Source of the DNA: a virus
Length of the DNA stretch: 64,000 nt
Strand: one strand, 5' to 3'
IMG/VR virus record: IMGVR_UViG_3300049048_000052
Coordinates: 150,643 to 214,642 of that record
Below the pieces are notes generated by a model, which was given only the letters and a program-made list of their open reading frames with translations, did no database searches and was not told the DNA's origin. This document shows, piece after piece, positions 1 through 64,000 of this stretch (positions are counted from its first letter, which is position 1; each line of letters opens with the position of its first letter). The position numbers and the translations under genes were made by a program.

Positions 1-98
1 TGATAAGTTAGTAGACTATATAAAGCTAATGGATAGCCTGGCCTAACTTAATTCATTTCTATTTATTCATTGATTCGTACTTTAGAATCGTGAATGTT

Positions 99-596
99 AT
101 GAGAACAGTTACACATGATATGTATGAACAGGCCTTAGAAGATAAGGGCCTGATGGATAGAGTTAATAAATATCTAGTTAAGCAAGGTGATCATGATTGC
201 TGGAACTGGGTGGGAGCCACGTTTAATGGTGATCTGCCTAGAATTAGATGGTCTGGTCTTAAAAAGGGAGAGTCACTCTCAGTTAGAAGTCTAATGTATG
301 TTGCTAGTGGTAGGAAGCTCACCAACAGATATGTACGTACGATCTGCGGCAATCCTTTATGTTTGAACCCTAACCATCTTACTTGTGGACCTAGAGCGGA
401 GATCCAGGAGATTTATGTACCTAATGGCGTAGCCTACAAAGGTGGTCCTGGCTATAAGCTAACCAAGGAAGATGTATCCCTAATGCTTTCCATGTTTGAG
501 TCTGGGCTTTACACTCAGGGGAAACTAGCGGAGATGTTTGATGTAACTCCCTGCAATGTAAGTAACATAGTAAGAGGTAGAACTTGGTTCCTCTAA
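99..596 (+). CDS. HNH endonuclease with C-terminal HTH
   Basis: Free-standing homing-type endonuclease, about 165 aa. The middle holds CWNWVG followed by a cysteine-rich CGNPLCLNPNHL stretch, the pattern of the HNH_3-like phage family. The last ~45 residues (KLTKEDVSLMLSMF to the end) form a helix-turn-helix of the type that follows many phage HNH domains and binds DNA. ATG at 99 is chosen; an in-frame GTG at 90 is possible, and neither has a strong Shine-Dalgarno sequence. Its 3' end overlaps the next gene by 13 nt. It probably nicks or cuts DNA at a related site and is mobile. No exon-like sequence can be shown on the left because the window begins here. Confidence 0.75.
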   Translation: MRTVTHDMYEQALEDKGLMDRVNKYLVKQGDHDCWNWVGATFNGDLPRIRWSGLKKGESLSVRSLMYVASGRKLTNRYVRTICGNPLCLNPNHLTCGPRAEIQEIYVPNGVAYKGGPGYKLTKEDVSLMLSMFESGLYTQGKLAEMFDVTPCNVSNIVRGRTWFL

Positions 597-1063
597 ACTA
601 CCAGGGACACGCTGACTTCGCGTATGAAGCCCGAGACTATATAGCCGAGCAGGGCTTCTACTATGCAGACATGTATGATGAAGATATGCTAGAATTAGAT
701 TTAGAGCTAAGGGATGATAACCCAGACCCTCGAATGTCTAAACCTATTATTGATTTTAAGAAATATAAAGGAACAAATATAATGACTGAAGTAAACCAAG
801 CCGAAGTAGTACTTAATGAAGTTCAGACGCTATTAGAATTTAAACCAGTAGCTGGAACTATTATTGTTAGACTACGTAATGGCAAGCCTACAGTTTCTAG
901 TGTGCTCAAGTCAGTAAGAGCGGGTCAAAAGAATGTTAACCTGGTTGTAGCTGGTATGAAGAGTGGTACTAGCGCATCTACGACTGAGAAGTATCGTAAA
1001 CTGGAAGTGCTTGTATCAGAGCAGGTATATGCTGAGCTAGTTGCTCGTGCTGCAGCTGAGTAG
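584..1063 (+). CDS. Hypothetical protein
   Basis: Unrecognised 159-aa protein. The frame opens just after a TAG and can start at TTG 584, preceded by AGAGG at 573-577 with good spacing. An in-frame ATG at 782 behind AAAGGA would give a 93-aa product starting MTEVNQAEVV. The acidic upstream part (YADMYDEDMLELDLE) reads like real protein, so either the long form is right or it is the 3' part of a gene broken by the HNH insertion. The C-terminal half is mixed alpha/beta with an Ala/Glu-rich end. It ends 18 nt before a strong terminator. Confidence 0.6.
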   Translation: MVPLNYQGHADFAYEARDYIAEQGFYYADMYDEDMLELDLELRDDNPDPRMSKPIIDFKKYKGTNIMTEVNQAEVVLNEVQTLLEFKPVAGTIIVRLRNGKPTVSSVLKSVRAGQKNVNLVVAGMKSGTSASTTEKYRKLEVLVSEQVYAELVARAAAE

Positions 1064-1081
1064 AACAGTTATATAAAGTAA

Positions 1082-1107
1082 TAAGGGGGACCAATTGGTC
1101 CCCCTTA
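1082..1107. terminator. Bidirectional terminator (perfect palindrome)
   Basis: A perfect 26-nt palindrome with core GGGGGACCAATTGGTCCCCC at 1085-1104, flanked by A/T. It sits between convergent transcripts (gene ending 1063 on plus, gene ending 1109 on minus), so it can stop transcription both ways. The next bases repeat the right arm (ATTGGTCCCCCTC) as the last codons of the minus-strand gene. Confidence 0.85.
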
Positions 1108-1108
1108 T

Positions 1109-1669
1109 TTATTGGTCCCCCTCTTTGGGTAAACTTGGACTGTCCGGACCTAATGCTCTAACGAATGTAGAGGCTATAAACAAAGACTTACTACCAGGCT
1201 CTAACATGTAAGTATGAGTGTTAAGGGCTGGGAACGCATACACCTTTCCCTTCTTAAGACTAATAGCCTTGTGGTGTCTGAACTCTAACTTAGCGTCCTT
1301 GGCACAATCAAGCACAAAGATAACCTTCAGCACTCTCTCTAAAGTATCAAAGCCTTCGTTATTGGAGATCCAATGGGCAGGCTTTTTAGTCCACTCCTGA
1401 ATCTGATATCCTTCATCTACCAATGATTGATATAAGAAGGGTATACCTAAGTCTGTTATGTACTCACCAAGTAGTGTGGATATAGCAGCTATCAGAATAA
1501 GCTCTGCCTGTGTGGCAGTCTCAATATAAGAGGTATAGCCGACGGTACTCCCGTCTAGTGCAAGATTAATCTCTGACCTAGTTTCATTTAATGCTTTAAA
1601 CTCTTTTACCAGTAGGGCAGCATCTTCTCTACTAAAGGGGCTACCGTAGGATCTAACGAAGTCTTCCAT
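1109..1669 (-). CDS. Hypothetical protein, end of virion block
   Basis: Unrecognised 186-aa protein, the most promoter-distal member of the minus-strand structural block. The N-terminus is helical and charged (EDFVRSYGSPFSREDAALL); a hydrophobic helix lies near residues 55-75 (AELILIAAISTLLGEYI). The C-terminus is short and acidic. It terminates at the palindromic terminator. Position suggests a tail or fibre accessory, but no domain is visible. Confidence 0.65.
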   Translation of the reverse strand: MEDFVRSYGSPFSREDAALLVKEFKALNETRSEINLALDGSTVGYTSYIETATQAELILIAAISTLLGEYITDLGIPFLYQSLVDEGYQIQEWTKKPAHWISNNEGFDTLERVLKVIFVLDCAKDAKLEFRHHKAISLKKGKVYAFPALNTHTYMLEPGSKSLFIASTFVRALGPDSPSLPKEGDQ

Positions 1670-1702
1670 ATGATTATCTGTATTATGTACAGACCTATAA
1701 TA

Positions 1703-2095
1703 TCATGACTTCAGACCGCTTACTATGAGTTCTCTGCCTTCACCTTGTCTAAGTATAAATCTACGAGGTAGCCTAGAGACATATGCCCTATATAGTCTAG
1801 GGTTAAGTACAGTAAAGATGAACTCTGTACCCTCAGGACTTAACAGGATAACCTCCTCTAACATATCCATGGCCCATTTGAAGGCTGTATAGGAGGATCC
1901 TCCAGTAGTTAGGTTATGGAACCTATCAAAAGAAAGAGACAGTAAGTAACTCTCTACTACTGTCCTACTTCTATGAAATATCATAAGTACCTGATAACTA
2001 GAAGGAGTATTAGGCTCAAAGACTAAGCCCATGTATACCCCCTCAGCATTCTTCTGGATAAACTTATGGCGCCTTAATGGTAAAGTCAAATCCAT
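1703..2095 (-). CDS. Hypothetical protein
   Basis: Unrecognised 130-aa basic protein rich in Arg, Tyr and aromatic residues. Its first 32 nt overlap the end of the upstream gene; a later start at the Met near residue 22 (MGLVFEPN) would remove the overlap. Overlap with its neighbour argues for co-expression with the fibre genes. Function unknown. Confidence 0.6.
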   Translation of the reverse strand: MDLTLPLRRHKFIQKNAEGVYMGLVFEPNTPSSYQVLMIFHRSRTVVESYLLSLSFDRFHNLTTGGSSYTAFKWAMDMLEEVILLSPEGTEFIFTVLNPRLYRAYVSRLPRRFILRQGEGRELIVSGLKS

Positions 2096-2678
2096 GTTTC
2101 TTCAGTAACGAGTTAAGTAGCTTGAGATCAGAGGCAGCTAGTCCACCCTCTAACCCATTTATCAATAGGTTCAGAGAGGATTCAATGCGAGGATCATCAA
2201 AGAGTACTGTCGTATTAACTACTAGGTAAGTCAGATGAATCATATTAGAACTCTGACTTAACTTATCCATTAGACCTGAGCTCTGAAGGGCCTGTAGGAA
2301 GTTAGTATACTTGGACATTGGATTCTCTACCTCGGCTGAGGTAAAGCTCTCCCTCATCTTAGCTAGTTGAGCTTTAGAGGCCTCATCCCTAGCTGCTTTC
2401 TTAGCTACTAGTTCCTCTACCTTAGATAAGAATAGATCACCCTTAGCCCAGTTGGGATCTAGGTACACCCTATTAGAAGGATCAAACTTCTTGAGGGCCT
2501 CCTTACGATCTAGGTAATGATTGACACCTGGCTCATAGTAGCTACCCACATATTGTGGTGGTAGATCATAAGGAGTGTCTACATCTTTGAGGAATTGCTC
2601 TAAGGTCTCCACATAAGAGATGCCATCCCTCATTATGGTTATATAGTTATCTTGATTGTGTTGAAAGAAATTAGGCAT
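2064..2678 (-). CDS. Hypothetical virion-associated protein
   Basis: Unrecognised 204-aa protein whose ATG overlaps the stop of the collar-domain fibre gene at 2678. The central part (about 90-120) is charged helix (KKAARDEASKAQLAKMRES), and the C-terminal half has two predicted amphipathic helices. Translational coupling to a tail-fibre gene suggests a fibre-associated structural or assembly role; this is an inference from context only. Confidence 0.65.
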   Translation of the reverse strand: MPNFFQHNQDNYITIMRDGISYVETLEQFLKDVDTPYDLPPQYVGSYYEPGVNHYLDRKEALKKFDPSNRVYLDPNWAKGDLFLSKVEELVAKKAARDEASKAQLAKMRESFTSAEVENPMSKYTNFLQALQSSGLMDKLSQSSNMIHLTYLVVNTTVLFDDPRIESSLNLLINGLEGGLAASDLKLLNSLLKKHGFDFTIKAP

Positions 2679-3658
2679 TAGCTGACCCTCATAATAAATG
2701 CTAGAGCGTAGAAGGGGTTAGTGATGTTTAAGGTCTGTGTAGGTATGCTAATGGTGTGAGTGTGAGCTGCAGTGCTACCTAATACGTTGTGAGCGTGAGG
2801 TGCTCCTAAACCCTTAGCCGTATAACCTATAGTACTAACGTAACCAACAAGCTGTGGGTTACTACCTTTCTTACCTCCACTACCTCCAGTATAGATAGGA
2901 TACTCTGAACCACCTGGGTAGAGTAATGTATTAACAGGAGTATGAACGTGAGGTGGCATCTGGTTCTCATTGATAGAGGTACCATCTGTATACAGACCAC
3001 CTGCAGGAACACTAGTAGCGCCTGTTGTACTGTTAATACTAAAGGTAGTAGTAAAGGACCCACCCGTGGCGCCTACTGTTCTAGTACCCCCAGCACCAAT
3101 AATAAATCTATCTCTTAGATCAGGAGTTCCATTGGTACCATCACATAGTTTGTATTTACCTGGTATAGCATTTATGCCACCAGACCACATAACTATAATA
3201 CCAACAGGACTTACCTCGTCTACCTTGCCTTCTAATACAGTCACCCTAGTGTTAAGTGTATTATAAGCTGCGGTAAGAGAACTGCAACAAGTCTCTAGTG
3301 CTTCTAACCTATTATTAACTGTTACTAGTATGGCCTCTATATCAATGATCTTATCGTTTATCACGTTGATAAGATTCATCAGCTCAGTTCTCAGGTTATT
3401 AATGGCCTGATATACTGCACCGCTAGTATCATAGATCTCTATCTTTAACTGATTAATCTCAGTAGTCAGATCAGCACAACACTGTATTAAATCTTTTATA
3501 TATTGAAAGTTACGGACGCAGAGCTCTAGATCATATATAGAGTTACAGGGTTGGGTGCCAGTATGGTTGGCCCTATCAAGTAACCTATCTATATTCTCGT
3601 CAAACTCTGCACATGTTAGAGGACGATTGAGGTCACCTCTCTTTATAGGCTTAGGCAT
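2678..3658 (-). CDS. Tail fibre protein with phage tail collar domain
   Basis: 326-aa fibre-type virion protein. Residues ~40-150 are a heptad-like coiled coil (DLTTEINQLKIEIYDTSGAV and following), consistent with trimerisation. Residues ~152-190 match the phage tail collar domain (Pfam PF07484 family): VGIIVMWSGG, then a P.G...CDG step, then PDLRDRFIIGAG. The rest is Gly/Thr-rich beta structure with several His pairs (PPHVHTP, APHAHN, AAHTHT), typical of the distal collar or fibre tip where metal-bound histidines can stabilise the trimer. It likely contacts the host surface. Confidence 0.85.
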   Translation of the reverse strand: MPKPIKRGDLNRPLTCAEFDENIDRLLDRANHTGTQPCNSIYDLELCVRNFQYIKDLIQCCADLTTEINQLKIEIYDTSGAVYQAINNLRTELMNLINVINDKIIDIEAILVTVNNRLEALETCCSSLTAAYNTLNTRVTVLEGKVDEVSPVGIIVMWSGGINAIPGKYKLCDGTNGTPDLRDRFIIGAGGTRTVGATGGSFTTTFSINSTTGATSVPAGGLYTDGTSINENQMPPHVHTPVNTLLYPGGSEYPIYTGGSGGKKGSNPQLVGYVSTIGYTAKGLGAPHAHNVLGSTAAHTHTISIPTQTLNITNPFYALAFIMRVS

Positions 3659-3718
3659 AAGTTATCTCTTTGGATTGTCATCTTAATATATTCAGGTACT
3701 AAGGGTATTTAATAAGCT

Positions 3719-4045
3719 TTACTTACTGGTAACCCTACCAATAACGTATACCTTACCCGCAGCAACCCTAATAGGACTGCTCTCACCTGAAGGATATACG
3801 AACACATCATATGAGTAAGGTAGCCCCCTGGCCATTAGGAGACTAGTCTTGATGGCAGGTAGGGTTAATATGATCTTAGTATTAGCTACTATAGAACAGT
3901 CAAAACTCTGTATGACCTTCCAAGCCCCAGGACCTATCTTAATATCACTATATATATTAGTACCTGAAAGACTGAGGGTGGTATCTATAGTGGTTATAGA
4001 GGTAACACCCTGTTCAATAGTTATGTCCTGTTCTATAGCTGCCAT
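3719..4045 (-). CDS. Hypothetical small beta-rich virion protein
   Basis: Unrecognised 108-aa protein rich in Thr, Ser, Ile and Val with alternating polar and hydrophobic residues, pointing to beta-sandwich structure. It sits among fibre genes, 60 nt downstream of the next upstream gene's end and 60 nt before the collar fibre. Similar in size and composition to the products at 9133-9540 and 15833-16258. Probable minor structural protein, by context. Confidence 0.6.
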   Translation of the reverse strand: MAAIEQDITIEQGVTSITTIDTTLSLSGTNIYSDIKIGPGAWKVIQSFDCSIVANTKIILTLPAIKTSLLMARGLPYSYDVFVYPSGESSPIRVAAGKVYVIGRVTSK

Positions 4046-4055
4046 GTTCTATTAC

Positions 4056-4478
4056 CTAAATATGAACTGTAGAATCTAGGTGACTCTCTGTTACTAGGAG
4101 ATTCCAAGTAGACTTATGAACACTCCATTCAGTCTGCTCAGCCTCAGTTAGTTCCAATGCTTCTATATCAGCCTTCAATTCATTGATCGCTACATATAGA
4201 GCAGGTACCGCCTTAGTAGTAGTTATAGTAGTCATAAGTACAGTAAAGGAGGTGTTAACTCCTAAGTCTAACTTAGATTTAGCCTTAACCCATAAGAATA
4301 AGGCTAAACCTTTATCAGGATCAATCAAGGATTGGTAGAGCTTATTCCAGTCTATTGGAGGTGTTGCAGGAGGTAATAAGGATCTCCATTGGGCCTCATC
4401 GATAGGTTGTGTCATTGTACCCTGGGGTACAGCCACGGCACCCCTTGTAGGGTCCGTAGGATCATAATACATTATCAT
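4056..4478 (-). CDS. Hypothetical protein, fibre-associated
   Basis: Unrecognised 140-aa protein. The N-terminus is Pro/Thr-rich (PTDPTRGAVAVPQGTMTQP), and the C-terminal ~75 residues are helical and acidic (NELKADIEALELTEAEQTE). Its ATG overlaps the stop of the upstream fibre gene (4475-4478), so the two are coupled. The Pro-rich start plus helical end resembles small fibre-assembly or chaperone proteins, but no family is certain. Confidence 0.6.
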   Translation of the reverse strand: MIMYYDPTDPTRGAVAVPQGTMTQPIDEAQWRSLLPPATPPIDWNKLYQSLIDPDKGLALFLWVKAKSKLDLGVNTSFTVLMTTITTTKAVPALYVAINELKADIEALELTEAEQTEWSVHKSTWNLLVTESHLDSTVHI

Positions 4479-5386
4479 AGTGTGATATCCTCATATCCTA
4501 ATACATTAAATGCAGTTCTTTCATTAGCACTGTTATAGCTGCTACCTTGCCTAACAAACCTTAACTGCCCTAAGTTATTGGTTACCCTACTTATCTCGTG
4601 TACTGTGTTGTACCAGAATAATAAGGAGCCGCTAGCATAGTAAGCAGCATAGGCAGTACCTGATATATTACCAGAGTTACCTGCCTCGTTTGTACCACTA
4701 AGGAAGTTACCTACCTGAGCAGGACTTGTTACTAATATAGAGAATTGGTTACTGTTATAAGCAGGAAGGCCTGGCGCTATCACACCTTGAATCCTCATGT
4801 TCACACCCGTGGGTACCGGCATGGCGATAAGTTCGGGGGTAGTAGCAACCGCATAGTTAACTAGGGCTTGCTGGACTACCTTATACTCATAATAGCGACC
4901 ATACTGTGTAAAGTCCACTATAGAGCCTGCTACCACTAACACAGAACCTATCCTCCTAAAGGAGTTATAGGAACCTGGTAAGGTTGGGTTAGTAGGATTG
5001 ATACTGGCTAACACATCAGTAGCTAGTGCAGGACCTGAGATTATAAATATGTGATACGTACCATTACCAAAGGTACCAGTATCTAACATACCTTGACTAT
5101 CACCTACCACCCAAGGACCAAAGTTCTTAGTTATTGGTGTGGTAAGGGTAGTGATAGATCTAACATTAGCTGTGGTCTTAGTTATGGCAAAGCCTGACCT
5201 TACTAGAAGTTGTTGATTAGCAACCCTCTGTAAGCCTAGACCCTCCATGGCAGTAACAGCAGTTGAGGGTACTAATGTACTTGACTCAAATGCGGATACC
5301 CATGCAGTACCGTTCCACGTATGTGTAATATTATTATTGTTAAATGTTTGCCCTAGGGTTGGGTTATTGGGAAAATTTAGTGGCAT
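4475..5386 (-). CDS. Tail fibre-like protein, paralogue A
   Basis: 303-aa fibre-type protein, clearly paralogous to its upstream neighbour (5396-6361). Both begin with FPN.P..G..F followed by a W.G..WVS motif, common at the base of phage fibres, and both share a middle block with YYEY and ELIAMPVPTG. The C-terminal halves differ more and end with a similar VLGYEDI/VFGYEDF tail. A tandem duplication that has diverged is the simplest reading; the variable part may set receptor choice. Confidence 0.75.
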   Translation of the reverse strand: MPLNFPNNPTLGQTFNNNNITHTWNGTAWVSAFESSTLVPSTAVTAMEGLGLQRVANQQLLVRSGFAITKTTANVRSITTLTTPITKNFGPWVVGDSQGMLDTGTFGNGTYHIFIISGPALATDVLASINPTNPTLPGSYNSFRRIGSVLVVAGSIVDFTQYGRYYEYKVVQQALVNYAVATTPELIAMPVPTGVNMRIQGVIAPGLPAYNSNQFSILVTSPAQVGNFLSGTNEAGNSGNISGTAYAAYYASGSLLFWYNTVHEISRVTNNLGQLRFVRQGSSYNSANERTAFNVLGYEDITL

Positions 5387-5395
5387 AGTTGTTCC

Positions 5396-6361
5396 TTATA
5401 CTGAGAAGTCCTCATATCCAAATACTCTGAAGGTGCTTTGATAGGCTGTACTATAATAGGCAGAGTTGGTACTTCTTCTAAAGTAGAGTCTACCTGAGGT
5501 ATCCGTAGTACGGGTTAACTCATGAGCATTACTATCAGCGTAGGCACCATAGTATGTAGTTACAGAGGTATCAAAGTCATACCCATACATCTGCTCGGTA
5601 GGTGCATAAGGAGTTTGATCAGCACTTAGAAGAAGGATACTGATGTAGTAACCTGGGTAAGGTAGACCAACTCCTAATATACCTCTAACATTTACCTTAA
5701 TACCTGTAGGCACCGGCATAGCAATAAGCTCTCCCGCTGTAGGTATAGCGTAATTATTAAGGCCCCTAACTAGACTCGTATATTCATAATACTTACCATG
5801 CTGATTAAAGTTAGGTATAGCATTACTAACAACTATAATGGAGCCTATTCTACGGTAATGCGTGAAGCCAGCCGGTAATGAGGGCGTCAATGATCTAGAA
5901 AAGGTTATGTCACTAGTGGTACCGCTTGCATTACCTATAAGGTAGATATGGTAGGTACCGTCAGTTACAGCCCCAGATAGAATACCGTTACCATTGTCCC
6001 CCTCACTAAATGGGGAGGCCAACTTCTTAGTAATAGAGGTAGTCCTAGCTAGGACGGTCCTGTTACCTGATATGTCAGAGGCAGTAGCCCTACCTGCTGT
6101 AATCACTATCTCTAGTGGGGCAGACCTAATAACTCTTAGACCTTCTAGACCTGTAAAGGGTAGGGTGCTACTGGTTATAACTGGGACACCCTGGGTGGTT
6201 ATAGTACCTGTTACAGTTAAGCTGCCATTAACTATACCTCCATTGAGGATACTCTGGTCTATGGCCCCACTTACCCAGGACTTACCATCCCATTGGTATC
6301 TAACACCACTAGAGACGAATAGGTCACCTATATTAGGACTATTTGGAAATTCTATAGCCAT
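5396..6361 (-). CDS. Tail fibre-like protein, paralogue B
   Basis: 321-aa partner of the preceding fibre gene. The N-terminal motif is EFPNSPNIGDLF with YQWDGKSWVS. A Thr/Gly-rich beta segment (SLTVTGTITTQGVPV) around residues 45-60 resembles fibre shaft repeats. The C-terminal domain carries the shared ELIAMPVPTG motif and ends FRVFGYEDFSV. Being 10 nt from its paralogue indicates one transcript. Confidence 0.75.
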   Translation of the reverse strand: MAIEFPNSPNIGDLFVSSGVRYQWDGKSWVSGAIDQSILNGGIVNGSLTVTGTITTQGVPVITSSTLPFTGLEGLRVIRSAPLEIVITAGRATASDISGNRTVLARTTSITKKLASPFSEGDNGNGILSGAVTDGTYHIYLIGNASGTTSDITFSRSLTPSLPAGFTHYRRIGSIIVVSNAIPNFNQHGKYYEYTSLVRGLNNYAIPTAGELIAMPVPTGIKVNVRGILGVGLPYPGYYISILLLSADQTPYAPTEQMYGYDFDTSVTTYYGAYADSNAHELTRTTDTSGRLYFRRSTNSAYYSTAYQSTFRVFGYEDFSV

Positions 6362-6369
6362 GTCGCCTC

Positions 6370-6810
6370 CTATTTATAATTGATGTAAGGGTTAGGATCT
6401 AGCTCAGGCCATATGCTAACTAGATCATCAGTAGTCTCAGCGGCCTCAATAGCAGGATCTATAGTTAAATCCCTAAGAGCCTGTTTTGCAGATGTAATTG
6501 GTTTAAGGTCCTCACCTTTCTCTAGAGCTATCTGGAACTTAATATCTAACTCTTTAAGTTTAGGTTCTCTACCTATTCTGAGAAAGGACCTGTGGACATC
6601 CCTAGCCTTATTCATATCTATAGAGATCTTATCGTTCTTAATAGACCAAGCATCCTGGAATATATAGCTGGGCATCTCATCCCTATCTATAACTATATAC
6701 TTAGCACCTTTAGGTACATCATTCTTTAGACATTCATCTACAGAAGATTCGGCAGGTATCATAAGGGATACCCCGGTGCCGTTATTAAATAGAATTACAT
6801 TTTGACTCAT
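6370..6810 (-). CDS. Hypothetical protein, possible fibre assembly factor
   Basis: Unrecognised 146-aa protein between two fibre genes. The C-terminal half is helical and charged, with a repeated DLTIDPAIEAAETTDDL-type acidic stretch and the ending ELDPNPYINYK. In many phages small genes in this position encode fibre chaperones; the sequence gives no direct motif for that. Confidence 0.6.
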   Translation of the reverse strand: MSQNVILFNNGTGVSLMIPAESSVDECLKNDVPKGAKYIVIDRDEMPSYIFQDAWSIKNDKISIDMNKARDVHRSFLRIGREPKLKELDIKFQIALEKGEDLKPITSAKQALRDLTIDPAIEAAETTDDLVSIWPELDPNPYINYK

Positions 6811-6812
6811 AA

Positions 6813-9128
6813 TTAAGCTCCGAATACAACTGCTGTAAGTGTTTGTGGATCATAAGGGGCTCCATTACCATAGGCCACAGTTAATTGAGCAAAGTTAGTA
6901 TTTAAGTTAAGTAAGGTAACATCAAATACGTTTACTCCAGTAGTACCTGCTGAGGTAATAGAACCAGCATTGCCTACTACGACATACTGATTATTAACCA
7001 TTGGAACACTAAAGTTAATAGTGTAGTTACCTGCGCTCTGTCTACTAGCTGAGCTTATGTTATATGAACTAAGGATGGTTCCGTTAGTTACAGAGTAAAC
7101 AATCCATGCCTTGGCAGTACTAATAGAATGGATAACACCATTAGCTGTGGCCCTAGTACCACCACCTACCAAGAGTGTACCACTTACGGCAAGGCTACCT
7201 GCGCTAGGTTGATAGATTCCTGTAGCAGGATCATTTAGGAAGTACAAGCTAGGAACAGTAGGACTACCTGCTGCCAAGCCAACCATACCCGAACCTGCAC
7301 TAGTGCTATTAACTAGTGCTTGTGGTGTAGCATCCACCCACTGACTGGAATCCTGATCTACGTAATAGATCATCAACTTAGCTGTAGTACTATCCCACCA
7401 TAGGTTGGAGTTATTGGGGCTAGGAGGAGGATTATCAGATATAGTTATAGATGCAGTGTTAGCGGCATTCTGAGGGCTAGCGTCTACCCATTGTGAACTA
7501 GTACCATCATTATAGAAGATCTTAAGCTTACCTTGCTCAGAGCTCCACCACATGTCACCCGCTACAGGTGTGGGACTTACAGGAGGATTATCACCTATAA
7601 ATACCCTACTACCTGAGGCCGTTACAGTAGAAGGCTCGTACCTATTAGTACCAGCATTAAATACTAGGGTCTGACCATCAGTCGGTGCTGTAGCTAATAC
7701 GTTAACACCCTGTATCCTTCTAGCATTCCATAGGGCAGTGTCATTGCCTATGGCAGCAGGAGTCAGGTTAGTTAGACCGCTACCATCGCCACTAACAGTA
7801 GTAGCATTTAGGGTGGCCGCTGTTGTAGTACCTGTTAGTGTGACGTTGTTATATAAACCAGCAATATCAGATGGAACTAGTACCACGCTGCCCGTCTTAC
7901 CATTGACCGAGGCCACTGGGAAGTTGATAGGTGTATTGACGATAGTACTAACTCTACCCTGTGCATCTACAGCAACAGTAGGAACAGCAACCGCCGTACC
8001 GTAGGAACCTGGGGTTACTGTGGCTACGTTAGCTAGGAATATAGTATTACCTGCTTTACCTAGACCGGTGCCAGGCTCAACCGAACCAGTAACACTAGTG
8101 TTATTAAACTTAGCGAAGCTAAGTGGCGTAGTACCTAGAGTGATGGAACCTTGGGTTATCAGTACATACTGGCTACCAGCCTGCGTACCTTCCTCAACAT
8201 AAACAAATGCACCAGTGTTAAGCTCGGCAGAAGTGTCAGCATCAATAGACCTTGTTAGGGCAGCACCTGCTGTGGTAAACACATAGATACCATTCTCAGC
8301 TGGGTTAGTCTGACCAAACAGTAGTATCCTATTGTTGGGCCCAAGGGTAATACCATCCGCTGCAGCAGGAGCACTAGCTATATTAATATTAGAGTTAACA
8401 GCAACCCTAACAGAATCCTTAGGATCATACAGACCCATTGCTATGGAATCTACATAGGCCTTGGTAGCTAGATCTGTAGCTACAGTAGGAGTAGCCGCAT
8501 TAATAACCTTATACCCGTTCATATTCAGGTCGCCATTAATGGCTATACCTGTTGGGAATATAGGGTTACTAGTGGTAGCGAATGTATTAAGGACAGTCTG
8601 TAGGTTGGTAACCTTGGCGATAGATATAGTACCTAACTCATTATCACCAATGGAACCAGGGGTAATCGTAGTAGGAATAGTAAGATTACCAGAGCCATCA
8701 AATTGACCTGAACCTGTAACAGGACCGCTAAGGGCTATCGTTCTAGCATTAGTTAGCTTATCAGCGGTACCTGCTGTACCACTAATGTTGGTAACGTTGA
8801 TAGTAGTGCCGCTGCTAACATTAACAGGACCCTGTAGTATTGTCGTACCCTGTATTGTAGTGGTACCAGTTATTACTGTGTCCCCACTAATTACAGTGGT
8901 ACCAGTAATGTTTACCCCGTTCCTTGTAACCGCAAAGTAGGTAGTAGCACCTGAGTTATTCTGGACCTCAAACAGGTTACCAGTAATAGGAGAGGCAGCA
9001 TCCCTAAGTGTAAGGGCACCTCTACTTGGATCAAGTATTAACTCAGGGCTATTAGAGTTGTTATAGGCTGTCTGTATTGTGCTAGTAGTAGTAACTGCAC
9101 TAGACCCACCGTATCTATTAATTGGCAT
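6813..9128 (-). CDS. Large tail fibre protein
   Basis: 771-aa fibre. Residues ~70-115 are short Thr/Gly/Val repeats (VISGDTVITGTTTIQGTTIL), a beta-helical shaft. Around 120-150 is the phage fibre repeat ADKLTNARTIALSG...FDGSGNLTI. Further on are SVNGKTGSVVL, another widespread fibre motif, and two tandem repeats with DNPP.SP.....WWxSxxxKLxIxYxDxxSSQWVDA. The C-terminus is a beta-rich tip. Family knowledge says such modules form long trimeric fibres that bind the host; no cleavage or peptidase motif is visible. Confidence 0.85.
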   Translation of the reverse strand: MPINRYGGSSAVTTTSTIQTAYNNSNSPELILDPSRGALTLRDAASPITGNLFEVQNNSGATTYFAVTRNGVNITGTTVISGDTVITGTTTIQGTTILQGPVNVSSGTTINVTNISGTAGTADKLTNARTIALSGPVTGSGQFDGSGNLTIPTTITPGSIGDNELGTISIAKVTNLQTVLNTFATTSNPIFPTGIAINGDLNMNGYKVINAATPTVATDLATKAYVDSIAMGLYDPKDSVRVAVNSNINIASAPAAADGITLGPNNRILLFGQTNPAENGIYVFTTAGAALTRSIDADTSAELNTGAFVYVEEGTQAGSQYVLITQGSITLGTTPLSFAKFNNTSVTGSVEPGTGLGKAGNTIFLANVATVTPGSYGTAVAVPTVAVDAQGRVSTIVNTPINFPVASVNGKTGSVVLVPSDIAGLYNNVTLTGTTTAATLNATTVSGDGSGLTNLTPAAIGNDTALWNARRIQGVNVLATAPTDGQTLVFNAGTNRYEPSTVTASGSRVFIGDNPPVSPTPVAGDMWWSSEQGKLKIFYNDGTSSQWVDASPQNAANTASITISDNPPPSPNNSNLWWDSTTAKLMIYYVDQDSSQWVDATPQALVNSTSAGSGMVGLAAGSPTVPSLYFLNDPATGIYQPSAGSLAVSGTLLVGGGTRATANGVIHSISTAKAWIVYSVTNGTILSSYNISSASRQSAGNYTINFSVPMVNNQYVVVGNAGSITSAGTTGVNVFDVTLLNLNTNFAQLTVAYGNGAPYDPQTLTAVVFGA

Positions 9129-9132
9129 TTAA

Positions 9133-9540
9133 TTACACCCAGTATTCTATTTCTACAACAGTGCCAGCAGTAGGACTGGCGAAGTAGAGTGTACCTGTAA
9201 ACCTACTATTTATAAAGTCCTCGCTCTTCTCACAATCAATAGGTAGTGTCCTAAAGTTAGATACACCGGATGCAACCACGTTGTTAGCATAGGCAAATCT
9301 AATGACCGTATTACTCTGTCTAGATGCAAAGGATACCTTAGCAACGTTATTTAGGTTAATACTATACTGCGTATCAGCATTAACAAGTATTATCTGAGTG
9401 ATAGTAGGTGTTAGGGCTACACTACTGATAGTGACCGGGGGCATCACATCAATATTATGGTGAGGTATATGTTCCCCACTAACTACGGTACTCTTAAGGG
9501 CGTTCGGGCTGTTATTCCCGTCTCTTACATTAAGTGTCAT
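9133..9540 (-). CDS. Hypothetical beta-rich virion protein
   Basis: Unrecognised 135-aa protein with strongly alternating beta pattern (TITQIILVNADTQYSINL) and a WV end (EIEYWV). It lies between a 49-aa gene and the large fibre gene, spacing 4 nt to the latter. Likely a small structural protein of the tail or fibre base; inference from composition and position. Confidence 0.6.
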   Translation of the reverse strand: MTLNVRDGNNSPNALKSTVVSGEHIPHHNIDVMPPVTISSVALTPTITQIILVNADTQYSINLNNVAKVSFASRQSNTVIRFAYANNVVASGVSNFRTLPIDCEKSEDFINSRFTGTLYFASPTAGTVVEIEYWV

Positions 9541-9541
9541 A

Positions 9542-9691
9542 TTATATTAGTCCTAGATACATAGAATTAGCGGTCTTGTTGTTACTAAAGTCAAGGTTAG
9601 GGGAGAGTACAGGTACCTCTATTGTTGTGTTATCAGGGATAACCGCGGTCCTAGCCCTTGGGGGATATCTTACTTTTCTACCGGATAACAT
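9542..9691 (-). CDS. Small hypothetical protein (49 aa)
   Basis: A 49-aa frame reading MLSGRKVRYPPRARTAVIPD and ending MYLGLI. Its ATG overlaps the stop codon of the upstream 521-aa fibre gene by one base (TAATG), and its stop lies 1 nt before the ATG of the next gene, so it fills a gap exactly. The basic, Pro/Arg-rich start and tight fit with both neighbours favour a real gene. Function unknown. Confidence 0.6.
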   Translation of the reverse strand: MLSGRKVRYPPRARTAVIPDNTTIEVPVLSPNLDFSNNKTANSMYLGLI

Positions 9692-11256
9692 TATAGGGAT
9701 CTACCTATTGCATTACAGAAGGCTACATATGCGTTGTACAAGGCACTCATCTCTCCTGAGGTTAAAGCATCACCTACAATGGCAAAGGATAGAGGCCTAG
9801 CACTCTGGAACCTAGCAGTACCTAGGGTAGTGTCATGCATACCAAAGAGGTGTATATTACCTGAGGGTTGTGCACCCGTAACTGAGTTTGTGCTACTACC
9901 TAGGAGAGTACCGTTGCCATATACACCAAGGTTATCTGAGGCCGTTCTGTTTGATATGAATAGACCTTTGCCTGCTGTAGGATTAAGAGTCTGTAATCTA
10001 CCGGCCTGACTATAAGAATCAGTCATAGCGAAGCCGCCATTATTGATGGTGGATAACAAGAGTCTATTGTTAGTAAAACTGTCATCACCAATACCCATAT
10101 CAACCGTATCAAAACCCTGAGGGGCCTGAGTACTATGACTATAAACACCGATAGCATGATTGTTATTGGTGAGTACAGTGGCCGGGTTTATACCTGTATC
10201 TAACCAGGGGCCTGCAGTACCAGGAGTAAACCCAGTTGCCTGAGCATAGCTACCTGATGTAAATCCATTATTAATAAGTAACTGGTTAGCGGCCGTATGT
10301 TTAAGGGCAACTAATCCAGCTGCTAATTGATCACCTGCAGCGGTCCATAGCATCTTGGCCTTAGCCCAAATACCAGCAGACTTAAGTGTCTCAACAAAGT
10401 TGTTGGTAGTTAGTAATGCGGTATTAGATATACTACCGCCGTTAGCTATGATGGAGTTTTGATAGGCTATTGTTTCAGCATTAAGGGTTACGGTAGGAGT
10501 AGTAGGAGTGTTGGGTGGGAACTGTACACCGGCAGCCTCTAGTAATACCATTTCTTTAGCAGTGTAAGGAGTACCTGCTACAGGCCCTGCTACGTTAACC
10601 GTCTGGACACATACAGCAGAGCCTTCCATTACATAGGAGGCATCTGGTGGAATCTTAATAGATCCAGGGGCTGCGCTAGCATTAGCACCAAAGTTTAACC
10701 ATATCTCATAGCTGCCTACGTTCTGAAGGAAGAAGTAACTCCTATCAGCATTGGACATTGCTATGGTCTGGTTAGTATTAGCATTCTGTATAGTGCCACT
10801 CCTATCCAGCATTACTCCGCTAGAAGGGTGTATGGTAACACTATCAAAGTCCTTATTAAGTTCTCTGATATGACATAACAGGCCCCCACTTGTTTTGTCT
10901 ATAGCTAATTGAGCATCTGCCCCAATAGCATAGGAAGGTGCATAAACAGGTCCGTCAACTGCTATTGCTAATAGGGGAGTTGGGGGCGTTGGTGTCGTAT
11001 TATTATTTATAATATCTACCTTAAGCCTGTCATTAACTAGCACAGATGGAAGTCTGCTTATAATGGCACTAACATTGGCATTTATAAGATCTAGCTTTTG
11101 CTGTAGGGGTAACGTATCAAAGTTACCTGAAAATGTACCACCTGTAATATTGATCGGACTATTAGGTGATAATATAATACGCCCAAGATCATCTGTGGCG
11201 TAAAGGGGATTGAGAATCGAACCTCTCATATCGTTCTGTGTTCTCCTGGGGGACAT
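9691..11256 (-). CDS. Tail fibre or receptor-binding protein with lectin-like C-terminus
   Basis: 521-aa virion protein, first gene of the minus-strand operon. The N-terminus has short beta repeats (INITGGTFSGNFDTLPLQQK). The last ~210 residues resemble concanavalin A/LamG-like capsid or fibre domains: a YSHSTQAPQGFDTVDMGIGD region, SNRTASDNLGVYGNG, and the ending ALTSGEMSALYNAYVAFCNA followed by IGRSL, a pattern common in carbohydrate-binding jelly rolls. I infer glycan or receptor binding. Confidence 0.7.
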   Translation of the reverse strand: MSPRRTQNDMRGSILNPLYATDDLGRIILSPNSPINITGGTFSGNFDTLPLQQKLDLINANVSAIISRLPSVLVNDRLKVDIINNNTTPTPPTPLLAIAVDGPVYAPSYAIGADAQLAIDKTSGGLLCHIRELNKDFDSVTIHPSSGVMLDRSGTIQNANTNQTIAMSNADRSYFFLQNVGSYEIWLNFGANASAAPGSIKIPPDASYVMEGSAVCVQTVNVAGPVAGTPYTAKEMVLLEAAGVQFPPNTPTTPTVTLNAETIAYQNSIIANGGSISNTALLTTNNFVETLKSAGIWAKAKMLWTAAGDQLAAGLVALKHTAANQLLINNGFTSGSYAQATGFTPGTAGPWLDTGINPATVLTNNNHAIGVYSHSTQAPQGFDTVDMGIGDDSFTNNRLLLSTINNGGFAMTDSYSQAGRLQTLNPTAGKGLFISNRTASDNLGVYGNGTLLGSSTNSVTGAQPSGNIHLFGMHDTTLGTARFQSARPLSFAIVGDALTSGEMSALYNAYVAFCNAIGRSL

Positions 11257-11382
11257 ACTTGTGTCCTTAGGCTAATCTGATATGGAGAGTGATTTGTGTT
11301 CATGTTTGCCTCTTCTGTTCCTACCTTCTACTACGGTTAGGCTGTATAAGATTAGTCAACCATTCCTACATAAGGAAATAGT
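11257..11382. promoter_or_regulatory. Divergent promoter region
   Basis: 126-nt spacer between the leftward fibre operon and rightward phoH. On the plus strand TATAAG at 11345-11350, directly after TG, is a reasonable -10 element; no convincing -35 is seen 17 nt upstream. No clear bacterial -10/-35 pair is seen for the leftward side. Phage-specific promoters cannot be excluded. Confidence 0.4.
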
Positions 11383-12105
11383 ATGACTAAGAGAAGACTG
11401 GCCTTGAAGGAGAAAGAAGTTGTGAATAACGCCCCTATCTCCTTTCCTATAAAGACAGACACACTAATCAAGCCTGCTAATTATAATCAGAGGGAGTTAG
11501 TCAGAAGCATAAAGCAGAATGATATAACCCTAGCCTATGGTCCTGCAGGTACGGGGAAGACATTGGTCTCCCTATTTACCGCAGTACAGATGCTAAATAA
11601 CTCTGATAGTCCTATAGAAAAGATCATTTATATAAGAGCTAATGTGGATTCTAGGGAGGAGAAAGAACTAGGCGCATTACCTGGTGGTTTCATAGATAAG
11701 GTTAAGCCCCTTGCCTATCCAATCCTAGATAACCTTATCCACTTCATGCCTAACAATCAGGCTACCTACTTAATAGAGAGTGGTAGGATTGAGATTAGTC
11801 CCCTAATGATGATCAGAGGCAGATCCTTAGCCAATACTTTTATTCTTGCTGATGAGGTGCAAAACATTAGCCCTAAAGCTATGAAGACATTACTTACTCG
11901 TATATCCTATGGGAGCCGTATGGTCCTAGTGGGAGACCCTGAGCAGGTGGATGTAACTCATAGAGGAAGGGATGGACTCTCTGATGCGGTCAGTAGACTA
12001 GGATCTATTAGGGAGGGCGTGGGTATGATTAGGTTTACAAAGGCTGATATTGTACGTCATGGTCTAACAGGAGAAATACTCGATGCCTACGAGGGAGTGT
12101 ACTAA
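11383..12105 (+). CDS. phoH: PhoH-like ATPase
   Basis: 240-aa PhoH family P-loop ATPase. Walker A GPAGTGKT is at residues 53-60, Walker B is FILADEVQN, and the sensor motif is VLVGDPEQVD near 180-190, all in the usual order and spacing. The length matches phage PhoH proteins, which lack the KH or PIN extensions of bacterial forms. The family is linked to RNA metabolism and phosphate starvation in bacteria, but its role in phages is not settled. First gene of the rightward unit; its last 23 nt overlap the next gene. Confidence 0.9.
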   Translation: MTKRRLALKEKEVVNNAPISFPIKTDTLIKPANYNQRELVRSIKQNDITLAYGPAGTGKTLVSLFTAVQMLNNSDSPIEKIIYIRANVDSREEKELGALPGGFIDKVKPLAYPILDNLIHFMPNNQATYLIESGRIEISPLMMIRGRSLANTFILADEVQNISPKAMKTLLTRISYGSRMVLVGDPEQVDVTHRGRDGLSDAVSRLGSIREGVGMIRFTKADIVRHGLTGEILDAYEGVY

Positions 12106-12583
12106 TCCCCACTATAGCCATAAATATGGGGTATCTAAAGGCAGGTACCCCATAAAACAGATTCGTGATCTGGTAAGACAATATGGTTCATCTTCGGATC
12201 CTACTAGGATAGATTTAGATGGAGATCTGGTCTGTGTTACTAGTGAGAGACTTAGAACTTTCGCTTCTAAGGGGGTTCAATGTGTCCGTTGTGGTATTAC
12301 AGGAGATCATTATATTAAAGAGAAGAGTCATATAAGCGATCTCTTCTTTCATCTCAATCTGTATAGCACACATAGAAATGGTAACTTCATACTCATGACT
12401 AAGGATCATATAATCCCTAAGAGTGCAGGAGGTAGTAATAGCTTGTCTAACCTTCAACCTATGTGTGCGCCTTGTAATAGAAAGAAAGGAGATAGCTATG
12501 GGCATGGCAGTGAGGGCAAAGACGAGAAAGAAGGTCATTCCTGCTCCGATGAGACTTCAGGTCTTCCTAAAGGAGTCCATTGA
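12083..12583 (+). CDS. HNH endonuclease
   Basis: 166-aa HNH nuclease of the widespread phage type with CVRCG, a FHLNLYSTH block, then MTKDHIIPKSAGGSNSLSNL, MCAPCN and KKG. The two CxxC pairs bind the structural zinc, and DHIIP holds the HNH histidines. The start overlaps phoH by 23 nt. It is paralogous to the next gene, with which it shares the order TF..GV.C..CGI.G, DHI.P, GG, NLQ. Free-standing homing endonuclease or nicking enzyme. Confidence 0.8.
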   Translation: MPTRECTNPHYSHKYGVSKGRYPIKQIRDLVRQYGSSSDPTRIDLDGDLVCVTSERLRTFASKGVQCVRCGITGDHYIKEKSHISDLFFHLNLYSTHRNGNFILMTKDHIIPKSAGGSNSLSNLQPMCAPCNRKKGDSYGHGSEGKDEKEGHSCSDETSGLPKGVH

Positions 12584-13028
12584 ATTACCTAAGTCTGTGG
12601 CCTCTGTGTCTATTAAGCAGGTAATGTACTGGAAGGGACAGGGTTTAGACTCTATTCTTCTTCATGGCTTAAATGTAAGACTTGATACTCAAACATTAAC
12701 CACCTTCAGGAATTCAGGTGTTCACTGTATGATATGTGGTATAAAGGGGATCGTATTCAATCTCTATCACTTCCTTGATAACAGAGGACGTGAGACTGGG
12801 GATGGCTATCTTGTCCTTCATGCTCCTAATCCTAGATATGGGGGTTTCCCTAATCTTAAGATGGGCACAGATCATATAGTACCCAGATGTATGGGTGGTT
12901 CTGATCATATCGATAATCTGCAGACGTGTTGCTGTCAATGTAATGGTACTAAGGGAGGTGATCTGGATGGGGCTATTAAGGCCCTAATTAAGATGAGACT
13001 AGAGAGGAAGGAGCTCCTCAGAGGTTAG
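12498..13028 (+). CDS. HNH endonuclease (paralogue of preceding gene)
   Basis: 176-aa HNH nuclease; ATG 12498 is chosen because AAAGGAG lies just upstream at good spacing. It shows CMICGIKG, a long middle insert, then TDHIVPRCMGGSDHIDNLQ, CCCQCN and TKGGD. It overlaps the preceding HNH gene by 86 nt in another frame. The pair looks like a duplication that has diverged, and both stand downstream of phoH and just before intron-bearing thyX. Confidence 0.8.
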   Translation: MGMAVRAKTRKKVIPAPMRLQVFLKESIELPKSVASVSIKQVMYWKGQGLDSILLHGLNVRLDTQTLTTFRNSGVHCMICGIKGIVFNLYHFLDNRGRETGDGYLVLHAPNPRYGGFPNLKMGTDHIVPRCMGGSDHIDNLQTCCCQCNGTKGGDLDGAIKALIKMRLERKELLRG

Positions 13029-13031
13029 GAT

Positions 13032-13063
13032 AATAGGTGGGGTCAACACTCCACCCATTATTT
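13032..13063 (+). terminator. Terminator hairpin
   Basis: Stem AATAGGTGGGGT (13032-13043) pairs with ACTCCACCCATT (13048-13059) around loop CAAC, with one mismatch and one G-U, and ends in ATTTT. It separates the phoH-HNH unit from thyX. Confidence 0.7.
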
Positions 13064-13074
13064 TAAGAGCTAAT

Positions 13075-13306
13075 ATGAAATTAGAAGTACTAGATAAAGG
13101 TTTTATAGAGGTGGTCGATACCTTAGGTAGCGATCTAACCGTTGTTAATAGCGCTAGGGTATCCTTTGGACATCGTAAGGAGTCCCTTGATAAATCAGAT
13201 ATTAAGTTAATTGGATATTTAAAGAAGCACAAGCACTATTCTCCATTTCGCCATATGATGGTGCAGCTGCATATCAAGATGCCTGAGGTGGTGGCAAGAC
13301 AACTGT
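13075..13306 (+). CDS. thyX: Flavin-dependent thymidylate synthase, exon 1
   Basis: N-terminal exon of ThyX, which makes dTMP from dUMP using FAD and methylene-THF. It carries SARVSFGHRK, YLKKHKHYSPFRHMM and MPEVVARQL, ending at the first base of a codon. Joining base 13306 to 14137 restores RQLYKHVVGIE, the ThyX-motif region, followed by NEISRRYVE. Exons of 232 and 479 nt total 711 nt, an exact 237 codons, giving 236 aa. Unspliced, the frame runs into the intron and stops at 13351-13353. Confidence 0.9.
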
Positions 13307-14136
13307 TAACAGAAATGGTGACCAGTAAATACAACTCCCTTGTATTAATCTAGTAATAGATTATGCAAAGGATAAATCAATGATTCTAGAGACTAAGGGC
13401 GATAAGGTACTACGTAGATGCGATACCTGTGGTAATGAGAAGTGGGTTGAGAAATGGAAGTACTATAAACTAGAGGAGCACACCTGTAGAGATTGTTACT
13501 GCCGATTAAAAGCAGCAGCACGTAAAGGTAAACCTTCTAGATACAAAGGTATTATTAGGCAACCCAATCCTAAGAGAGGGAGTACTTATATTAATTCCTC
13601 AGGTTACGTCGAGGAGTATATAGGTGCTGTAGATAATAATAGGAAAGGCAAGTATTATCTCCAACACAGATTAATAGTTGAGAAGTACCTAGGTAGAGTC
13701 CTTGATAAATCAGAACTAGTTCACCATATTAATGGTGACAAAACTGATAATCGACTTGAGAACCTATACCTATGTCAATCTATGTCTCACCACAAGACTC
13801 TACACCAACAATTAGAGCAAGTATCTATGCAATTGGTTAAACTAAATCTTATAGAATTTGATAATGAAGCTGGTAGCTATAGAATAGCAGCCCATATCAG
13901 TAATGATATGGTGAATAATCCTGTGAATTCAGGGGAACCCCTAACGTATAATGACGAGGGCAATCCTGATCCAAGCTTTGAAGAGTAGTCTTCATTGAAG
14001 GAGCAACGACTATCCGTAAGGAGTAGGGCTCAAGGGAGCTCGAAGCGCAGGACATCCTAATAGGATGATGATATAGTCTGAGCTTTAGGGAGACCTAAAG
14101 AGAGTGTATGGAGCCGATATACTCGTAACATAACTG
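13307..14136 (+). mobile_element. Group I intron in thyX (IA-like) carrying an HNH gene
   Basis: 830-nt intron deduced from the protein junction and core pairings. P7 is GACTAT 14008-14013 with ATAGTC 14073-14078. P7.1 is TCC-GTAA-GGA directly after the first P7 strand. P8 is CATCCT/AGGATG at 14053-14067, and P9 is CTTTAGG/CCTAAAG at 14083-14100 with a GAGA loop. The intron ends in G (14136) and the upstream exon ends in U, as group I chemistry requires. The HNH gene fills 13380-13988. P1 could not be folded with confidence. Confidence 0.85.
13380..13988 (+). CDS. Intron-encoded HNH homing endonuclease
   Basis: 202-aa HNH_3-type enzyme inside the thyX intron. N-terminal zinc ribbon CDTC.....CRDC; catalytic segment YLQHRLIVEKYLGRVLDKSE followed by VHHINGDKTDNRLENLYLC. 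It ends NPDPSFEE, a tail shared with the dut-intron enzyme (NADPSYS). It presumably cuts intronless thyX alleles so that the intron spreads by repair. Confidence 0.85.
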   Translation: MILETKGDKVLRRCDTCGNEKWVEKWKYYKLEEHTCRDCYCRLKAAARKGKPSRYKGIIRQPNPKRGSTYINSSGYVEEYIGAVDNNRKGKYYLQHRLIVEKYLGRVLDKSELVHHINGDKTDNRLENLYLCQSMSHHKTLHQQLEQVSMQLVKLNLIEFDNEAGSYRIAAHISNDMVNNPVNSGEPLTYNDEGNPDPSFEE

Positions 14137-14615
14137 ATAAACATGTCGTAGGTATTGAGACCTCCTCTTCCTCTGTATGTAAGGATCATGCATGGAATGA
14201 GATTAGTAGACGTTATGTAGAGATAGATGATTACTATGTGCCAGACATCTGGCGCCTGCAGTCTCCTTCTAATAAGCAAGCATCTCAGTTAGATGAACAC
14301 GGTAATCCTATAGTTAACGAGGCTATACAAGAGTGGGCCTGTAAGGAATACGCAGACTTTATAGCTTCCCTAGATCTTAAGGTTAAAGCATTTATAGCTA
14401 AGGGTATTGCTAAAGAGCAGGCACAGATCATGCTGCCTATCTCTTTCTATACTGAGATCTATTGGACCGCATCATTCCAGGCCATCATGAACTTCATTGA
14501 GCTTAGGAATGACAACCATGCCCAATGGGAGATTAGGCAGTATGCCCTTGCACTCCTCCGAATAATGGAGCAATTATTCCCAGTCTGCACTAATGCATGG
14601 TTAGAGAATAGCTGA
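14137..14615 (+). CDS. thyX: Flavin-dependent thymidylate synthase, exon 2
   Basis: C-terminal exon (479 nt). The reading phase continues from exon 1 through KHVVGIETSSSS, the signature-like WNEISRRYVE, and YYVPDIWRLQ, as in the phage ThyX branch with SRRYV and a P..WR motif. The remaining ~120 residues give the helical domain (SFYTEIYWTASFQAIMNFI, then HAQWEIR and YALALLRIMEQLFP) that binds dUMP and FAD. A GTG at 14238 in this frame is not the real start; the open frame extends upstream to the intron boundary. Confidence 0.9.
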
Positions 14616-14648
14616 TATACTCTTGCTAAGGTATTTATAGGTATTTAT

Positions 14649-15143
14649 ATGGAAGATTCAATAGAAAGCTGTTTACAGGATACTGATGTTATAGCTGTTT
14701 ATAGGCAGTACATAGAGGTATCAGATCCAGAGAAGTGGACCATAATGCCTCTTAAGGAATGGGTAGAGAATGTAGATAAGGGAGACCGTAGAGGTTACTC
14801 ACTAAAAGAGTCTGTACTATCCTGCATCAGAACTGCTATATGGCATAGGACTACTTCCTGGGAGGACCAAATGAAGCTAGCCAAGCCTATGGATACTGAG
14901 AAGATGCGCTCAATGGGAATGAATACCCAGAAAGCATATCAGTTCTTCAATGAAGATCCTATAGAGGCTTCTATAGACGATTGCACCCTAGAGGATAGTC
15001 TCAAGGCTAGGAAGCTAGAGATCTATATCAAGGAATTAGATATTGATAAGTTAAGAGAGTTCATATTGGGCTTCTATAAGCAGACGCTTATGAAGGAGGC
15101 CCTATATAAAAAGATGTTAAAGGTAAATATAAGTGGAAGCTAA
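14649..15143 (+). CDS. Hypothetical protein
   Basis: Unrecognised 164-aa acidic, mostly helical protein. The start lies 33 nt after thyX with little Shine-Dalgarno signal. WTIMPLKEWVENVDKGDRRGY and a basic helix near the end (KARKLEIYIKELDIDKLREF) are visible, but no known motif. It heads a run of small overlapping genes. Confidence 0.55.
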   Translation: MEDSIESCLQDTDVIAVYRQYIEVSDPEKWTIMPLKEWVENVDKGDRRGYSLKESVLSCIRTAIWHRTTSWEDQMKLAKPMDTEKMRSMGMNTQKAYQFFNEDPIEASIDDCTLEDSLKARKLEIYIKELDIDKLREFILGFYKQTLMKEALYKKMLKVNISGS

Positions 15144-15252
15144 GTCGACAGGCTACGAGCCTAAGGATCACACTAAGTATACTTGGAGGAAGCTAAAGGT
15201 AGACTTAGTCCGTACCCAAGCAGATAAGAATGGTAACTACAGACCTATCTGA
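15133..15252 (+). CDS. Possible small protein (39 aa)
   Basis: GTG-initiated 39-aa frame, basic (EAKSTGYEPKDHTKYTWRKL), overlapping the preceding gene by 11 nt and the next by 23 nt. It fills an otherwise empty 86-nt gap. AAAGG lies upstream but the start codon is weak, so this is tentative. Confidence 0.35.
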   Translation: MEAKSTGYEPKDHTKYTWRKLKVDLVRTQADKNGNYRPI

Positions 15253-15619
15253 ACTATTTAAAGCAATTAAGTCAGGCTCCCTTACAGTAGAAAGGCCTGA
15301 CTTAATTCCTATTAGAAGACTAGAAAAATATATAAGATACTGCGATTGTCTGGATAGGATGAGCGCAGCTATCGCTTATTCTATCTGCTATAACCATAGA
15401 GTAGGGGAGGAGTGGACTATATACTATGCAGTAGGACATAAGAGAATTAAGAACATTGCCCTTTATGTAAAGGGCAATTCTATAAGCTCTTTTGATTCAA
15501 TTAAGGCTATCGACTATTCAATCCTACTCTCTGATTGCTCTGGTAAATTCTTGGATAAATATCCAATGATAAGAAGTAGTATAGTATGGCAACTATCGAG
15601 GATCAAGAATGGACAGTAA
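15230..15619 (+). CDS. Hypothetical protein
   Basis: Unrecognised 129-aa protein. Helical N-terminus (LSELFKAIKSGSL) followed by a Cys/Tyr-rich middle (YIRYCDCLDRMSAAIAYSIC), then beta segments. It overlaps the next gene by 11 nt. No motif identified. Confidence 0.5.
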   Translation: MVTTDLSELFKAIKSGSLTVERPDLIPIRRLEKYIRYCDCLDRMSAAIAYSICYNHRVGEEWTIYYAVGHKRIKNIALYVKGNSISSFDSIKAIDYSILLSDCSGKFLDKYPMIRSSIVWQLSRIKNGQ

Positions 15620-15839
15620 CTACTGGACTATAAAACATATAGTTAACAATACTCACAGCCGTCCTATGAGGATAGTTAGTGGTGAGTATAAGGATATTAA
15701 CGATAAGTTCATACAACCAAATAGCGGGGTTATGATCACGGTGGACGTACCCTTTGGTTGTAAACCCTACCATATGAATTATGTAAATATAGATAGCGAG
15801 CCTAGTATATACATAGGCTATGTTGATGCAGACTATTGA
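15609..15839 (+). CDS. Hypothetical small protein
   Basis: Unrecognised 76-aa protein with beta-type composition (GVMITVDVPFGCKPYHMNYV) and acidic end. Its stop overlaps the stop of the convergent minus-strand gene by 7 nt, with no terminator hairpin between. Confidence 0.5.
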   Translation: MDSNYWTIKHIVNNTHSRPMRIVSGEYKDINDKFIQPNSGVMITVDVPFGCKPYHMNYVNIDSEPSIYIGYVDADY

Positions 15840-16258
15840 CCTATAACCATTACCTCTATAAGAGCACTAGGTGTAACTGAAGGGTTCTCTAGTTTAATCT
15901 CTAAGGGTTTGGTATAAGTATTAGCAGTAGTCAGGTTACCTTGGGGCACGTCATCATACATATCTATAAGTACTGTCCTAGTAAGATGCCAAACATTACC
16001 ACCAAGGCTATAACCAAACTGCACATTAGACTTAAGGAGTATGGCTCTAATATAGGTCATACCTAAGGCTGATAGATCTATAGTCTTGCTTTGCGTAATA
16101 GGTATAAGTATATCTAGTTTGAACTGCTTACCCTCTGGTAAGACGTTAGCCATAGCCTGTCTAAGTGAATCGCTTACTGTCTCTGATCTATTAGAGGGGG
16201 TAAGACCTATTGTCTTCTCTGTTTGTAGAGAGACGGCGTAGGAGAAGTTTAAGGACAT
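15833..16258 (-). CDS. Hypothetical beta-rich protein, isolated on minus strand
   Basis: Unrecognised 141-aa protein, the only leftward gene within a 42-kb rightward block. Strong beta alternation (KLDILIPITQSKTIDLSALG) and Thr/Asn-rich loops resemble the small structural proteins at 3719-4045 and 9133-9540. It is divergent from the gene at 16312. A displaced virion gene is possible. Confidence 0.6.
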   Translation of the reverse strand: MSLNFSYAVSLQTEKTIGLTPSNRSETVSDSLRQAMANVLPEGKQFKLDILIPITQSKTIDLSALGMTYIRAILLKSNVQFGYSLGGNVWHLTRTVLIDMYDDVPQGNLTTANTYTKPLEIKLENPSVTPSALIEVMVIGQ

Positions 16259-16311
16259 ATTGTTATCGGTAAGTATAGTCTCCCTATTAATGTAATATTG
16301 GTGATATAGAT

Positions 16312-16842
16312 ATGTGGGATATGTACGGGGATGATTATGGCAACATGGAGGGCTGTCCCCCTGACTTTGCTAGTAACTGTGCCCTTGGTGTAATTGGCTG
16401 TCCTAAGTGTTCTGCTAATGGTAAGGGGGATAGACTACTTTATCAACCCATAAGCCCTGATCTACCCTTAAAGTCCCATCCTACCTATGCTAAACCGGTC
16501 AAGGAGACTAAGGTTAAGGATGCTAAAGCTAGGGCCTATAATAGAAAGGGTAGATCCATTGAGAAGAAGATCATGAAAGAGTTAGGAGCTAAGTCAACAT
16601 ATATGAGCGGCGCCACTAATCATGATGGTGATGGCCATATAACTATCAAGGGCTTCAAGTATAGAATAGGTCATAAGAATAGATTTAATAATAGAAATAC
16701 GTTGGGCCCTACCTCATCCGAGATGAAACAGGATAAGGCAATGGGTATTACTATATGGGTAACATCTAGTGAGAAGGATGGCTCTATAGTAACTATGAGT
16801 AAAGAGTTATTCGAAGAGTTATTGGGTTATATAAATGAGTAA
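16312..16842 (+). CDS. Putative Holliday-junction-resolvase-like nuclease
   Basis: 176 aa. The N-terminal third has Cys clusters (CPPDFASNC, CPKC) suggesting a metal site. The C-terminal part has GRSIEKKIMKELGA, YMSGATNHDGDGHI and FKYRIGHKNRFNNR, reminiscent of the G..E....LGA..T..SGA..GDI..E.K order in archaeal/phage Hjc-like PD-(D/E)XK nucleases. The catalytic E.K is not clear (RIGHK). It overlaps recA by 8 nt, which fits a recombination role. Tentative. Confidence 0.4.
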   Translation: MWDMYGDDYGNMEGCPPDFASNCALGVIGCPKCSANGKGDRLLYQPISPDLPLKSHPTYAKPVKETKVKDAKARAYNRKGRSIEKKIMKELGAKSTYMSGATNHDGDGHITIKGFKYRIGHKNRFNNRNTLGPTSSEMKQDKAMGITIWVTSSEKDGSIVTMSKELFEELLGYINE

Positions 16843-17908
16843 TAAAACTATTGATACGGCACAACTAACCTCGGCCTATGCTGAGCTAGATAAGAATCTC
16901 AGCAAGAAGTTTGGTGAGAAGTACTTTGGCTTTACTACGGGTCGTAATATAGGTGAGGTAACCAGGATAAGTACTGACTGCATAACGCTTGATAGAGTGT
17001 TAGGTGGTGGTATACCTGAGGGTAGGATGATAGAAGTCTTTGGACCTCCATCAGCCTCTAAGACTACCCTATGCCTAAGCATAGTTAAGGCATACCAAAA
17101 GGCAGGTCTAGCCTGCTTCTGGGTGGATGCTGAACGTGCCTTTGATCCTAAGTATGCTAGAGCATGTGGCGTAGATCCAGATACTCTAGGTATCCTAGAA
17201 CCCCTCACTGCTAATGATGCTCTTGAGAGTGTACGCCTAGTAGCTAAGAGTGGTGTTGTATCCCTAATCATATTAGATAGTACTGCGGCCTTGGTGCCTC
17301 AAGATGAATATGAGAAGGATGCAGGCTCAGGTATGATTGGCTCTGTGGCTCGTATCATGAGTCAGATGCTTAAGCAGATAGTAAATATAGCAGCAGATAA
17401 TAAGTGTACTGTTATATTCATTAATCAATTAAGGGCCTCTAATCTAACTGGCTATGGGTCCAAGACTACTACTACGGGTGGTAATGCACTTGAGTATTAT
17501 TCCTCTATAAGACTAGAGGTTACCAAGGCAGGCTTCATTGAGGATAAGGGTGAGAAGACTGGTATAAATATTAATATACAAACTAAGAAGAATAAGACCC
17601 ATAGTCCCTTTAAGATAGGAGAACTGAGTGTCTACTTCCCCTTCAAGTATAAGGGTGAGGTAGTTGCTGGGGTCGATCGAGTTGGTGATATATTAGATAA
17701 TGCACTTAATTATGATGTTATAGCTAAAGGCGGCTCATGGCTTACCTATAAGGACCAGAAGGTTCAGGGTAAGGATAAGATGAGGGCCCTACTATTAGAG
17801 GACGAAGCTTTACTAGCTGATCTTGAGGCTACGGTAAGAACTAAGTTAAATGATATAGATATTAAGGAACAAGATGACGAACAATCAGGAAAAGCCCAAG
17901 AGGACTAG
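16835..17908 (+). CDS. recA: RecA recombinase
   Basis: 357-aa RecA. Walker A GPPSASKT at residues 70-77, preceded by LGGGIPEGRMIEVFG; Walker B LIILDSTAAL; an L1/L2-type region SGMIGSVARIMSQMLKQI and FINQLRASNLTGYGS, with TTTGGNALEYYSS. Length matches bacterial RecA core and C-terminal domain, and the C-terminus is acidic (DIKEQDDEQSGKAQED). It catalyses strand exchange in phage recombination and repair. Nine of its first 14 isoleucine codons are ATA. It overlaps the next gene by 35 nt. Confidence 0.95.
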   Translation: MSNKTIDTAQLTSAYAELDKNLSKKFGEKYFGFTTGRNIGEVTRISTDCITLDRVLGGGIPEGRMIEVFGPPSASKTTLCLSIVKAYQKAGLACFWVDAERAFDPKYARACGVDPDTLGILEPLTANDALESVRLVAKSGVVSLIILDSTAALVPQDEYEKDAGSGMIGSVARIMSQMLKQIVNIAADNKCTVIFINQLRASNLTGYGSKTTTTGGNALEYYSSIRLEVTKAGFIEDKGEKTGININIQTKKNKTHSPFKIGELSVYFPFKYKGEVVAGVDRVGDILDNALNYDVIAKGGSWLTYKDQKVQGKDKMRALLLEDEALLADLEATVRTKLNDIDIKEQDDEQSGKAQED

Positions 17909-18326
17909 AACTAAGGCTTCGCCTTACAAGGATATGTCCCTAGTGGAACTCCTTGCTGAGAGAAGTAAGCTACAGGACTCTATCAATGACATAGATAAGT
18001 TATTGTTGCAGGCTGTTGAGGTCCTAAAGAGTAATGGTGTAATTGGGGGATACAACCCCAATACTAAAAGAAGTGGTCAGGCTCCAATTGCTCCGTATGG
18101 TAGCTACACAGACGACCCTACTAAACTAACCATACCAGCACCTCCGCCTCCTCAAATAGATAACATGATGACAGGTCCTGTTACCCCACCTCCCTTTGAT
18201 CCATCTCTAGCCACCTCAGGAGATCTAACACCTATTGTGGGTATATTGGATCCCTCTGTGGAGGTAGATGCTCTGCATGATGAAATATCTAAGACTATTC
18301 AAGGTATCCAAGCAATGGATACCTAA
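17874..18326 (+). CDS. Hypothetical proline-rich protein
   Basis: Unrecognised 150-aa protein. Basic N-terminus (NNQEKPKRTRTKASPYKD), a coiled-coil-like helix (LVELLAERSKLQDSINDIDK), then a Pro-rich low-complexity region (IPAPPPPQIDNMMTGPVTPP). Overlap with recA implies co-translation; a RecA-associated accessory role would be a guess. It ends before a terminator. Confidence 0.6.
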   Translation: MTNNQEKPKRTRTKASPYKDMSLVELLAERSKLQDSINDIDKLLLQAVEVLKSNGVIGGYNPNTKRSGQAPIAPYGSYTDDPTKLTIPAPPPPQIDNMMTGPVTPPPFDPSLATSGDLTPIVGILDPSVEVDALHDEISKTIQGIQAMDT

Positions 18327-18355
18327 CCTATATTGACTGGTATTAAAGACTAATG

Positions 18356-18378
18356 AGGGAGTCGAGAGGCTCCCTTTT
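18356..18378 (+). terminator. Rho-independent terminator
   Basis: Stem AGGGAG (18356-18361) with CTCCCT (18370-18375), 8-nt loop, followed by TTT. It lies between the recA unit and the next gene. Confidence 0.65.
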
Positions 18379-18399
18379 ATATACATATAGGAATCAATT

Positions 18400-18933
18400 A
18401 TGAATATCTCACAAGCAACGAAGATATCCTTAGTCTCTGGTATACTGCTCAACCTAGCATCAGTCATAGATGATATATATATACCTGATGCTATGCATGA
18501 GGAGGATGAGTTTGATCATTTAGTCTCTTATATACATGAAGAGCTAGAGAAGCATGATACTTATAGTTCTCTAATAGCCTTGGAGAAGGCGGAGCAGATG
18601 ACTCTAGTACATAGCGTACTAGTAAGTTGGAAAGCTAAAAGTGATTTACCTGTAGAGGCTATACTGGATTGCGGTCTTCTAGTTGGAAAAGAGTATAGGA
18701 ACGGTGAGTTCCTACTACCCCTAAGACACAGAGAGGATGGACTTATAGACTGTATTCATATAACAGGATCCCTTGAGATACAACCTTCAACAGTCGGAGA
18801 GATATCTCATTACTACAGTATTGAGTATGATGATGATGACGTTGAACTGGCCTTCAAGAGGGTTGAGGATTACGAGGACTATCTGAAGTCCCGTCTAGAC
18901 TTAGCACTAACAGCCAAGTACCGCCTACCCTAG
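18400..18933 (+). CDS. Hypothetical protein
   Basis: Unrecognised 177-aa acidic protein; N-terminal helix (ISQATKISLVSGILLNLASV), then EEDEFDHLVSYIHEELEKHD, and a C-terminal acidic patch (EYDDDDVELAFKRVEDYED). It ends 10 nt before the DNA polymerase gene, so the two are probably co-transcribed. Confidence 0.6.
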   Translation: MNISQATKISLVSGILLNLASVIDDIYIPDAMHEEDEFDHLVSYIHEELEKHDTYSSLIALEKAEQMTLVHSVLVSWKAKSDLPVEAILDCGLLVGKEYRNGEFLLPLRHREDGLIDCIHITGSLEIQPSTVGEISHYYSIEYDDDDVELAFKRVEDYEDYLKSRLDLALTAKYRLP

Positions 18934-18943
18934 AGATAATTAT

Positions 18944-21900
18944 ATGAAACTGATAAAAGGTTCTGAGATCGACTTCTATTACGTAACCTCTGATGTAGGA
19001 CCTCTAGTAGAAGCGATCCAGGATCTAGACCTTGTCTTGCTTGATACCGAGACTTATCCATTAAGTGAGAAGTTCGGTCATACGGCTAATGGTCTAGATC
19101 CTCATACATCTAAGATAAGACTTATACAAATTGGTTGGCAGGGTTGCAATATACCTTATGTAGTCGATGTTAAAAAGGTAAAGAATATCCAGCCTCTATT
19201 AGATCAACTAATGAGGGAGGACCTAAAGAAACTTATACATAATGCTCAGTTCGACCTGAGACATATATATTCTAACTTTGGTATATGGCTACCTAACGTG
19301 TATTGCAGTATGACTGCCATGAAGACCCTATCGGTCTCCACTGGTTGGCAAGTAGGTAGAATGAGAGGTCATTCACTCAGAAGTCTAGCAAGAGACTTCT
19401 GTGATAGACATCTGGATAAGACTGAACAGACTAGTGATTGGTCTAAGGATACACTGGATGCTGAGCAGTTAGAGTATGCCGCTATGGATGTAGCACCTTT
19501 CATAGTTGATGCTTTCCTATCTATCAAAGAGGCCTTATGTGGACCCATACCATTAGGTTATGATGAGCCTAAACCTTTTGAGATAGATCAGGGGGCTGTT
19601 GTACCCATTGCTAAGATTGAGTATAGGGGCAATTATGTCAGCAGGGAAACATTGGAGATCCTACTGAAGGAGTCTACTAGGTTAGCTGAGTCTCATAAAC
19701 AGAAGCTATGCCAAGTACTAGACTTCCCTATTGAGAGGGAGATAGTAATGGGTGATGATGGTCAACTACAGGTTAATACTGTGGTACCTGATAAAGTAGC
19801 TAAGTTACTCAATAATAATAAGGGTCTCGTATCACATATAAATAAACTCTTAGAGGGTTCTGGATTAACTTTAACAAATCTACAGAAAGAAGAGTTAGAG
19901 AACCGTTTAGAATTACTGTCTGAGAGTAAAGCATCAGAAGCTGATGAAGAATCTGAGTCTTCTGATGAGGATATAGATTATGACTATGATTATGGTATCA
20001 GTAGTATTAAAGAACTACTACTGTACAAGAAGTATGTAAAGTTGGTCTCAGATGTCAGTAAGCATATAGATGCTATTAATGTAGTAACAGGTAATATACA
20101 TACTGACTTCCATATTATCAATGCGGCTACAGGTCGTATGGCATCCTCTTCTAATATGAATGGGATACGGGTAAACCTACAGCAGGTTAACAAATTTAGT
20201 ACTAGGGCCCAGGTGCCTATTAGGTTACTAGGGGGAGAGCTGGATGAGCTAGCTGATGTTAACTTATCTCTTAGAGGCGCCTTCCAAAGTCCTGAAGGAC
20301 ATAGCATGGCAATATGCTTAGCTGGAGATACTCTCGTTTATACGACTAAAGGTTTAGTTGAGATAAAGGATATCCAGGCTGGGGATCAGGTCATCACTGA
20401 TGGAGGTACAGCATCTGTATATCATACGAAGAAGACTGAGGGACGCCGTGTCTGGAAGCTTAAGACTAAACTGGGCTATGAGATAGAGACGACTCCAGGT
20501 CACAGATTTATGACTGTGAATGAGGAGGGTGACCTAGACTTCAAGGAGTTAAGACATCTTAAACCTAATGATTTTATAGTACTGCACAGGAATGAACATA
20601 GCTCCTATGAGGTAGACGGTGAACTCATAACTGAGTATGAGGCTACCCAGATAGGTCTCAACATGAAAGGTAGGAATAATGATAAGCAGGTACCCCCTGT
20701 TATTATGAGTGCCTCATCTAAGATTCAAGCTGCTTTCTTAAGGGGCCTCTATACAAATGAGGGCTTCCTAGAAATGAACAGTAAGATCAGATATGTTGCC
20801 TTATCTACGGGTTCCGAAGTTTACTGTAAGCAGATACAGACCATGCTACTGAGTCTGGGTATTATATCTAGAAGGACTAGTAGAAGATATGAATGTGAGT
20901 ATGGATATTATAGTGACTATTGGCTGACAATAGCTGAGATCGATCAGGTCAACCTATTTCGTAATCTCATAGGCTTCCTTGACGAAGCTAAGACAGAAGC
21001 ATTAGATAGAAACTGTGATAAGCCTAAGGTATTCAATCGTAGCCATAACATACCCTTCTCTTTTGTTAAGAAGAGGATAGGTAAATCAGGTAAGCCTGGT
21101 ATGGCGGACCTTAAACGTAATGGTAATAGATTTGGCACTACTACAAGGTATGCGGTTAACAGAGCATACAGACAGGTACCTCATCTATTTGATCCCTCTA
21201 TGCAACCTATTATAGATGGAACCCTTGCCTTTGATAGGGTGGTATCAATAGTAGATGAGGGTAAAGTCTGTGATGTTTATGATATTACTGTACCTCGTCT
21301 GAGAAGATTCAGTGCTAACGGCATAATAGTTCACAACTGTGACTATAGTAGTCAGGAGCTAATGATTGCGGCGGCCCTGTCTAATGATAGGGTAATGCTT
21401 GATGCTTTCTTTACGCAAAGGGATAATCCAACTCTTATCGATCCTGAAGGTAATGAATACGCTAACCCTTTGGTGGATCTACATACAGTAGCAGCCATGT
21501 CCCTATTCCCTCATCTCAATGAGGTGCCCTTGTGGAAGCTTGAGAAGGCTGCCAAGGAGATAGGTCCTGGAGGTCAGAAGTATCGAGATCTTGCCAAAGT
21601 GTTCAATTTTTCCATAATTTATGGTGCTTCTGCCCAGTCCTTAGCTCCTGGTCTTAAGTGTTCAGTTGAGGAGGCTGAGAGGTTCCTTGCGGCTTACTTT
21701 GGTAAGTTTAGAGGCTTAAAGGCATGGCTTGATAGGTCAGCTAAGTTAGCTAAGAAACAGAAGTGGGTTACTAGTGCGACTGGCCGTAAGCTCTTCTGCT
21801 TTGAGTCTAACAATAAGGGCAGTGATAATGCAGTGGAACGTAAGGGTCCTAATGCATTAGTCCAAGGTCTTGCATCTGACATGATGAAGATGGCATTTAG

Positions 21901-22228
21901 CAGGGCCGTACCTAGGATAGAAAGACTTAATGATAAGAGAAGGTCATTAGATCCAGGATGTAAGATAGGTTGGATACAGGCTATCGTACATGATGAGATT
22001 GTGGCTATCGTTCCAGGTACTCCTAAGTTAATTGATATAGTTAAAGCTGGTAATAAAGACGGTACAGATAAGCTTATATATGAATTCCCAGAGATAGCTA
22101 TGGAGTATGCTGAGTTAATCAGTGGCACCATGGAGGAGGTTGAGAGTGAATTACTATCACCTCTAATTGGTCAGGACTTCCCCGCTAAGGCAGACCCAGG
22201 TCTAGGCTTTAGTTGGGCTGATAAGTAA
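18944..22228 (+). CDS. polA: Family A DNA polymerase with 3'-5' exonuclease, intein-containing precursor
   Basis: 1,094-aa precursor; the mature extein is 753 aa after removal of residues 458-798. The DEDD exonuclease has VLLDTET (34-37), LIHNAQFDLRH (97-107) and YAAMDVAPF (178-186). In the polymerase domain motif A is DYSSQEL (restored by splicing), motif B/O-helix is KVFNFSIIYGASAQSL, and motif C is AIVHDEIVA. There is no 5'-nuclease domain. An unusual acidic run of about 25 residues (near 327-350, including EADEESESSDEDIDYD) sits before the palm. It is the replicative polymerase candidate, grouped with clamp, loader and SSB genes downstream. Confidence 0.95.
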   Translation: MKLIKGSEIDFYYVTSDVGPLVEAIQDLDLVLLDTETYPLSEKFGHTANGLDPHTSKIRLIQIGWQGCNIPYVVDVKKVKNIQPLLDQLMREDLKKLIHNAQFDLRHIYSNFGIWLPNVYCSMTAMKTLSVSTGWQVGRMRGHSLRSLARDFCDRHLDKTEQTSDWSKDTLDAEQLEYAAMDVAPFIVDAFLSIKEALCGPIPLGYDEPKPFEIDQGAVVPIAKIEYRGNYVSRETLEILLKESTRLAESHKQKLCQVLDFPIEREIVMGDDGQLQVNTVVPDKVAKLLNNNKGLVSHINKLLEGSGLTLTNLQKEELENRLELLSESKASEADEESESSDEDIDYDYDYGISSIKELLLYKKYVKLVSDVSKHIDAINVVTGNIHTDFHIINAATGRMASSSNMNGIRVNLQQVNKFSTRAQVPIRLLGGELDELADVNLSLRGAFQSPEGHSMAICLAGDTLVYTTKGLVEIKDIQAGDQVITDGGTASVYHTKKTEGRRVWKLKTKLGYEIETTPGHRFMTVNEEGDLDFKELRHLKPNDFIVLHRNEHSSYEVDGELITEYEATQIGLNMKGRNNDKQVPPVIMSASSKIQAAFLRGLYTNEGFLEMNSKIRYVALSTGSEVYCKQIQTMLLSLGIISRRTSRRYECEYGYYSDYWLTIAEIDQVNLFRNLIGFLDEAKTEALDRNCDKPKVFNRSHNIPFSFVKKRIGKSGKPGMADLKRNGNRFGTTTRYAVNRAYRQVPHLFDPSMQPIIDGTLAFDRVVSIVDEGKVCDVYDITVPRLRRFSANGIIVHNCDYSSQELMIAAALSNDRVMLDAFFTQRDNPTLIDPEGNEYANPLVDLHTVAAMSLFPHLNEVPLWKLEKAAKEIGPGGQKYRDLAKVFNFSIIYGASAQSLAPGLKCSVEEAERFLAAYFGKFRGLKAWLDRSAKLAKKQKWVTSATGRKLFCFESNNKGSDNAVERKGPNALVQGLASDMMKMAFSRAVPRIERLNDKRRSLDPGCKIGWIQAIVHDEIVAIVPGTPKLIDIVKAGNKDGTDKLIYEFPEIAMEYAELISGTMEEVESELLSPLIGQDFPAKADPGLGFSWADK
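20315..21337 (+). mobile_element. LAGLIDADG intein in DNA polymerase motif A
   Basis: 341-aa in-frame intein (precursor residues 458-798). It begins CLAGDTLVYTTKG (block A, Cys1), has block B TPGHRFMT with the TxxH, ends with block F VYDITVP and block G NGIIVHN, and is followed by Cys+1 of the extein. Between them IQAAFLRGLYTNEGFLE is a LAGLIDADG-type motif, so the homing endonuclease is present. Splicing joins HSMAI to CDYSSQELM, placing the insertion two residues before the catalytic Asp-Tyr-Ser. Confidence 0.95.
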
Positions 22229-22241
22229 TTACTGGAGGACT

Positions 22242-22817
22242 ATGGCTTACAGCGATCCGTTCAAAGTAGTCTGCTTAGGTTTAATGATGGAGGCATGTGG
22301 GGAGCCTGATAACAATAAAAGGCTCCTTGATATGCGTAGTTTAGCTATGGATGGTCCTGCTGAGGAAGAAGAGCCCTCTAAGGCTGATTATGCTAATTGG
22401 TTAGCTGCGGTGGCTCAAGGTCTACTCAATGTACAGGACCTATGGGTATCTTATGCTCATAGTTGTCATAAGTACAATATGATCGAGGGTCATGCTGCAG
22501 ACCAGCAGAGTAATATGCACCTATCCAACATTCAGAATAGGGTGGAACAGTGTCCCTTAGGTAATGTAGCCCTAATGCCAAATCGTATTGTGGTTTGGCT
22601 ACTACTACGCTACCGGGGTACCATTACGGATCTTGAGGAGCCTATGACTGAGATAGCTCATATAGAGTACGCTCTACTGGCCATCAAGGATACTTTGCAA
22701 GATATAGGAGCGGCTCAGGCCTTCCAGACAATACAAATATTGTCTACTCCCAAACCTGGATTTGAACTCCCGGATGATCTACTGCTACCTTACTACCCTG
22801 ACTTTATCTCGTTTTAA
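22242..22817 (+). CDS. Hypothetical protein
   Basis: Unrecognised 191-aa helical protein with a strong GGAGG site before ATG. Visible features: an acidic stretch (GPAEEEEPSKADYANWL), several His/Cys residues (SYAHSCHKYNMIEGHAADQ), and a Pro-rich end (LPDDLLLPYYPDF). It follows polA by 13 nt and may be a replication accessory; no motif supports a specific role. Confidence 0.65.
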   Translation: MAYSDPFKVVCLGLMMEACGEPDNNKRLLDMRSLAMDGPAEEEEPSKADYANWLAAVAQGLLNVQDLWVSYAHSCHKYNMIEGHAADQQSNMHLSNIQNRVEQCPLGNVALMPNRIVVWLLLRYRGTITDLEEPMTEIAHIEYALLAIKDTLQDIGAAQAFQTIQILSTPKPGFELPDDLLLPYYPDFISF

Positions 22818-22897
22818 GTAGATGAAATTCAGGAGCCGTTGAGCCCTAATATGTTCTACGACCTTGTGGAGTTTAACCAGTACAATTAAAGAAGACA

Positions 22898-23674
22898 ATG
22901 AAGAAGATCACTGGACTGTTGTTATTGTTCACGTTGTGGAGTTCACTAACTGTTCTTGCTGCCTGTAATGGCAGCACGGTTCAATATGTTAGTCCTGAGA
23001 CAGAAGATGTGGTACTACCCCCAGCAACTAATGTAGGGGGTATCGTTGACGGTACCTATATTGTTACCGCTGCCACTTTGAATACAGGTACTAATGAGTA
23101 CACCTTTAACTTAAAGGGTGTCCCTACTAGTATCACAATACCCATGCAGAACTTAGTATGGGGTCGTGCTCGTGGTAGTAAACAGACGCTAACCGTGTTT
23201 GGTGGTACCTATAAGTTCAACATACATCCAGGTACTCGTATCACTTGGATGCAAGCTAACTACCAGCCTGTTTATTGGAGCCCCTATAGCTCCTCTTTAG
23301 ATAGCTCTGGTCCCAGCTTTTACATTGCGCCTCCCCCTCGTGCAAATGTAACTAATGTTAATGTTTACACAGGCGGTACAACAGGCCGTAACTACAGTCA
23401 AGTTAGGGAGACTGTCAGTAAAAGGTATGGTAAGACCTACCAATTGCCTGCAGCACCTAAGGTGAGGGATCGTAGTGCCATCAGGACTACTGGCTACAAT
23501 GTTAGTAGCAGCGATAGTAATACCTCCATTAACAAGACTGATAGTAGGAGAGGTAAATCAACCTACAACAGTTCTTCCTACTCCAATAGGAAAAGCAGCT
23601 CCCCTTCTACTGGCTTTAGTAATAGAGGAGGTGGTGGAGGTAGATCTGTGAGTACCAGTAGAAGTAGAAGGTAG
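22898..23674 (+). CDS. Secreted lipoprotein with basic low-complexity tail
   Basis: 258 aa. A type II signal peptide is clear: KK start, hydrophobic core, lipobox LAAC with Cys at residue 23, so the mature protein would be lipidated and membrane-anchored. The middle (about 45-150) is beta-rich with NTGTNEYTFNL and ITIPMQN segments. The last ~60 residues are Ser/Arg/Gly-rich and strongly basic (SSSYSNRKSSSPSTGFSNRG, then SRSRR). Phage lipoproteins often block receptors or alter the envelope against superinfection (for example T5 Llp); that role is inferred. It stands directly before the RNA repair operon. Confidence 0.75.
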   Translation: MKKITGLLLLFTLWSSLTVLAACNGSTVQYVSPETEDVVLPPATNVGGIVDGTYIVTAATLNTGTNEYTFNLKGVPTSITIPMQNLVWGRARGSKQTLTVFGGTYKFNIHPGTRITWMQANYQPVYWSPYSSSLDSSGPSFYIAPPPRANVTNVNVYTGGTTGRNYSQVRETVSKRYGKTYQLPAAPKVRDRSAIRTTGYNVSSSDSNTSINKTDSRRGKSTYNSSSYSNRKSSSPSTGFSNRGGGGGRSVSTSRSRR

Positions 23675-23736
23675 TAACAAAGGGCCTGCTCGGGGGGCCC
23701 ACCCTATTATTGATTGGTTACCCTTAGGGAACCATT

Positions 23737-24900
23737 ATGTTATTAGTACAAGAGTATCTGTCTTCTGGCAAGTCACTAGAAGACTTATCAAATGAGTTAG
23801 GATTAAATATTAAGCATCATCCTGTCGATCCTCTAGTCATCATTGACTATGATCAGATCAGGAGTCCTAGAAAGGATCCTATTGTGCGTGAGTGCAGAGG
23901 TCTTGTCCTAGAGAAGGATACGTGGAAGGTAGTAGCCAGATCATTCAATCGCTTCTATAATTGGGGAGAGTTCCCTGAGGAGGAGCACCTATTTGATTGG
24001 AAGAATGCTACCTGTGATGAGAAGATAGATGGATCTATGATCATCCTCTACCATTACAATGGAACCTGGAGAGTTAACACTAGATTCAGTTGGGCTGATA
24101 GTATAGTGGGCGATGGTCCCTATACCTGGACCCAATTGTTTGAGATAGCTATGGGTAAAACACTACAAGAAGTTGGGGATATCCTAATAGCTGAGAATAA
24201 TAGGTCCTATGTATTCGAATTGGTATCTCCGTATAACAAGGTAGTCCGCTGGTACCCTAAACCTAAACTTTACCTATTAGGGGAGTTTAGGTTGGATGTG
24301 GATCACGATGAGTACCATGATGCGGGTTTAGCTTTGCATGCGGCCTTCCTTGATGTAGATAGGCCTAATCGCTATATCCTCAATAATATAAGGGCTATCA
24401 AGAAGTACCTAAGGGAACTAGAGGCTAATGACCCAACTAATGAGGGTGTAGTCATCAATGATGGTATTCACTATTGGAAGTTAAAGAATGAGAAGTACTT
24501 GGTCCTCCATAAGATGAGGGGCGACTCAGGTAACTTATATCATCCTAAATACTTAGTACCCTTTATTCTTACTGGTGAGACCTATGAGCTACTCACTTAC
24601 TTCCCAGAGGTAGAGGATAAGTTACTAGAGTATAAGGCTCGTATAGATAAAGAGTATGACCTATTACAAAAGGTATGGGCTGATGCTTGTGGCATACGCT
24701 CTAGGAAAGACTTTGCTCTTGCTATCAAGGATGCTACTAGATTCAATAGTCTACTCTTTAGTCTTCGTAATGAGACCGATGTAATCCTATTCCCAGAGGA
24801 GGAACTAGGAGATAGTATGGACCGCCTAGATGAGATGTGGCGTAACTCTTTAGACTTAATACTAAAAGTATTATTTGCTAAGGAGGTTGTTCATGTCTAA
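23737..24900 (+). CDS. T4 Rnl1-type RNA ligase
   Basis: 387-aa ATP-dependent RNA ligase, close in size to T4 Rnl1 (374 aa). Motif I EKIDGSM has the nucleotidyl-accepting Lys96. Upstream is RECRGLVLEK, and downstream are FELVSPYNKVV (motif IIIa region), EGVVI (motif IV) and WKLKNEKYLVLH (motif V). It seals 5'-phosphate/3'-OH RNA ends, classically a broken tRNA anticodon loop. The stop overlaps the kinase ATG by 8 nt (ATGTCTAA), so the two are co-translated. First gene of an RNA repair operon. Confidence 0.9.
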   Translation: MLLVQEYLSSGKSLEDLSNELGLNIKHHPVDPLVIIDYDQIRSPRKDPIVRECRGLVLEKDTWKVVARSFNRFYNWGEFPEEEHLFDWKNATCDEKIDGSMIILYHYNGTWRVNTRFSWADSIVGDGPYTWTQLFEIAMGKTLQEVGDILIAENNRSYVFELVSPYNKVVRWYPKPKLYLLGEFRLDVDHDEYHDAGLALHAAFLDVDRPNRYILNNIRAIKKYLRELEANDPTNEGVVINDGIHYWKLKNEKYLVLHKMRGDSGNLYHPKYLVPFILTGETYELLTYFPEVEDKLLEYKARIDKEYDLLQKVWADACGIRSRKDFALAIKDATRFNSLLFSLRNETDVILFPEEELGDSMDRLDEMWRNSLDLILKVLFAKEVVHV

Positions 24901-25396
24901 GGCAGGTATAGTATTGATAACCATTGGTATACCTGGATCCGGTAAGTCTACATTCATAAAGGAAAAGATAAAGGCGTTTCCTGATGCGGTCTATATAAAT
25001 GCTGACAGTATTAGAGAGGAGCTAACAGGTGATGCTGGTAATGGTACTAGGGACCGTCAGGTTTGGAATCTATTAGATGAGAGATACCTAGAGGCCCTAA
25101 GAAGTGAGAAAGAAGTTATAGCATTAGACTGTACCTTTACTCGACCCAAGAGAAGGAAGCCCTATATACAACGGGCTAAGAGCTTTGGTTATATAGTACA
25201 TTTATTGTTTATGGATTGTCCTCTCGAATTAGCAATAAAGAGGCAGGACTATAGAGATAGGAAGGTGCCAATAGATGTCATCAAGACCATGTATGATAAG
25301 CTAACAGGTGCCACAGAATACGAGGAGATAAACTGTCGTGTACATAGAATTACTCAGAAGGATAGTGGACCTAATGGGGGACTGCGATTACCGTAA
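24893..25396 (+). CDS. Polynucleotide 5'-kinase (kinase domain only)
   Basis: 167 aa; start at ATG 24893 behind AAGGAGG, overlapping the ligase. P-loop GIPGSGKST at residues 12-20, NADSIREEL (substrate Asp/Arg region), ALDCTFTRPKRR, and the lid R..YRDRKVPIDVIKTMY, very like T4 Pnk's VPIDV..SMY. Unlike T4 Pnk there is no HAD phosphatase domain; a separate phosphatase follows three genes later. It phosphorylates 5'-OH RNA ends before ligation. Confidence 0.85.
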   Translation: MSKAGIVLITIGIPGSGKSTFIKEKIKAFPDAVYINADSIREELTGDAGNGTRDRQVWNLLDERYLEALRSEKEVIALDCTFTRPKRRKPYIQRAKSFGYIVHLLFMDCPLELAIKRQDYRDRKVPIDVIKTMYDKLTGATEYEEINCRVHRITQKDSGPNGGLRLP

Positions 25397-25544
25397 GAAC
25401 CAGAATGGTACCTATACTATGACAGTGGGTTACCATGAGAGCTATAAATCTTTTAATGGGCCTACTATAGAGGACGTTACAGAGCAGGCATGTAAAGAAT
25501 TAAATATTGGAGATGACAATGAACAGGCAGGAATTGCTAGGTGA
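25374..25544 (+). CDS. Small hypothetical protein in RNA repair operon
   Basis: 56 aa from ATG 25374 (MGDCDYRKNQNGTYTMTVGY...). It overlaps the kinase by 23 nt and the next small gene by 26 nt. A beta-hairpin-like start is followed by an acidic helix (EDVTEQACKELNI). Unrecognised; it may modulate its neighbours. Confidence 0.5.
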   Translation: MGDCDYRKNQNGTYTMTVGYHESYKSFNGPTIEDVTEQACKELNIGDDNEQAGIAR

Positions 25545-25662
25545 TCTAAATAAGAGATTGGCAGCTATGGACATCCTTACTCTTAGAAAAGCAGCTAGGC
25601 TTATCAGCAATATAGAAGAGAACAAACAGACTTGGACTCTACACAGAGTAGGGGACCAATGA
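25519..25662 (+). CDS. Small hypothetical protein in RNA repair operon
   Basis: 47 aa, start at ATG 25519 with GGAG five bases upstream (an ATG at 25513 is too close to it). Basic helical peptide (RQELLGDLNKRLAAMDILTL). Its stop overlaps the phosphatase ATG (ATGA at 25659), so it is coupled to it. Confidence 0.5.
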   Translation: MNRQELLGDLNKRLAAMDILTLRKAARLISNIEENKQTWTLHRVGDQ

Positions 25663-26375
25663 GATACGCACTTATAGCTGATGTACATGGCTGTTATAAC
25701 CAATTAATAATAGCACTTAAGTATCTAGGGTTTTATAGAGATGAGGAGGGTACCTGGACCACTAATGGTAAGTACTTCGTTATTTCATTAGGAGACCTTA
25801 ATGATTATAGACACAAGGAAGGTCTAGAGAAGTCTAGTTCTATAGGTTGTATTAATACAATGATGCAGCTAAATCAACTAGGCTGGTCAGAGACCGTTAA
25901 CTCTAATCACCAGGATAAGTTTGTCCGTTGGCTTAGGGGTAATAGGGTAACTACTACCTGGGGTCTAGAACATACTGTTGAGGAGTTCAAGAGGTATGCC
26001 TCTGAAGGCACTAGGGAGGAGGTTAGGCAAAGACTACTTAAGTGGCTTGAGTGTAGACCTAATTACTATTACTTTGAGGAGGATGGTAAGAAGTATGTGG
26101 CAGCACATGCTTATTACTCACCCAATACACCTAATAAGGAACCTAAGCAGGCTAAGGATATATCTATATATGGACCTAGAGTAGGTGGTGGTTCTAATCA
26201 GCGTGCTGAGTGGTGGAAGTATCAGGCGCCTCATGACCGGTTTGTTATAGTGGGTCACTATCATGAAACATGGTTCCTTGAGGGATCCGCTGGTATAGAT
26301 GGGGGTGCAGGAGAGGGAGGACCTCTTAATATCTACATACCCTCTACCAAGGAACTGATAAGTATAGAATACTAA
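25659..26375 (+). CDS. Pnkp-type calcineurin-like RNA phosphatase
   Basis: 238-aa binuclear metallophosphoesterase. Ordered metal motifs: DVHG (8-11), GDLND, SNHQDKFVRWLRG (the NHE.KL.R.LRG block of bacterial Pnkp), AHAYY and GHYHET. Bacterial Pnkp joins kinase, this phosphatase and a ligase domain in one chain; here the three activities are separate overlapping genes. Expected role: removal of 2',3'-cyclic or 3'-phosphate from cleaved RNA. Start at ATG 25659 behind AGGGGA; upstream in-frame codons are ignored. Confidence 0.8.
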   Translation: MRYALIADVHGCYNQLIIALKYLGFYRDEEGTWTTNGKYFVISLGDLNDYRHKEGLEKSSSIGCINTMMQLNQLGWSETVNSNHQDKFVRWLRGNRVTTTWGLEHTVEEFKRYASEGTREEVRQRLLKWLECRPNYYYFEEDGKKYVAAHAYYSPNTPNKEPKQAKDISIYGPRVGGGSNQRAEWWKYQAPHDRFVIVGHYHETWFLEGSAGIDGGAGEGGPLNIYIPSTKELISIEY

Positions 26376-26416
26376 TTATTGATTTTATTTATTGTTTACA
26401 TTCAGGAACTATATGT

Positions 26417-26965
26417 ATGAATCCATATGAATTAATGGTGGTATTAGGTAGCACAGCTATGGCTTCTGTGGTAGAAGATGCCAGTATAAAACTATGCGAA
26501 GAAGAGTGGGGTAAATGGGTAATAGAGGGGTTTTATAAGGACACTCCGCTTCTAATCAGGTTAAATTGCTTAGAAGAAGTAGAATTTAACCTACCACTTA
26601 TTACCTGTGATAGTACCTTGTCTGAGTCTATATTAACTCCCTTATTAATAAGTTGTGATGGTCTGTCTGGCACTATAGGTATATGTAGATCTTATAGCGA
26701 TGCAGTCTTTCTTTGCTACAAAGTATCGGCCCTATTTGATTTGAGTGATAAGGAAGATTATGTGGCCATAGCTACGACTATTAAATCTGAGTATTTAGCT
26801 ATTCGTGGTAGGTTTAAATCTATAAGAAAGATGATGGGCGCACTCAATAAGAGTACGGATGAGCCTACTAGTAAAGCTCCTACTCCAGTTGCTTTTAGTC
26901 TAGATAGTCTTAATAAAATGTTTGATACAGATAATAAAGAAGAGCAAGAAGACGATGAAGTTTAA
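26417..26965 (+). CDS. Hypothetical protein
   Basis: Unrecognised 182-aa protein with an acidic C-terminus (DTDNKEEQEDDEV) after a Pro/Thr/Ser linker, and Cys residues in the beta-rich middle. Preceded by an ATTGATT-containing intergenic segment. It overlaps the clamp gene by 11 nt. The acidic tail and coupling to a clamp suggest a replication accessory, unproven. Confidence 0.55.
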   Translation: MNPYELMVVLGSTAMASVVEDASIKLCEEEWGKWVIEGFYKDTPLLIRLNCLEEVEFNLPLITCDSTLSESILTPLLISCDGLSGTIGICRSYSDAVFLCYKVSALFDLSDKEDYVAIATTIKSEYLAIRGRFKSIRKMMGALNKSTDEPTSKAPTPVAFSLDSLNKMFDTDNKEEQEDDEV

Positions 26966-28106
26966 TGTAGAAGATATCGCTACTTATAAGAGAGTGGTGG
27001 CTGCTGTAGCTAGTCTAACTAGTAGTAAGATCAATAGTCCTATCGAGCAGTGTGTTAAGGTAGAGGCTACTAAAAGGGGTGTGACCTTAACTGCTTTAGA
27101 GAGTGATTCTCATTGTATGAGTGTCACCGTACCTGCCATGGTTCAGGAAGAGGGTGTGGTATATATATTAGGCTCTAAGCTTAATGGTATGACCAAGAAG
27201 TTAACACCTAAGGCAGTTCTAGCTGTAACACTAGCTAATAACAATCTGATATATAAGTTACCTATCTTAGGTGCTATAAGTGAATCTATATTTCATGATC
27301 AGGCTGGCTTTAAGCAATCTATAGTAACTCTTAAAGATAATGAGTTTACGGATTTGTTAGGAGGATCTGATCTATTACCCTCCTTACTCAGGAGTATATG
27401 TTCATCAGTCTTTGCTAATAAGAATGTATTAATGAAGACTGATGTTAATAAGGTCTTTATGTACTCTCAGTTCAGTGAGACTGGATACATTAAGTATGTC
27501 CTCCCTGCTATATGCGGTGAGCAGTGTGCTATTTACTTGTCTCCTAATCTACTGAGGATGGCCTCCTCGTTGGGTGAGGAATTAGATGTTTATTATAATA
27601 AGGCTAATAAGGTCCTAAGATTTAAATGTGATGATAGTGTGCTAACTGTTAAGGGGGACACCCTAGATAGTAAGAGTCACATTGTTGTAGATAGTCTATT
27701 GGATCTAGCACCGGTGGGTGAGGCCGTAGTTAATCATGCCGACCTCACCTCAGCCCTTAACTGGCAAAGTTATGGTGCTGGTGTAGGTCAGGGTGTTGAA
27801 CTAGATGTTAAGGATGGTAATCTGATAGTCCGTAGCAATAAAACTGATAATCCTGCTAGCATTGGTTGTGATCAGGATGTAGGATTCCAGGCTATTAATG
27901 TACCCTTAGTATCCTTAGTTACTGCCCTTAAAGCTATAGGCAATTCTAAGAACGCAGTCCTTATGGTTAATAGTGTGAGCCTAGAGGAGAGAGTCCATAA
28001 GGTTGGGGATATGGAGATAAAACTCCTATCGATATCCCCGGCTGATGATGTGGATACTCTGGGTAGAGCATTGATATACGAACAAGTAAGATCTAGTAAT
28101 AAGTAA
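26955..28106 (+). CDS. Putative DNA polymerase sliding clamp (DnaN-like)
   Basis: 383 aa from ATG 26955. The start MKFNVEDIATYKRVVAAVAS, then EQCVKVEATKRGVTLTALES and MSVTVPA, follow the beta-clamp pattern of repeated beta-alpha-beta domains; length matches DnaN (about 366-380 aa). Later copies of the pattern include VGEAVVNHADLTSALNWQ and INVPLVSLVTALKAI. Upstream of dut and the clamp loader, it completes a replisome. Divergent, so a fold search should confirm. Confidence 0.55.
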   Translation: MKFNVEDIATYKRVVAAVASLTSSKINSPIEQCVKVEATKRGVTLTALESDSHCMSVTVPAMVQEEGVVYILGSKLNGMTKKLTPKAVLAVTLANNNLIYKLPILGAISESIFHDQAGFKQSIVTLKDNEFTDLLGGSDLLPSLLRSICSSVFANKNVLMKTDVNKVFMYSQFSETGYIKYVLPAICGEQCAIYLSPNLLRMASSLGEELDVYYNKANKVLRFKCDDSVLTVKGDTLDSKSHIVVDSLLDLAPVGEAVVNHADLTSALNWQSYGAGVGQGVELDVKDGNLIVRSNKTDNPASIGCDQDVGFQAINVPLVSLVTALKAIGNSKNAVLMVNSVSLEERVHKVGDMEIKLLSISPADDVDTLGRALIYEQVRSSNK

Positions 28107-28112
28107 GAATAT

Positions 28113-28529
28113 ATGATGAACTTTATAAAAACTATTCAATGGGTGGCCTTACCTCATTGCCCACAGGGGCAACTAATTAAACCAGGGGACCCTACGGATG
28201 CTGGTTATGATATCAAGGCAGCTAAGGATATGATTATCCGGCCCTTTGTTGAGCTTCCCTTTGAGTGGGAGAGCATAGGTAATATCAAGGATAAGGATCC
28301 TGAGTTCGTGGATGAGCTTAGAGCAATGGATGAGAGGAGACCTAAATTCTATGATATTAAAATAGATGAGGATGGTAATATCCTACGTCAAAAGTTCAAG
28401 CCTCAGTTGGTCCCCACAGGTATTAAGTTACAGCCTAAGGATCTAATGTGGTGTGGTATCTATAATAGATCAGGTAATCCTGGTAAGTACAATTATGCCT
28501 TAGCTAATAGTGTAGGTGTTATAGACTTT
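28113..28529 (+). CDS. dut: dUTPase, exon 1
   Basis: N-terminal exon of a trimeric dUTPase, which hydrolyses dUTP to dUMP. Motif I is DAGYDIKAA, and motif II/III regions are VPTGIKLQ and YNRSGNPGKYNYALANSVGV followed by ID. An insert of about 45 residues (RPFVELPFEWESIGNIKDKD and on) separates motifs I and II. Joining T28529 to A29426 gives SVGVIDFKYGNEL, matching GVIDxDYxGE. Exons of 417 and 183 nt give 199 aa. Unspliced, the frame stops at 28539-28541. Confidence 0.9.
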
Positions 28530-29425
28530 GAACAACAATAACCACTATGTTAGTTGTATAGACTAGTTATAGTTTATGTATTAGCTTATGCAACTAAATT
28601 GTGTTATATGTGAATCTAGTTTCGAGAGATATGGTAAACAAGCTCTGACAGCTAAGACCTGTTCCAGGGAGTGTATGGGAGTTTATCTTAGGGCTCCTAA
28701 GGATCTTACCTGTGATTACTGTGGCACTTCCTTTCATGTAAAAGTTAGCCGAGTACAAAGATACAAGAGGACTCTTGGTCTGTTTTGTTCTAGGTACTGT
28801 GCTAGTCAAGCTAAAAAGGAAGCTTACTTAGGAGAGCTCAATCCTAACTTTAGGAATGTAGGTAAGGAAAATGGATACCTTGTAGACTACAAACCTGGGG
28901 AGAAAAGGATTATGTCGCATAGAAGAGTGGTCAAAGAGTACCTAGAGATAGCCAATATACCTAAAGGTTATGAGGTTCATCATAGGGATTGCGATAAGAC
29001 TAATAATAATGTGGGAAACCTAGCATTATTAAGTAAGTCAGATCATTGGTGGTTACATAAAAACTACGGTATAGATGCCCTCTCTGCAATTATTAGAGGG
29101 GCTGTAGCTCTAGATGTAGCCGCTACCTGGTCTTCAGATCCTAATAGAGCTCTGAGTCTATTGAAACTAGATATAACTAAACAACTTGAAGTCTTTAAAC
29201 TGGGTGAATTCGGTGAAAGTCCTGAAGAGGGTAACGCCGATCCAAGCTATTCCTAGCTAGAAGGGAATAGAAGGAGTAGAGCATAGAAGGTGAGTAGCTA
29301 ACAATAATCCTTCCACGAGCGCCCAGCTTCTATATGAATGTAGAAGATGACATATGCCGAGCTACGTTTATAACATAATGAAGACGTAGAACTAGGGGAT
29401 AAAAAGCCCCTAGGATAACATAATG
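28530..29425 (+). mobile_element. Group I-like intron in dut carrying an HNH gene
   Basis: 896-nt intron placed by protein junction. The 3' part folds as expected for a group I core: GCATA 29281-29285 with TATGC 29353-29357 (P7 candidate), GAAGG/CCTTC (29286-29290, 29309-29313), P8 CTTCTA/TAGAAG (29327-29346), and two P9-like hairpins at 29362-29389 and 29392-29413. It ends AACATAATG, close to the thyX intron end AACATAACTG. ATAACATAATGAAG occurs twice (29370 and 29415), so the 3' site could be ambiguous. The P7 is not the canonical phage sequence. Confidence 0.75.
28588..29256 (+). CDS. Intron-encoded HNH homing endonuclease
   Basis: 222-aa enzyme inside the dut intron. Two N-terminal zinc-ribbon pairs (CVIC, CDYC, with CSREC and CSRYC partners), then an HNH_3 segment: RIMSHRRVVKEYL, EVHHRDCDKTNNNVGNLALL, and HWWLHKN. 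Its end NADPSYS resembles the thyX-intron enzyme. It probably drives intron homing into intronless dut. Confidence 0.85.
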   Translation: MQLNCVICESSFERYGKQALTAKTCSRECMGVYLRAPKDLTCDYCGTSFHVKVSRVQRYKRTLGLFCSRYCASQAKKEAYLGELNPNFRNVGKENGYLVDYKPGEKRIMSHRRVVKEYLEIANIPKGYEVHHRDCDKTNNNVGNLALLSKSDHWWLHKNYGIDALSAIIRGAVALDVAATWSSDPNRALSLLKLDITKQLEVFKLGEFGESPEEGNADPSYS

Positions 29426-29608
29426 AAGTACGGTAATGAGTTATTCGTTCTTATGCATGCTATATGGGCCCCTACAATAATCAGCAGGGGTGAGAGGATT
29501 GCTCAACTTATTCCTATGACTCAGATGCCCCTTGAGCTGAGGGAAATGTATCCTGATGAGGAGTTCACCAATGAAAGAGGTGGATTTAACTCTACAGGCT
29601 TATTCTAA
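29426..29608 (+). CDS. dut: dUTPase, exon 2
   Basis: C-terminal exon, 61 codons including the stop. It carries motif IV RGERIAQLI and motif V RGGFNSTG (family: RGxxGFGSTG), the flexible arm that closes the active site. An ATG at 29423 can open the same frame, but without exon 1 it would lack motifs I-III, so it is read as an exon. Confidence 0.9.
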   Translation, partial: KYGNELFVLMHAIWAPTIISRGERIAQLIPMTQMPLELREMYPDEEFTNERGGFNSTGLF

Positions 29609-29627
29609 CTATTAAATAAAAGGAGAT

Positions 29628-29654
29628 GACTGGTACTCTTTTACAGTACCAGTC
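29628..29654 (+). terminator. Hairpin, possible terminator
   Basis: Perfect 10-bp stem GACTGGTACT/AGTACCAGTC with loop CTTTTAC, after dut and 10 nt before the next start. There is no T-run after it, so it may be attenuating rather than terminating. Confidence 0.5.
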
Positions 29655-29663
29655 AATTAAACT

Positions 29664-30344
29664 ATGGTTTACTTTAGAATTAAGGATTTAGATCTTAGGT
29701 GCAAGAGATGTAACCTAAGTACAGGCCAGTCAATCTTTGGTCAGGCAGAAGTCCCGTTAGATGATGTCTGTCTAGCAGTTATATCTGCATATCCTGGTAA
29801 AGAAGAGCTTAAACAGAATATTAGTCTGGCTCCTATAGAGAAAGGATTCAATGCTGGTAAGTTCTTTAGGCTATCTATAAGTGCTACTTTTGATAATGAT
29901 GATAGGATACCTGAGACCTATAAACCCTTTATAAAGAAAGTCTTTATTACTAATGCTATTAAATGCAGTCCTGCTAAGGGTGGAGTTAAACCACCTAATA
30001 TAGCTAAGTGTAGAGATTGGTTAGAAATGGAGATGAGGTCCTTACCTCCTAATGTCCCTATATTGTTAGCTGCTAGTGAGGCAGTTAAGAGTATATTGGG
30101 ATCAGATCAGGGTCTCTATACTAATAGGAGAAAGACTGAGCTTACATGGGAAGGTCACCCTCTAGTGGTTACATTCAATCCTATTGAACCTCTGAGGTAT
30201 GCCCTAGAAACCCAAGTGGGGGATAGTGACAAGTTCACCTTCTGGAAACCCGTTCCTTATGGTGAGATGCGCTGGCACTACATGAATGACCTCGAACTAA
30301 TCAAGACGTTTGTAATTAGATATCTGGAAAGTAAGCATGGCTAA
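29664..30344 (+). CDS. Family 4-like uracil-DNA glycosylase
   Basis: 226 aa. Four cysteines at the family 4 spacing: CKRC near residue 13-16, then KC...14 residues...C (KCSPAKGGVKPPNIAKC), ligating a 4Fe-4S cluster. SAYPGKEE replaces the usual GEAPG.ED; FITNAIKCSP matches ITN.VKC.P, and TFNPIEPLR stands for the TYHP motif. It removes uracil from DNA, consistent with a dUTPase next door. The altered active motifs may change substrate range. Confidence 0.75.
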   Translation: MVYFRIKDLDLRCKRCNLSTGQSIFGQAEVPLDDVCLAVISAYPGKEELKQNISLAPIEKGFNAGKFFRLSISATFDNDDRIPETYKPFIKKVFITNAIKCSPAKGGVKPPNIAKCRDWLEMEMRSLPPNVPILLAASEAVKSILGSDQGLYTNRRKTELTWEGHPLVVTFNPIEPLRYALETQVGDSDKFTFWKPVPYGEMRWHYMNDLELIKTFVIRYLESKHG

Positions 30345-30684
30345 GACAAAGGTAAAAGAGGCTACCATTAATCCTAATGGTAGAGTTATGCGTACCGAGA
30401 TCATTGTGGTAGGAAATATAGATTTCACCCTAATAATGATGGAAGGCATGGTGGTACCTGGGGGTAAGGATCTAAATCCTGTTGCTTTTGTACAAGGACC
30501 TGGCACCTTTGCTGGCTTCTCATTCCCGGAATGTAAAGCAATGAGGCCTGGTAAGCGAGGTAAGGAAGTAGAACAAAGCATTAGTGCCTATGAGGCTACC
30601 AGGGATAGGGCTGTAGATTATATCAATAAGATAGGAAGAAGTATAAATGAGCCTGGCAAACCAACAGAGACCGACGAAGCTTAG
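30337..30684 (+). CDS. Hypothetical protein
   Basis: Unrecognised 115-aa protein. The start overlaps the glycosylase stop (ATGGCTAA) and its end overlaps the clamp-loader gene by 38 nt. Beta-rich N-terminus (TEIIVVGNIDFTLIMMEGMV), then a Gly/Pro loop, and a charged helical end. Linked by context to DNA metabolism only. Confidence 0.6.
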   Translation: MAKTKVKEATINPNGRVMRTEIIVVGNIDFTLIMMEGMVVPGGKDLNPVAFVQGPGTFAGFSFPECKAMRPGKRGKEVEQSISAYEATRDRAVDYINKIGRSINEPGKPTETDEA

Positions 30685-31891
30685 TGCCTATGTTGGTCAA
30701 GGTAATGATAGTGGAGGTCATGTGGACTACATCAAGGCGGTCATATCAAGAGGTATGACCCCAGGGGCTATGTGGCTCACGGGTCCGCCTGGAAGTGGTA
30801 AGAGTACCTTAGCTAGGTTAATAGCTGCGGCTACCCTATGTCCCAATAGAAAGCAGGGTGAATATGAACCCTGTGGAGAGTGTGATGTATGTAAAGGTGA
30901 TAACACTGATAACATAACGCACTATGTGGTTAGGGATGCTACTGAAGTAAAAGAGGTGTTCCAACAGCTTATTGATCAGGCTTACAGTGCTCCTCATAGT
31001 ACTACTGATAGACCTGATCAGTTGAGAAGGTTTATTATTGTTGACGAATTACAGAACGCCAGTAAACAAAGTATTAGTATGTTATTGGACCCACTTGAGT
31101 TTGGTCCTCCAACTACTACCTGGATACTGGTTAGTATGGACCCAGATAAGCTGGATCCTATAGTAAGGGATGCTATCGAGTCTAGATGTAAAGAGATAAA
31201 CCTTAACAAGTTATCTGTATCTGATATAAAAGATACTATGACTAAGGCCTATCCAGATTTAGATGAGAGTGGCGCCCTGGCTATCGCTAGACTATCTAAC
31301 GGTAATATGAGACGTGCCTGGTCTGTACTAGAGATGTACATGACCACTAAGCATATGTCCGATATAACTGAGGCGGTGGTACTTGGAGATCGAGCAGGAG
31401 GGGCCTCTAGGAATAAGAGGAAGATCTTATGGGATTTAATGAAAGATCAACGTAATGTAAGTAAGGTAAGGGATCTCGTAGATTCTTGGACGGCTAAGGC
31501 CGATCCTGAATCTGTAGCTCAACTTCTAATAGAGGACATACTTAGGGATCATATAAAGGATCCTGTTTGTCTAAGGTTATTGGCAAGCTTATCTCGTTGG
31601 ATCTCTGATAAGCATAAGGCCCCGCTGTCCACTTACTTCGTGTTACATGTCTATGACCGGCAAATAAGAGGAGAAGTCCCTGAGAATGTTGATCTTCCTA
31701 AGATAGAGGACTTTCCTACAACAGTAGGAGTTCTGGCTACTGTGGATCAACCCAGTCCTGGTCTTGAGGATAGGGTAAACGCTAAGATATCTCAGTTATG
31801 CAGTGCTCTGTCTAAGATGCAATTGGGTAATAAAAGAGATGGCTTAGAGCTGCCAATGTCCTTTGCAGAGTTAATGGAGAAGTACGGGTGA
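30647..31891 (+). CDS. Clamp-loader AAA+ ATPase (DnaX-like)
   Basis: 414-aa AAA+ protein. Walker A TGPPGSGKST, a DnaX-type four-Cys zinc site (CPN...CGECDVC), Walker B FIIVDELQNA, sensor 1 region WILVSMDP, and the ESRC motif whose Arg acts in trans. C-terminal helical collar domain follows. It loads the sliding clamp onto primed DNA. Its TGA overlaps the GTG of the next gene, implying co-translation of loader subunits. Confidence 0.85.
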   Translation: MSLANQQRPTKLSAYVGQGNDSGGHVDYIKAVISRGMTPGAMWLTGPPGSGKSTLARLIAAATLCPNRKQGEYEPCGECDVCKGDNTDNITHYVVRDATEVKEVFQQLIDQAYSAPHSTTDRPDQLRRFIIVDELQNASKQSISMLLDPLEFGPPTTTWILVSMDPDKLDPIVRDAIESRCKEINLNKLSVSDIKDTMTKAYPDLDESGALAIARLSNGNMRRAWSVLEMYMTTKHMSDITEAVVLGDRAGGASRNKRKILWDLMKDQRNVSKVRDLVDSWTAKADPESVAQLLIEDILRDHIKDPVCLRLLASLSRWISDKHKAPLSTYFVLHVYDRQIRGEVPENVDLPKIEDFPTTVGVLATVDQPSPGLEDRVNAKISQLCSALSKMQLGNKRDGLELPMSFAELMEKYG

Positions 31892-32748
31892 TATATGTAA
31901 CTGACTCCCCCATAAGTCTATTAACCTATTATGTATTAGACACCTGGAAGAGGAAGCCTAAGATAATTAGGGAGGCCAATGAGGTAGATGTTAGAGCGGC
32001 TTGTATCTCAATGGGAGGTATAGGAGATAGTCTAGACGCTATGGAACAATCTATACACATCCTTGAGTACAAGTCTAAGAAGATACCCTTTTTAGAGGAA
32101 CATGGAGTCTTTAACACTACCTATATATGGCTGTCGGAGTTAAATGATAGTTGGGATGACTACATAAAAGAGTGGAAGCATATAGAGTATCTTAAGTTAA
32201 GTCCTAATCTCTATAAGAAGAATGTGGATGCTCTATCTTCAATATTCACTAGGGATGGTCTGGAATACTTTTGGTATAAACTATGCCTAAAAAGGTTTGA
32301 TCAGAATCCATTAAAGTGGAATATAGAGTTAAGTTCTCTCCTGGTTAAATTCTCCATAAGTAAGGAGAGGTTTACTGAGGATATGCTTAAGTCTATATAT
32401 GATAAGTCAGAGGGTAACAGCTCTTACCTATCTAACATTGGTACAGACTTAGGTACCCAAGTACTAAGGGATATGGATAAATCAGAACTATGGACTATGT
32501 TCATAGGATCAGATTCCAGGCCCCCGGCACTCTATGGATATCTGATGGGTAGATGCCCAGATCTCTGGACCTATGTATCCATCCTAAGAGAGGCGGTAAT
32601 AGATGGTGCTACTGACCTAAGAGTAGGCGCTATCATAATGAATGAAGGGTTTATCCGTCTAGGATTAATCCGTAAGTTTAAGACTATTGATATTGATTGT
32701 AGAGACAGTTTTAGTTTAGAAAGCTATAGGAATTTGATATATGAGTAG
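31888..32748 (+). CDS. Hypothetical protein, possible second clamp-loader subunit
   Basis: 286 aa, GTG start overlapping the DnaX-like stop (GTGA). Mostly helical, Trp/Tyr-rich, with no P-loop. N-terminus YVTDSPISLLTYYVLDTWKR could begin a Rossmann-like AAA fold lacking ATPase motifs, as in delta (HolA) or T4 gp62-type small subunits. Position between the loader and SSB-like gene fits this. No direct motif. Confidence 0.45.
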   Translation: MIYVTDSPISLLTYYVLDTWKRKPKIIREANEVDVRAACISMGGIGDSLDAMEQSIHILEYKSKKIPFLEEHGVFNTTYIWLSELNDSWDDYIKEWKHIEYLKLSPNLYKKNVDALSSIFTRDGLEYFWYKLCLKRFDQNPLKWNIELSSLLVKFSISKERFTEDMLKSIYDKSEGNSSYLSNIGTDLGTQVLRDMDKSELWTMFIGSDSRPPALYGYLMGRCPDLWTYVSILREAVIDGATDLRVGAIIMNEGFIRLGLIRKFKTIDIDCRDSFSLESYRNLIYE

Positions 32749-33865
32749 TATTGTTAAAGGCGGCGGTGAGTTTGATGCTAATGCTTATCTAGAGCTAGCA
32801 GCCAGCCTCAATATACCTTTGGATGATGGGCATGGTGAACTGTTAGAGGGAGAATCTAATAGTTATACAGCATTTCCCGTACCCGAAGGAGTAAGAAAGG
32901 TAGTAGATGCTTATAAGAAAGATACTATCGAATGGAATATACCTGGTCAGACTTCTGAGTTCAAAGAGAAGTTCTACAGAGTAATTGCAGGTGAGCAAGT
33001 AGAATACGGTGCTCCACTTGAAATAGGTGGTATCATCGTTGGCTATACACAAAGAGATCATCTGGCCCATTATGACGGCGAGAACCTAAATGTAGAGTGC
33101 TCCGTTATTGGTTATAAACATCCTCAGGATGGTCTCATCAAAGAGCTGCCTCCTATCCCCTATAAGAATAAGTATGCTTGGGTTGATAAGAAGTTAGACA
33201 GGATGACGCCTGATCCTATGGTGGAGCGCCTTGGTCTTGTAGGTTCCCGTAAGATGACTTGTGAGGAATGTATCCGTTGTGGTATGTCCTTCAAGGATGT
33301 TGAGGTCAAGAATGGCGATAAGATAGAAACTAAGACTATCGAGTGTGAGCCTAGAGGCCAACTGCTAATTGCAGTTAGCGAACTGACTAAGATCAACATT
33401 AAGAAGAGTCCTGTTAAGGGGCAAGAGCCTATTGAAGAAAGAAGCTCTATGTCTATCTATGATCTAGTGGATGAGGATGGTAATCCTTTTACTAAGCCTC
33501 TCCTGGTTTGTCTCCCTATGTCTAAGTCCTTTATTAGAGGGGCATTCAAGTCAGGCATCGTAGGTTATGCAGACTATATTAGAAACTTAGAGAAGAATCA
33601 TAAGAATAGTCCTCAAAAGAATGTGATATTCAACTTCACTACTATTAGAATGAGGAAGGCTGAGGGTGGCGTTATATTCCAACCTCACTTCCAATCTTAT
33701 GGTGTACCATCTACGGATGATATCAAGGCGGCAGTAAACAGCTATCAGAAACCTGTTAGATCTGCCATGCCCTTGGCTCTTCCTAGTGTTTCTGTTGTAG
33801 CTAACTATGAGAATAGTGATAATGGTTACAGCGGTAACAATGATTATGAAGATAGCCCATTCTAG
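32741..33865 (+). CDS. Putative single-stranded DNA-binding protein
   Basis: 374 aa. Possible zinc-binding CEECIRCGM near residue 175, beta-rich core, and an acidic tail ending NDYEDSPF, like the DDxxPF tips with which SSB proteins recruit partners. It resembles T4 gp32 in plan (core with zinc plus acidic tail) but not in sequence. It overlaps the preceding gene by 8 nt and is followed by a terminator. Confidence 0.5.
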   Translation: MSSIVKGGGEFDANAYLELAASLNIPLDDGHGELLEGESNSYTAFPVPEGVRKVVDAYKKDTIEWNIPGQTSEFKEKFYRVIAGEQVEYGAPLEIGGIIVGYTQRDHLAHYDGENLNVECSVIGYKHPQDGLIKELPPIPYKNKYAWVDKKLDRMTPDPMVERLGLVGSRKMTCEECIRCGMSFKDVEVKNGDKIETKTIECEPRGQLLIAVSELTKINIKKSPVKGQEPIEERSSMSIYDLVDEDGNPFTKPLLVCLPMSKSFIRGAFKSGIVGYADYIRNLEKNHKNSPQKNVIFNFTTIRMRKAEGGVIFQPHFQSYGVPSTDDIKAAVNSYQKPVRSAMPLALPSVSVVANYENSDNGYSGNNDYEDSPF

Positions 33866-33893
33866 ATAAACTATTTATTTAGGTTGTAAGATA

Positions 33894-33917
33894 AAAGGGG
33901 ACCATAAGGTCCCCTTT
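33894..33917 (+). terminator. Rho-independent terminator
   Basis: Perfect stem AAAGGGGACC/GGTCCCCTTT with loop ATAA, ending in TTT. It closes the clamp-loader/SSB unit. Same GGGGACC stem as other terminators in this window. Confidence 0.85.
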
Positions 33918-33943
33918 ACTATAGTTAATTGATTATATTGATT

Positions 33944-35455
33944 ATGATGATAACTGGTGTATTTGATGGTGCCACATGCTTCTTCAATGGGGATATTAGC
34001 ACTAATGTTCTTAATGAGCTGAATAGACTGCTTGCCATCAGTCCCGAGGAGTCTACCCTTGCTAGCTTTAGCAAGATAATGGTTCTAAGGGATGGCCTTA
34101 CCTTATTGATGAACAATGAGAATGGTTATGTGGTTCCCACTGGTCTGATTAAAAGTATCATGTCAGTGGTAAGGGCTATAGAACCTGAGACTCAGATGCA
34201 CTTTCGTAATGGGAGCATGGGGGTTAAAGCTATAGCTCAGCTTAGCCCTATACTATTTGAGCATCAGAGGAATGCAGTAGAGACTGCTATAGATAAGATA
34301 AGGGGCATCATTAAGGCGCCTACAGGCGCAGGTAAGTCCTATATCATAGGCAATCTAGCCTATAACTGTACCCAGGTATGGCTCACTACGTTCCGAGCCA
34401 CCGTACTTATTACTGTTCCTACTCGTAACCTCTTATATCAAATGAAGAAAGATATAGAGGAATTCTATGAGAAGAGTGGATACGATACACCTGACATAGG
34501 ATTAATAGGCGATGGTAATTATGAGTTGTCTAAGAGTATAACTATTGCTATACCTGATACCCTGCATTCTAGGAGAGATGATGAAAAGCTACAGAGTTTC
34601 CTAGGGAATATCTACTGTCTAATAGGTGATGAGTGTCATGAGTATGCTACACCCAGCTATTATGCAGTTAGTTTATTGATGAAGCGTAGGAAGTACTCTA
34701 TAGGTCTATCAGCTACCCCCTGGACTAACAATGGGATGAATATACTCCTTGAGGGTATGTTTGGTCCTAGGATCGTAGATATCAATGAGGCTGATATGAT
34801 AGATAAGGGTATCATCATGAAGCCTCAGTTTAAGTTCTACTATGCTCCAGGGGCATATATCTCTCCCAAGTTAATGAGTATGGGCTATAGTCATTGGGTA
34901 TATAACCAGGCTTATAAAGCTCTAATACTCAATAATAAAGGTAGGAATGAACTCATTGTTGATCTAGCTATAGAAGAGATAAAGAAGAATGAGGGGCCTA
35001 TAGTTATCCTAGTGAATAAGGTAGGTACAACTGTTAATAAGAAGACAGGTAAGCCCAGCGCCAGTCATGCTCAAGTGTTATATGACATGCTACTGGCTAG
35101 AGGTATAGACCTACCCATTGTTCATGGTGGCACTCCAGGACCCGTTCAGGATCTTATACTTAGACAGTTAGCTGGATATGAAATAGGTGGGGTTATAGCT
35201 GGCCCGCAAGTGCTATCCGCCGGTATATCCATTCATTCTATTGTGTCCGTAATACTCGCTGGAGCAGGTAGAACAGATAATACATTAATACAGAGAGTAG
35301 GTAGGGCCCTTAGATTAAAAGAGGGTAAAGCTAGACCTACAATCATAGACTTCATAGATCCCCTATACTACTTTGCTACGCAGTCATCTGTACGTATGGA
35401 TGTAGTAGAGAGTGTGTATCCAGGATGTACGGAAGTCATAACTAGGAATAAATAA
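33944..35455 (+). CDS. SF2 DNA helicase (UvsW-like)
   Basis: 503 aa from ATG 33944. Motif I PTGAGKS, motif Ia VPTRNLL, motif II GDECHE, motif III SATPW, motifs V-VI AGPQVLSAGISIHS and QRVGRALR. N-terminal ~110 residues precede the helicase core, as in T4 UvsW. This family unwinds branched DNA and R-loops and helps shift from origin-dependent to recombination-dependent replication. Two ATTGATT elements lie directly upstream. Confidence 0.85.
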   Translation: MMITGVFDGATCFFNGDISTNVLNELNRLLAISPEESTLASFSKIMVLRDGLTLLMNNENGYVVPTGLIKSIMSVVRAIEPETQMHFRNGSMGVKAIAQLSPILFEHQRNAVETAIDKIRGIIKAPTGAGKSYIIGNLAYNCTQVWLTTFRATVLITVPTRNLLYQMKKDIEEFYEKSGYDTPDIGLIGDGNYELSKSITIAIPDTLHSRRDDEKLQSFLGNIYCLIGDECHEYATPSYYAVSLLMKRRKYSIGLSATPWTNNGMNILLEGMFGPRIVDINEADMIDKGIIMKPQFKFYYAPGAYISPKLMSMGYSHWVYNQAYKALILNNKGRNELIVDLAIEEIKKNEGPIVILVNKVGTTVNKKTGKPSASHAQVLYDMLLARGIDLPIVHGGTPGPVQDLILRQLAGYEIGGVIAGPQVLSAGISIHSIVSVILAGAGRTDNTLIQRVGRALRLKEGKARPTIIDFIDPLYYFATQSSVRMDVVESVYPGCTEVITRNK

Positions 35456-35456
35456 T

Positions 35457-36083
35457 ATGAATGTGAGAAGTAACCTAATTGCCATAGAGGGCATAGATGG
35501 ATGTGGTAAGTCTATACAGACGGACCTACTAGTCCAGTGGCTTATAAGTAAGGATATAAAAGTTAGAAAGACAGCACAGTCTGGCGGTACCGCTATAGGT
35601 AGTCTTATAAGAAGATTAACCTTTGATACAGACAAACATGAGGGTGAGACCTTAGGGCCGCTGGCTACCCAACTACTATTTATGGCAGATAGGGTACATC
35701 ATCAGGAAGAGGTTATTATACCTGCCCTTAATGCTGGACATATTGTTGTTAGTGATAGATATATACAATCTGGCTTTGCATATGGTCAAGCACATGGGCT
35801 AACTGAGAATCAATGTAAGTCTATGTTTGAGGCCTGTACCTTTGTCAAACCCGCTGTAACTATATGGTTGGATCTACCCGTACAATTAGCCCTATCAAGG
35901 GTAAGAGTACAACAAAGCTTTGAGAAGTTAGGTAGACCTTTCTATGTAAAGCTAAGGGAACATTATTGGAACCTCTTTATAGATGACCATAGTATGGAAC
36001 GTATAGAGATAACTGAACATGACGATGTTGTATCCGTACAGGATCAAATAAGGGATATTGTAAAGGAATACTTGAGGATCTAA
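35457..36083 (+). CDS. tmk: Thymidylate kinase
   Basis: 208-aa dTMP kinase. P-loop EGIDGCGKS, SGGTAIGSLIRRL (the DR/E motif region is altered), LLFMADRVHH, the DRYIQSGFAYG motif, and a C-terminal lid. It converts dTMP (from ThyX) to dTDP. One nt separates it from the helicase stop region, and its TAA overlaps the next ATG (TAATG). Confidence 0.9.
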   Translation: MNVRSNLIAIEGIDGCGKSIQTDLLVQWLISKDIKVRKTAQSGGTAIGSLIRRLTFDTDKHEGETLGPLATQLLFMADRVHHQEEVIIPALNAGHIVVSDRYIQSGFAYGQAHGLTENQCKSMFEACTFVKPAVTIWLDLPVQLALSRVRVQQSFEKLGRPFYVKLREHYWNLFIDDHSMERIEITEHDDVVSVQDQIRDIVKEYLRI

Positions 36084-36712
36084 TGATTACAACCTATGGC
36101 CCTATTCCTAGGGAAGTAGGTCTAGCATTATCAGGTGGATGTGACTCAATGGCTGTACTGGACTATCTACTATTAAGTAGAAGAAAGGTTACAGCCATTC
36201 ATGTTGATCATGGGGATGAATACTCAGCTGAATGTGTAGACCTGGTAACTAAATATTGTAAATATAGAGATGTACCATTATACGTCTCTGAGCCTATTGG
36301 ACCTAAACCAATGGGAATGTCTGAAGAAATGTGGTGGAGACAGGAACGCTATGAGTTCCTCCGGCATATACAATCTATTATTGATTTACCTATTATTACT
36401 GCCCATAACCTTGATGATCAGGTAGAGACCTGGTTAATGAGTATGATTAAGGGCACCCCCAAGTTAATCCCAAGCTATAGGGATAACCCTAATATTATTA
36501 GGCCCTTTCTACTTACAAGGAAAGAGAGTCTGAGAGACTGGTGTATACAAAAAGCTGTGCCCTTCCTAGATGACCCCGAGAATGATAATTGGGAACATGA
36601 GAGATGTTATACAAGACATCACCTGGTGTCTGCAGTAACCGATATTAATCCTGGCATTCATCGTAAGGTAGCTAAGTTAGTGAGAGACAAATATGGAGAA
36701 TTATCCAGGTGA
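36083..36712 (+). CDS. tilS: TilS-like tRNA(Ile)-lysidine synthetase
   Basis: 209 aa. PP-loop SGGCDS at 17-22, HVDHG, QERYEFL, TAHNLDDQVETWLMSMIKGT, RPFLLTRKESLRDWC and PFLDDPENDN...RCYTRHHL all follow the TilS N-terminal catalytic domain in order. The longer C-terminal domains of E. coli TilS (about 430 aa total) are absent, as in short-type TilS. It ligates lysine to C34 of tRNA-Ile2(CAU) so that it reads AUA. A CAU tRNA lies about 1 kb downstream. Confidence 0.85.
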   Translation: MITTYGPIPREVGLALSGGCDSMAVLDYLLLSRRKVTAIHVDHGDEYSAECVDLVTKYCKYRDVPLYVSEPIGPKPMGMSEEMWWRQERYEFLRHIQSIIDLPIITAHNLDDQVETWLMSMIKGTPKLIPSYRDNPNIIRPFLLTRKESLRDWCIQKAVPFLDDPENDNWEHERCYTRHHLVSAVTDINPGIHRKVAKLVRDKYGELSR

Positions 36713-37157
36713 GTGGAACCCTTATGATATATACTGGGCCAACCTAATAGTTGTGAAGTCACACCTTTGGATGCCCTATAGGCTGTCCAAAGATATGATA
36801 GGAATGGTAGTAAAGGTTGATGATGATACAGCCCAAAGACTCTATGGTCGTTACTATAATTGGTTGACACTTCACTACCTAGTAAAAGTAGAGAGTGATC
36901 CTAAGGACAGAAGTAAACGGAGGGCTACCTGGGAGAGACCAGGAGACTATAAGGCTCAGATATATAGTGTTGATGATGCTAGCTATGGAGCTTGGTTGCT
37001 ACCCCGTAAACTACATGAAATAGATTACATGTGGCATCAGATAGAATGTTTCCTGATGAACAAACAGGACAACTGGCTTGAGAAGGGGCTGAATGGGCAG
37101 AAGTTCTTAGACTTCTGTAATGACAACTTCACAGCAACTAGTTTTGATTACAATTGA
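36693..37157 (+). CDS. Hypothetical protein
   Basis: Unrecognised 154-aa protein rich in Trp and Tyr (about 17 in total), with an early WNPYDIYWANLIVVKSHLWM block. It overlaps tilS by 20 nt. The aromatic, mixed-charge composition could suit nucleic-acid or nucleotide binding, but no motif is seen. Confidence 0.6.
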   Translation: MENYPGEWNPYDIYWANLIVVKSHLWMPYRLSKDMIGMVVKVDDDTAQRLYGRYYNWLTLHYLVKVESDPKDRSKRRATWERPGDYKAQIYSVDDASYGAWLLPRKLHEIDYMWHQIECFLMNKQDNWLEKGLNGQKFLDFCNDNFTATSFDYN

Positions 37158-37163
37158 GGAGAA

Positions 37164-37415
37164 ATGAGAATGTTGTACTATGCAATAGTCTACAATAAGG
37201 TTAGCCTTAAAAGTTCCCTAGTAAGCGCGGGCAGCCCTGGGGCTAGATTTACCGATCCTCAGGTTGCCGAGACTAGACTAAGGAATGCAATCAAATCAGA
37301 AACAGAGTTTGGCTGTGTTTATGGAGGTCTGGGTTATACAAACGCGCTTAGGCATCCTCCCATAATATGGGTGAATGCTAGTGGCGAGGATAAGTCAAGA
37401 TTGGTGGCAGGCTAA
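37164..37415 (+). CDS. Small hypothetical protein
   Basis: Unrecognised 83-aa protein with GGAG upstream of ATG. Contains TDPQVAETRLRNAIKSETEFG, similar in layout to the next protein (a DSREGAEQMLQTALTSDQYG block), so the two may be distant paralogues. Its TAA overlaps the next ATG. Confidence 0.55.
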   Translation: MRMLYYAIVYNKVSLKSSLVSAGSPGARFTDPQVAETRLRNAIKSETEFGCVYGGLGYTNALRHPPIIWVNASGEDKSRLVAG

Positions 37416-37660
37416 TGATCCTGGCAATCGCAATAAGTAGGGAAACAGGGGAATCAAATAAGATTCCTACTAGGGAGGGTAAGTACAATTGGGATTCAAG
37501 GGAAGGTGCTGAGCAGATGCTTCAGACCGCCTTAACCTCAGACCAATATGGAGTTGTAGTGGAGGTTAATAATCCCTTCTTCCTACACCTGGGTCAAGTG
37601 CTTACATTCGTAGGTACTACAAAGGCTGACGAACAAAATTGGAGATCAGTAGTCCAATAG
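37415..37660 (+). CDS. Small hypothetical protein
   Basis: Unrecognised 81-aa protein coupled to its neighbour (TAATG). Beta-alpha-beta pattern: LAIAISRETGE, helix REGAEQMLQTALTS, strand YGVVVEV. It is the last gene before the tRNA. Confidence 0.55.
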   Translation: MILAIAISRETGESNKIPTREGKYNWDSREGAEQMLQTALTSDQYGVVVEVNNPFFLHLGQVLTFVGTTKADEQNWRSVVQ

Positions 37661-37699
37661 GTTATGATATACATAGGAGTCCATCAACTCCTATCACAC

Positions 37700-37773
37700 G
37701 CGCCTGTAGCTCAGTTGGTTAGAGCGCCGAACTCATAATTCGGATGTCCCTGGTTCGAATCCAGGCTGGCGCA
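37700..37773 (+). tRNA. tRNA with CAU anticodon, probably tRNA-Ile2 (AUA-decoding)
   Basis: Full cloverleaf: acceptor GCGCCTG/CTGGCGC (one U6-U67 mismatch), TA, D arm GCTC...GAGC, anticodon arm CCGAA-CTCATAA-TTCGG, variable ATGTC, T arm CCTGG-TTCGAAT-CCAGG, discriminator A, no encoded CCA. The anticodon CAU could be Met or Ile2. The C4-G69 and C5-G68 pairs match the known TilS determinants of E. coli tRNA-Ile2 rather than tRNA-Met (U4, A5), and a tilS gene lies nearby, so Ile2 is favoured. The body TAGCTCAGTTGGTTAGAGC also resembles elongator tRNA-Met. Confidence 0.9.
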
Positions 37774-37793
37774 TTGAGTCTCCGCTAAGGCTC

Positions 37794-37814
37794 ATGGGGA
37801 CCTTAGGTCCCCAT
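37794..37814 (+). terminator. Terminator hairpin after tRNA
   Basis: Perfect 9-bp stem ATGGGGACC/GGTCCCCAT with loop TTA, followed by TAATAATT. It lies between the tRNA and the RNA ligase gene. Confidence 0.7.
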
Positions 37815-37834
37815 TAATAATTAAGGAGGTAACT

Positions 37835-38470
37835 ATGGTTGATCTCAAGTTCCCTAGGACTAAACATCTGCCCTTCTCTCCTGGTAGAGGTAGTGATGAT
37901 AAGGTTCACCCAGATCTTAGCTTTGTGCTAGATGGTAAGCGTCTACTGCTGACCACAAAGATGGACGGAGAGAACCAAAGGTGGACCCGTAGCAGCTTTA
38001 ATCTAAGGAGTCTATCATCTACCTCGGGTGGAGAATTGAGATCTAGAGCCAAGGCTAAATGGGGCGAAGTCTGCTACTTAATAGATGAGGGATTGTCTGT
38101 TTTTGTAGAGGACACTACAGTAGTCCACTCTATACAATATGGACCCAGACTGACCAATCTATTCGTTATTGCGGTTAGAGATGATAAGACAGGTCACTTC
38201 ATGTCCTGGTTTGATACTGAACAGTATGCTAGGAAATTGAACATGAAGACAGTGCCAGTACTATGGCACATGCAAGGCAGTGAATTTATCCGTGTTACTC
38301 TGGAGTCTTTAATAAAGGAGAGACATAGAAGTAACCATGAGGGTATTGTTTTAAGACCTGAGGACGAGATAACTAATTGGACTGCTCAGACAGCTAAATG
38401 GGTTAGGGCTAATCATGTTCAAACAGATGAGCATTGGGAGCGTACCGCCCTGAAGAACCTGAGGAAGTAA
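37835..38470 (+). CDS. Second RNA ligase (small nucleotidyltransferase type)
   Basis: 211 aa, AAGGAGG before ATG. Adenylation motif KMDGEN, FVEDTTVVHSIQY in the motif III area, NLFVIAV (IIIa), HEGIVLRP (IV) and AKWVRANH (V): the RNA ligase superfamily order, but shorter than and unlike the Rnl1-type ligase at 23737. The N-terminal FPRTKHLPFSPG is typical of this small phage/bacterial group. Adjacent to the tRNA gene. Target RNA unknown. Confidence 0.8.
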   Translation: MVDLKFPRTKHLPFSPGRGSDDKVHPDLSFVLDGKRLLLTTKMDGENQRWTRSSFNLRSLSSTSGGELRSRAKAKWGEVCYLIDEGLSVFVEDTTVVHSIQYGPRLTNLFVIAVRDDKTGHFMSWFDTEQYARKLNMKTVPVLWHMQGSEFIRVTLESLIKERHRSNHEGIVLRPEDEITNWTAQTAKWVRANHVQTDEHWERTALKNLRK

Positions 38471-38521
38471 TAGGAAAGCACGTGTGGTCCTTACTGCACG
38501 TGTATACCCTTGAGGTGGGAT

Positions 38522-38977
38522 ATGAATGAACAGGATAAACAAGAGTATCTAGAGGATCTAGAGTATGACGATACTCCCTTGACTGAGCTAGACTATAAGA
38601 TCCTCTGTCGACTAAAAGATATGGCCGACGATATTATCAGTGAGAAGTGCAATACCTACCTTGCATCTGTAGGTAGAAGTTGTAATGGATCCTTATACTC
38701 AATAGAGTATGATGGAGGTCATATCAATGTGCGTTACGTTGATCGTAGGCATTGTGGTTGTTGTAGTGACGACTATTACTCCGAGGTTATACCTGCTGCC
38801 CTGCTATGGGATGACTCTATCCTGGCTAAGGCCAAAGAGGAGTTTCTAGAGAAGCAGAGACAGAAGGCTATTGAGAAACAGGAGCATGCCAAAAGACTAG
38901 CGGCTCAACAGGCTATGGCCCAAGAGAAAAGGGATGCTGCTGAGTATGAAAGGCTAAGGGCTAAGTATGAGCAATGA
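38522..38977 (+). CDS. Hypothetical protein, paralogue 1 of pair
   Basis: 151 aa from ATG 38522 (GGTGGG upstream). An LTELDYKILCRLKDMADDII start, Cys-rich middle (RRHCGCCSDDYYSEVIP), ALLWDDS, then a long charged coiled coil ending EYERLRAKYEQ. Shares this plan with the next gene; tandem duplication. Function unknown. Confidence 0.65.
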   Translation: MNEQDKQEYLEDLEYDDTPLTELDYKILCRLKDMADDIISEKCNTYLASVGRSCNGSLYSIEYDGGHINVRYVDRRHCGCCSDDYYSEVIPAALLWDDSILAKAKEEFLEKQRQKAIEKQEHAKRLAAQQAMAQEKRDAAEYERLRAKYEQ

Positions 38978-39371
38978 GGTAGCATCTACTTACCTCAATA
39001 TGTTGAGAGGTAAGGGTACTATAACTGAGACAGATTATGAGATACTCTATCAGCTATCTAGTATAGCAGTAGGCATACTAAGTGAGCGGGGTAGGGAGTA
39101 TCTCAGGGCCCATGATCTAGAGGTGGTATGTTCCAGCATTGTTTCCTTAGACTTCTGGATGAGGGAGATATGTATATGCTTCGAGATAGAGTATGAGGAT
39201 GATACGTTTGCCTGGCGCCAGGTCCCAGCAGAGCTTCTATGGAATGGTGACCTAGTGGAGCAGGTTAAGAATAAGCTTAGAGAGAAGGCTGCAGCAGCTG
39301 AGGTCTCTAAGGAAGAAGCTGAATTGATTGAATATGAACGATTAAAGGCTAAATATGAAAAGCATTATTAA
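38967..39371 (+). CDS. Hypothetical protein, paralogue 2 of pair
   Basis: 134 aa. Matches its neighbour at ITETDYEILYQLSSIA, VPAELLWNGD and the helical end IEYERLKAKYEK, but lacks the Cys cluster. Overlaps the preceding gene by 11 nt and the following small gene by 17 nt. Confidence 0.65.
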   Translation: MSNEVASTYLNMLRGKGTITETDYEILYQLSSIAVGILSERGREYLRAHDLEVVCSSIVSLDFWMREICICFEIEYEDDTFAWRQVPAELLWNGDLVEQVKNKLREKAAAAEVSKEEAELIEYERLKAKYEKHY

Positions 39372-39528
39372 TAAGAAAGATAAGTTCCATCCGATGGCGG
39401 ATATGTATATTACCAACTACTACGACAAAGGTATTAGACGCTTCATGGTTGATTATTGTAACCGCAATAAACCCTTAGGCTTCGCTAAAGTTAAGACTGA
39501 GGAACCTAAGGATGAAAGTAGGGGATAA
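39355..39528 (+). CDS. Small basic hypothetical protein (57 aa)
   Basis: 57-aa frame (MKSIINKKDKFHPMADMYIT...) overlapping both neighbours by 17 nt. Basic and Tyr-rich, with codon choice like neighbouring genes. It fills the 140-nt gap between the paralogue pair and the DUF5662-like gene. Confidence 0.55.
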   Translation: MKSIINKKDKFHPMADMYITNYYDKGIRRFMVDYCNRNKPLGFAKVKTEEPKDESRG

Positions 39529-40222
39529 GGTCTGGTTAGTCAGGGAGGTGGGATCCCGTAGAGAGGCTCATATAGTAGATGAGTATGCTCTAATGAGCAA
39601 TCCACCTATATATGTATGGAAGGTGGCCTGCCCATCTCTGGATAGTACTGGTCTTATCTTTAGACAAGATACTAAGAAGTGTTTTAACTATGGTAACAAC
39701 GCATATTGGATTGAACCTATGGATAGAGAGTTAAACCTAGAAGAGAAGGCTACTAACTTTGAGACCTATGAGCACATCAATAAGGTGATGCTCTATATGG
39801 AACAGATGAAGTTAGCCCTCGCTAAGAGACAGTTCTCACATGATAGGTCCAAATTAGAGGATCCTGAGGTAGAGATGTTCACTAGGCTTACCCATAAACT
39901 CAAAGGTATTACCTATGGTAGTCAAGAGTATAAGGACTGTCTAGCTGAGATGGGCCCTGCTTTGGAGCATCACTATTCCGAGAATGCTCATCATCCTGAG
40001 CATCACAACTTAGGGGTTGATAGCATGACTCTCATAGATGTCCTAGAGATGCTCTGTGACTGGTATGCCTCATGTCAGCGCCATGCTGATGGGAATATTT
40101 ATAAGTCTATTGATATTAATACTGAGCGCTTTGGTCTCTCAGATCAACTAGCCAATATATTAAGGAATACAGTGAAGCTCTTTAATGATGACTTCACTCA
40201 GACTACTCAGAAAGGTCTATAA
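39512..40222 (+). CDS. DUF5662-like protein
   Basis: 236 aa. From residue ~84 it has the DUF5662 pattern: TYEHINKVMLYM, FSHDRSKL, PEVEMF, YGSQEYKDCL, ALEHHYSENAHHPEHHN, MTLIDVLEMLCDW, RHADGNI and NTERFGLSDQLANIL with NTV. The many His/Asp residues suggest an HD-like metal fold, possibly a phosphohydrolase. The first ~80 residues are a small beta domain. The role of the family is not known. Confidence 0.7.
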   Translation: MKVGDKVWLVREVGSRREAHIVDEYALMSNPPIYVWKVACPSLDSTGLIFRQDTKKCFNYGNNAYWIEPMDRELNLEEKATNFETYEHINKVMLYMEQMKLALAKRQFSHDRSKLEDPEVEMFTRLTHKLKGITYGSQEYKDCLAEMGPALEHHYSENAHHPEHHNLGVDSMTLIDVLEMLCDWYASCQRHADGNIYKSIDINTERFGLSDQLANILRNTVKLFNDDFTQTTQKGL

Positions 40223-40227
40223 ATGAT

Positions 40228-40250
40228 GGGGGACCATAGGGCCCCCCTTT
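40228..40250 (+). terminator. Terminator hairpin
   Basis: GGGGGACC pairs with GGGCCCCC (one mismatch) around ATA, followed by TTTAATTT. It belongs to the same GGGGACC family as the other hairpins here. Confidence 0.65.
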
Positions 40251-40265
40251 AATTTAGGGGGGTTT

Positions 40266-40937
40266 ATGAGAGACTTAGCAAGACAGATGCTATTGACTGC
40301 TCAGAAGTATGTCAATGTAGGTAAGAAGCCTCCTGGGTTTCATAGCTTTACCAATAAGTACTTAGAAGAGTATGAGAAAATCTTTAGGAATTGGAGAGAA
40401 CGCACCTTCTTTCCTATGACGTTAGAGGATGTCCAGGCAGACCTACTGGCTTCATATGCTAGGGACTTTTTTGTCTATAGCTTCTCTTGGGCTATACCTT
40501 CTGATGAGGCTATAGACTTAATTGCTAGCTATGACAACATAATAGATGCTGGCGCCGGTACAGGTTACTGGGCTGGCCTATTAAGACAGCAGGGTTGTAA
40601 GGTGGAGGCTTGGGATAAGCAGCCTTATTTCAATGGCTACTGTAACACTTCTTGGTCTTATGTAGAGAGGGTAGCTCCTGCGGAGGTCTTATATAGGTTA
40701 AGTAGTAGGTGCAATCACACCTTATTACTTGTATGGCCCCCAGTGAATTCTTTTGCATATAAAGCCGTTAAGGCCTTTAGTGGTAATAGGGTTATATATG
40801 TGGGGGAATGGTATGGCTGTACAGGGGATGCTGATTTTCATAATTATCTTGAGGACTACTTTGAGGTAGTTAATGTCTTAGAGATACCCCGTTGGCCCTG
40901 CATATTAGATCGTTTATACGTCTTGGAGAGAAAATAG
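40266..40937 (+). CDS. Class I SAM-dependent methyltransferase
   Basis: 223 aa. Motif I NIIDAGAGTGYWAGLL at about 90-105, acidic residue after EAWDKQP (ribose contact), and LLLVWPP as a motif IV analogue. The conserved end (VGEWYGCTG..., RWPCILDRLYVLERK) resembles an uncharacterised bacterial and phage methyltransferase family. The substrate cannot be read from sequence; the motif is not an adenine-type NPPY. Confidence 0.7.
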   Translation: MRDLARQMLLTAQKYVNVGKKPPGFHSFTNKYLEEYEKIFRNWRERTFFPMTLEDVQADLLASYARDFFVYSFSWAIPSDEAIDLIASYDNIIDAGAGTGYWAGLLRQQGCKVEAWDKQPYFNGYCNTSWSYVERVAPAEVLYRLSSRCNHTLLLVWPPVNSFAYKAVKAFSGNRVIYVGEWYGCTGDADFHNYLEDYFEVVNVLEIPRWPCILDRLYVLERK

Positions 40938-40939
40938 CA

Positions 40940-41287
40940 TTGGAACAATTACTATGCCATCTAGTTGGCGATTATTTATTGCAAAACGACTGGATGGCTA
41001 GTAATAAGACTAAGGACATGTCAGTGGCTGCCATACACGGGGCCACTTACTTCCTACCTTTCTTCCTCATTACTAACTCCTTTTGGGCCCTAATAGTTAT
41101 ACTGATTACTCATATAATTATTGATCATTACTCCCTAGCTAGGGAGTTCAATAAGTTAAAGAATGATTGTTGGACCTTTAATGGATTCCCCCTGGATAGA
41201 CCTATATGGCTCACTACGTGGGTGATCATTATTATGGATAACACTATGCACCTACTAATTAATTACTTTGCATTGAGGTATCTATGA
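40940..41287 (+). CDS. DUF3307-like membrane protein
   Basis: 115 aa from TTG 40940 with GGAGA upstream. HLVGDYLLQNDWMA is the DUF3307 signature, followed by hydrophobic segments (ATYFLPFFLITNSFWALIVI and WVIIIMDNTMHLLINYFAL) and DHY, so about three membrane helices. The family occurs in phages and bacteria, function unknown. Its last 4 nt overlap the next gene (ATGA). Confidence 0.65.
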   Translation: MEQLLCHLVGDYLLQNDWMASNKTKDMSVAAIHGATYFLPFFLITNSFWALIVILITHIIIDHYSLAREFNKLKNDCWTFNGFPLDRPIWLTTWVIIIMDNTMHLLINYFALRYL

Positions 41288-41664
41288 GGGTATATCATGG
41301 TACAGATCAAGAGCTAACCCATATAAAGAAGGGTAGCTATGTAACCCCCTTTCTACATGCAGCTAGACTATGGGGAGTTAAATGGAGCTATGAGCAGTTA
41401 ATCTCAATAGATCCTAACAAAGTAGGAGAAACATTAAGATTCCGTGCGCAGGCTATAGAATCCAGTCCCCTATTTGTGTATGTCAATGAGTTAGATGAGA
41501 CTCAATTAGAGAAGACTACAACTAATCAGGATGTCCTCTATCCTTACATATATAAGACCAGGTTAGACCTATGGTTCAAAGAGGAAGAAAGATGGAGTGA
41601 CTGGAAACTAGTTATTCCTTATTATGAGCGTCAGGATAGATATGGATACACACAATACCAATAG
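41284..41664 (+). CDS. Hypothetical protein with ADP-ribosyltransferase-like start
   Basis: 126 aa. The opening MRVYHGT...IKKGSYVTPFLHAA resembles the Y-H-G-T...S-x-T-P..A signature of small phage proteins with an ART-like fold. The expected later Glu cannot be assigned, so enzyme activity is only a possibility. Coupled to the membrane protein gene (ATGA) and overlapping the nuclease gene. Confidence 0.45.
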   Translation: MRVYHGTDQELTHIKKGSYVTPFLHAARLWGVKWSYEQLISIDPNKVGETLRFRAQAIESSPLFVYVNELDETQLEKTTTNQDVLYPYIYKTRLDLWFKEEERWSDWKLVIPYYERQDRYGYTQYQ

Positions 41665-42355
41665 GACTAGAAACATATTCTATGACACTGAGTTCATAGA
41701 AAGGGGCCCTGATTACCCCCTAACCCTTATCAGCATAGGTATGGTAGATGATGATGGTAGAACCTTCTATAGGGTCTCCTCTGAGTTTAGGGAGGAGGAC
41801 TGTAATGATTGGGTTAAGGCTAACGTACTACCTTACCTGGGTCCTACTCACCCTTGTAGTAGAGCTGAGATAGCTCATGATCTAATGGAGTTCATAGGGG
41901 CTGATAAGCCTAGGTGGTATGGTTATTACTCTGCCTATGACCATGTGCTCCTATGCCAACTCTTTGGTACTATGATAGAGCTTCCCAAGGGGTGGCCTAT
42001 GTATACTAGGGACATTAAGCAAATGTTGGATTCCATCGGCAATCCAGAGGTGCCTAAGGACTTCAATGGAGTACTCCATAACGCTCTTGAGGATGCTCTA
42101 TGGAATAAGAAGGTATACGAATGGCTATTAGGTCTAGGCTGTATAGAATCTAATGCTAGTCATAGGGATCGTATGGAACGCCTGTTATATGATATGAAGC
42201 TGGACTATAATAACCCCGAGCTAGTCCAATATTCCGGGTATGAAAATACGGATAATATAATCCTCTTAGGTAATGGAAGAGGCTACAGAGGTTTTACTGC
42301 AGAGTTCTTCTTTAATCCAGATGGATCCTTCGACCATCATGGAATATGGGAATAG
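41642..42355 (+). CDS. 3'-5' exoribonuclease-like protein (Rv2179c type)
   Basis: 237 aa from ATG 41642. DEDDh-type pattern: NIFYDTEFIE (Asp, Glu), LISIGMVDDDGRTFYRVS, YSAYDHVLL (second Asp), and HNALEDALWNKKV (His and Asp). This is the order in the Rv2179c-like exoribonuclease family. Likely RNA trimming or turnover; end-group specificity unknown. Followed by an ATTGATT element and the tRNA-like minihelix. Confidence 0.75.
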   Translation: MDTHNTNRTRNIFYDTEFIERGPDYPLTLISIGMVDDDGRTFYRVSSEFREEDCNDWVKANVLPYLGPTHPCSRAEIAHDLMEFIGADKPRWYGYYSAYDHVLLCQLFGTMIELPKGWPMYTRDIKQMLDSIGNPEVPKDFNGVLHNALEDALWNKKVYEWLLGLGCIESNASHRDRMERLLYDMKLDYNNPELVQYSGYENTDNIILLGNGRGYRGFTAEFFFNPDGSFDHHGIWE

Positions 42356-42376
42356 GTTAATTGATTATATAAAATA

Positions 42377-42416
42377 CCCCGGCCTGGTATAGGGAGTTCG
42401 ATTCTCCTACCGGGGA
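42377..42416 (+). ncRNA. tRNA-like minihelix (acceptor plus T arm only)
   Basis: Acceptor strand CCCCGGC (42377-42383), an 8-nt connector CTGGTATA, T arm GGGAG-TTCGATT-CTCCT (42392-42408) with a canonical GTTCGATTC T-loop, then ACCGGGG (42409-42415) and A. Six of seven acceptor pairs form; the seventh is C-A. No D or anticodon arm exists. It could be a tRNA remnant or a deliberate tRNA-like structure. It ends beside a hairpin that shares its GGGGA. Confidence 0.55.
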
Positions 42417-42429
42417 CTTTGGGAGTCCC
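42413..42429 (+). terminator. Hairpin following the minihelix
   Basis: Stem GGGACT/AGTCCC with loop TTGGG, overlapping the last bases of the minihelix so the two structures compete. No T-run. It may terminate transcription or act as a switch. Confidence 0.4.
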
Positions 42430-42467
42430 ATCTCCCTCCTATTGATTTCATAGATAATAAGGATACT

Positions 42468-43655
42468 ATGCTATCAAACAGATTTATGACCGAACCACTA
42501 TTTATAAGTATACTGGGCCCTGCGGGGGTCGGTAAGTCGTTTACGGTTAATGAGAAGCTTAAAGAGGATCCATCCTACTGTATGAGGACCAGTACCACTG
42601 GTATATCAGCAGTGAACCTAGGAGGGGGTGCCATGACTATTAACTCAGCCCTCAAATATTTTAATACTAAGCAGCTACTAATGAAGGTAGCCAATAAAGA
42701 AATAGATAGTATTCTGAAGAAGATCAGTGAGAGATTCAGGTACATAGTTATAGATGAGTGCTCTATGTTAGATGCCGCTCAGGTGGACCTTATATATACT
42801 GCTATATGTAGATTTAATGCTCAGAATAGAAAGAGGAAGTTAGGACTATATCTAACTGGTGATAGTGGTCAGTTGCCTGCTGTAAGTGGTAAGCCCTTCT
42901 TTGAGGCTAGATACTGGAATGCCTTTCATGTCTCATATCTAACTGAGGTAAAGAGACAGAGTGATAAGGACTTTATTAAGGCATTACAACTAGTGAGAGC
43001 AGGTAGGCCCGAGGAGGCTGTAGACTGGTTTGAGGAGAACATAGGATTCCATAGTTCTATTGATGAGGACTTTGAGGGCTCCACTTTCTTCTCTATGAAT
43101 GCTGAGGTGGATACCTATAACTTTAGGAAGCTCACTGAGTTAGAGGGCGTATCCAAGAAGTATGTAGCCCTAATAGAGGGTACACCTATGGCTGTGTGGA
43201 AGGACATACCTAAGTATGTTGAACTAAAGAAGGGCGCCCTCATTACTATCCTTATCAATAACATTGAGCAGGGTTATGCCAATGGTGATATGGCCATCGT
43301 CCAGGAGACCTTTGACACCTGTATCCTAGTTAAGCTACTGAGAACTAAGAGGCAGGTATACATCCATTATCATGGTGTAAATAATGTGCCCCTAGGTCAA
43401 TATAAACCTGTAGGTTCTATCAGTTACTTACCAGTTAGATTATCGTGGGCCAGCACTATTCATAAGAGTCAGTCTCTGAGTCTAGATGCAGTACAGATTA
43501 AGTTAGGTGGTGAGTTCCTAGAGAGATTAAGTGGTGGTTTATATACTGCTCTATCTAGAGTAAGGACAAAGGAAGGCCTACGCATAGTAGGTAATAGAGA
43601 ATCGTTTATACAAAGTTGTTACGTTGATCCTAGATACATTCCATATATTAAATAG
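42468..43655 (+). CDS. SF1 DNA helicase (Pif1/RecD/Dda-like)
   Basis: 395 aa. Walker A GPAGVGKS, motif Ia TTGISAVNLGG, motif II IDECSMLD, motif III LTGDSGQLPAV, motif V TIHKSQSLSLDAVQI, and motif VI LYTALSRVR. This is the 5'-3' Pif1/Dda arrangement, close in length to T4 Dda (439 aa). It probably helps start replication and clear proteins from DNA. AAGG lies before ATG. Confidence 0.9.
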   Translation: MLSNRFMTEPLFISILGPAGVGKSFTVNEKLKEDPSYCMRTSTTGISAVNLGGGAMTINSALKYFNTKQLLMKVANKEIDSILKKISERFRYIVIDECSMLDAAQVDLIYTAICRFNAQNRKRKLGLYLTGDSGQLPAVSGKPFFEARYWNAFHVSYLTEVKRQSDKDFIKALQLVRAGRPEEAVDWFEENIGFHSSIDEDFEGSTFFSMNAEVDTYNFRKLTELEGVSKKYVALIEGTPMAVWKDIPKYVELKKGALITILINNIEQGYANGDMAIVQETFDTCILVKLLRTKRQVYIHYHGVNNVPLGQYKPVGSISYLPVRLSWASTIHKSQSLSLDAVQIKLGGEFLERLSGGLYTALSRVRTKEGLRIVGNRESFIQSCYVDPRYIPYIK

Positions 43656-43665
43656 GTATAGATAA

Positions 43666-44415
43666 ATGAGTAACTTACAGGACCTCTACAGGGAAATGGA
43701 TAATAAAGTGAAGAATATGAATGAGCTCAAAACAGAGTTCTCTGAGCTTATGTTCTTTGTTGATTACCCAGAGATAGATACGGTTCACTTCTATTGTGAA
43801 TATGAATACAACGATCAGGGTGGTACTTATCCTGTGTTTAGGATAAACACAGTAGAAATACATGATGAGCAAAGAAGGGCTCAGTTCCTCAACCGTATGG
43901 GTTATCCAGATACTGATATGGAGGAATGGTTAGAGGAGGAAGGCAGCTATGAGTTTGGTTATATATTAGGTAGATATATTGAAAGCCATGCGGATGAATA
44001 TGGCGAGGGCTCCTTACATAATGATAGGGAAACTCTAGGAGAGCGTTGTCTAAGTCTGGCTCAGAGAATGAGTGAAGCTATAGGCTCATCCAATATCCCT
44101 ATCGTATATATAGTAGAAGAAGTCATAGTTAACTATGATGATTCCTACTATAGATTAGCAGAGGGTCATCAGGCTGACTCTGTATTCCTAGATAAGAAAG
44201 CAGCAGAGAAGAAAGCAGAGCAATGTGCCCTCTATATCCTTAAGGAATATGGTGATGACATAGAGTACATTGAGGATCATATCACCTGGCCTAGTGACTA
44301 TATGTACCTAGGAGCTGATAAGCTTGTACAGGATATATTAGATGGTACTTTAGGTATTGATAGAGTGGGATATAGCTCCCTTGCTAAAGTGAGGGAAATA
44401 AAAATAGAAGGTTAA
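43666..44415 (+). CDS. Hypothetical acidic protein, family member 1
   Basis: 249 aa, very acidic. Residues ~20-65 (ELKTEFSELMFFVDYPEIDT, EYEYNDQGGTYPVF) match the start of the three small proteins at 45121-46392, whose shared core is F..YP.....V......YND.GG. The C-terminal part (YIVEEVIVNYDDSYY, KKAAEKKAEQCALYILKEYG) is unique. Function unknown. Precedes the TIM-barrel gene by 1 nt. Confidence 0.65.
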   Translation: MSNLQDLYREMDNKVKNMNELKTEFSELMFFVDYPEIDTVHFYCEYEYNDQGGTYPVFRINTVEIHDEQRRAQFLNRMGYPDTDMEEWLEEEGSYEFGYILGRYIESHADEYGEGSLHNDRETLGERCLSLAQRMSEAIGSSNIPIVYIVEEVIVNYDDSYYRLAEGHQADSVFLDKKAAEKKAEQCALYILKEYGDDIEYIEDHITWPSDYMYLGADKLVQDILDGTLGIDRVGYSSLAKVREIKIEG

Positions 44416-44416
44416 T

Positions 44417-45124
44417 ATGAAAGGTTTATCTATTACAGCCATCGGTCGGCGTCCCATAGAGGAATGTGTAAATATCTACTATGAGTTGATCGATAAGCTA
44501 GGAGTAGAGTACCTTCAGTTAGCAGTTGGGTCTAAGTGTAATGTGGAGTATTTAGATGGCCTAGATACTCCCTTTACTCTGCATGATAGCTGTCTATACG
44601 AGGGGGACTCTAGGTTATTCATTAATCCGTTAGAAGATACTAACTATGATAGGTATAAGGACTTCATAGAGAAGCACCAGGTTAGTTATATGGGTATACA
44701 TCCTCCATTAAAGAAGGACTGTACTCAGCGTGAGTTAAGAGAAGGCCTTCAGTATATGTCTAAGTACTTAGGTATACCTGTGGCCCTAGAGATAATGCCT
44801 AGTCCTGAGTACTGGATGTCTGAGGATAATATGGTACCTGGTGTCCCTATCCTCCTGGATATTAGTCATATAAATCTATGGACTGAGGGTAATCTTAGTA
44901 GGGCCGAGAATGTCTCCTTATCCCTATTAGAGAGATACCAAGTACTAGAGATACATCTCTCACATAACAGAGGCAGGGCTGATTCTCATGATATGATTCC
45001 GAGGTCCATCTGGTTTAACCAATACTTAGAACAGTGGGACGATGAGTATCGTCTTGTAACCTATGAGTCTGTACCTATTGATTATAAGGAATACGAAAGG
45101 TTAGATAAGAGGAGAAATAAATGA
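44417..45124 (+). CDS. TIM-barrel metalloenzyme-like protein (DUF692/MNIO-like)
   Basis: 235 aa with a beta-alpha barrel pattern: LSITAIGRRP, LQLAVGS, FTLHDSCLY, MGIHPPL, VALEIMPSPEY, ILLDISHINLW, LEIHLSHNRGRADSHDM, LVTYESVP. The ordered H, H, E, D, H, H/D/H and E residues at strand ends fit a metal site as in DUF692 multinuclear iron enzymes or xylose-isomerase-like proteins. DUF692 enzymes modify peptides; whether this one does is not known. The last 4 nt overlap the next paralogous gene. Confidence 0.45.
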   Translation: MKGLSITAIGRRPIEECVNIYYELIDKLGVEYLQLAVGSKCNVEYLDGLDTPFTLHDSCLYEGDSRLFINPLEDTNYDRYKDFIEKHQVSYMGIHPPLKKDCTQRELREGLQYMSKYLGIPVALEIMPSPEYWMSEDNMVPGVPILLDISHINLWTEGNLSRAENVSLSLLERYQVLEIHLSHNRGRADSHDMIPRSIWFNQYLEQWDDEYRLVTYESVPIDYKEYERLDKRRNK

Positions 45125-45528
45125 CATTAAACATAGATGACTTAGTCCTTAAACTTAAGAGGACCCATAATCTGCTGACCACTTATAAATTGTTTCAGAA
45201 GTACCCTGAGATTAAACAGGTTAAAGTAAGGTTCTCTAACCAATATAACGATTGGGGTGGTTATGATGAGGTTATTGAACTAAAAGGTGTGGGACTCTTT
45301 GAGGATAAAGCAGAAGAGTTCACAGCCTCTATGAAGAGGTTTGCTAGCCCAGACCTTAATTTAGAAGAGATCATAGAATGTGGTTCAGGATACCCGCAGC
45401 AACTTCATTATATTGAGGATGAGGAAGTCACTTATACTAATCCAGGCCCCGAGGTTATAGAGAGTAATCTACTCAGTATTGAGGCTATGCTCTGGGGCAT
45501 CAATAAGTTAAATGAAGTACAGGAATGA
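45121..45528 (+). CDS. Hypothetical protein, family member 2
   Basis: 135 aa. Pattern: LKRTHNLLTTYKLFQKYPEI, QYNDWGGYDEVIEL, GSGYPQQLHYIEDEEVTYTN followed by PGP, then a helix EAMLWGINKL. Coupled on both sides (ATGA overlaps). One of three consecutive copies of the same fold. Function unknown. Confidence 0.7.
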   Translation: MTLNIDDLVLKLKRTHNLLTTYKLFQKYPEIKQVKVRFSNQYNDWGGYDEVIELKGVGLFEDKAEEFTASMKRFASPDLNLEEIIECGSGYPQQLHYIEDEEVTYTNPGPEVIESNLLSIEAMLWGINKLNEVQE

Positions 45529-45962
45529 GTAGCGCTAATATAGGTGTTCTAGTAGAAAAACTAAAGATAACCCATAACTTGCTAGAGACCCTAAAGTTCT
45601 TTCATAAATATCCTCAACTTGATTATGTGGTGGTTAAACACTCTAATAACTATAACGATGAGGGTGGGTTCTATGACTCCGTGTCGCTGTATGACTTTGA
45701 GATATTAGAGGGACAGGAGCAATTCCTATTGGAAGCCTTTAACTTCAATGTATGTAACCCTGATCATATATGTGCCTTTGATATAGAGGATACCACTGGA
45801 TATCCCAACACACTATGGTTTACCTATGATGGGGATGAGGTTACCTACCACAACCCTGGACCTGATAAGGCAGCCGCTTACATTGATCATACAGAGACTA
45901 CTATTAAGGGCATCAATGCCTTATTTGAACTAAACGATATGTGTAAGGGTAAGTATGAGTGA
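45525..45962 (+). CDS. Hypothetical protein, family member 3
   Basis: 145 aa. Same order: LKITHNLLETLKFFHKYPQL, NNYNDEGGFYDSVSLYDFEI, TTGYPNTLWFTYDGDEVTYH with NPGP, and a final helix TTIKGINALFEL. Overlaps both neighbours by 4-8 nt. Confidence 0.7.
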   Translation: MSSANIGVLVEKLKITHNLLETLKFFHKYPQLDYVVVKHSNNYNDEGGFYDSVSLYDFEILEGQEQFLLEAFNFNVCNPDHICAFDIEDTTGYPNTLWFTYDGDEVTYHNPGPDKAAAYIDHTETTIKGINALFELNDMCKGKYE

Positions 45963-46392
45963 AAGTCTGGCAACCGGCATTATAAAAGAGCTGAAAAAGT
46001 TACACAATGCATTGAGAACTCTAGAGTTCTTTAAGGAATACCCTCAAGTAGAGAGCCTTCAGGTTGAGTGCTGTAGGAGCTATGATGACCATGAGTATTA
46101 TGATGATATGCAACTGGTCAAGATAGAACTTATAGAGGGTAGAGAGGAAGAGTTCTGTGACCTAATACAGGTAGATAGGACCTACTGGAAGGAGGAGGGC
46201 TTTGGGTTTGAAGTAGAACCCCAAACTAACTACCCTCATGAGTATCTCATGTATATGCACGATGGTTATATAGTCGATTATGTTAATCCAGGGCCTGCCT
46301 TAATAGATTGTAATATAAGATCTATTGAGGGAAGACTTAGGGCGATAGCAGGTTTATTACATATGGACTTAGAGGAATATGACTATAATTAA
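45955..46392 (+). CDS. Hypothetical protein, family member 4
   Basis: 145 aa. Same order with more changes: LKKLHNALRTLEFFKEYPQV, RSYDDHEYYDDMQLVKIELI, QTNYPHEYLMYMHDGYIVDY with VNPGP, and a final helix. Overlaps the DNA ligase gene by 14 nt. Confidence 0.7.
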   Translation: MSESLATGIIKELKKLHNALRTLEFFKEYPQVESLQVECCRSYDDHEYYDDMQLVKIELIEGREEEFCDLIQVDRTYWKEEGFGFEVEPQTNYPHEYLMYMHDGYIVDYVNPGPALIDCNIRSIEGRLRAIAGLLHMDLEEYDYN

Positions 46393-47509
46393 AGAAAGTC
46401 CTACATACATCAGTAAAGCTAAGAAAGGTAATGATAAGTTCTGGAGGATAGCTGTACTTGAGAAAGGCACATCTTATTACACCAGACAGGAATACTGGCA
46501 GACCACTAATGATGGCACGGATAGTGTCCATCAGTTTAGTGAACCTAAGCTCATTACACCTAAGAACGTAGGTAAGAAGAACGAGACTAGCCCCCTAGCA
46601 CAAGCCCTATCTGAGATGGAGTCAACTATACTCCGATATAAGGATAAGGGTTATCATCTAGAGGGTGAAGACGCGGCTACCCTCATACTACCTATGCTTG
46701 CTATGGAATATAGTAAACGTAAGGCAGTCAATAAGGTTACATGGCCTATGTATGGTCAACCCAAGTTAGACGGGGCCCGTTGCTTATACAGTAATAAGAC
46801 TGGATTCTATAGTAGGATGGGTAAACCTTTCCTAGCTGAGGTTACAGCTCATATTCACAGACCAAGTATCAAGGATAGCTACATACTAGATGGAGAGCTT
46901 ATACTACTTAGGCCCTATACTTTCCAGGATACAATGAAGGCCATCAAGAAGTTTAGGGAGGACCTAAGTCCTCAGCTAGTATATGTAACCTACGATGTTA
47001 TAGATACTGAGAATCTAGATATGCCCTTCATTGAGAGGCTAGACTTATTAGATCATATCCATTCTATCTTTCTATCTAGAAGTATGGTGACCTGTAAGAC
47101 TGAGACTCTAGTCGACGAGGAGGATATGCTTAAGTATCATACAGAGATTATCCGATTAGGCTTCGAGGGCACAATGCTTAGGGATCCTAACTCTACCTAT
47201 AGTATTAATCATAGGAGCGCTGGGCTACTCAAGTATAAGGACTTCCTTGATGATGACTTTGAGATCACTAATGTAGTCTCAGGTGTGGCTAAGTTCAAGG
47301 ACTGCGGCATATTCGAATGTAGAACCAAGGATGGTCAGATCTTCTCTGTAACACCTCAGGGCACCCTTGAGGAGAAGCAGGAGTACCTCAAGAAGTCCAA
47401 GGAGTTAATTGGTCAGTTACTTAAAGTTAAATATCAGAATTTATCAGAGGATGGTATACCTAGATTCCCAGTGGGTATAGGTATACGAGATAAAAATGTA
47501 GAGGGCTAA
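46379..47509 (+). CDS. ATP-dependent DNA ligase
   Basis: 376 aa. N-terminal ~85 residues resemble a WGR-type domain (FWRIAVLEKG, KLITPKNVGKKNETS). The adenylation domain has motif I KLDGAR (Lys129), ILDGELIL (III), VYVTYDVID (IIIa), FEGTMLRDP (IV) and LLKYKDF (V), followed by an OB fold. It seals nicks during phage replication. ATG 46379 overlaps the preceding gene. Confidence 0.9.
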   Translation: MTIIKESPTYISKAKKGNDKFWRIAVLEKGTSYYTRQEYWQTTNDGTDSVHQFSEPKLITPKNVGKKNETSPLAQALSEMESTILRYKDKGYHLEGEDAATLILPMLAMEYSKRKAVNKVTWPMYGQPKLDGARCLYSNKTGFYSRMGKPFLAEVTAHIHRPSIKDSYILDGELILLRPYTFQDTMKAIKKFREDLSPQLVYVTYDVIDTENLDMPFIERLDLLDHIHSIFLSRSMVTCKTETLVDEEDMLKYHTEIIRLGFEGTMLRDPNSTYSINHRSAGLLKYKDFLDDDFEITNVVSGVAKFKDCGIFECRTKDGQIFSVTPQGTLEEKQEYLKKSKELIGQLLKVKYQNLSEDGIPRFPVGIGIRDKNVEG

Positions 47510-48802
47510 ATGTTAGATGATATTACTATTCAAAGGCTAGAGAGATTAAAGAACCACATAGGCCTGTCTAGTATACATCCTGACTTCAATACTAGAGGGG
47601 CGTCTAATTGCCCCTTTTGTAATAAGAAGGGTAAGGGTTATATAGTAGATGACCAGTTCTTCAAGTGCTATAGCAGTAGGTGTGCTACCCAAGGCGACCT
47701 CGTATCTATCTATAGGAAACTACACGGACTAGAGGGTAAAGGATCATTCTTTACAGCCATATCTGAGTTAGAGAAGCTAGCAGGACTATCTGATCTTACT
47801 GAGACTAATGATGAGAGATCTGAACTCTTAGGGGAGGTAGTTGACACCTATGCCTCTATCCTATGGACATCCGAGGGTAGAGAAGCACTCAAGTATCTAA
47901 AGAGTAGAGGCTTTGATGATATTAGCCTTAATATGTACCAAGTAGGATATGCACCACAAGGTTCAACCCTACTCAAGTATGGCTTTGATATTAATAAGCT
48001 AAGTCAGCATCAATTATATGATAGGCGCCATGAGAAGGAATACTTCTCTAATCGTATTACCTTCCCCATTAGGGATATGCAAGGTAAGTATGTTCATATA
48101 GTTGGTCGTTGGTTAGGTGATGTACCCAAGGATGAGAATGGGGATGATAAATGGCTAAGGTATAAGGACAGTAAGGGTCCAATTACTAGTAAGAACTACT
48201 TCGCCTTTGAGCATCTAATCCCTGCTTTTAGTCTTAGGAACAAACCATACCTTGTATTAACTGAAGGGTTCCCTGATGCACTAACCTTAAATCAGGCAGG
48301 CATTCCTGCTATAGCTATCCTAGGACTTGAAGGCCTTCTTAAACAGTATCAAAAGTTTAAGGATCTAGAGGAACTAATAGTCGTAGCTGATAATGATTAC
48401 TTTGCTGAGGATCATCCATTATATCCGCTTGAATATAAGAGTTGGAGAAGGTTGATACCACAACTAGTAGAGCTGCAGATCATGCTACCTCAGGTCAAGA
48501 TCAGTTGGCTTATGGTACCTGAGGGCGGCACCACTAGTAGAGGTATTAGCTATAGCTGTAAAGATGTTAATGATTGGTATAACAGATCTGGTATGAGCAG
48601 TAGAGATCTACAGGCTCATATCATAGCTAATAAACAAGAGTTAGTACCTACCCTCATAGAGAAGTGGGGCCCAGATCTTAGTAGACACTTATCCTTAATT
48701 AGGTTAATAACTGCTACGGGCTCTGATGTTAGGCAACTAGAGAGATATATACCTGTGGGCTGGAGTCCTATAACGTACGCATCTCAAGTCTTCTCTTCAT
48801 GA
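47510..48802 (+). CDS. DNA primase (DnaG/T7 gp4 primase type)
   Basis: 430 aa. Zinc finger CPFC...CYSSRC with TQGDLVSIYR, DnaG-like core (GYAPQGSTLL, RITFPIRDMQGKYVHIVGR), and TOPRIM LVLTEGFPDAL (Glu) with IVVADNDY (DxD). No helicase domain is fused, so a separate replicative helicase is needed. It makes RNA primers for the polymerase. Starts 1 nt after the ligase gene. Confidence 0.85.
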   Translation: MLDDITIQRLERLKNHIGLSSIHPDFNTRGASNCPFCNKKGKGYIVDDQFFKCYSSRCATQGDLVSIYRKLHGLEGKGSFFTAISELEKLAGLSDLTETNDERSELLGEVVDTYASILWTSEGREALKYLKSRGFDDISLNMYQVGYAPQGSTLLKYGFDINKLSQHQLYDRRHEKEYFSNRITFPIRDMQGKYVHIVGRWLGDVPKDENGDDKWLRYKDSKGPITSKNYFAFEHLIPAFSLRNKPYLVLTEGFPDALTLNQAGIPAIAILGLEGLLKQYQKFKDLEELIVVADNDYFAEDHPLYPLEYKSWRRLIPQLVELQIMLPQVKISWLMVPEGGTTSRGISYSCKDVNDWYNRSGMSSRDLQAHIIANKQELVPTLIEKWGPDLSRHLSLIRLITATGSDVRQLERYIPVGWSPITYASQVFSS

Positions 48803-48841
48803 TTTAATTGATCCATTGATTGGTACTTAAACTTAAGAACC

Positions 48842-49405
48842 ATGTCGATAACTAATATAATTAATGTCTATGATCAAGCTACCCAAGCTGATGTACTAAA
48901 GGGTAGCCAGTGGTATTCTAATGCCCGTCTAATAGCAGAGCATATGAGTAGAGAGTATGATGTTCCAATAGAACAATGTGTTGCAGTCATGTCAGCCCTC
49001 TCACCTAGAAATAGATGGGAGAATAACATAGAGGATGCAAGAACTGTACTAAGGGCATTCAAGGAAGGTAAAGGTGAGGGGGATGTTAAGGTACATACCT
49101 TCAATAAGAATAAGACAAAGGCCTTTGAGGTATTAAGGCAGGGCAATCCTGGACTTGTAACTACCTCTAATAAGACTAGGGCCTTCTTTGATAATATAGT
49201 TAATCCTTATAGTGACAAGGTGACCGTGGATGTACATGCTTATAGTGTATATAACGGAGAACGCCTAAGTAAACCAAGTATAAGTAATAGTAAATATAAA
49301 GAAGTTAGTGATAGTTATAAGGAGGCCGCAACTCAGATAGGGGTAAAACCTTATGAGTTACAGGCTATAACCTGGGTAACTTGGAAGCGTATAAATAAGA
49401 TATAA
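48842..49405 (+). CDS. DUF7178-like protein
   Basis: 187 aa. WYSNARLIAEHMSREYDVPI, CVAVMSALSPRNRWENNIED, NKNKTKAFEVL, RAFFDNIVNP, VTVDVHAYSVYNG and ELQAITWVTWKR match a phage family (DUF7178) of helical proteins resembling HhH-type DNA glycosylase folds. Biological role not established. ATTGATT precedes it. Confidence 0.65.
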   Translation: MSITNIINVYDQATQADVLKGSQWYSNARLIAEHMSREYDVPIEQCVAVMSALSPRNRWENNIEDARTVLRAFKEGKGEGDVKVHTFNKNKTKAFEVLRQGNPGLVTTSNKTRAFFDNIVNPYSDKVTVDVHAYSVYNGERLSKPSISNSKYKEVSDSYKEAATQIGVKPYELQAITWVTWKRINKI

Positions 49406-49423
49406 GAACAAACTATAAATATT

Positions 49424-50098
49424 ATGCAGAGTGCTATACATATAGAAACTGGAGGCTCAGACAATGTAGTTGGACCTATAGTAGGAGTGGGTATAGCAAT
49501 AGATGATCATGAAGTAGCTGCCTTAAGGGGATTGCTTCATATAGCTATATCCCCTAATAGATTACGTGATATAAACTATAAATCCCTTTATGAGATCTTA
49601 GAGGTCCTAGATAAGGTCAATGGTAATAGGGAATCGCAGGGTCAACCTAGACTCATGAGAGGGGATCTGATAATAAGGAAGGCCGACTGGCTAGATTACT
49701 ATGGTAAAGAGTCCTCCATATTAGGTATGATCCGCAGCTTAAAGCTCAGAATGAGAGCAGAGTATGGGGTCAATACAAAGGATATAAGCTGTACTGAGTT
49801 AGATCTAGGTGGTCCTGATATAGGCAGTGTTACTTCCTTATTAGCTTATATACACTCCCGTGCAATTAGGGAGTCCTATATTATTAATTATGATCTACAC
49901 TTCCCTGGATTAGGTCTTATTAATCATAGAGGTAAGTTAAACAAAGAGCATATAAGGCGCCTAATGAAAATGAGAGTTAGGCCCGACTTCTATATATCAC
50001 ATTTATTAGTAGAGCTATCAAAGGAATTAGATGATGTTACTACAGAAAGTAATAGATACGTGTCTGGATTACCAAGCGCAGAAGGGAATCAAACTTAA
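49424..50098 (+). CDS. RNase HII-like protein with altered active site
   Basis: 224 aa. The C-terminal segment FPGLGLINHRGKLNKEHIRR aligns with the RNase HII YPGYGFAKHKGY.T.EH region, and SVTSLLAYIHSRAIRESYII aligns with the SIAAASILAKV.RD helix. The N-terminus IETGGSDNVVGPIVGVGIAI aligns with [20 protein letters not shown], but the catalytic Asp-Glu becomes Glu-Thr. It is either a divergent nuclease or a non-catalytic RNA/DNA hybrid binder. Confidence 0.5.
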   Translation: MQSAIHIETGGSDNVVGPIVGVGIAIDDHEVAALRGLLHIAISPNRLRDINYKSLYEILEVLDKVNGNRESQGQPRLMRGDLIIRKADWLDYYGKESSILGMIRSLKLRMRAEYGVNTKDISCTELDLGGPDIGSVTSLLAYIHSRAIRESYIINYDLHFPGLGLINHRGKLNKEHIRRLMKMRVRPDFYISHLLVELSKELDDVTTESNRYVSGLPSAEGNQT

Positions 50099-50372
50099 TG
50101 AGTTTCTGTTAGATCTGGATAGCCATGTGTGTCAGGCGGACTTCTTGGTAGGGGATGACGTACTGAATGCCTATGTAGACTTTATGTCTCACATAACTAC
50201 ATTAGGTAAAGCACTTGGTATGTATGGAGAGGAGAAAGTCTTTGATCCTGCTGCTATAGAATCATTGAGGGATCCTGCATTTGCATCTAAGTATCTTCAG
50301 GTATTTAGAGGTAAGAGATTGGATGCCCTATCAAAGATCAAGGAAAGCAGGACTTCACAAGTGCTAGAATAG
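50034..50372 (+). CDS. Hypothetical protein
   Basis: 112 aa from the second ATG of the pair at 50031/50034. Helical, with Cys residues (DTCLDYQ, SHVCQADFLVGDD). Overlaps the RNase HII-like gene by 65 nt in another frame. Unrecognised. Confidence 0.55.
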   Translation: MLLQKVIDTCLDYQAQKGIKLNEFLLDLDSHVCQADFLVGDDVLNAYVDFMSHITTLGKALGMYGEEKVFDPAAIESLRDPAFASKYLQVFRGKRLDALSKIKESRTSQVLE

Positions 50373-50403
50373 AGTCTGAAAAAGACTATATTTATATTGA
50401 TTT

Positions 50404-50940
50404 ATGGTTAAGAAGATATGTGTTGTAGGGATAGATCCAGGAATAAGAGGTGGTCTATCCTTACTTATAGGAACTAAGAATAAGATAGAGTATTGTGTAG
50501 CTAAGGCTGCCCCTACTATTAGTGTTGAGATCAAGAAGAATAAGTTTAGGGATAGAGTAGATGAGCTATCTATAGTTCCACTTCTATCAGGTTGGAATGT
50601 GTCTTATAAGATTGATGGTGTCTTCATCGAAAGGCAACATGTTATAAGCAAACAGGGCCTGGTTAGTAGTGGTGTGACTATGGAGGGTTATGGTCTGTAT
50701 AAAGGTATATGTGCTGGACTTGGTCTAAAGTACTTTATACTAGAGGCCAAGGAATGGCAGGCAGATTATGACTTTAGTAGTAACGATGATACTAAGGATG
50801 GAAGTATTAGTTGGGCTAAGAGACTATTTCCTAATGTAGATCTATTTAGGAACTCTAGGTGTAGAACAGAGAGTGACGGTATGTCAGACTCTCTACTCAT
50901 AGCTCATTTTGGTTTAAGTCATTGGGATGATATTAATTAA
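50404..50940 (+). CDS. RuvC-like Holliday junction resolvase
   Basis: 178 aa. RNase H-fold resolvase with VGIDPGIRGG (first Asp), GVFIERQHV (Glu), and ESDGMSDSLLIAHFG (final Asp pair), plus KEWQADYDF as in phage RuvC-like proteins. It resolves branched DNA before packaging. ATTGATT stands directly before the ATG. Confidence 0.85.
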   Translation: MVKKICVVGIDPGIRGGLSLLIGTKNKIEYCVAKAAPTISVEIKKNKFRDRVDELSIVPLLSGWNVSYKIDGVFIERQHVISKQGLVSSGVTMEGYGLYKGICAGLGLKYFILEAKEWQADYDFSSNDDTKDGSISWAKRLFPNVDLFRNSRCRTESDGMSDSLLIAHFGLSHWDDIN

Positions 50941-50946
50941 TTGATT

Positions 50947-52065
50947 ATGCATAAGATAAATGAAAGTAAGGTATTAAAGAGTAAACCCAAGACTTACTCT
51001 GTCTCTAGGCTAAAGACCTTTGAGAGATGTAGTTATGAGTACTACCATAAATATGTATTGGAAACTCCTATGGAGAGGAAACATACACTTAGTACTCTAC
51101 TCGGGGGCCTTATACATGAATCCCTAGAGTTCCTCCATACTACTGATAGGGAGGATATTATTAAGCTTATAGATGCTTTCCATGTCATAGTACTTGATTA
51201 CCTCATAAAGAATAAGGTAATGGGGAATGTAAGTAGGGAGGAGGCTGAGGGTGTCGTATCTCTATTAGAGTCCTATAGTAAGGATATAGCTCTCCTTTAT
51301 GAGAGAGCCTCTGAGAACTATAGAGGGGCTGATGCTATTAGAGTAAAGGGTGGCGGCATTGCATCCAACCCCACGATGACCACCGGCTGGAAGAATGCTG
51401 AGATAGAACTTGATCTACCTAATAGAAGAACCATCATAGAGAACTTCTTAGCTGATAAAGGGTCCGATGAGTATTCACATTTAGTACCTCAGCTATATGC
51501 TGACGCATATACTATGTGTACTGCATATAAGACCCCTACTGAAATTAGAGAGATAGTAGCATTAGAAATGCCCATCTCACACTGGTCTAAAGAAGAGATG
51601 AAGCTTATCAATCCTGTTAAGATGCCAGCTACCTATGGGGGTAAGAAGAGCATATACCTTAATGGTTATGTGGATCTTATCGCTAAGGTAGAGGTAGACG
51701 GTCACACGGGTATAGCTATCATAGACTATAAGACTGATAAGGCGGCCTACACTCAGGATGAGGTCTCCTGCAATCGTCAGCTTATGACATATGTATATGC
51801 CTATGAGATACTCACAGAACAGCAGGTTGACTATATCGGTATTAATAATATTAGAAATAATAAGCTCGTACTATCTAAGATTGATAGGGAGAAGATGGAG
51901 GTGGCCCTTGGGTCTCTCTTCTCGGCACACCTATTAATTGATAAGGGTCACTTCATTAAGAAGACACCTGATAGTGCTTATTCGCCATGTAAGGACTGCT
52001 ATGGAAAGGCATGTCCCTTCCTAGAGTTCTGCTGGCCTCATACTTATGAAATATTAAACAGTTAG
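50947..52065 (+). CDS. PD-(D/E)XK exonuclease, Cas4/AddB-like
   Basis: 372 aa from ATG 50947. Start YSVSRLKTFERCSYEYYHKY (first Cys and RecB-type S.......C), GGLIHESLE (His), IAIIDYKTDK (Asp-x-Lys motif), NRQLMTYVYAY (QxxxY motif), and CKDCYGKACPFLEFC giving the remaining cluster cysteines. An iron-sulphur-containing exonuclease for recombination or host DNA processing. Confidence 0.85.
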   Translation: MHKINESKVLKSKPKTYSVSRLKTFERCSYEYYHKYVLETPMERKHTLSTLLGGLIHESLEFLHTTDREDIIKLIDAFHVIVLDYLIKNKVMGNVSREEAEGVVSLLESYSKDIALLYERASENYRGADAIRVKGGGIASNPTMTTGWKNAEIELDLPNRRTIIENFLADKGSDEYSHLVPQLYADAYTMCTAYKTPTEIREIVALEMPISHWSKEEMKLINPVKMPATYGGKKSIYLNGYVDLIAKVEVDGHTGIAIIDYKTDKAAYTQDEVSCNRQLMTYVYAYEILTEQQVDYIGINNIRNNKLVLSKIDREKMEVALGSLFSAHLLIDKGHFIKKTPDSAYSPCKDCYGKACPFLEFCWPHTYEILNS

Positions 52066-52074
52066 GAGAATGAC

Positions 52075-52245
52075 ATGGGCGAGCTAATAGTTTGGCTGGT
52101 TGCAGCTTTAGTAACTATGTGGACCTACAATGACTTAGCCACACATCTATGGCAAATACCAACAGTTAATTATTGGCAAGCCCTAGAAATGACCCTGCTT
52201 TTAGGAATAACAAGGCTGTTAGCGCTTGTGGATAGTCTAGAGTAG
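52075..52245 (+). CDS. Small membrane protein (56 aa)
   Basis: 56-aa frame behind TTAGGAG at good spacing. Two hydrophobic stretches (ELIVWLVAALVTMWTY and ALEMTLLLGITRLLALV) suggest two membrane helices. Next to another small membrane protein; together they could be holin-type or membrane-modifying, which is a guess. Confidence 0.6.
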   Translation: MGELIVWLVAALVTMWTYNDLATHLWQIPTVNYWQALEMTLLLGITRLLALVDSLE

Positions 52246-52281
52246 TTTTATTGATTGACCTTATAAGTTAGGTTAATAATA

Positions 52282-52509
52282 ATGTTGAAGGATAAATCAC
52301 TAGTAGAGTTCCTAGTCCTAGCCGCTATATTTATAGCTTTAAGGGTTGCCCTAATAGCATTTTCAGCTTGGGTAGCCCTTATTCTTTATAATAGCTTTGC
52401 CCCAGGACTATGGAGTGTTAGGGAAGCTACTTATAATGGGATGATACAACTCTTAGTTTTCTATGGAGTACTCTACGGTACTTGGGCATCTAGTACTAGT
52501 AAAGACTAA
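52282..52509 (+). CDS. Small membrane protein (75 aa)
   Basis: 75 aa with a long hydrophobic segment (FLVLAAIFIALRVALIAFSA, continuing WVALILY) and a second one (MIQLLVFYGVLYGTW). Two membrane helices predicted. Preceded by ATTGATT and a TAATAAT stretch. Function unknown. Confidence 0.6.
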   Translation: MLKDKSLVEFLVLAAIFIALRVALIAFSAWVALILYNSFAPGLWSVREATYNGMIQLLVFYGVLYGTWASSTSKD

Positions 52510-52569
52510 CTATAAGCCCGCTTGCACTTGCTAATTACATACTTCTGTACTAATCTATATGTGTATACG

Positions 52570-52610
52570 TATAATATAGGCTACTTAGGAATAAGTCCTA
52601 AGTATGGAGG
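52570..52610 (+). promoter_or_regulatory. -10 element, hairpin and Shine-Dalgarno before a TTG start
   Basis: TATAAT at 52570-52575, then a perfect 8-bp hairpin ACTTAGGA/TCCTAAGT (52583-52603, loop ATAAG), then GGAGG at 52606-52610 seven bases ahead of TTG 52617. No matching -35 is seen. The hairpin just 5' of the ribosome site, with a weak start codon, suggests translational control. Confidence 0.5.
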
Positions 52611-52616
52611 TACAAT

Positions 52617-52970
52617 TTGGCACGTGCGCATAGTGGGCTTGATAGCCTAACAAAGTATCTAAAGACTAGGTTCCCCTGGAAGGAAGAATGGTATTGTGAA
52701 AGGCTAGAGGCAACCTTCACATATGAGGAAGTAAAGGAAGCCCTTAAGAGACTTAAGAAGACTGACCCTAAGTTGCATAGACTCTTAGAGTACCGTTGGC
52801 TAAGTCATAGGAGTAGATCGGCTATCGCTAACTCCCTATATATGGACAGTTCTACATTGAAGAGGTCCTGGGATAAGGCTATGAACACCATAGTTAATTG
52901 GTTGAATCATGGTATCCGTGAGGACCTAGTAGAAGAACTAGATGCTATAGATCTATTGCAATATGACTAA
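52617..52970 (+). CDS. Putative HTH regulator (sigma region 4-like)
   Basis: 117 aa, TTG start decided by GGAGG. A helical block ALKRLKKTDPKLHRLLEYRW, followed by LSHRSRSAIANSLYMDSSTL and KRSWDKAMNTIVNWL, has the layout of sigma-70 region 4 or phage late-regulator HTH proteins (helix-turn-helix around AIANSLYMDSSTLKR). Probably binds DNA; whether a transcription factor or small-terminase-like protein is open. Overlaps the next gene by 8 nt. Confidence 0.5.
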   Translation: MARAHSGLDSLTKYLKTRFPWKEEWYCERLEATFTYEEVKEALKRLKKTDPKLHRLLEYRWLSHRSRSAIANSLYMDSSTLKRSWDKAMNTIVNWLNHGIREDLVEELDAIDLLQYD

Positions 52971-53664
52971 TACAGAAACTCTTATTAATAGTCTATTGTC
53001 CTTTAGGGATAGGTTCTCAGAACAACTGCTTAAGTCTAAGTTAGCAGGTGTTGATGTATGGTCCGGACTCATGGAGGAGTTGGATGGTCTTATAGATGTA
53101 TTTGATAAGCCTATAGAAATTGATCCTGCATATCTTAAGAAGTCCTCCATTATCGATAGGTTAGGCCTGGGCTTCCAGGTTATAAAGCTATATGAAGAGG
53201 ACTATAAGGAGATACAGATAGGTGAGATTCTTACTAATCAGACAGGCTTAACTATCACTACTGCTGAGGTTAAGAAGTGGCTTGAGATTAATAAGAATGA
53301 TCTAACTATTAGTAAACCTGTGGCCCTTAAAGGTTCAGTCTTTGATACTCAGGCTAGGATGCAAGAGATCTTTGAGGATTTATATATCCGTATAGATACT
53401 ATTAGAGCTAAGAGTGAGGATGCCTATAAGGGTAATAAAGTAAGTAAGGATGAGGTTGAACTAGAGTATTTAAAAGAAGTAAGACAATTAGTTAAGGACG
53501 CCGCTAATATAGTATCAGCAGTGTCCACCATGAATAGGGTTAATGACTTCCAAAAGTTAGTCATAGAAGTAATAGGTCAAGTAAGTCCGGCCGCCCAACA
53601 ACAACTATTAAGAAAGCTGAATGAGCATAGAGTAATTATGGGGAGTTTAATACCTCCTAGTTAG
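52963..53664 (+). CDS. Hypothetical protein, possible small-terminase-like
   Basis: 233 aa, largely helical. EIQIGEILTNQTGLTITTAEVKKWLEI resembles a helix-turn-helix, followed by long coiled-coil helices (TIRAKSEDAYKGNKVSKDEV). HTH plus coiled coil is the plan of many small terminases, but there is no direct match. Its stop overlaps the stop of the giant convergent gene by 4 nt, without a terminator. Confidence 0.45.
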   Translation: MTNTETLINSLLSFRDRFSEQLLKSKLAGVDVWSGLMEELDGLIDVFDKPIEIDPAYLKKSSIIDRLGLGFQVIKLYEEDYKEIQIGEILTNQTGLTITTAEVKKWLEINKNDLTISKPVALKGSVFDTQARMQEIFEDLYIRIDTIRAKSEDAYKGNKVSKDEVELEYLKEVRQLVKDAANIVSAVSTMNRVNDFQKLVIEVIGQVSPAAQQQLLRKLNEHRVIMGSLIPPS

Positions 53665-56600
53665 TTCATCATTAGATGGGCCGTAGAAGGATCAAAAGCC
53701 TTATTAATTAAGTATTGTTTAGCTGTTGACTCTAAATCATTGTCAACAGCTTTTTGTTTGCCTACACTCACGTCCTCTTCCTTCTTATTGACTTTTAGAC
53801 CCTGTTTAATGATGGGTTTATTACCAGTTTGTACCTGAGCATTAAAGTTAGTGCTATCTTCAGATCTAGATGTAACTGATTGTTTGGGTATACTTATACT
53901 AAACTCTTGATTCCTTCTAGCGGTTGTGGATGTTATTAAGGCATTAACCTCAGCTAAATTACTAATGATACCGGCATCCTCAAGTTGCCTCATAGACTTA
54001 ACATCCTTAACTAATATCTTGATATTAATATCGGATGTATTCTTAAGAACCTGAACAGCCTGGGCTGCTAGGGTCTCCTCGAATCTCCTCTCAGAGGCCT
54101 GTATATCCTTATAGTTATTAGCAGACTTAGCCATAGTACGCCACATATAACGACCTACTATGGATTGGTTATAGTACTGAGCCCTTATCTCAAATTCCCT
54201 GGATATAGTACTATCAGCCATAAAGTTCATAGGTCTGATGTTACCAAGGTTACGTGACCATAGATCCTTATATGGGCTGTCACTAACTGCTTGACCGTAT
54301 AAACTTGGACTAGTAAATAAAGCAGCAGTTTGTTTCCCAGTAGGATCTGCAGCTCCTTGCAACAATGTCTTATACTCTGCATCTATAACCTGCTGTGCTG
54401 TCCCTATCATAAAGGGTGAACCTGGATGGGAGAAGCCATATCTAGGTTGCTCGGTTATGCTATTAGGGGAGGAGGCTATCATTGCACCAATAGGCACACT
54501 ACCTATCTTCCATGCGCTAACTACTCTACTAATGGTAGTGGCAACATTAGCTATTGCATCTGGGAACATTAGGCCCAAGACTCCACCTACTCCAGCAGCA
54601 GCAAGACCTATAATACCCACCGCAGCCCAACCACCTACAGCACCAAAAGCTAATAGTCCAACTCCAAATGCAGCCCCCGCTAGTCCGGTACCTACCGCCA
54701 TAGTGGCCCCTGCCTTACCCCTATCTCCTGCTATCATATGACTGACTGAGGGTAAGGCCTCACCAAAGAGGTAACCTACTCCATCGCTTACAGCATAGTA
54801 GCTATCACCTATAAACTTAGTGAAGCTCTTATAACCTGACGTGTTGCTAGCCTTATCCATAGCAGGCGCTACAAACTTCTTCCATAGTGCTATACCCCCC
54901 GCTGTAATAGCTGCTGCGCCTAGTAATCCGAGTATTACTAATCCCACAGGAGGAATTGTTACACCCGTGGCAGCTGCTGTAGCACCGGTACCCGCTGCAG
55001 CACCACCTATAGTCAAACCCCCCGCCGCAAGTATGCCTGCCCACCAGGTACTTATTGCGGTCATAGCCTTACCTATTCCTAATGTAGCTAGGTAGCCCAG
55101 ACCTATAGATGCAGTTACATTAGTAACCGTACTACCTGCTTCGTTTCTTATCAAAGCTAATTGGGATCTACTAATGTTAGGGTTATCTTGGGCGGCAGCT
55201 AAACGGCTAAAGCTTGAGAATATATCAAAGGCTTGGAACGTATCGGTTATCAAACCTATTACGTTGACCAGTTCAAATAGGCCACCACCCCAACCAGCCT
55301 TAGCCTTTATAGACTTACTAAGTGTTCCTCCCCTAACTATCTCAGCAGGATCAGATACTTTTACTGTTGTTGAGGTAGATATGGTACCTTTATTAGCCTT
55401 AGGTCTAACTGTAGATGACATAACGTTACCTGCAAATTTGATAACGTTCTCTATCTCCCCTTGTAGTGCTTGAGAATAATCAATGGAAACTACTCTACCC
55501 AGACCTCCTATATTATTTATTAGGTTACCAAAGGCAGGGGACTTAGTTACTTCCTGTAAGACCTTCTCCGTAAGTACTTTTATACTTGTGGTCTGGTCAG
55601 CATTCATAGAGTGGATGAGTTGTTGCTCTATCCTGTCAGACCAACCAAAGAAGCCCCCTCCTCTTACTTCCCTTTGGAGTACATCCTCTACAGTCTTTTC
55701 TAGAGACTTCTTAAGTTCCTCCTTAGCACCAACTAACTGAGGCATAGCCTTCTCTAGATCCTGTGGGGTATCTAATCTAAGATTAGGATCACTAAGATCT
55801 AGGTCAGGATTAAGTAGGGCTACTAATCTTACTTTCTTACCATTTATATCTACTTGGATATCTGTAATAGCCTCAAAGTAATTATCTACTAACTTGTTAA
55901 GTTGTTCTCTATACTCTACTCTAAGCTTATCTATATATTCAGATCTAGAGTCTCCTATAGAGGGTGCCTGCTCAGCTAACTTCTGATTAACCGTAGTCCT
56001 CATATTATCCAGGAAGCTCTTATCCGCATCAGCACCATACATCTTACCCATATAAGAGTTCTGTATGGCTACCTCCATCTGAGCCATAGCATCATTGATA
56101 GCCTTAATATTAGATAGATCCCTTGTTGACCGACCAGTCAGTAAGGTGTTATTCATCTGGAAGTATCTGGAACCCTTATGCACAATTAGCTTTGGTCTAC
56201 CACCTTCCTCCATAACAGATCCATATAAACCTCTCTGTTGTCTAACTGTAAAGGAGTAGGGTGAGTCTGGGGCTCCTCTTGTGCCTCCCTTGGTATACCA
56301 AGGCTCATTCAGTAGTCTGTCAACTTCCTGTTGAAGTTGATTAAATTGCCTCCTGGCATTCATAGTGGTTAACATAGACATTCCCATAGTACCAACAGCG
56401 GCACCTAGGAATACGTAGAGTGGATACTGTAGGGGTCCTATACTAGAGGCTACCATAGAGAGTCCATAGGCGAATCCTGAAGGTATAAAGGATCCTTGAC
56501 CGTTATCATCGCTAGGGACAAATGGACTATACATATCAGCCCATTGGCTAGGATCTGATACATAGGTAGGCAGGCCTCTTAATCTACCTGTCTTAGCATC

Positions 56601-59600
56601 CTTCTCAAAGAACTTAGCGCTAACAATCTTAATGTCTCTAGTAACATTACCAAAACTATCATTAAATATCTTATATAGATTCTCTCTATTACCATTCATC
56701 ATATCCATAATGATGCCGACGGCGTCCTTATGGTTCATAGCCCTTATTAGCATGTCACTTACCAAGGACTGACTAGGCTGGAAACTCATATGGGCCGTCA
56801 TCTTACTTCTGTAATCTATAGCCCCGGCCACTAAGTCGTCACCACCTATAAGACCTAATACAGACTCATCTACCTTACTAATCTTCCTTCTCTCCTTGAG
56901 AGGCTGAAGATGAGCGGTAACGCTCATAAGATTAACGGCTGCCTTCCTAAGATCCTTCTCAGCTAACTTGGATAGACCGCTCTCAGAGTTGGCAGCATTA
57001 GATACTGCCTTTAGGGCTTTTATAGTATTGATAGCTAGATCATTATTACCCGCGAATGATTCCTTGAATAGGAAAGCAGCAGACATAGAATAGACTGCGG
57101 TAGATATATCCTGACCGGCGGATTGCATCTGAATATACATACTATTTCTAGTACCATACTCACCAGTCCTGAATGTCACACCAAATAGGTTGTAGAAGTT
57201 AAGGAAGGCATTGGGTTCGTCTAGGATAAATAAACTACTTATATCCTTCCATATCTTGTTGGCACCTGAGTTTCTATCAGGTCCCTTAACTAGTTTCCTG
57301 TACTTAACTGGAGAAGCAGATAGACCGAATGAGCTGCCAGGTACCATAGGGGTGGGTAAGGGGCCCATACGTTCTATACTTCTATCCTGACCGGTTACTA
57401 ATCTGAATGTGTCTGCTAATATAGAACCTAGATATTGTAAGGGTTTAATACCCGTATTGAAGCCAGTCTCTAGACCATCGAATATATTATTTATGGCCTC
57501 CCTATTCTGACCGCCACCAGTTAATAGGGCTGCAGTGGTTGCCGTGCCTAATCCTAACCAAGCTAGACTCCTAATGGCCCTCCTACTTAGTAATGTAGGT
57601 CTTACCCTTCTGTTAACAGCGCCAGCCTTTCTAGCTAATGAGGATAGACCCTCTCCCACATTAGGATCGTTATGATCACCCCTTATAATCTTTATGAGGG
57701 CATCCTTATCTCCATCAGTGGCAAGATTAAATACTTGCTCTCCACTGTCTACCTTCATGGCATTGGTCTTAGCCATCTGTTGAGATATCCTATGGATATC
57801 CGCATCAGCCTTGGCATCAGGACTATTGGCGACCTCATGCATTCTAGATGCCATATCTATAATATATGCACTATCCTGAGCCAGTGCTCTTTCATGTAGC
57901 TTCAACCACCAATGTCTAAGAGCCTGGACTCCTTTTGGTCCCGCAGGGGTATTCTTAGTCTTCTCTAGTATATTGGCATATGCATCTAGGGTATCTGCAT
58001 TTGACATACCCATCTTACCCATGCCATAGGTGATGGATGTCATAGTGGCAGCATACATACTCATGACGCTGAGTCTATAAACTATATCCTCCCTACCATC
58101 ATACTTGTCCATATCCCTAGAATAGCCAAAGTTAGGATCTGTAATGGCATAGGCTATACCGGCAAATAGACCAAAGACCTTGGCTCTACCACTATGTCTC
58201 AAGTTATATATAGGCTTACCCATTCTGTTCCAGAGAAAGCTACCAGTAGATGCTACGGTCCTCTGTAAATGAGTGGGCATCCTGTTGTACATACCTCTAG
58301 CAGATAGACGGGCTAGTCTAGCTGCACTAGGTATAAGATTCTTAGATAGTTCGAATACTTCTGGGCCTAATATGGTCAGGGCTGGTCCTACAGTAAAGGT
58401 TCCTAATAGGCCGCCCATAGTTATGTCAGCAGGATCCTTACGACCTAATAAGGCTGCGCCAGTACTTCCTAGTATGGAACCTACGTACATGCCCACCATA
58501 CCTTTGAGGGCCAAAGACTTAAATAACTGGGCCTGTGTTGGGGCTTTAAAGACGGGAAGGCTCTTATTCATAGCATTAGCTATACCTCCGTAAACCCCCA
58601 GGTCAGCAACCGCCATACCCCTAACTATACGATAGGCTGTTGCCGGTATAGCCTCAGCAGCCCTAGTCCCATACCTTATAATCCTATTGGCTGTCTCATA
58701 GGATTTAGTAATGGAAGTCATGCTTATCATGCCAGGTTTGTAGCTACCAGATGGTCCTAGCTTGCTGTCTATAAGATTACTCAACATCTGGCCCACCGCT
58801 ACAGTTAGGGTAGCAGTGCCTGTCAGTAGACCTACACTCTGTATGAAATCTATGGTGTTTGACTGTTCATTATATGCAACACCTAAGCCAAACATACCCC
58901 CACCCCTATATATCTTTATAGGTAGTTGGGTACTAATGGACACACCAAATATAGGGGCGGATTGGATACCTACAGAATAATAACTAGTTCCACCTTTGCT
59001 ATTATCAGGCGCTCCATTAGGTAAAGTAGGACGACCCTTAATAGTCTCTGCTAAGAAGAACTGTATAAATGGTAGGGGTGACTGTTTAGCTATAACTTGT
59101 ACAGTTGGGCCCATTCTATCTTGGTCTAATGCAGGTAGTACCTTTGATAGTTCACCGCCGTAGAATGCCGCCATTAACTCCAGGTTAGAGGGTCTTTGAC
59201 CACTATCTAGTCTCTCCTTAACTAACCTCTTGAAGTTAGCTATCTGGCTAATGGCGCTAGCCATAGCAGGATCTACCCTATGCATTCCAGTACCAACATC
59301 GGTCAATCTAATACCGATTGCATTGGTTATAAATCCTAAGGCCCCTCCAGCTAGAGCACCTAGTATTATACCTCTACCACTCTTGGTTAGAGACCCTAGA
59401 CCTGCAGCCCCTGCTGCACCAAATATAAGAGGATCAAGACTACCCCTGCCACCCTCCTGGAAGAGACTACTGCTAGTAGATGTCCAGTTCCTAGAGAGCT
59501 GCAATAAACCTGCAGTAGCACTACGAGCCCCTTGGGTGGCTAACATACCTACACCAAAGACAATAGCAGTATTCCTGTTGATATCACCCATCATACGTAT

Positions 59601-62546
59601 GACAGGTTTCTCATAGGTTATAGCCCCGTTAATAGCTACCTTACGGAATAACTGGAAACTCCTAGTTACCTTATCTCCGTCCATCATGGCTAAATGGAAT
59701 ACGCCTGCTACACCTTTGGCGGCACCTTGCATATCCTCATCACTTATCAGCTTAAAGCCTATATTACCTTTAGTAACCTTAAGCAGGGCCTCGACAGCCT
59801 CACCCTTAATAGAATAGGGAACAGTCACTGGTCTCCTCATACCATGGGCAACATGTCTAGCCAGCATGAGCATACCCCCAGCATAGGCAGAGCTAACTAA
59901 AACGTTAGATGCCATCTCACTAGGAAATATGCTTATAGTCGGTAAGAAACGACCTGCCGTGAACTCAGGTGCTAGTCCATACTGACCTGTTGTGACTGAG
60001 GCTGCTATCTGGGTAAATATAGAGGCTCCACCTGATGACTGGAATAGCTCATTACCTACTATGGCTATATCTAGAGCGAGGATGGCATACATAGCTATCT
60101 TGGCCTTTGATCTGGATAGACTAGGTTCGGAACCTATTCCAGGCCTTAGCAGATCCCCTGCAGTACTTGCGGTCATCTGCATTATCTTAGACTCTGCTAT
60201 CCTTTCAGATAACTTAGATACAGTGTCTACCTCATAGCCATGTCCCTTAAGGAAATCCTCATATTCAATCATGGCATCGAATAGTTGGGTAGGTAATGCA
60301 TCTAGCTTGAACGCTTTAACTACTCTAACGTCTCCGTTGTCACTCCATTCTAGGTTAGTGGCCCCTCCACTTATTAGGGATTCCTCTGCAGCTCTAAATG
60401 CAGATGTTACCCTATTAAGTTTCTTAGCGACTGCAGCCTGAGTATTAACCCTAGCAGTTCCCTCTACAGCCGCCATTTGAATGGCCCTAAATAGACCTTT
60501 AGCTTTTCTATGTATAGCAGAGCCTACATTATCGCTACCTGTGCCCGGCATGACCTCAGTCTTAGAGAACATACCACCTAATCCATTGGCACCCAAGAAC
60601 ACCTTCTGCATGTAGTCAGTTGCCTGGGCAAAAGATAGTATGTTGCCAACCATTAAAGGCTTAGCCCCTGATTCGTCTATACCTCCAAATATCCTCCAAT
60701 TAAGGGGATTAAGTGGTACTGCATCAAGGACACCCTGTAATGCTCTAGCTACATTCTGCTGTCTCTCAGCACCTACGTTAGTAAGCATGATGACAGCCTC
60801 ATCCTTACCTATAGTCTTAGCTAGCTTGGGATCCTGCAGAGCATCGTATAAGTCCTGAAGATTACCGAACTTATTGTTATGTACCTGTAGACCTACAGGT
60901 CTACCAACCTCTGCTATAAGTTTATCTATAGCATCAACAAATGTTCTGGAATCCTCACTACCTGCCCTATAAGGATTTATGTGCTCTACTAGGAACGGTT
61001 TGACTATGGTACTGAGTAATATCTCAGCCCTCTTTCTAAAGAAGGCTGAGTTAGCATGATAGGGAGTTAAACTAAATGAACTTATATCATAGAATTCTTT
61101 ATTACTACCTTGAAGGTCTATTAGTCTTTTAACTACAGAGGCCTTGAGGGATGTACCATCCTTTTCACCCCAATGTTCTAGACCTAACCCCAGGTTAGCT
61201 GCGGCCCTTCTTCTAAGTGCTTCTGGCATAGTAGGACCATCACTAGCAAATGCCAGGTCAAGAAGATCCTGTGTCTGGTTCTTGAAGCTCTCCCCTAATA
61301 TAAGGTTTAAGGGTTCCCCCACTGCCAGGTAGAGGGATACTGCTGCTGCAGAGCTTAATGCTAAGTTAGTACTAAAGCCTAATAAGCTCTCAAAGAATCC
61401 AGCCTTAGGTTCTTTATATGAAGCACCCCTAGACATATCCTCTGATAACTTAGCAGAGTCACTCCTAGGATCTGTGTAATAAAGATAGGTCTTATCTAGT
61501 ACTCTACCTATAGCGCCTGTGAGGGATGGTAGGAATCCTAGTTCATCTTTATACAATCTACCTAAGCCCACAGGCATAAACCAGTGTTCATTAAGCCACA
61601 TACCCAGGCCGGGTGTTGTAAGCTCAACGTCAAACCTACGAACAGCGTAGGGTGTTTGTTGTTGGACTAGATCTGTCTTCCTAGCAATAGCTATTCTATA
61701 TAGGGCGCCTAGGACTGCAGTATTATCATTATTAATAATCTCAGTAGGCATACCCCCCTGTCTCATCATATTGTTATGAAGAGCTACAGCATAGAAGTAA
61801 GAAGGGCCCATCTGTGAAGGGACTGATAGACCCCCTGTTACATTGGTGTCATCAAATAAGGTTACTAATTGAGGGTTATCTACGCCGTACTTCTGGGCTA
61901 GGTGAGTAGCATTGTAATAGGCTACCTGCCTCAGGTCTTCTCTACGAGATGTACCTAATAACTGTAGAACACCGTTCTTATATTTAACAGGATTAACATA
62001 GTTACGATTTGAGTATATGCCCACACCGTTGACTATATTGGAGACGGCAATACCTTCCATCTCCTCTGTCATTACAGTAGGATCATAGAAAGGATCTCCC
62101 TTAAAATAAGGATGAGCATAACCTCTCTTAAGTAGTTCCTGGGATAGATCTCTACCATCCTCAGTCATTACCTTGGCAATAGGACGGCCATTGTTATCTA
62201 ACCCTCTAATATAGAGGGTTACTTCCTTGCCCTCTACAAGAGACTGAGTATAATCTGTTGCTGCGGTCCCGTATGGTTGGGATCTTAGCTTATTAATCCT
62301 GCTTAATAGGTTACCATTATTCCAGAATTGAGAACCGTGAGCCGTCTCAGGTGTGTCTGCACCTGAGAGTCTAACGACTCCCTTAATATCAGGATCAGCA
62401 ACGCTGAAGGTGTCGCCGTCTATTACTCTAGTAACCCTTGTTTTAACAATACGAGAAGTTCCAGTGGTGAATGAATAATTACCATTACCACTGGAACTGT
62501 CATTATTTAACAGGTTATCAAACTGTGAAGATATAACTTGAGGCAT
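53661..62546 (-). CDS. Giant virion-type protein with N-terminal thermonuclease domain
   Basis: 2,961 aa. Residues ~35-150 are a staphylococcal nuclease domain with all catalytic positions: Asp45 in VIDGDT (SNase Asp21), Arg59 in VRL (Arg35), Asp64-Thr65 and Glu67 in DTPE (Asp40, Thr41, Glu43), Arg121 in GR (Arg87). The rest mixes helical stretches with many Gly/Ala-rich hydrophobic segments, at about 386-410, 1040-1070, 1355-1385, 1660-1675, 2015-2070 and 2490-2670, able to insert into membranes. No SH3 or peptidase motif seen. Located beside terminase in the structural block. Likely virion-carried, tape-measure or ejected protein; enzyme target unknown. Confidence 0.75.
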   Translation of the reverse strand: MPQVISSQFDNLLNNDSSSGNGNYSFTTGTSRIVKTRVTRVIDGDTFSVADPDIKGVVRLSGADTPETAHGSQFWNNGNLLSRINKLRSQPYGTAATDYTQSLVEGKEVTLYIRGLDNNGRPIAKVMTEDGRDLSQELLKRGYAHPYFKGDPFYDPTVMTEEMEGIAVSNIVNGVGIYSNRNYVNPVKYKNGVLQLLGTSRREDLRQVAYYNATHLAQKYGVDNPQLVTLFDDTNVTGGLSVPSQMGPSYFYAVALHNNMMRQGGMPTEIINNDNTAVLGALYRIAIARKTDLVQQQTPYAVRRFDVELTTPGLGMWLNEHWFMPVGLGRLYKDELGFLPSLTGAIGRVLDKTYLYYTDPRSDSAKLSEDMSRGASYKEPKAGFFESLLGFSTNLALSSAAAVSLYLAVGEPLNLILGESFKNQTQDLLDLAFASDGPTMPEALRRRAAANLGLGLEHWGEKDGTSLKASVVKRLIDLQGSNKEFYDISSFSLTPYHANSAFFRKRAEILLSTIVKPFLVEHINPYRAGSEDSRTFVDAIDKLIAEVGRPVGLQVHNNKFGNLQDLYDALQDPKLAKTIGKDEAVIMLTNVGAERQQNVARALQGVLDAVPLNPLNWRIFGGIDESGAKPLMVGNILSFAQATDYMQKVFLGANGLGGMFSKTEVMPGTGSDNVGSAIHRKAKGLFRAIQMAAVEGTARVNTQAAVAKKLNRVTSAFRAAEESLISGGATNLEWSDNGDVRVVKAFKLDALPTQLFDAMIEYEDFLKGHGYEVDTVSKLSERIAESKIMQMTASTAGDLLRPGIGSEPSLSRSKAKIAMYAILALDIAIVGNELFQSSGGASIFTQIAASVTTGQYGLAPEFTAGRFLPTISIFPSEMASNVLVSSAYAGGMLMLARHVAHGMRRPVTVPYSIKGEAVEALLKVTKGNIGFKLISDEDMQGAAKGVAGVFHLAMMDGDKVTRSFQLFRKVAINGAITYEKPVIRMMGDINRNTAIVFGVGMLATQGARSATAGLLQLSRNWTSTSSSLFQEGGRGSLDPLIFGAAGAAGLGSLTKSGRGIILGALAGGALGFITNAIGIRLTDVGTGMHRVDPAMASAISQIANFKRLVKERLDSGQRPSNLELMAAFYGGELSKVLPALDQDRMGPTVQVIAKQSPLPFIQFFLAETIKGRPTLPNGAPDNSKGGTSYYSVGIQSAPIFGVSISTQLPIKIYRGGGMFGLGVAYNEQSNTIDFIQSVGLLTGTATLTVAVGQMLSNLIDSKLGPSGSYKPGMISMTSITKSYETANRIIRYGTRAAEAIPATAYRIVRGMAVADLGVYGGIANAMNKSLPVFKAPTQAQLFKSLALKGMVGMYVGSILGSTGAALLGRKDPADITMGGLLGTFTVGPALTILGPEVFELSKNLIPSAARLARLSARGMYNRMPTHLQRTVASTGSFLWNRMGKPIYNLRHSGRAKVFGLFAGIAYAITDPNFGYSRDMDKYDGREDIVYRLSVMSMYAATMTSITYGMGKMGMSNADTLDAYANILEKTKNTPAGPKGVQALRHWWLKLHERALAQDSAYIIDMASRMHEVANSPDAKADADIHRISQQMAKTNAMKVDSGEQVFNLATDGDKDALIKIIRGDHNDPNVGEGLSSLARKAGAVNRRVRPTLLSRRAIRSLAWLGLGTATTAALLTGGGQNREAINNIFDGLETGFNTGIKPLQYLGSILADTFRLVTGQDRSIERMGPLPTPMVPGSSFGLSASPVKYRKLVKGPDRNSGANKIWKDISSLFILDEPNAFLNFYNLFGVTFRTGEYGTRNSMYIQMQSAGQDISTAVYSMSAAFLFKESFAGNNDLAINTIKALKAVSNAANSESGLSKLAEKDLRKAAVNLMSVTAHLQPLKERRKISKVDESVLGLIGGDDLVAGAIDYRSKMTAHMSFQPSQSLVSDMLIRAMNHKDAVGIIMDMMNGNRENLYKIFNDSFGNVTRDIKIVSAKFFEKDAKTGRLRGLPTYVSDPSQWADMYSPFVPSDDNGQGSFIPSGFAYGLSMVASSIGPLQYPLYVFLGAAVGTMGMSMLTTMNARRQFNQLQQEVDRLLNEPWYTKGGTRGAPDSPYSFTVRQQRGLYGSVMEEGGRPKLIVHKGSRYFQMNNTLLTGRSTRDLSNIKAINDAMAQMEVAIQNSYMGKMYGADADKSFLDNMRTTVNQKLAEQAPSIGDSRSEYIDKLRVEYREQLNKLVDNYFEAITDIQVDINGKKVRLVALLNPDLDLSDPNLRLDTPQDLEKAMPQLVGAKEELKKSLEKTVEDVLQREVRGGGFFGWSDRIEQQLIHSMNADQTTSIKVLTEKVLQEVTKSPAFGNLINNIGGLGRVVSIDYSQALQGEIENVIKFAGNVMSSTVRPKANKGTISTSTTVKVSDPAEIVRGGTLSKSIKAKAGWGGGLFELVNVIGLITDTFQAFDIFSSFSRLAAAQDNPNISRSQLALIRNEAGSTVTNVTASIGLGYLATLGIGKAMTAISTWWAGILAAGGLTIGGAAAGTGATAAATGVTIPPVGLVILGLLGAAAITAGGIALWKKFVAPAMDKASNTSGYKSFTKFIGDSYYAVSDGVGYLFGEALPSVSHMIAGDRGKAGATMAVGTGLAGAAFGVGLLAFGAVGGWAAVGIIGLAAAGVGGVLGLMFPDAIANVATTISRVVSAWKIGSVPIGAMIASSPNSITEQPRYGFSHPGSPFMIGTAQQVIDAEYKTLLQGAADPTGKQTAALFTSPSLYGQAVSDSPYKDLWSRNLGNIRPMNFMADSTISREFEIRAQYYNQSIVGRYMWRTMAKSANNYKDIQASERRFEETLAAQAVQVLKNTSDINIKILVKDVKSMRQLEDAGIISNLAEVNALITSTTARRNQEFSISIPKQSVTSRSEDSTNFNAQVQTGNKPIIKQGLKVNKKEEDVSVGKQKAVDNDLESTAKQYLINKAFDPSTAHLMMN

Positions 62547-62606
62547 GTGTCGCTACTATCCCTAATAGAAGTAAGTTAAGATGCTTACTCCCATATGTTG
62601 TAGGCG

Positions 62607-63431
62607 CTATGCTCTAGGATCAAATACACCAGGGTAATAGCTCTGGCTGTATAGGTTATAGCTGGAGGCTTGATCTAAGAAGATTATATCCCTGAATAAT
62701 GGAGGCTTAACATAGTTGATAGTATATACCTCATTTAATAGAGGGGCCGCACCATTAAACCTAATGCCTAATTCGGTATAGACTTCCTCATTTATAGACT
62801 GAGTAATAAGGTTATCTACAACTTCCTTATACACTGTAAAGTCTTGATATATGGTGCCGTCTGAGCCTACTACTGAAACAATATCAATTATATCCAGGGG
62901 TATAGCATCATAAGTTCCGGAGCCTCTACTTATATCGATACTACCTAACTTAGGTGATTTATGTGCATAAGAGAACCATTCTTTATAGTTGAGAGCAGCA
63001 TACCCATTGCAAGAGGGGACTAGCCAATTCTCTGTCTTAATTAGCTTCTTCCTAGGTATGGTCTTATTAACATATGATGAACCCTTAACTATGGGGTACC
63101 ATATCCAATATTCAACAATATAACAAGAGTTAATACCCCAACCAATAGAAGGTGTTAGGGATAGTCTTATTAGATAGCGGTTACCTGAAGATGTTGCAAC
63201 CTTGTCTATAGGGTAAACCCTATCATTGTCATGTAACATACCTAGGGAGTTGTATGTTTGAGGCGCCTTTATTCTTAAGTAGAAACGGGGTGCCATAGTA
63301 AGAATCTTAGCCCCTAACTCATTAAGAAAGAGGGGTAGATTGGTTTGTATGGTGGTGCTAAATTCCTTAGGGTCAGATGCCTCATTAGGCACTATTAAAT
63401 CTGTTATGTCTGTATATATAGGGGTCTTCAT
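62607..63431 (-). CDS. Hypothetical virion-type protein
   Basis: 274 aa, beta-rich, Tyr/Pro-rich (YLIRLSLTPSIGWGINSCYI, YYPGVFDPRA). Lies between terminase and the giant gene, its ATG overlapping the terminase stop. Possibly a head-tail connector or tail component; no motif. Confidence 0.6.
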   Translation of the reverse strand: MKTPIYTDITDLIVPNEASDPKEFSTTIQTNLPLFLNELGAKILTMAPRFYLRIKAPQTYNSLGMLHDNDRVYPIDKVATSSGNRYLIRLSLTPSIGWGINSCYIVEYWIWYPIVKGSSYVNKTIPRKKLIKTENWLVPSCNGYAALNYKEWFSYAHKSPKLGSIDISRGSGTYDAIPLDIIDIVSVVGSDGTIYQDFTVYKEVVDNLITQSINEEVYTELGIRFNGAAPLLNEVYTINYVKPPLFRDIIFLDQASSYNLYSQSYYPGVFDPRA

Positions 63432-64000
63432 TATAAGCCTTTCCTAACCTTACCTATTGCATTACCCATCTTTAGCACACGTTTGAGGTCATTGGGTGTT
63501 TGAAGTTTACGGGTATTACTATTTGATACCTTGGTAACAGAACCCATAACCCCAGATACTATACCCGATTGCACCTGATAGTTATAACAGTTATATACTG
63601 CAAGGCAGATAGCATCAGCTATATCCTTGCCAGCATAAGGGTGGACTATCTGCTTATTGGGCTTAAGAACTAGTTCAGAGAGCTCAGCCTTAATATCCCC
63701 TGTCCAGGTACTATCCTTAGGGAATATGAGAAGGTTCTGATTAAGCAAATCTCTAAGTAAGGTGTAGTATAACAATTGCTTCTCTCTACTTGAAGATATC
63801 TCTGCGGTAGGTATACCCTGCATATGTAGCTTCTGTATAAGGGATGCTGAGTTAAAGCTGTCAAAGGTTACCTTCTTAACGCCCCTTGATCTACATAAGA
63901 GTAAGAGTTTATCCTCTATATCAGTAAATGAGACCACTCTCTTAATGCCCTTCTGGTCAGTCCTAGGTTGCCACTTAAGGACTCCGTCTATTTGTATACC
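63431..64000 (-). CDS. terL: Large terminase subunit (partial, C-terminal nuclease domain)
   Basis: The frame is open to the window edge, so the N-terminal ATPase lies outside. Visible part: KGIKRVVSFTDIEDKLL, VTFDSFNSASLIQKLHMQGI (catalytic Asp), YTLLRDLLNQNLLIFP, and HPYAGKDIADAICLAVYNCY (final catalytic Asp pair), matching the RNase H-fold nuclease of phage terminases. It cuts concatemers during packaging. A GTG at 63937 can start the frame but homology continues upstream of it. Confidence 0.8.
   Translation of the reverse strand, partial: GIQIDGVLKWQPRTDQKGIKRVVSFTDIEDKLLLLCRSRGVKKVTFDSFNSASLIQKLHMQGIPTAEISSSREKQLLYYTLLRDLLNQNLLIFPKDSTWTGDIKAELSELVLKPNKQIVHPYAGKDIADAICLAVYNCYNYQVQSGIVSGVMGSVTKVSNSNTRKLQTPNDLKRVLKMGNAIGKVRKGL

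What the first reader, a model, noticed from the sequence alone, without database searches (positions are those of the whole stretch)
36083..37773. Phage AUA-decoding module: TilS-like enzyme beside a CAU tRNA with tRNA-Ile2 identity pairs
Seen: a complete short TilS catalytic domain and, about 1 kb downstream, a CAU tRNA with C4-G69 and C5-G68 acceptor pairs. Known: in E. coli these pairs distinguish tRNA-Ile2 from tRNA-Met for TilS, which makes lysidine at C34 so the tRNA reads AUA. Seen: ATA is heavily used (9 of the first 14 Ile codons of recA). Inference: the phage supplies both the tRNA and its modifying enzyme to translate its ATA-rich genes, or to replace host tRNA-Ile2 lost during infection. 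Phage-encoded lysidine synthetase paired with its substrate seems rare.
Basis: partly seen in the sequence, partly recalled or inferred. Interest (0 to 1): 0.82.

Follow-up and report, generated by a model that had tools for sequence, protein, structure and literature searches.

The report
Phage mini-TilS and isoleucine-tRNA decoding module
A giant cyanobacterial virus carries its own tRNA and a stripped-down enzyme to read the codon AUA, and across many viruses the gene for this enzyme almost never uses that codon itself, a sign that the enzyme restores AUA reading that infected cells lack.

Summary
Confirmed: a 209-aa TilS catalytic domain (36083-36712) and a CAU tRNA (37700-37773) lie in one tight gene run of a 252-kb phage whose capsid relatives infect cyanobacteria. 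ATA makes up 48% of its Ile codons, against about 17% in a cyanobacterial sample. The tRNA has acceptor and anticodon pairs of cyanobacterial tRNA-Ile2; the phage holds a second Ile2-type tRNA. Beyond the finding: (1) at least 497 IMG/VR stretches encode relatives; the 50 representatives studied form one well-supported virus clade of N-domain-only enzymes (195-236 aa). (2) In loci with several tRNAs the one nearest tilS is CAU in 16 of 35 (5.4 expected, p ~1e-5). (3) Virus tilS genes avoid ATA: 59 found, 210 expected (O/E 0.28, z -13). ATA is the only outlying codon; 547 other genes and bacterial tilS show no depletion. This ties virus TilS to AUA decoding and suggests that host AUA decoding is limiting when tilS is translated. 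Corrected: phage TilS is not rare and was reported before; the C4-G69/C5-G68 argument relies on an enzyme domain this protein lacks; ATA richness follows a genome-wide TpA bias. Lysidine formation itself is untested.

The parts
36083..36712 (+). tilS: N-domain-only tRNA(Ile)-lysidine synthetase (mini-TilS), 209 aa
   Evidence: TIGR02432 over cut-off; AF2 model pLDDT 94, best PDB matches are TilS 1ni5, 2e21, 2e89; inside the virus TilS clade
37700..37773 (+). tRNA with anticodon CAU, read here as tRNA-Ile2 (AUA decoder after lysidine formation); no encoded CCA
   Evidence: ARAGORN, Rfam; arms compared with cyanobacterial Ile2, Ile(GAU), Met and fMet
35457..36083 (+). thymidylate kinase; its stop codon overlaps the tilS start by one base (same gene run)
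   Evidence: PF02223 4e-32; coordinates
36693..37157 (+). ORF of unknown function, 154 aa, overlaps the tilS end by 20 bases
   Evidence: no Pfam or PHROG match
37164..37415 (+). small ORF, 83 aa, unknown function, in the run between tilS and the tRNA
37415..37660 (+). small ORF, 81 aa, unknown function, 39 bases before the tRNA
37673..37694 (+). 8-bp hairpin just upstream of the tRNA (possible processing signal, inference)
   Evidence: z -2.7
37794..37814 (+). 9-bp hairpin GGGGACC-TTA-GGTCCCC after the tRNA, without a clear T run
   Evidence: z -2.9; not listed as a terminator
37835..38470 (+). RNA ligase, 211 aa, next gene after the tRNA; possible tRNA-repair partner (inference)
   Evidence: PF09414 1.5e-15, phrog_24030

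Best explanation
An AUA-decoding module. The phage makes its own tRNA-Ile2 precursor (CAU) and an N-domain-only TilS that adds lysine to C34, so that the tRNA is charged with Ile by the host enzyme (no class I Ile/Leu/Val/Met-type synthetase was found in the record) and reads AUA, the commonest Ile codon of this phage. The virus tilS mRNA is itself nearly free of AUA, so TilS can be made before AUA decoding is restored; AUA-rich genes then follow. Shown here by computation: gene identity, catalytic residues, fold, linkage, AUA demand, ATA avoidance in tilS. Inferred: lysidine formation, substrate choice through the anticodon arm, order of events.
For: TilS identity and all five residues I recall as catalytic (A. 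aeolicus D36, R113, D137, E140, R205 = D21, R89, D112, E115, R178; roles from memory). Fold equals TilS N domain. Window tRNA: outer five acceptor pairs and four of five anticodon-stem pairs identical to cyanobacterial Ile2 (GCGCC/GGCGC; GAACTCATAATTC), no Met-type U4-A69. The phage has separate Met-like (L008:14128, loop TTCATAC) and fMet-like (L008:12233) tRNAs. tilS-CAU proximity: 16/35 vs 5.4 expected. ATA avoidance in virus tilS: 59 vs 210 expected; holds in 11 representatives under 50% identity (10 of 11 below) and at variable Ile columns; absent in bacterial tilS (1.11; first 220 codons 1.01) and other virus genes (1.00). Window tilS: 2 of 16 (p 0.003).
Against: No biochemistry. The protein lacks CTD1 and CTD2, which bacterial TilS uses to hold the tRNA; activity of an isolated N domain is unproven. 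Window TilS has C175 where the RN motif has N in nearly all TilS. Overall tRNA similarity alone does not decide Ile2 against Met (E. coli Ile2 0.81, cyanobacterial Met 0.80), and 6-67 is mismatched. A CTCATAA tRNA is about as common in large TilS-negative phages with tRNAs (19/27) as in TilS-positive ones (16/20), and TilS-positive loci as a group are not ATA-rich after composition correction (p 0.29).
Confidence: 0.78

Rival explanations
1. The phage TilS mainly serves host tRNA-Ile2 (or the second phage Ile2 tRNA at contig 57,971-58,043), topping up lysidine when host TilS becomes limiting; the neighbouring tRNA is incidental.
For: ATA avoidance is the same in loci with (20/76) and without (39/135) a nearby CAU tRNA. 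A freshwater clade has no tRNA within the fetched flanks. The second phage CAU tRNA is 89% identical to a cyanobacterial Ile2.
Against: Proximity of tilS to CAU tRNAs exceeds chance three-fold and recurs on several branches (18 of 50 loci, at least 9 changes on the tree).
Confidence: 0.35
2. Counter-defence: host nucleases or stress responses remove tRNA-Ile2 or its lysidine in infection, and the phage replaces both tRNA and modification, with the adjacent RNA ligase repairing cut tRNAs.
For: ATA avoidance in tilS implies that AUA decoding is lacking when tilS is translated. Phage tRNAs can evade tRNA-targeting defences (PMC10264068, PMC11555353; abstracts). An RNA ligase follows the tRNA.
Against: No defence that targets tRNA-Ile2 or lysidine is known to me; simple scarcity of AUA decoding in hosts that use little AUA explains the same data. 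RNA ligase linkage was not tested across loci.
Confidence: 0.25
3. Pure compositional drift: TpA-rich DNA creates AUA demand, and any tRNA or enzyme that helps is kept; there is no regulatory meaning.
For: TpA excess in G000 (rho 1.29) and in LMM01 relatives (1.5); ATA share equals GTA and CTA shares. LMM01 has 57% ATA in 49 kb and no TilS found.
Against: Does not explain why tilS alone is stripped of ATA, nor ATA avoidance in the major head protein (1/29) and the 1613-aa ORF (0/85) of this phage.
Confidence: 0.2
4. The window tRNA is an elongator tRNA-Met, and TilS has another substrate or role.
For: ARAGORN labels it Met by anticodon; its D arm is identical to cyanobacterial tRNA-Met, though this arm is generic.
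Against: Acceptor and anticodon pairs follow Ile2, not Met; separate Met-like and fMet-like tRNAs exist; tilS linkage; ATA avoidance.
Confidence: 0.1

Closest known systems
Bacterial TilS types I and II (E. coli 1ni5, G. kaustophilus 3a2k, A. aeolicus 1wy5/2e21/2e89)
   Same: PP-loop N domain, SGGxDS, all bacterial invariant residues except N175 in this copy; fold TM 0.80-0.86 over the query
   Different: Virus enzymes are N domain only (195-236 aa against mostly 395-500 in the bacterial hits); virus marks W85 (A or C in bacteria) and NPG at 189-191; separate clade
TilS of Pseudomonas jumbo phages MIJ3/PA5oct (PMC6892783)
   Same: About 38% identity, short form, phage also has CAU tRNAs; tilS uses 2 ATA of 15 where 57% is expected
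   Different: There tilS lies 5.6 kb or more from the tRNAs; the paper suggested upkeep of host viability, not AUA decoding
TilS of pelagimyophages (PMC7029224)
   Same: tRNA(Ile)-lysidine synthetase in phage genomes, named in one sentence
   Different: No tRNA linkage, domain or codon analysis reported in the text found
Microcystis phage Ma-LMM01 lineage
   Same: Major head protein 46-48% identical; ATA-rich and TpA-rich; carries an Ile2-like CAU tRNA (annotated tRNA-Met)
   Different: No TilS found (tblastn); only two annotated tRNAs in the stretches read

Membership tests
TilS (tRNA-Ile lysidine synthetase) | N-terminal PP-loop ATPase domain over the TIGR02432 cut-off | tested here: met
   107.5 vs 93.6 bits
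TilS (tRNA-Ile lysidine synthetase) | SGGxDS loop and the ATP/lysine residues recalled for A. aeolicus TilS (D36, R113, D137, E140, R205) | tested here: met
   D21, R89, D112, E115, R178 in the aligned positions; invariant in 50 virus rows; roles from memory
TilS (tRNA-Ile lysidine synthetase) | TilS N-domain fold | tested here: met
   AF2 pLDDT 94.2; PDB ranks 1-5 are TilS
TilS (tRNA-Ile lysidine synthetase) | C-terminal domain(s): CTD1 (types I, II) and CTD2 (type I) | tested here: not met
   ORF ends after the N domain, 209 aa; same in all virus relatives. Membership is claimed for the catalytic domain only; it is neither type I nor II
TilS (tRNA-Ile lysidine synthetase) | Makes lysidine at C34 of tRNA-Ile2 | not testable with these tools
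   needs enzyme assay or tRNA mass spectrometry
tRNA-Ile2 | CAU anticodon in loop CTCATAA, A37, A38, A73 | tested here: met
   sequence
tRNA-Ile2 | IleRS/TilS elements C4-G69, C5-G68, U12-A23 and no Met-type U4-A69 | tested here: met
   sequence; elements as listed in PMC9976931 and PMC12514573
tRNA-Ile2 | E. coli elements C29-G41 and G27-U43 | tested here: not met
   G29-C41 and C27-G43; cyanobacterial Ile2 also has G29-C41, so this is an E. coli-type element
tRNA-Ile2 | Closest class in the likely host phylum | tested here: inconclusive
   acceptor and anticodon arms as cyanobacterial Ile2; T arm as tRNA-Ile(GAU); D arm generic; whole-tRNA identity undecided

The most novel reading that the evidence does not exclude
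Infected cells lose or lack AUA decoding, and a virus-specific, N-domain-only TilS clade restores it; the tilS gene is kept almost free of AUA so that it works as a bootstrap switch, with AUA-rich genes gated by TilS and a linked tRNA-Ile2. This would be a codon-specific relay of virus gene expression used by many phages.
Probability: 0.3. Interest if true: 0.87.

Novelty: new variant of a known kind. Interest (0 to 1): 0.72.

Why it matters
Why phages carry tRNAs and tRNA-modifying enzymes is an old open question. The ATA-free tilS signature is a strong, codon-specific evolutionary trace that a phage modifying enzyme acts on one codon and that this codon is poorly read when the enzyme is made. 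It makes a testable prediction (a tilS gene refilled with AUA should fail early in infection) and offers a minimal lysidine synthetase for study of tRNA recognition without C-terminal domains.

Tried and rejected
Mere co-presence of TilS and a CAU tRNA: not enriched in large records (16/20 vs 19/27). General ATA enrichment in TilS-positive virus loci: raw p 0.009, gone after composition correction (p 0.29), although this phage tops all 108 controls. Acceptor pairs 4-69/5-68 as a shared mark of tilS-linked tRNAs: not conserved; an automatic read-out of these pairs mis-set the acceptor stems of most rows and was discarded. Host origin of tilS: rejected, the virus rows form one clade with 100% SH-aLRT. 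Loss of ATA through conservation of Ile sites: rejected, depletion also at variable columns (11% ATA) and absent in bacterial tilS. Whole-tRNA similarity as a classifier: undecided. Promoter and terminator scan: no better than shuffles.

Full report
What is there. The window is bases 150,643-214,642 of a 251,780-base virus record. tilS (36083-36712) starts one base inside the end of a thymidylate kinase gene, is followed by an overlapping ORF and two small ORFs, then by the CAU tRNA (37700-37773) and an RNA ligase. All lie on the + strand with gaps of at most 61 bases, so one transcript is likely but not shown; promoter and terminator scans were no better than shuffled sequence.

The phage. 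Its major head protein (phrog_30785) is 46-48% identical to those of Microcystis phage LMM01 and a Microcoleus phage, the only lineage found. Host: probably a cyanobacterium (inference). The record has about 20 further tRNAs.

The enzyme. It passes the TilS N-domain equivalog cut-off. AlphaFold2 with 31 virus sequences gives pLDDT 94; the best solved matches are E. coli and A. aeolicus TilS, including the ATP-lysine complex, with TM 0.80-0.86 over the query but only 0.41-0.59 over the targets, because everything after the N domain is missing. Residues aligned with A. aeolicus D36, R113, D137, E140 and R205 are present (their catalytic role is from memory).

A virus clade. Their ORFs are 195-236 aa; the bacterial best hits are mostly 395-500 aa. 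The 50 representatives (under 85% identity; 46 from IMG/VR, plus MIJ3, two 634-642-kb phages and this window) fall on one side of a branch with SH-aLRT 100, apart from 41 bacterial and cyanobacterial rows; this was a quick tree with no bootstrap. Virus marks are W85 (98%; A or C in bacteria) and G191. So this tilS was not taken from its present host.

Linkage. In 35 representative loci with two or more tRNAs, the one nearest tilS is CAU in 16, against 5.4 expected by shuffling within loci (p ~1e-5); no other anticodon stands out. Examples: L019 (12 bases), L032 (9), L056 (8), L018 (28), L063 (27). Simple co-presence in large records is not enriched.

tRNA identity. In the four cyanobacterial genomes probed more closely, and in a wider pattern search, I find fMet, Met (GGCTCAG acceptor, U4-A69) and a third CAU class, read here as Ile2 (GCGCCTT or CGGCAGT acceptor, C4-G69, anticodon arm CGAACTCATAATTCG). 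The class labels are inferred from identity elements. The window tRNA has the five outer acceptor pairs and four of five anticodon-stem pairs of the first Ile2 form; its T arm matches tRNA-Ile(GAU), its D arm is generic. The mixture may explain the U6.U67 mismatch (inference). A second phage CAU tRNA (L004:17971-18043) is 89% identical to the other cyanobacterial Ile2 form. Met-like and fMet-like CAU tRNAs also exist in the phage (L008:14128 and 12233).

AUA demand. ATA is 48% of Ile codons, above the approximately 17% found in ORFs of cyanobacterial loci (small, mixed sample). Its composition-corrected excess is larger than in all 108 TilS-negative, tRNA-bearing virus loci (those loci are short). 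The excess is part of a general NTA preference: among A-, C- and T-ending codons ATA 48%, GTA 48%, CTA 52%, with TpA over-represented (1.29 overall, 1.33 across codon borders). LMM01 and the Microcoleus phage show 55-57% ATA in 49-kb stretches with no TilS. ATA is avoided in the major head protein (1/29) and in a 1613-aa ORF (0/85), so it is not a favoured codon even for this phage.

The telling signature. Virus tilS genes avoid ATA: 59 found, 210 expected from other genes of the same loci; 46 of 50 below background (p 4e-10). The next most depleted codon is AGG at 0.75. 547 other genes of these loci give 1.00; 79 bacterial tilS genes give 1.11. The effect holds at under 65%, 55% and 50% identity (O/E 0.23, 0.22, 0.24) and at variable Ile positions. 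It is the same with and without a nearby CAU tRNA. tilS ranks first or second for ATA depletion in 28 of 47 loci. Other ATA-poor genes in these loci include DNA polymerase, a sigma factor, RIIA, Thg1 and a Glu/Gln-type tRNA synthetase, several of which are early genes in known phages (own knowledge). The simplest reading: virus TilS works in AUA decoding, and its mRNA must be readable when AUA decoding is poor. Bacteria inherit TilS protein and feel no such pressure.

Mechanism and limits. Most likely: tilS is translated without AUA, TilS converts phage (and perhaps host) tRNA-Ile2, host IleRS charges it (PF00133 synthetase absent from the record), and AUA-rich genes are then translated. Whether AUA decoding is low because the host uses little AUA, or because infection or defence removes it, is open. 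How an N-domain-only TilS tells Ile2 from Met is open too; the conserved anticodon arm is the likely handle.

Known before. TilS in MIJ3/PA5oct (2019) and pelagimyophages (2020) is on record. I found no paper in the library on the N-domain-only clade, its tRNA linkage or the ATA-free tilS genes; subscription papers and preprints are not held.

Noticed in passing
L004:10858-10929 (contig about 50,858): tRNA with anticodon CUA (amber suppressor type; Rfam 37 bits). TAG still ends many predicted ORFs (82 of 240), so whole-genome recoding is unlikely.
   Followed up: partly
L004:10941-11009, L004:11519-11592, L008:15061-15135: tRNA-like genes for which ARAGORN cannot assign a normal anticodon loop.
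   Followed up: no
L002:676-968 (-), L008:479-1155, L008:10487-10728: Three group I introns above Rfam gathering scores; also a possible tRNA with an insert at L007:12396-12567 (172 bases).
   Followed up: no
window 18944-22228: Family A DNA polymerase with an intein and LAGLIDADG domain (Pfam).
   Followed up: no
L004:1819-6660 (contig about 41,819-46,660): 1613-aa ORF with 0 ATA among 85 Ile codons and almost no AGA/AGG, matching phrog_30979 (unknown function); it holds a GDGDGDP stretch reminiscent of the RNA polymerase beta-prime active site. Its neighbours are also ATA-free.
   Followed up: partly
L496:34160-34232 (-), Microcystis phage LMM01: LMM01's annotated tRNA-Met is closer to cyanobacterial tRNA-Ile2 (0.75) than to tRNA-Met (0.65-0.67): probable misannotation and an AUA decoder.
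   Followed up: partly
L021, L022, L032, L056, L060: tmRNA genes (Rfam RF00023, 110-125 bits) within 2.5-7 kb of virus tilS; tags such as ANDNYYYNEFALAA.
   Followed up: partly
L051 and L066 (both IMGVR_UViG_3300023283_000076): One virus record with two different tilS genes, each within 1.6-3.3 kb of a CAU tRNA; one locus also has a tRNA-Ile(UAU).
   Followed up: no
whole record; window CTAG about 6.5 per kb: Over-representation of TpA and CTAG, shared with LMM01 and the Microcoleus phage; cause unknown.
   Followed up: partly
L445, L456, L457, L458 (cyanobacterial genomes): Dense tRNA arrays with odd tRNAs, one CAU member of which resembles the phage fMet-like tRNA.
   Followed up: no
L014:10348-11187, L015:27269-28741 (634- and 642-kb phages): Thg1-type tRNA-His guanylyltransferase and a Glu/Gln-type tRNA synthetase, both strongly ATA-depleted, in the same phages that carry mini-TilS and tRNA-Ile(UAU).
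   Followed up: partly
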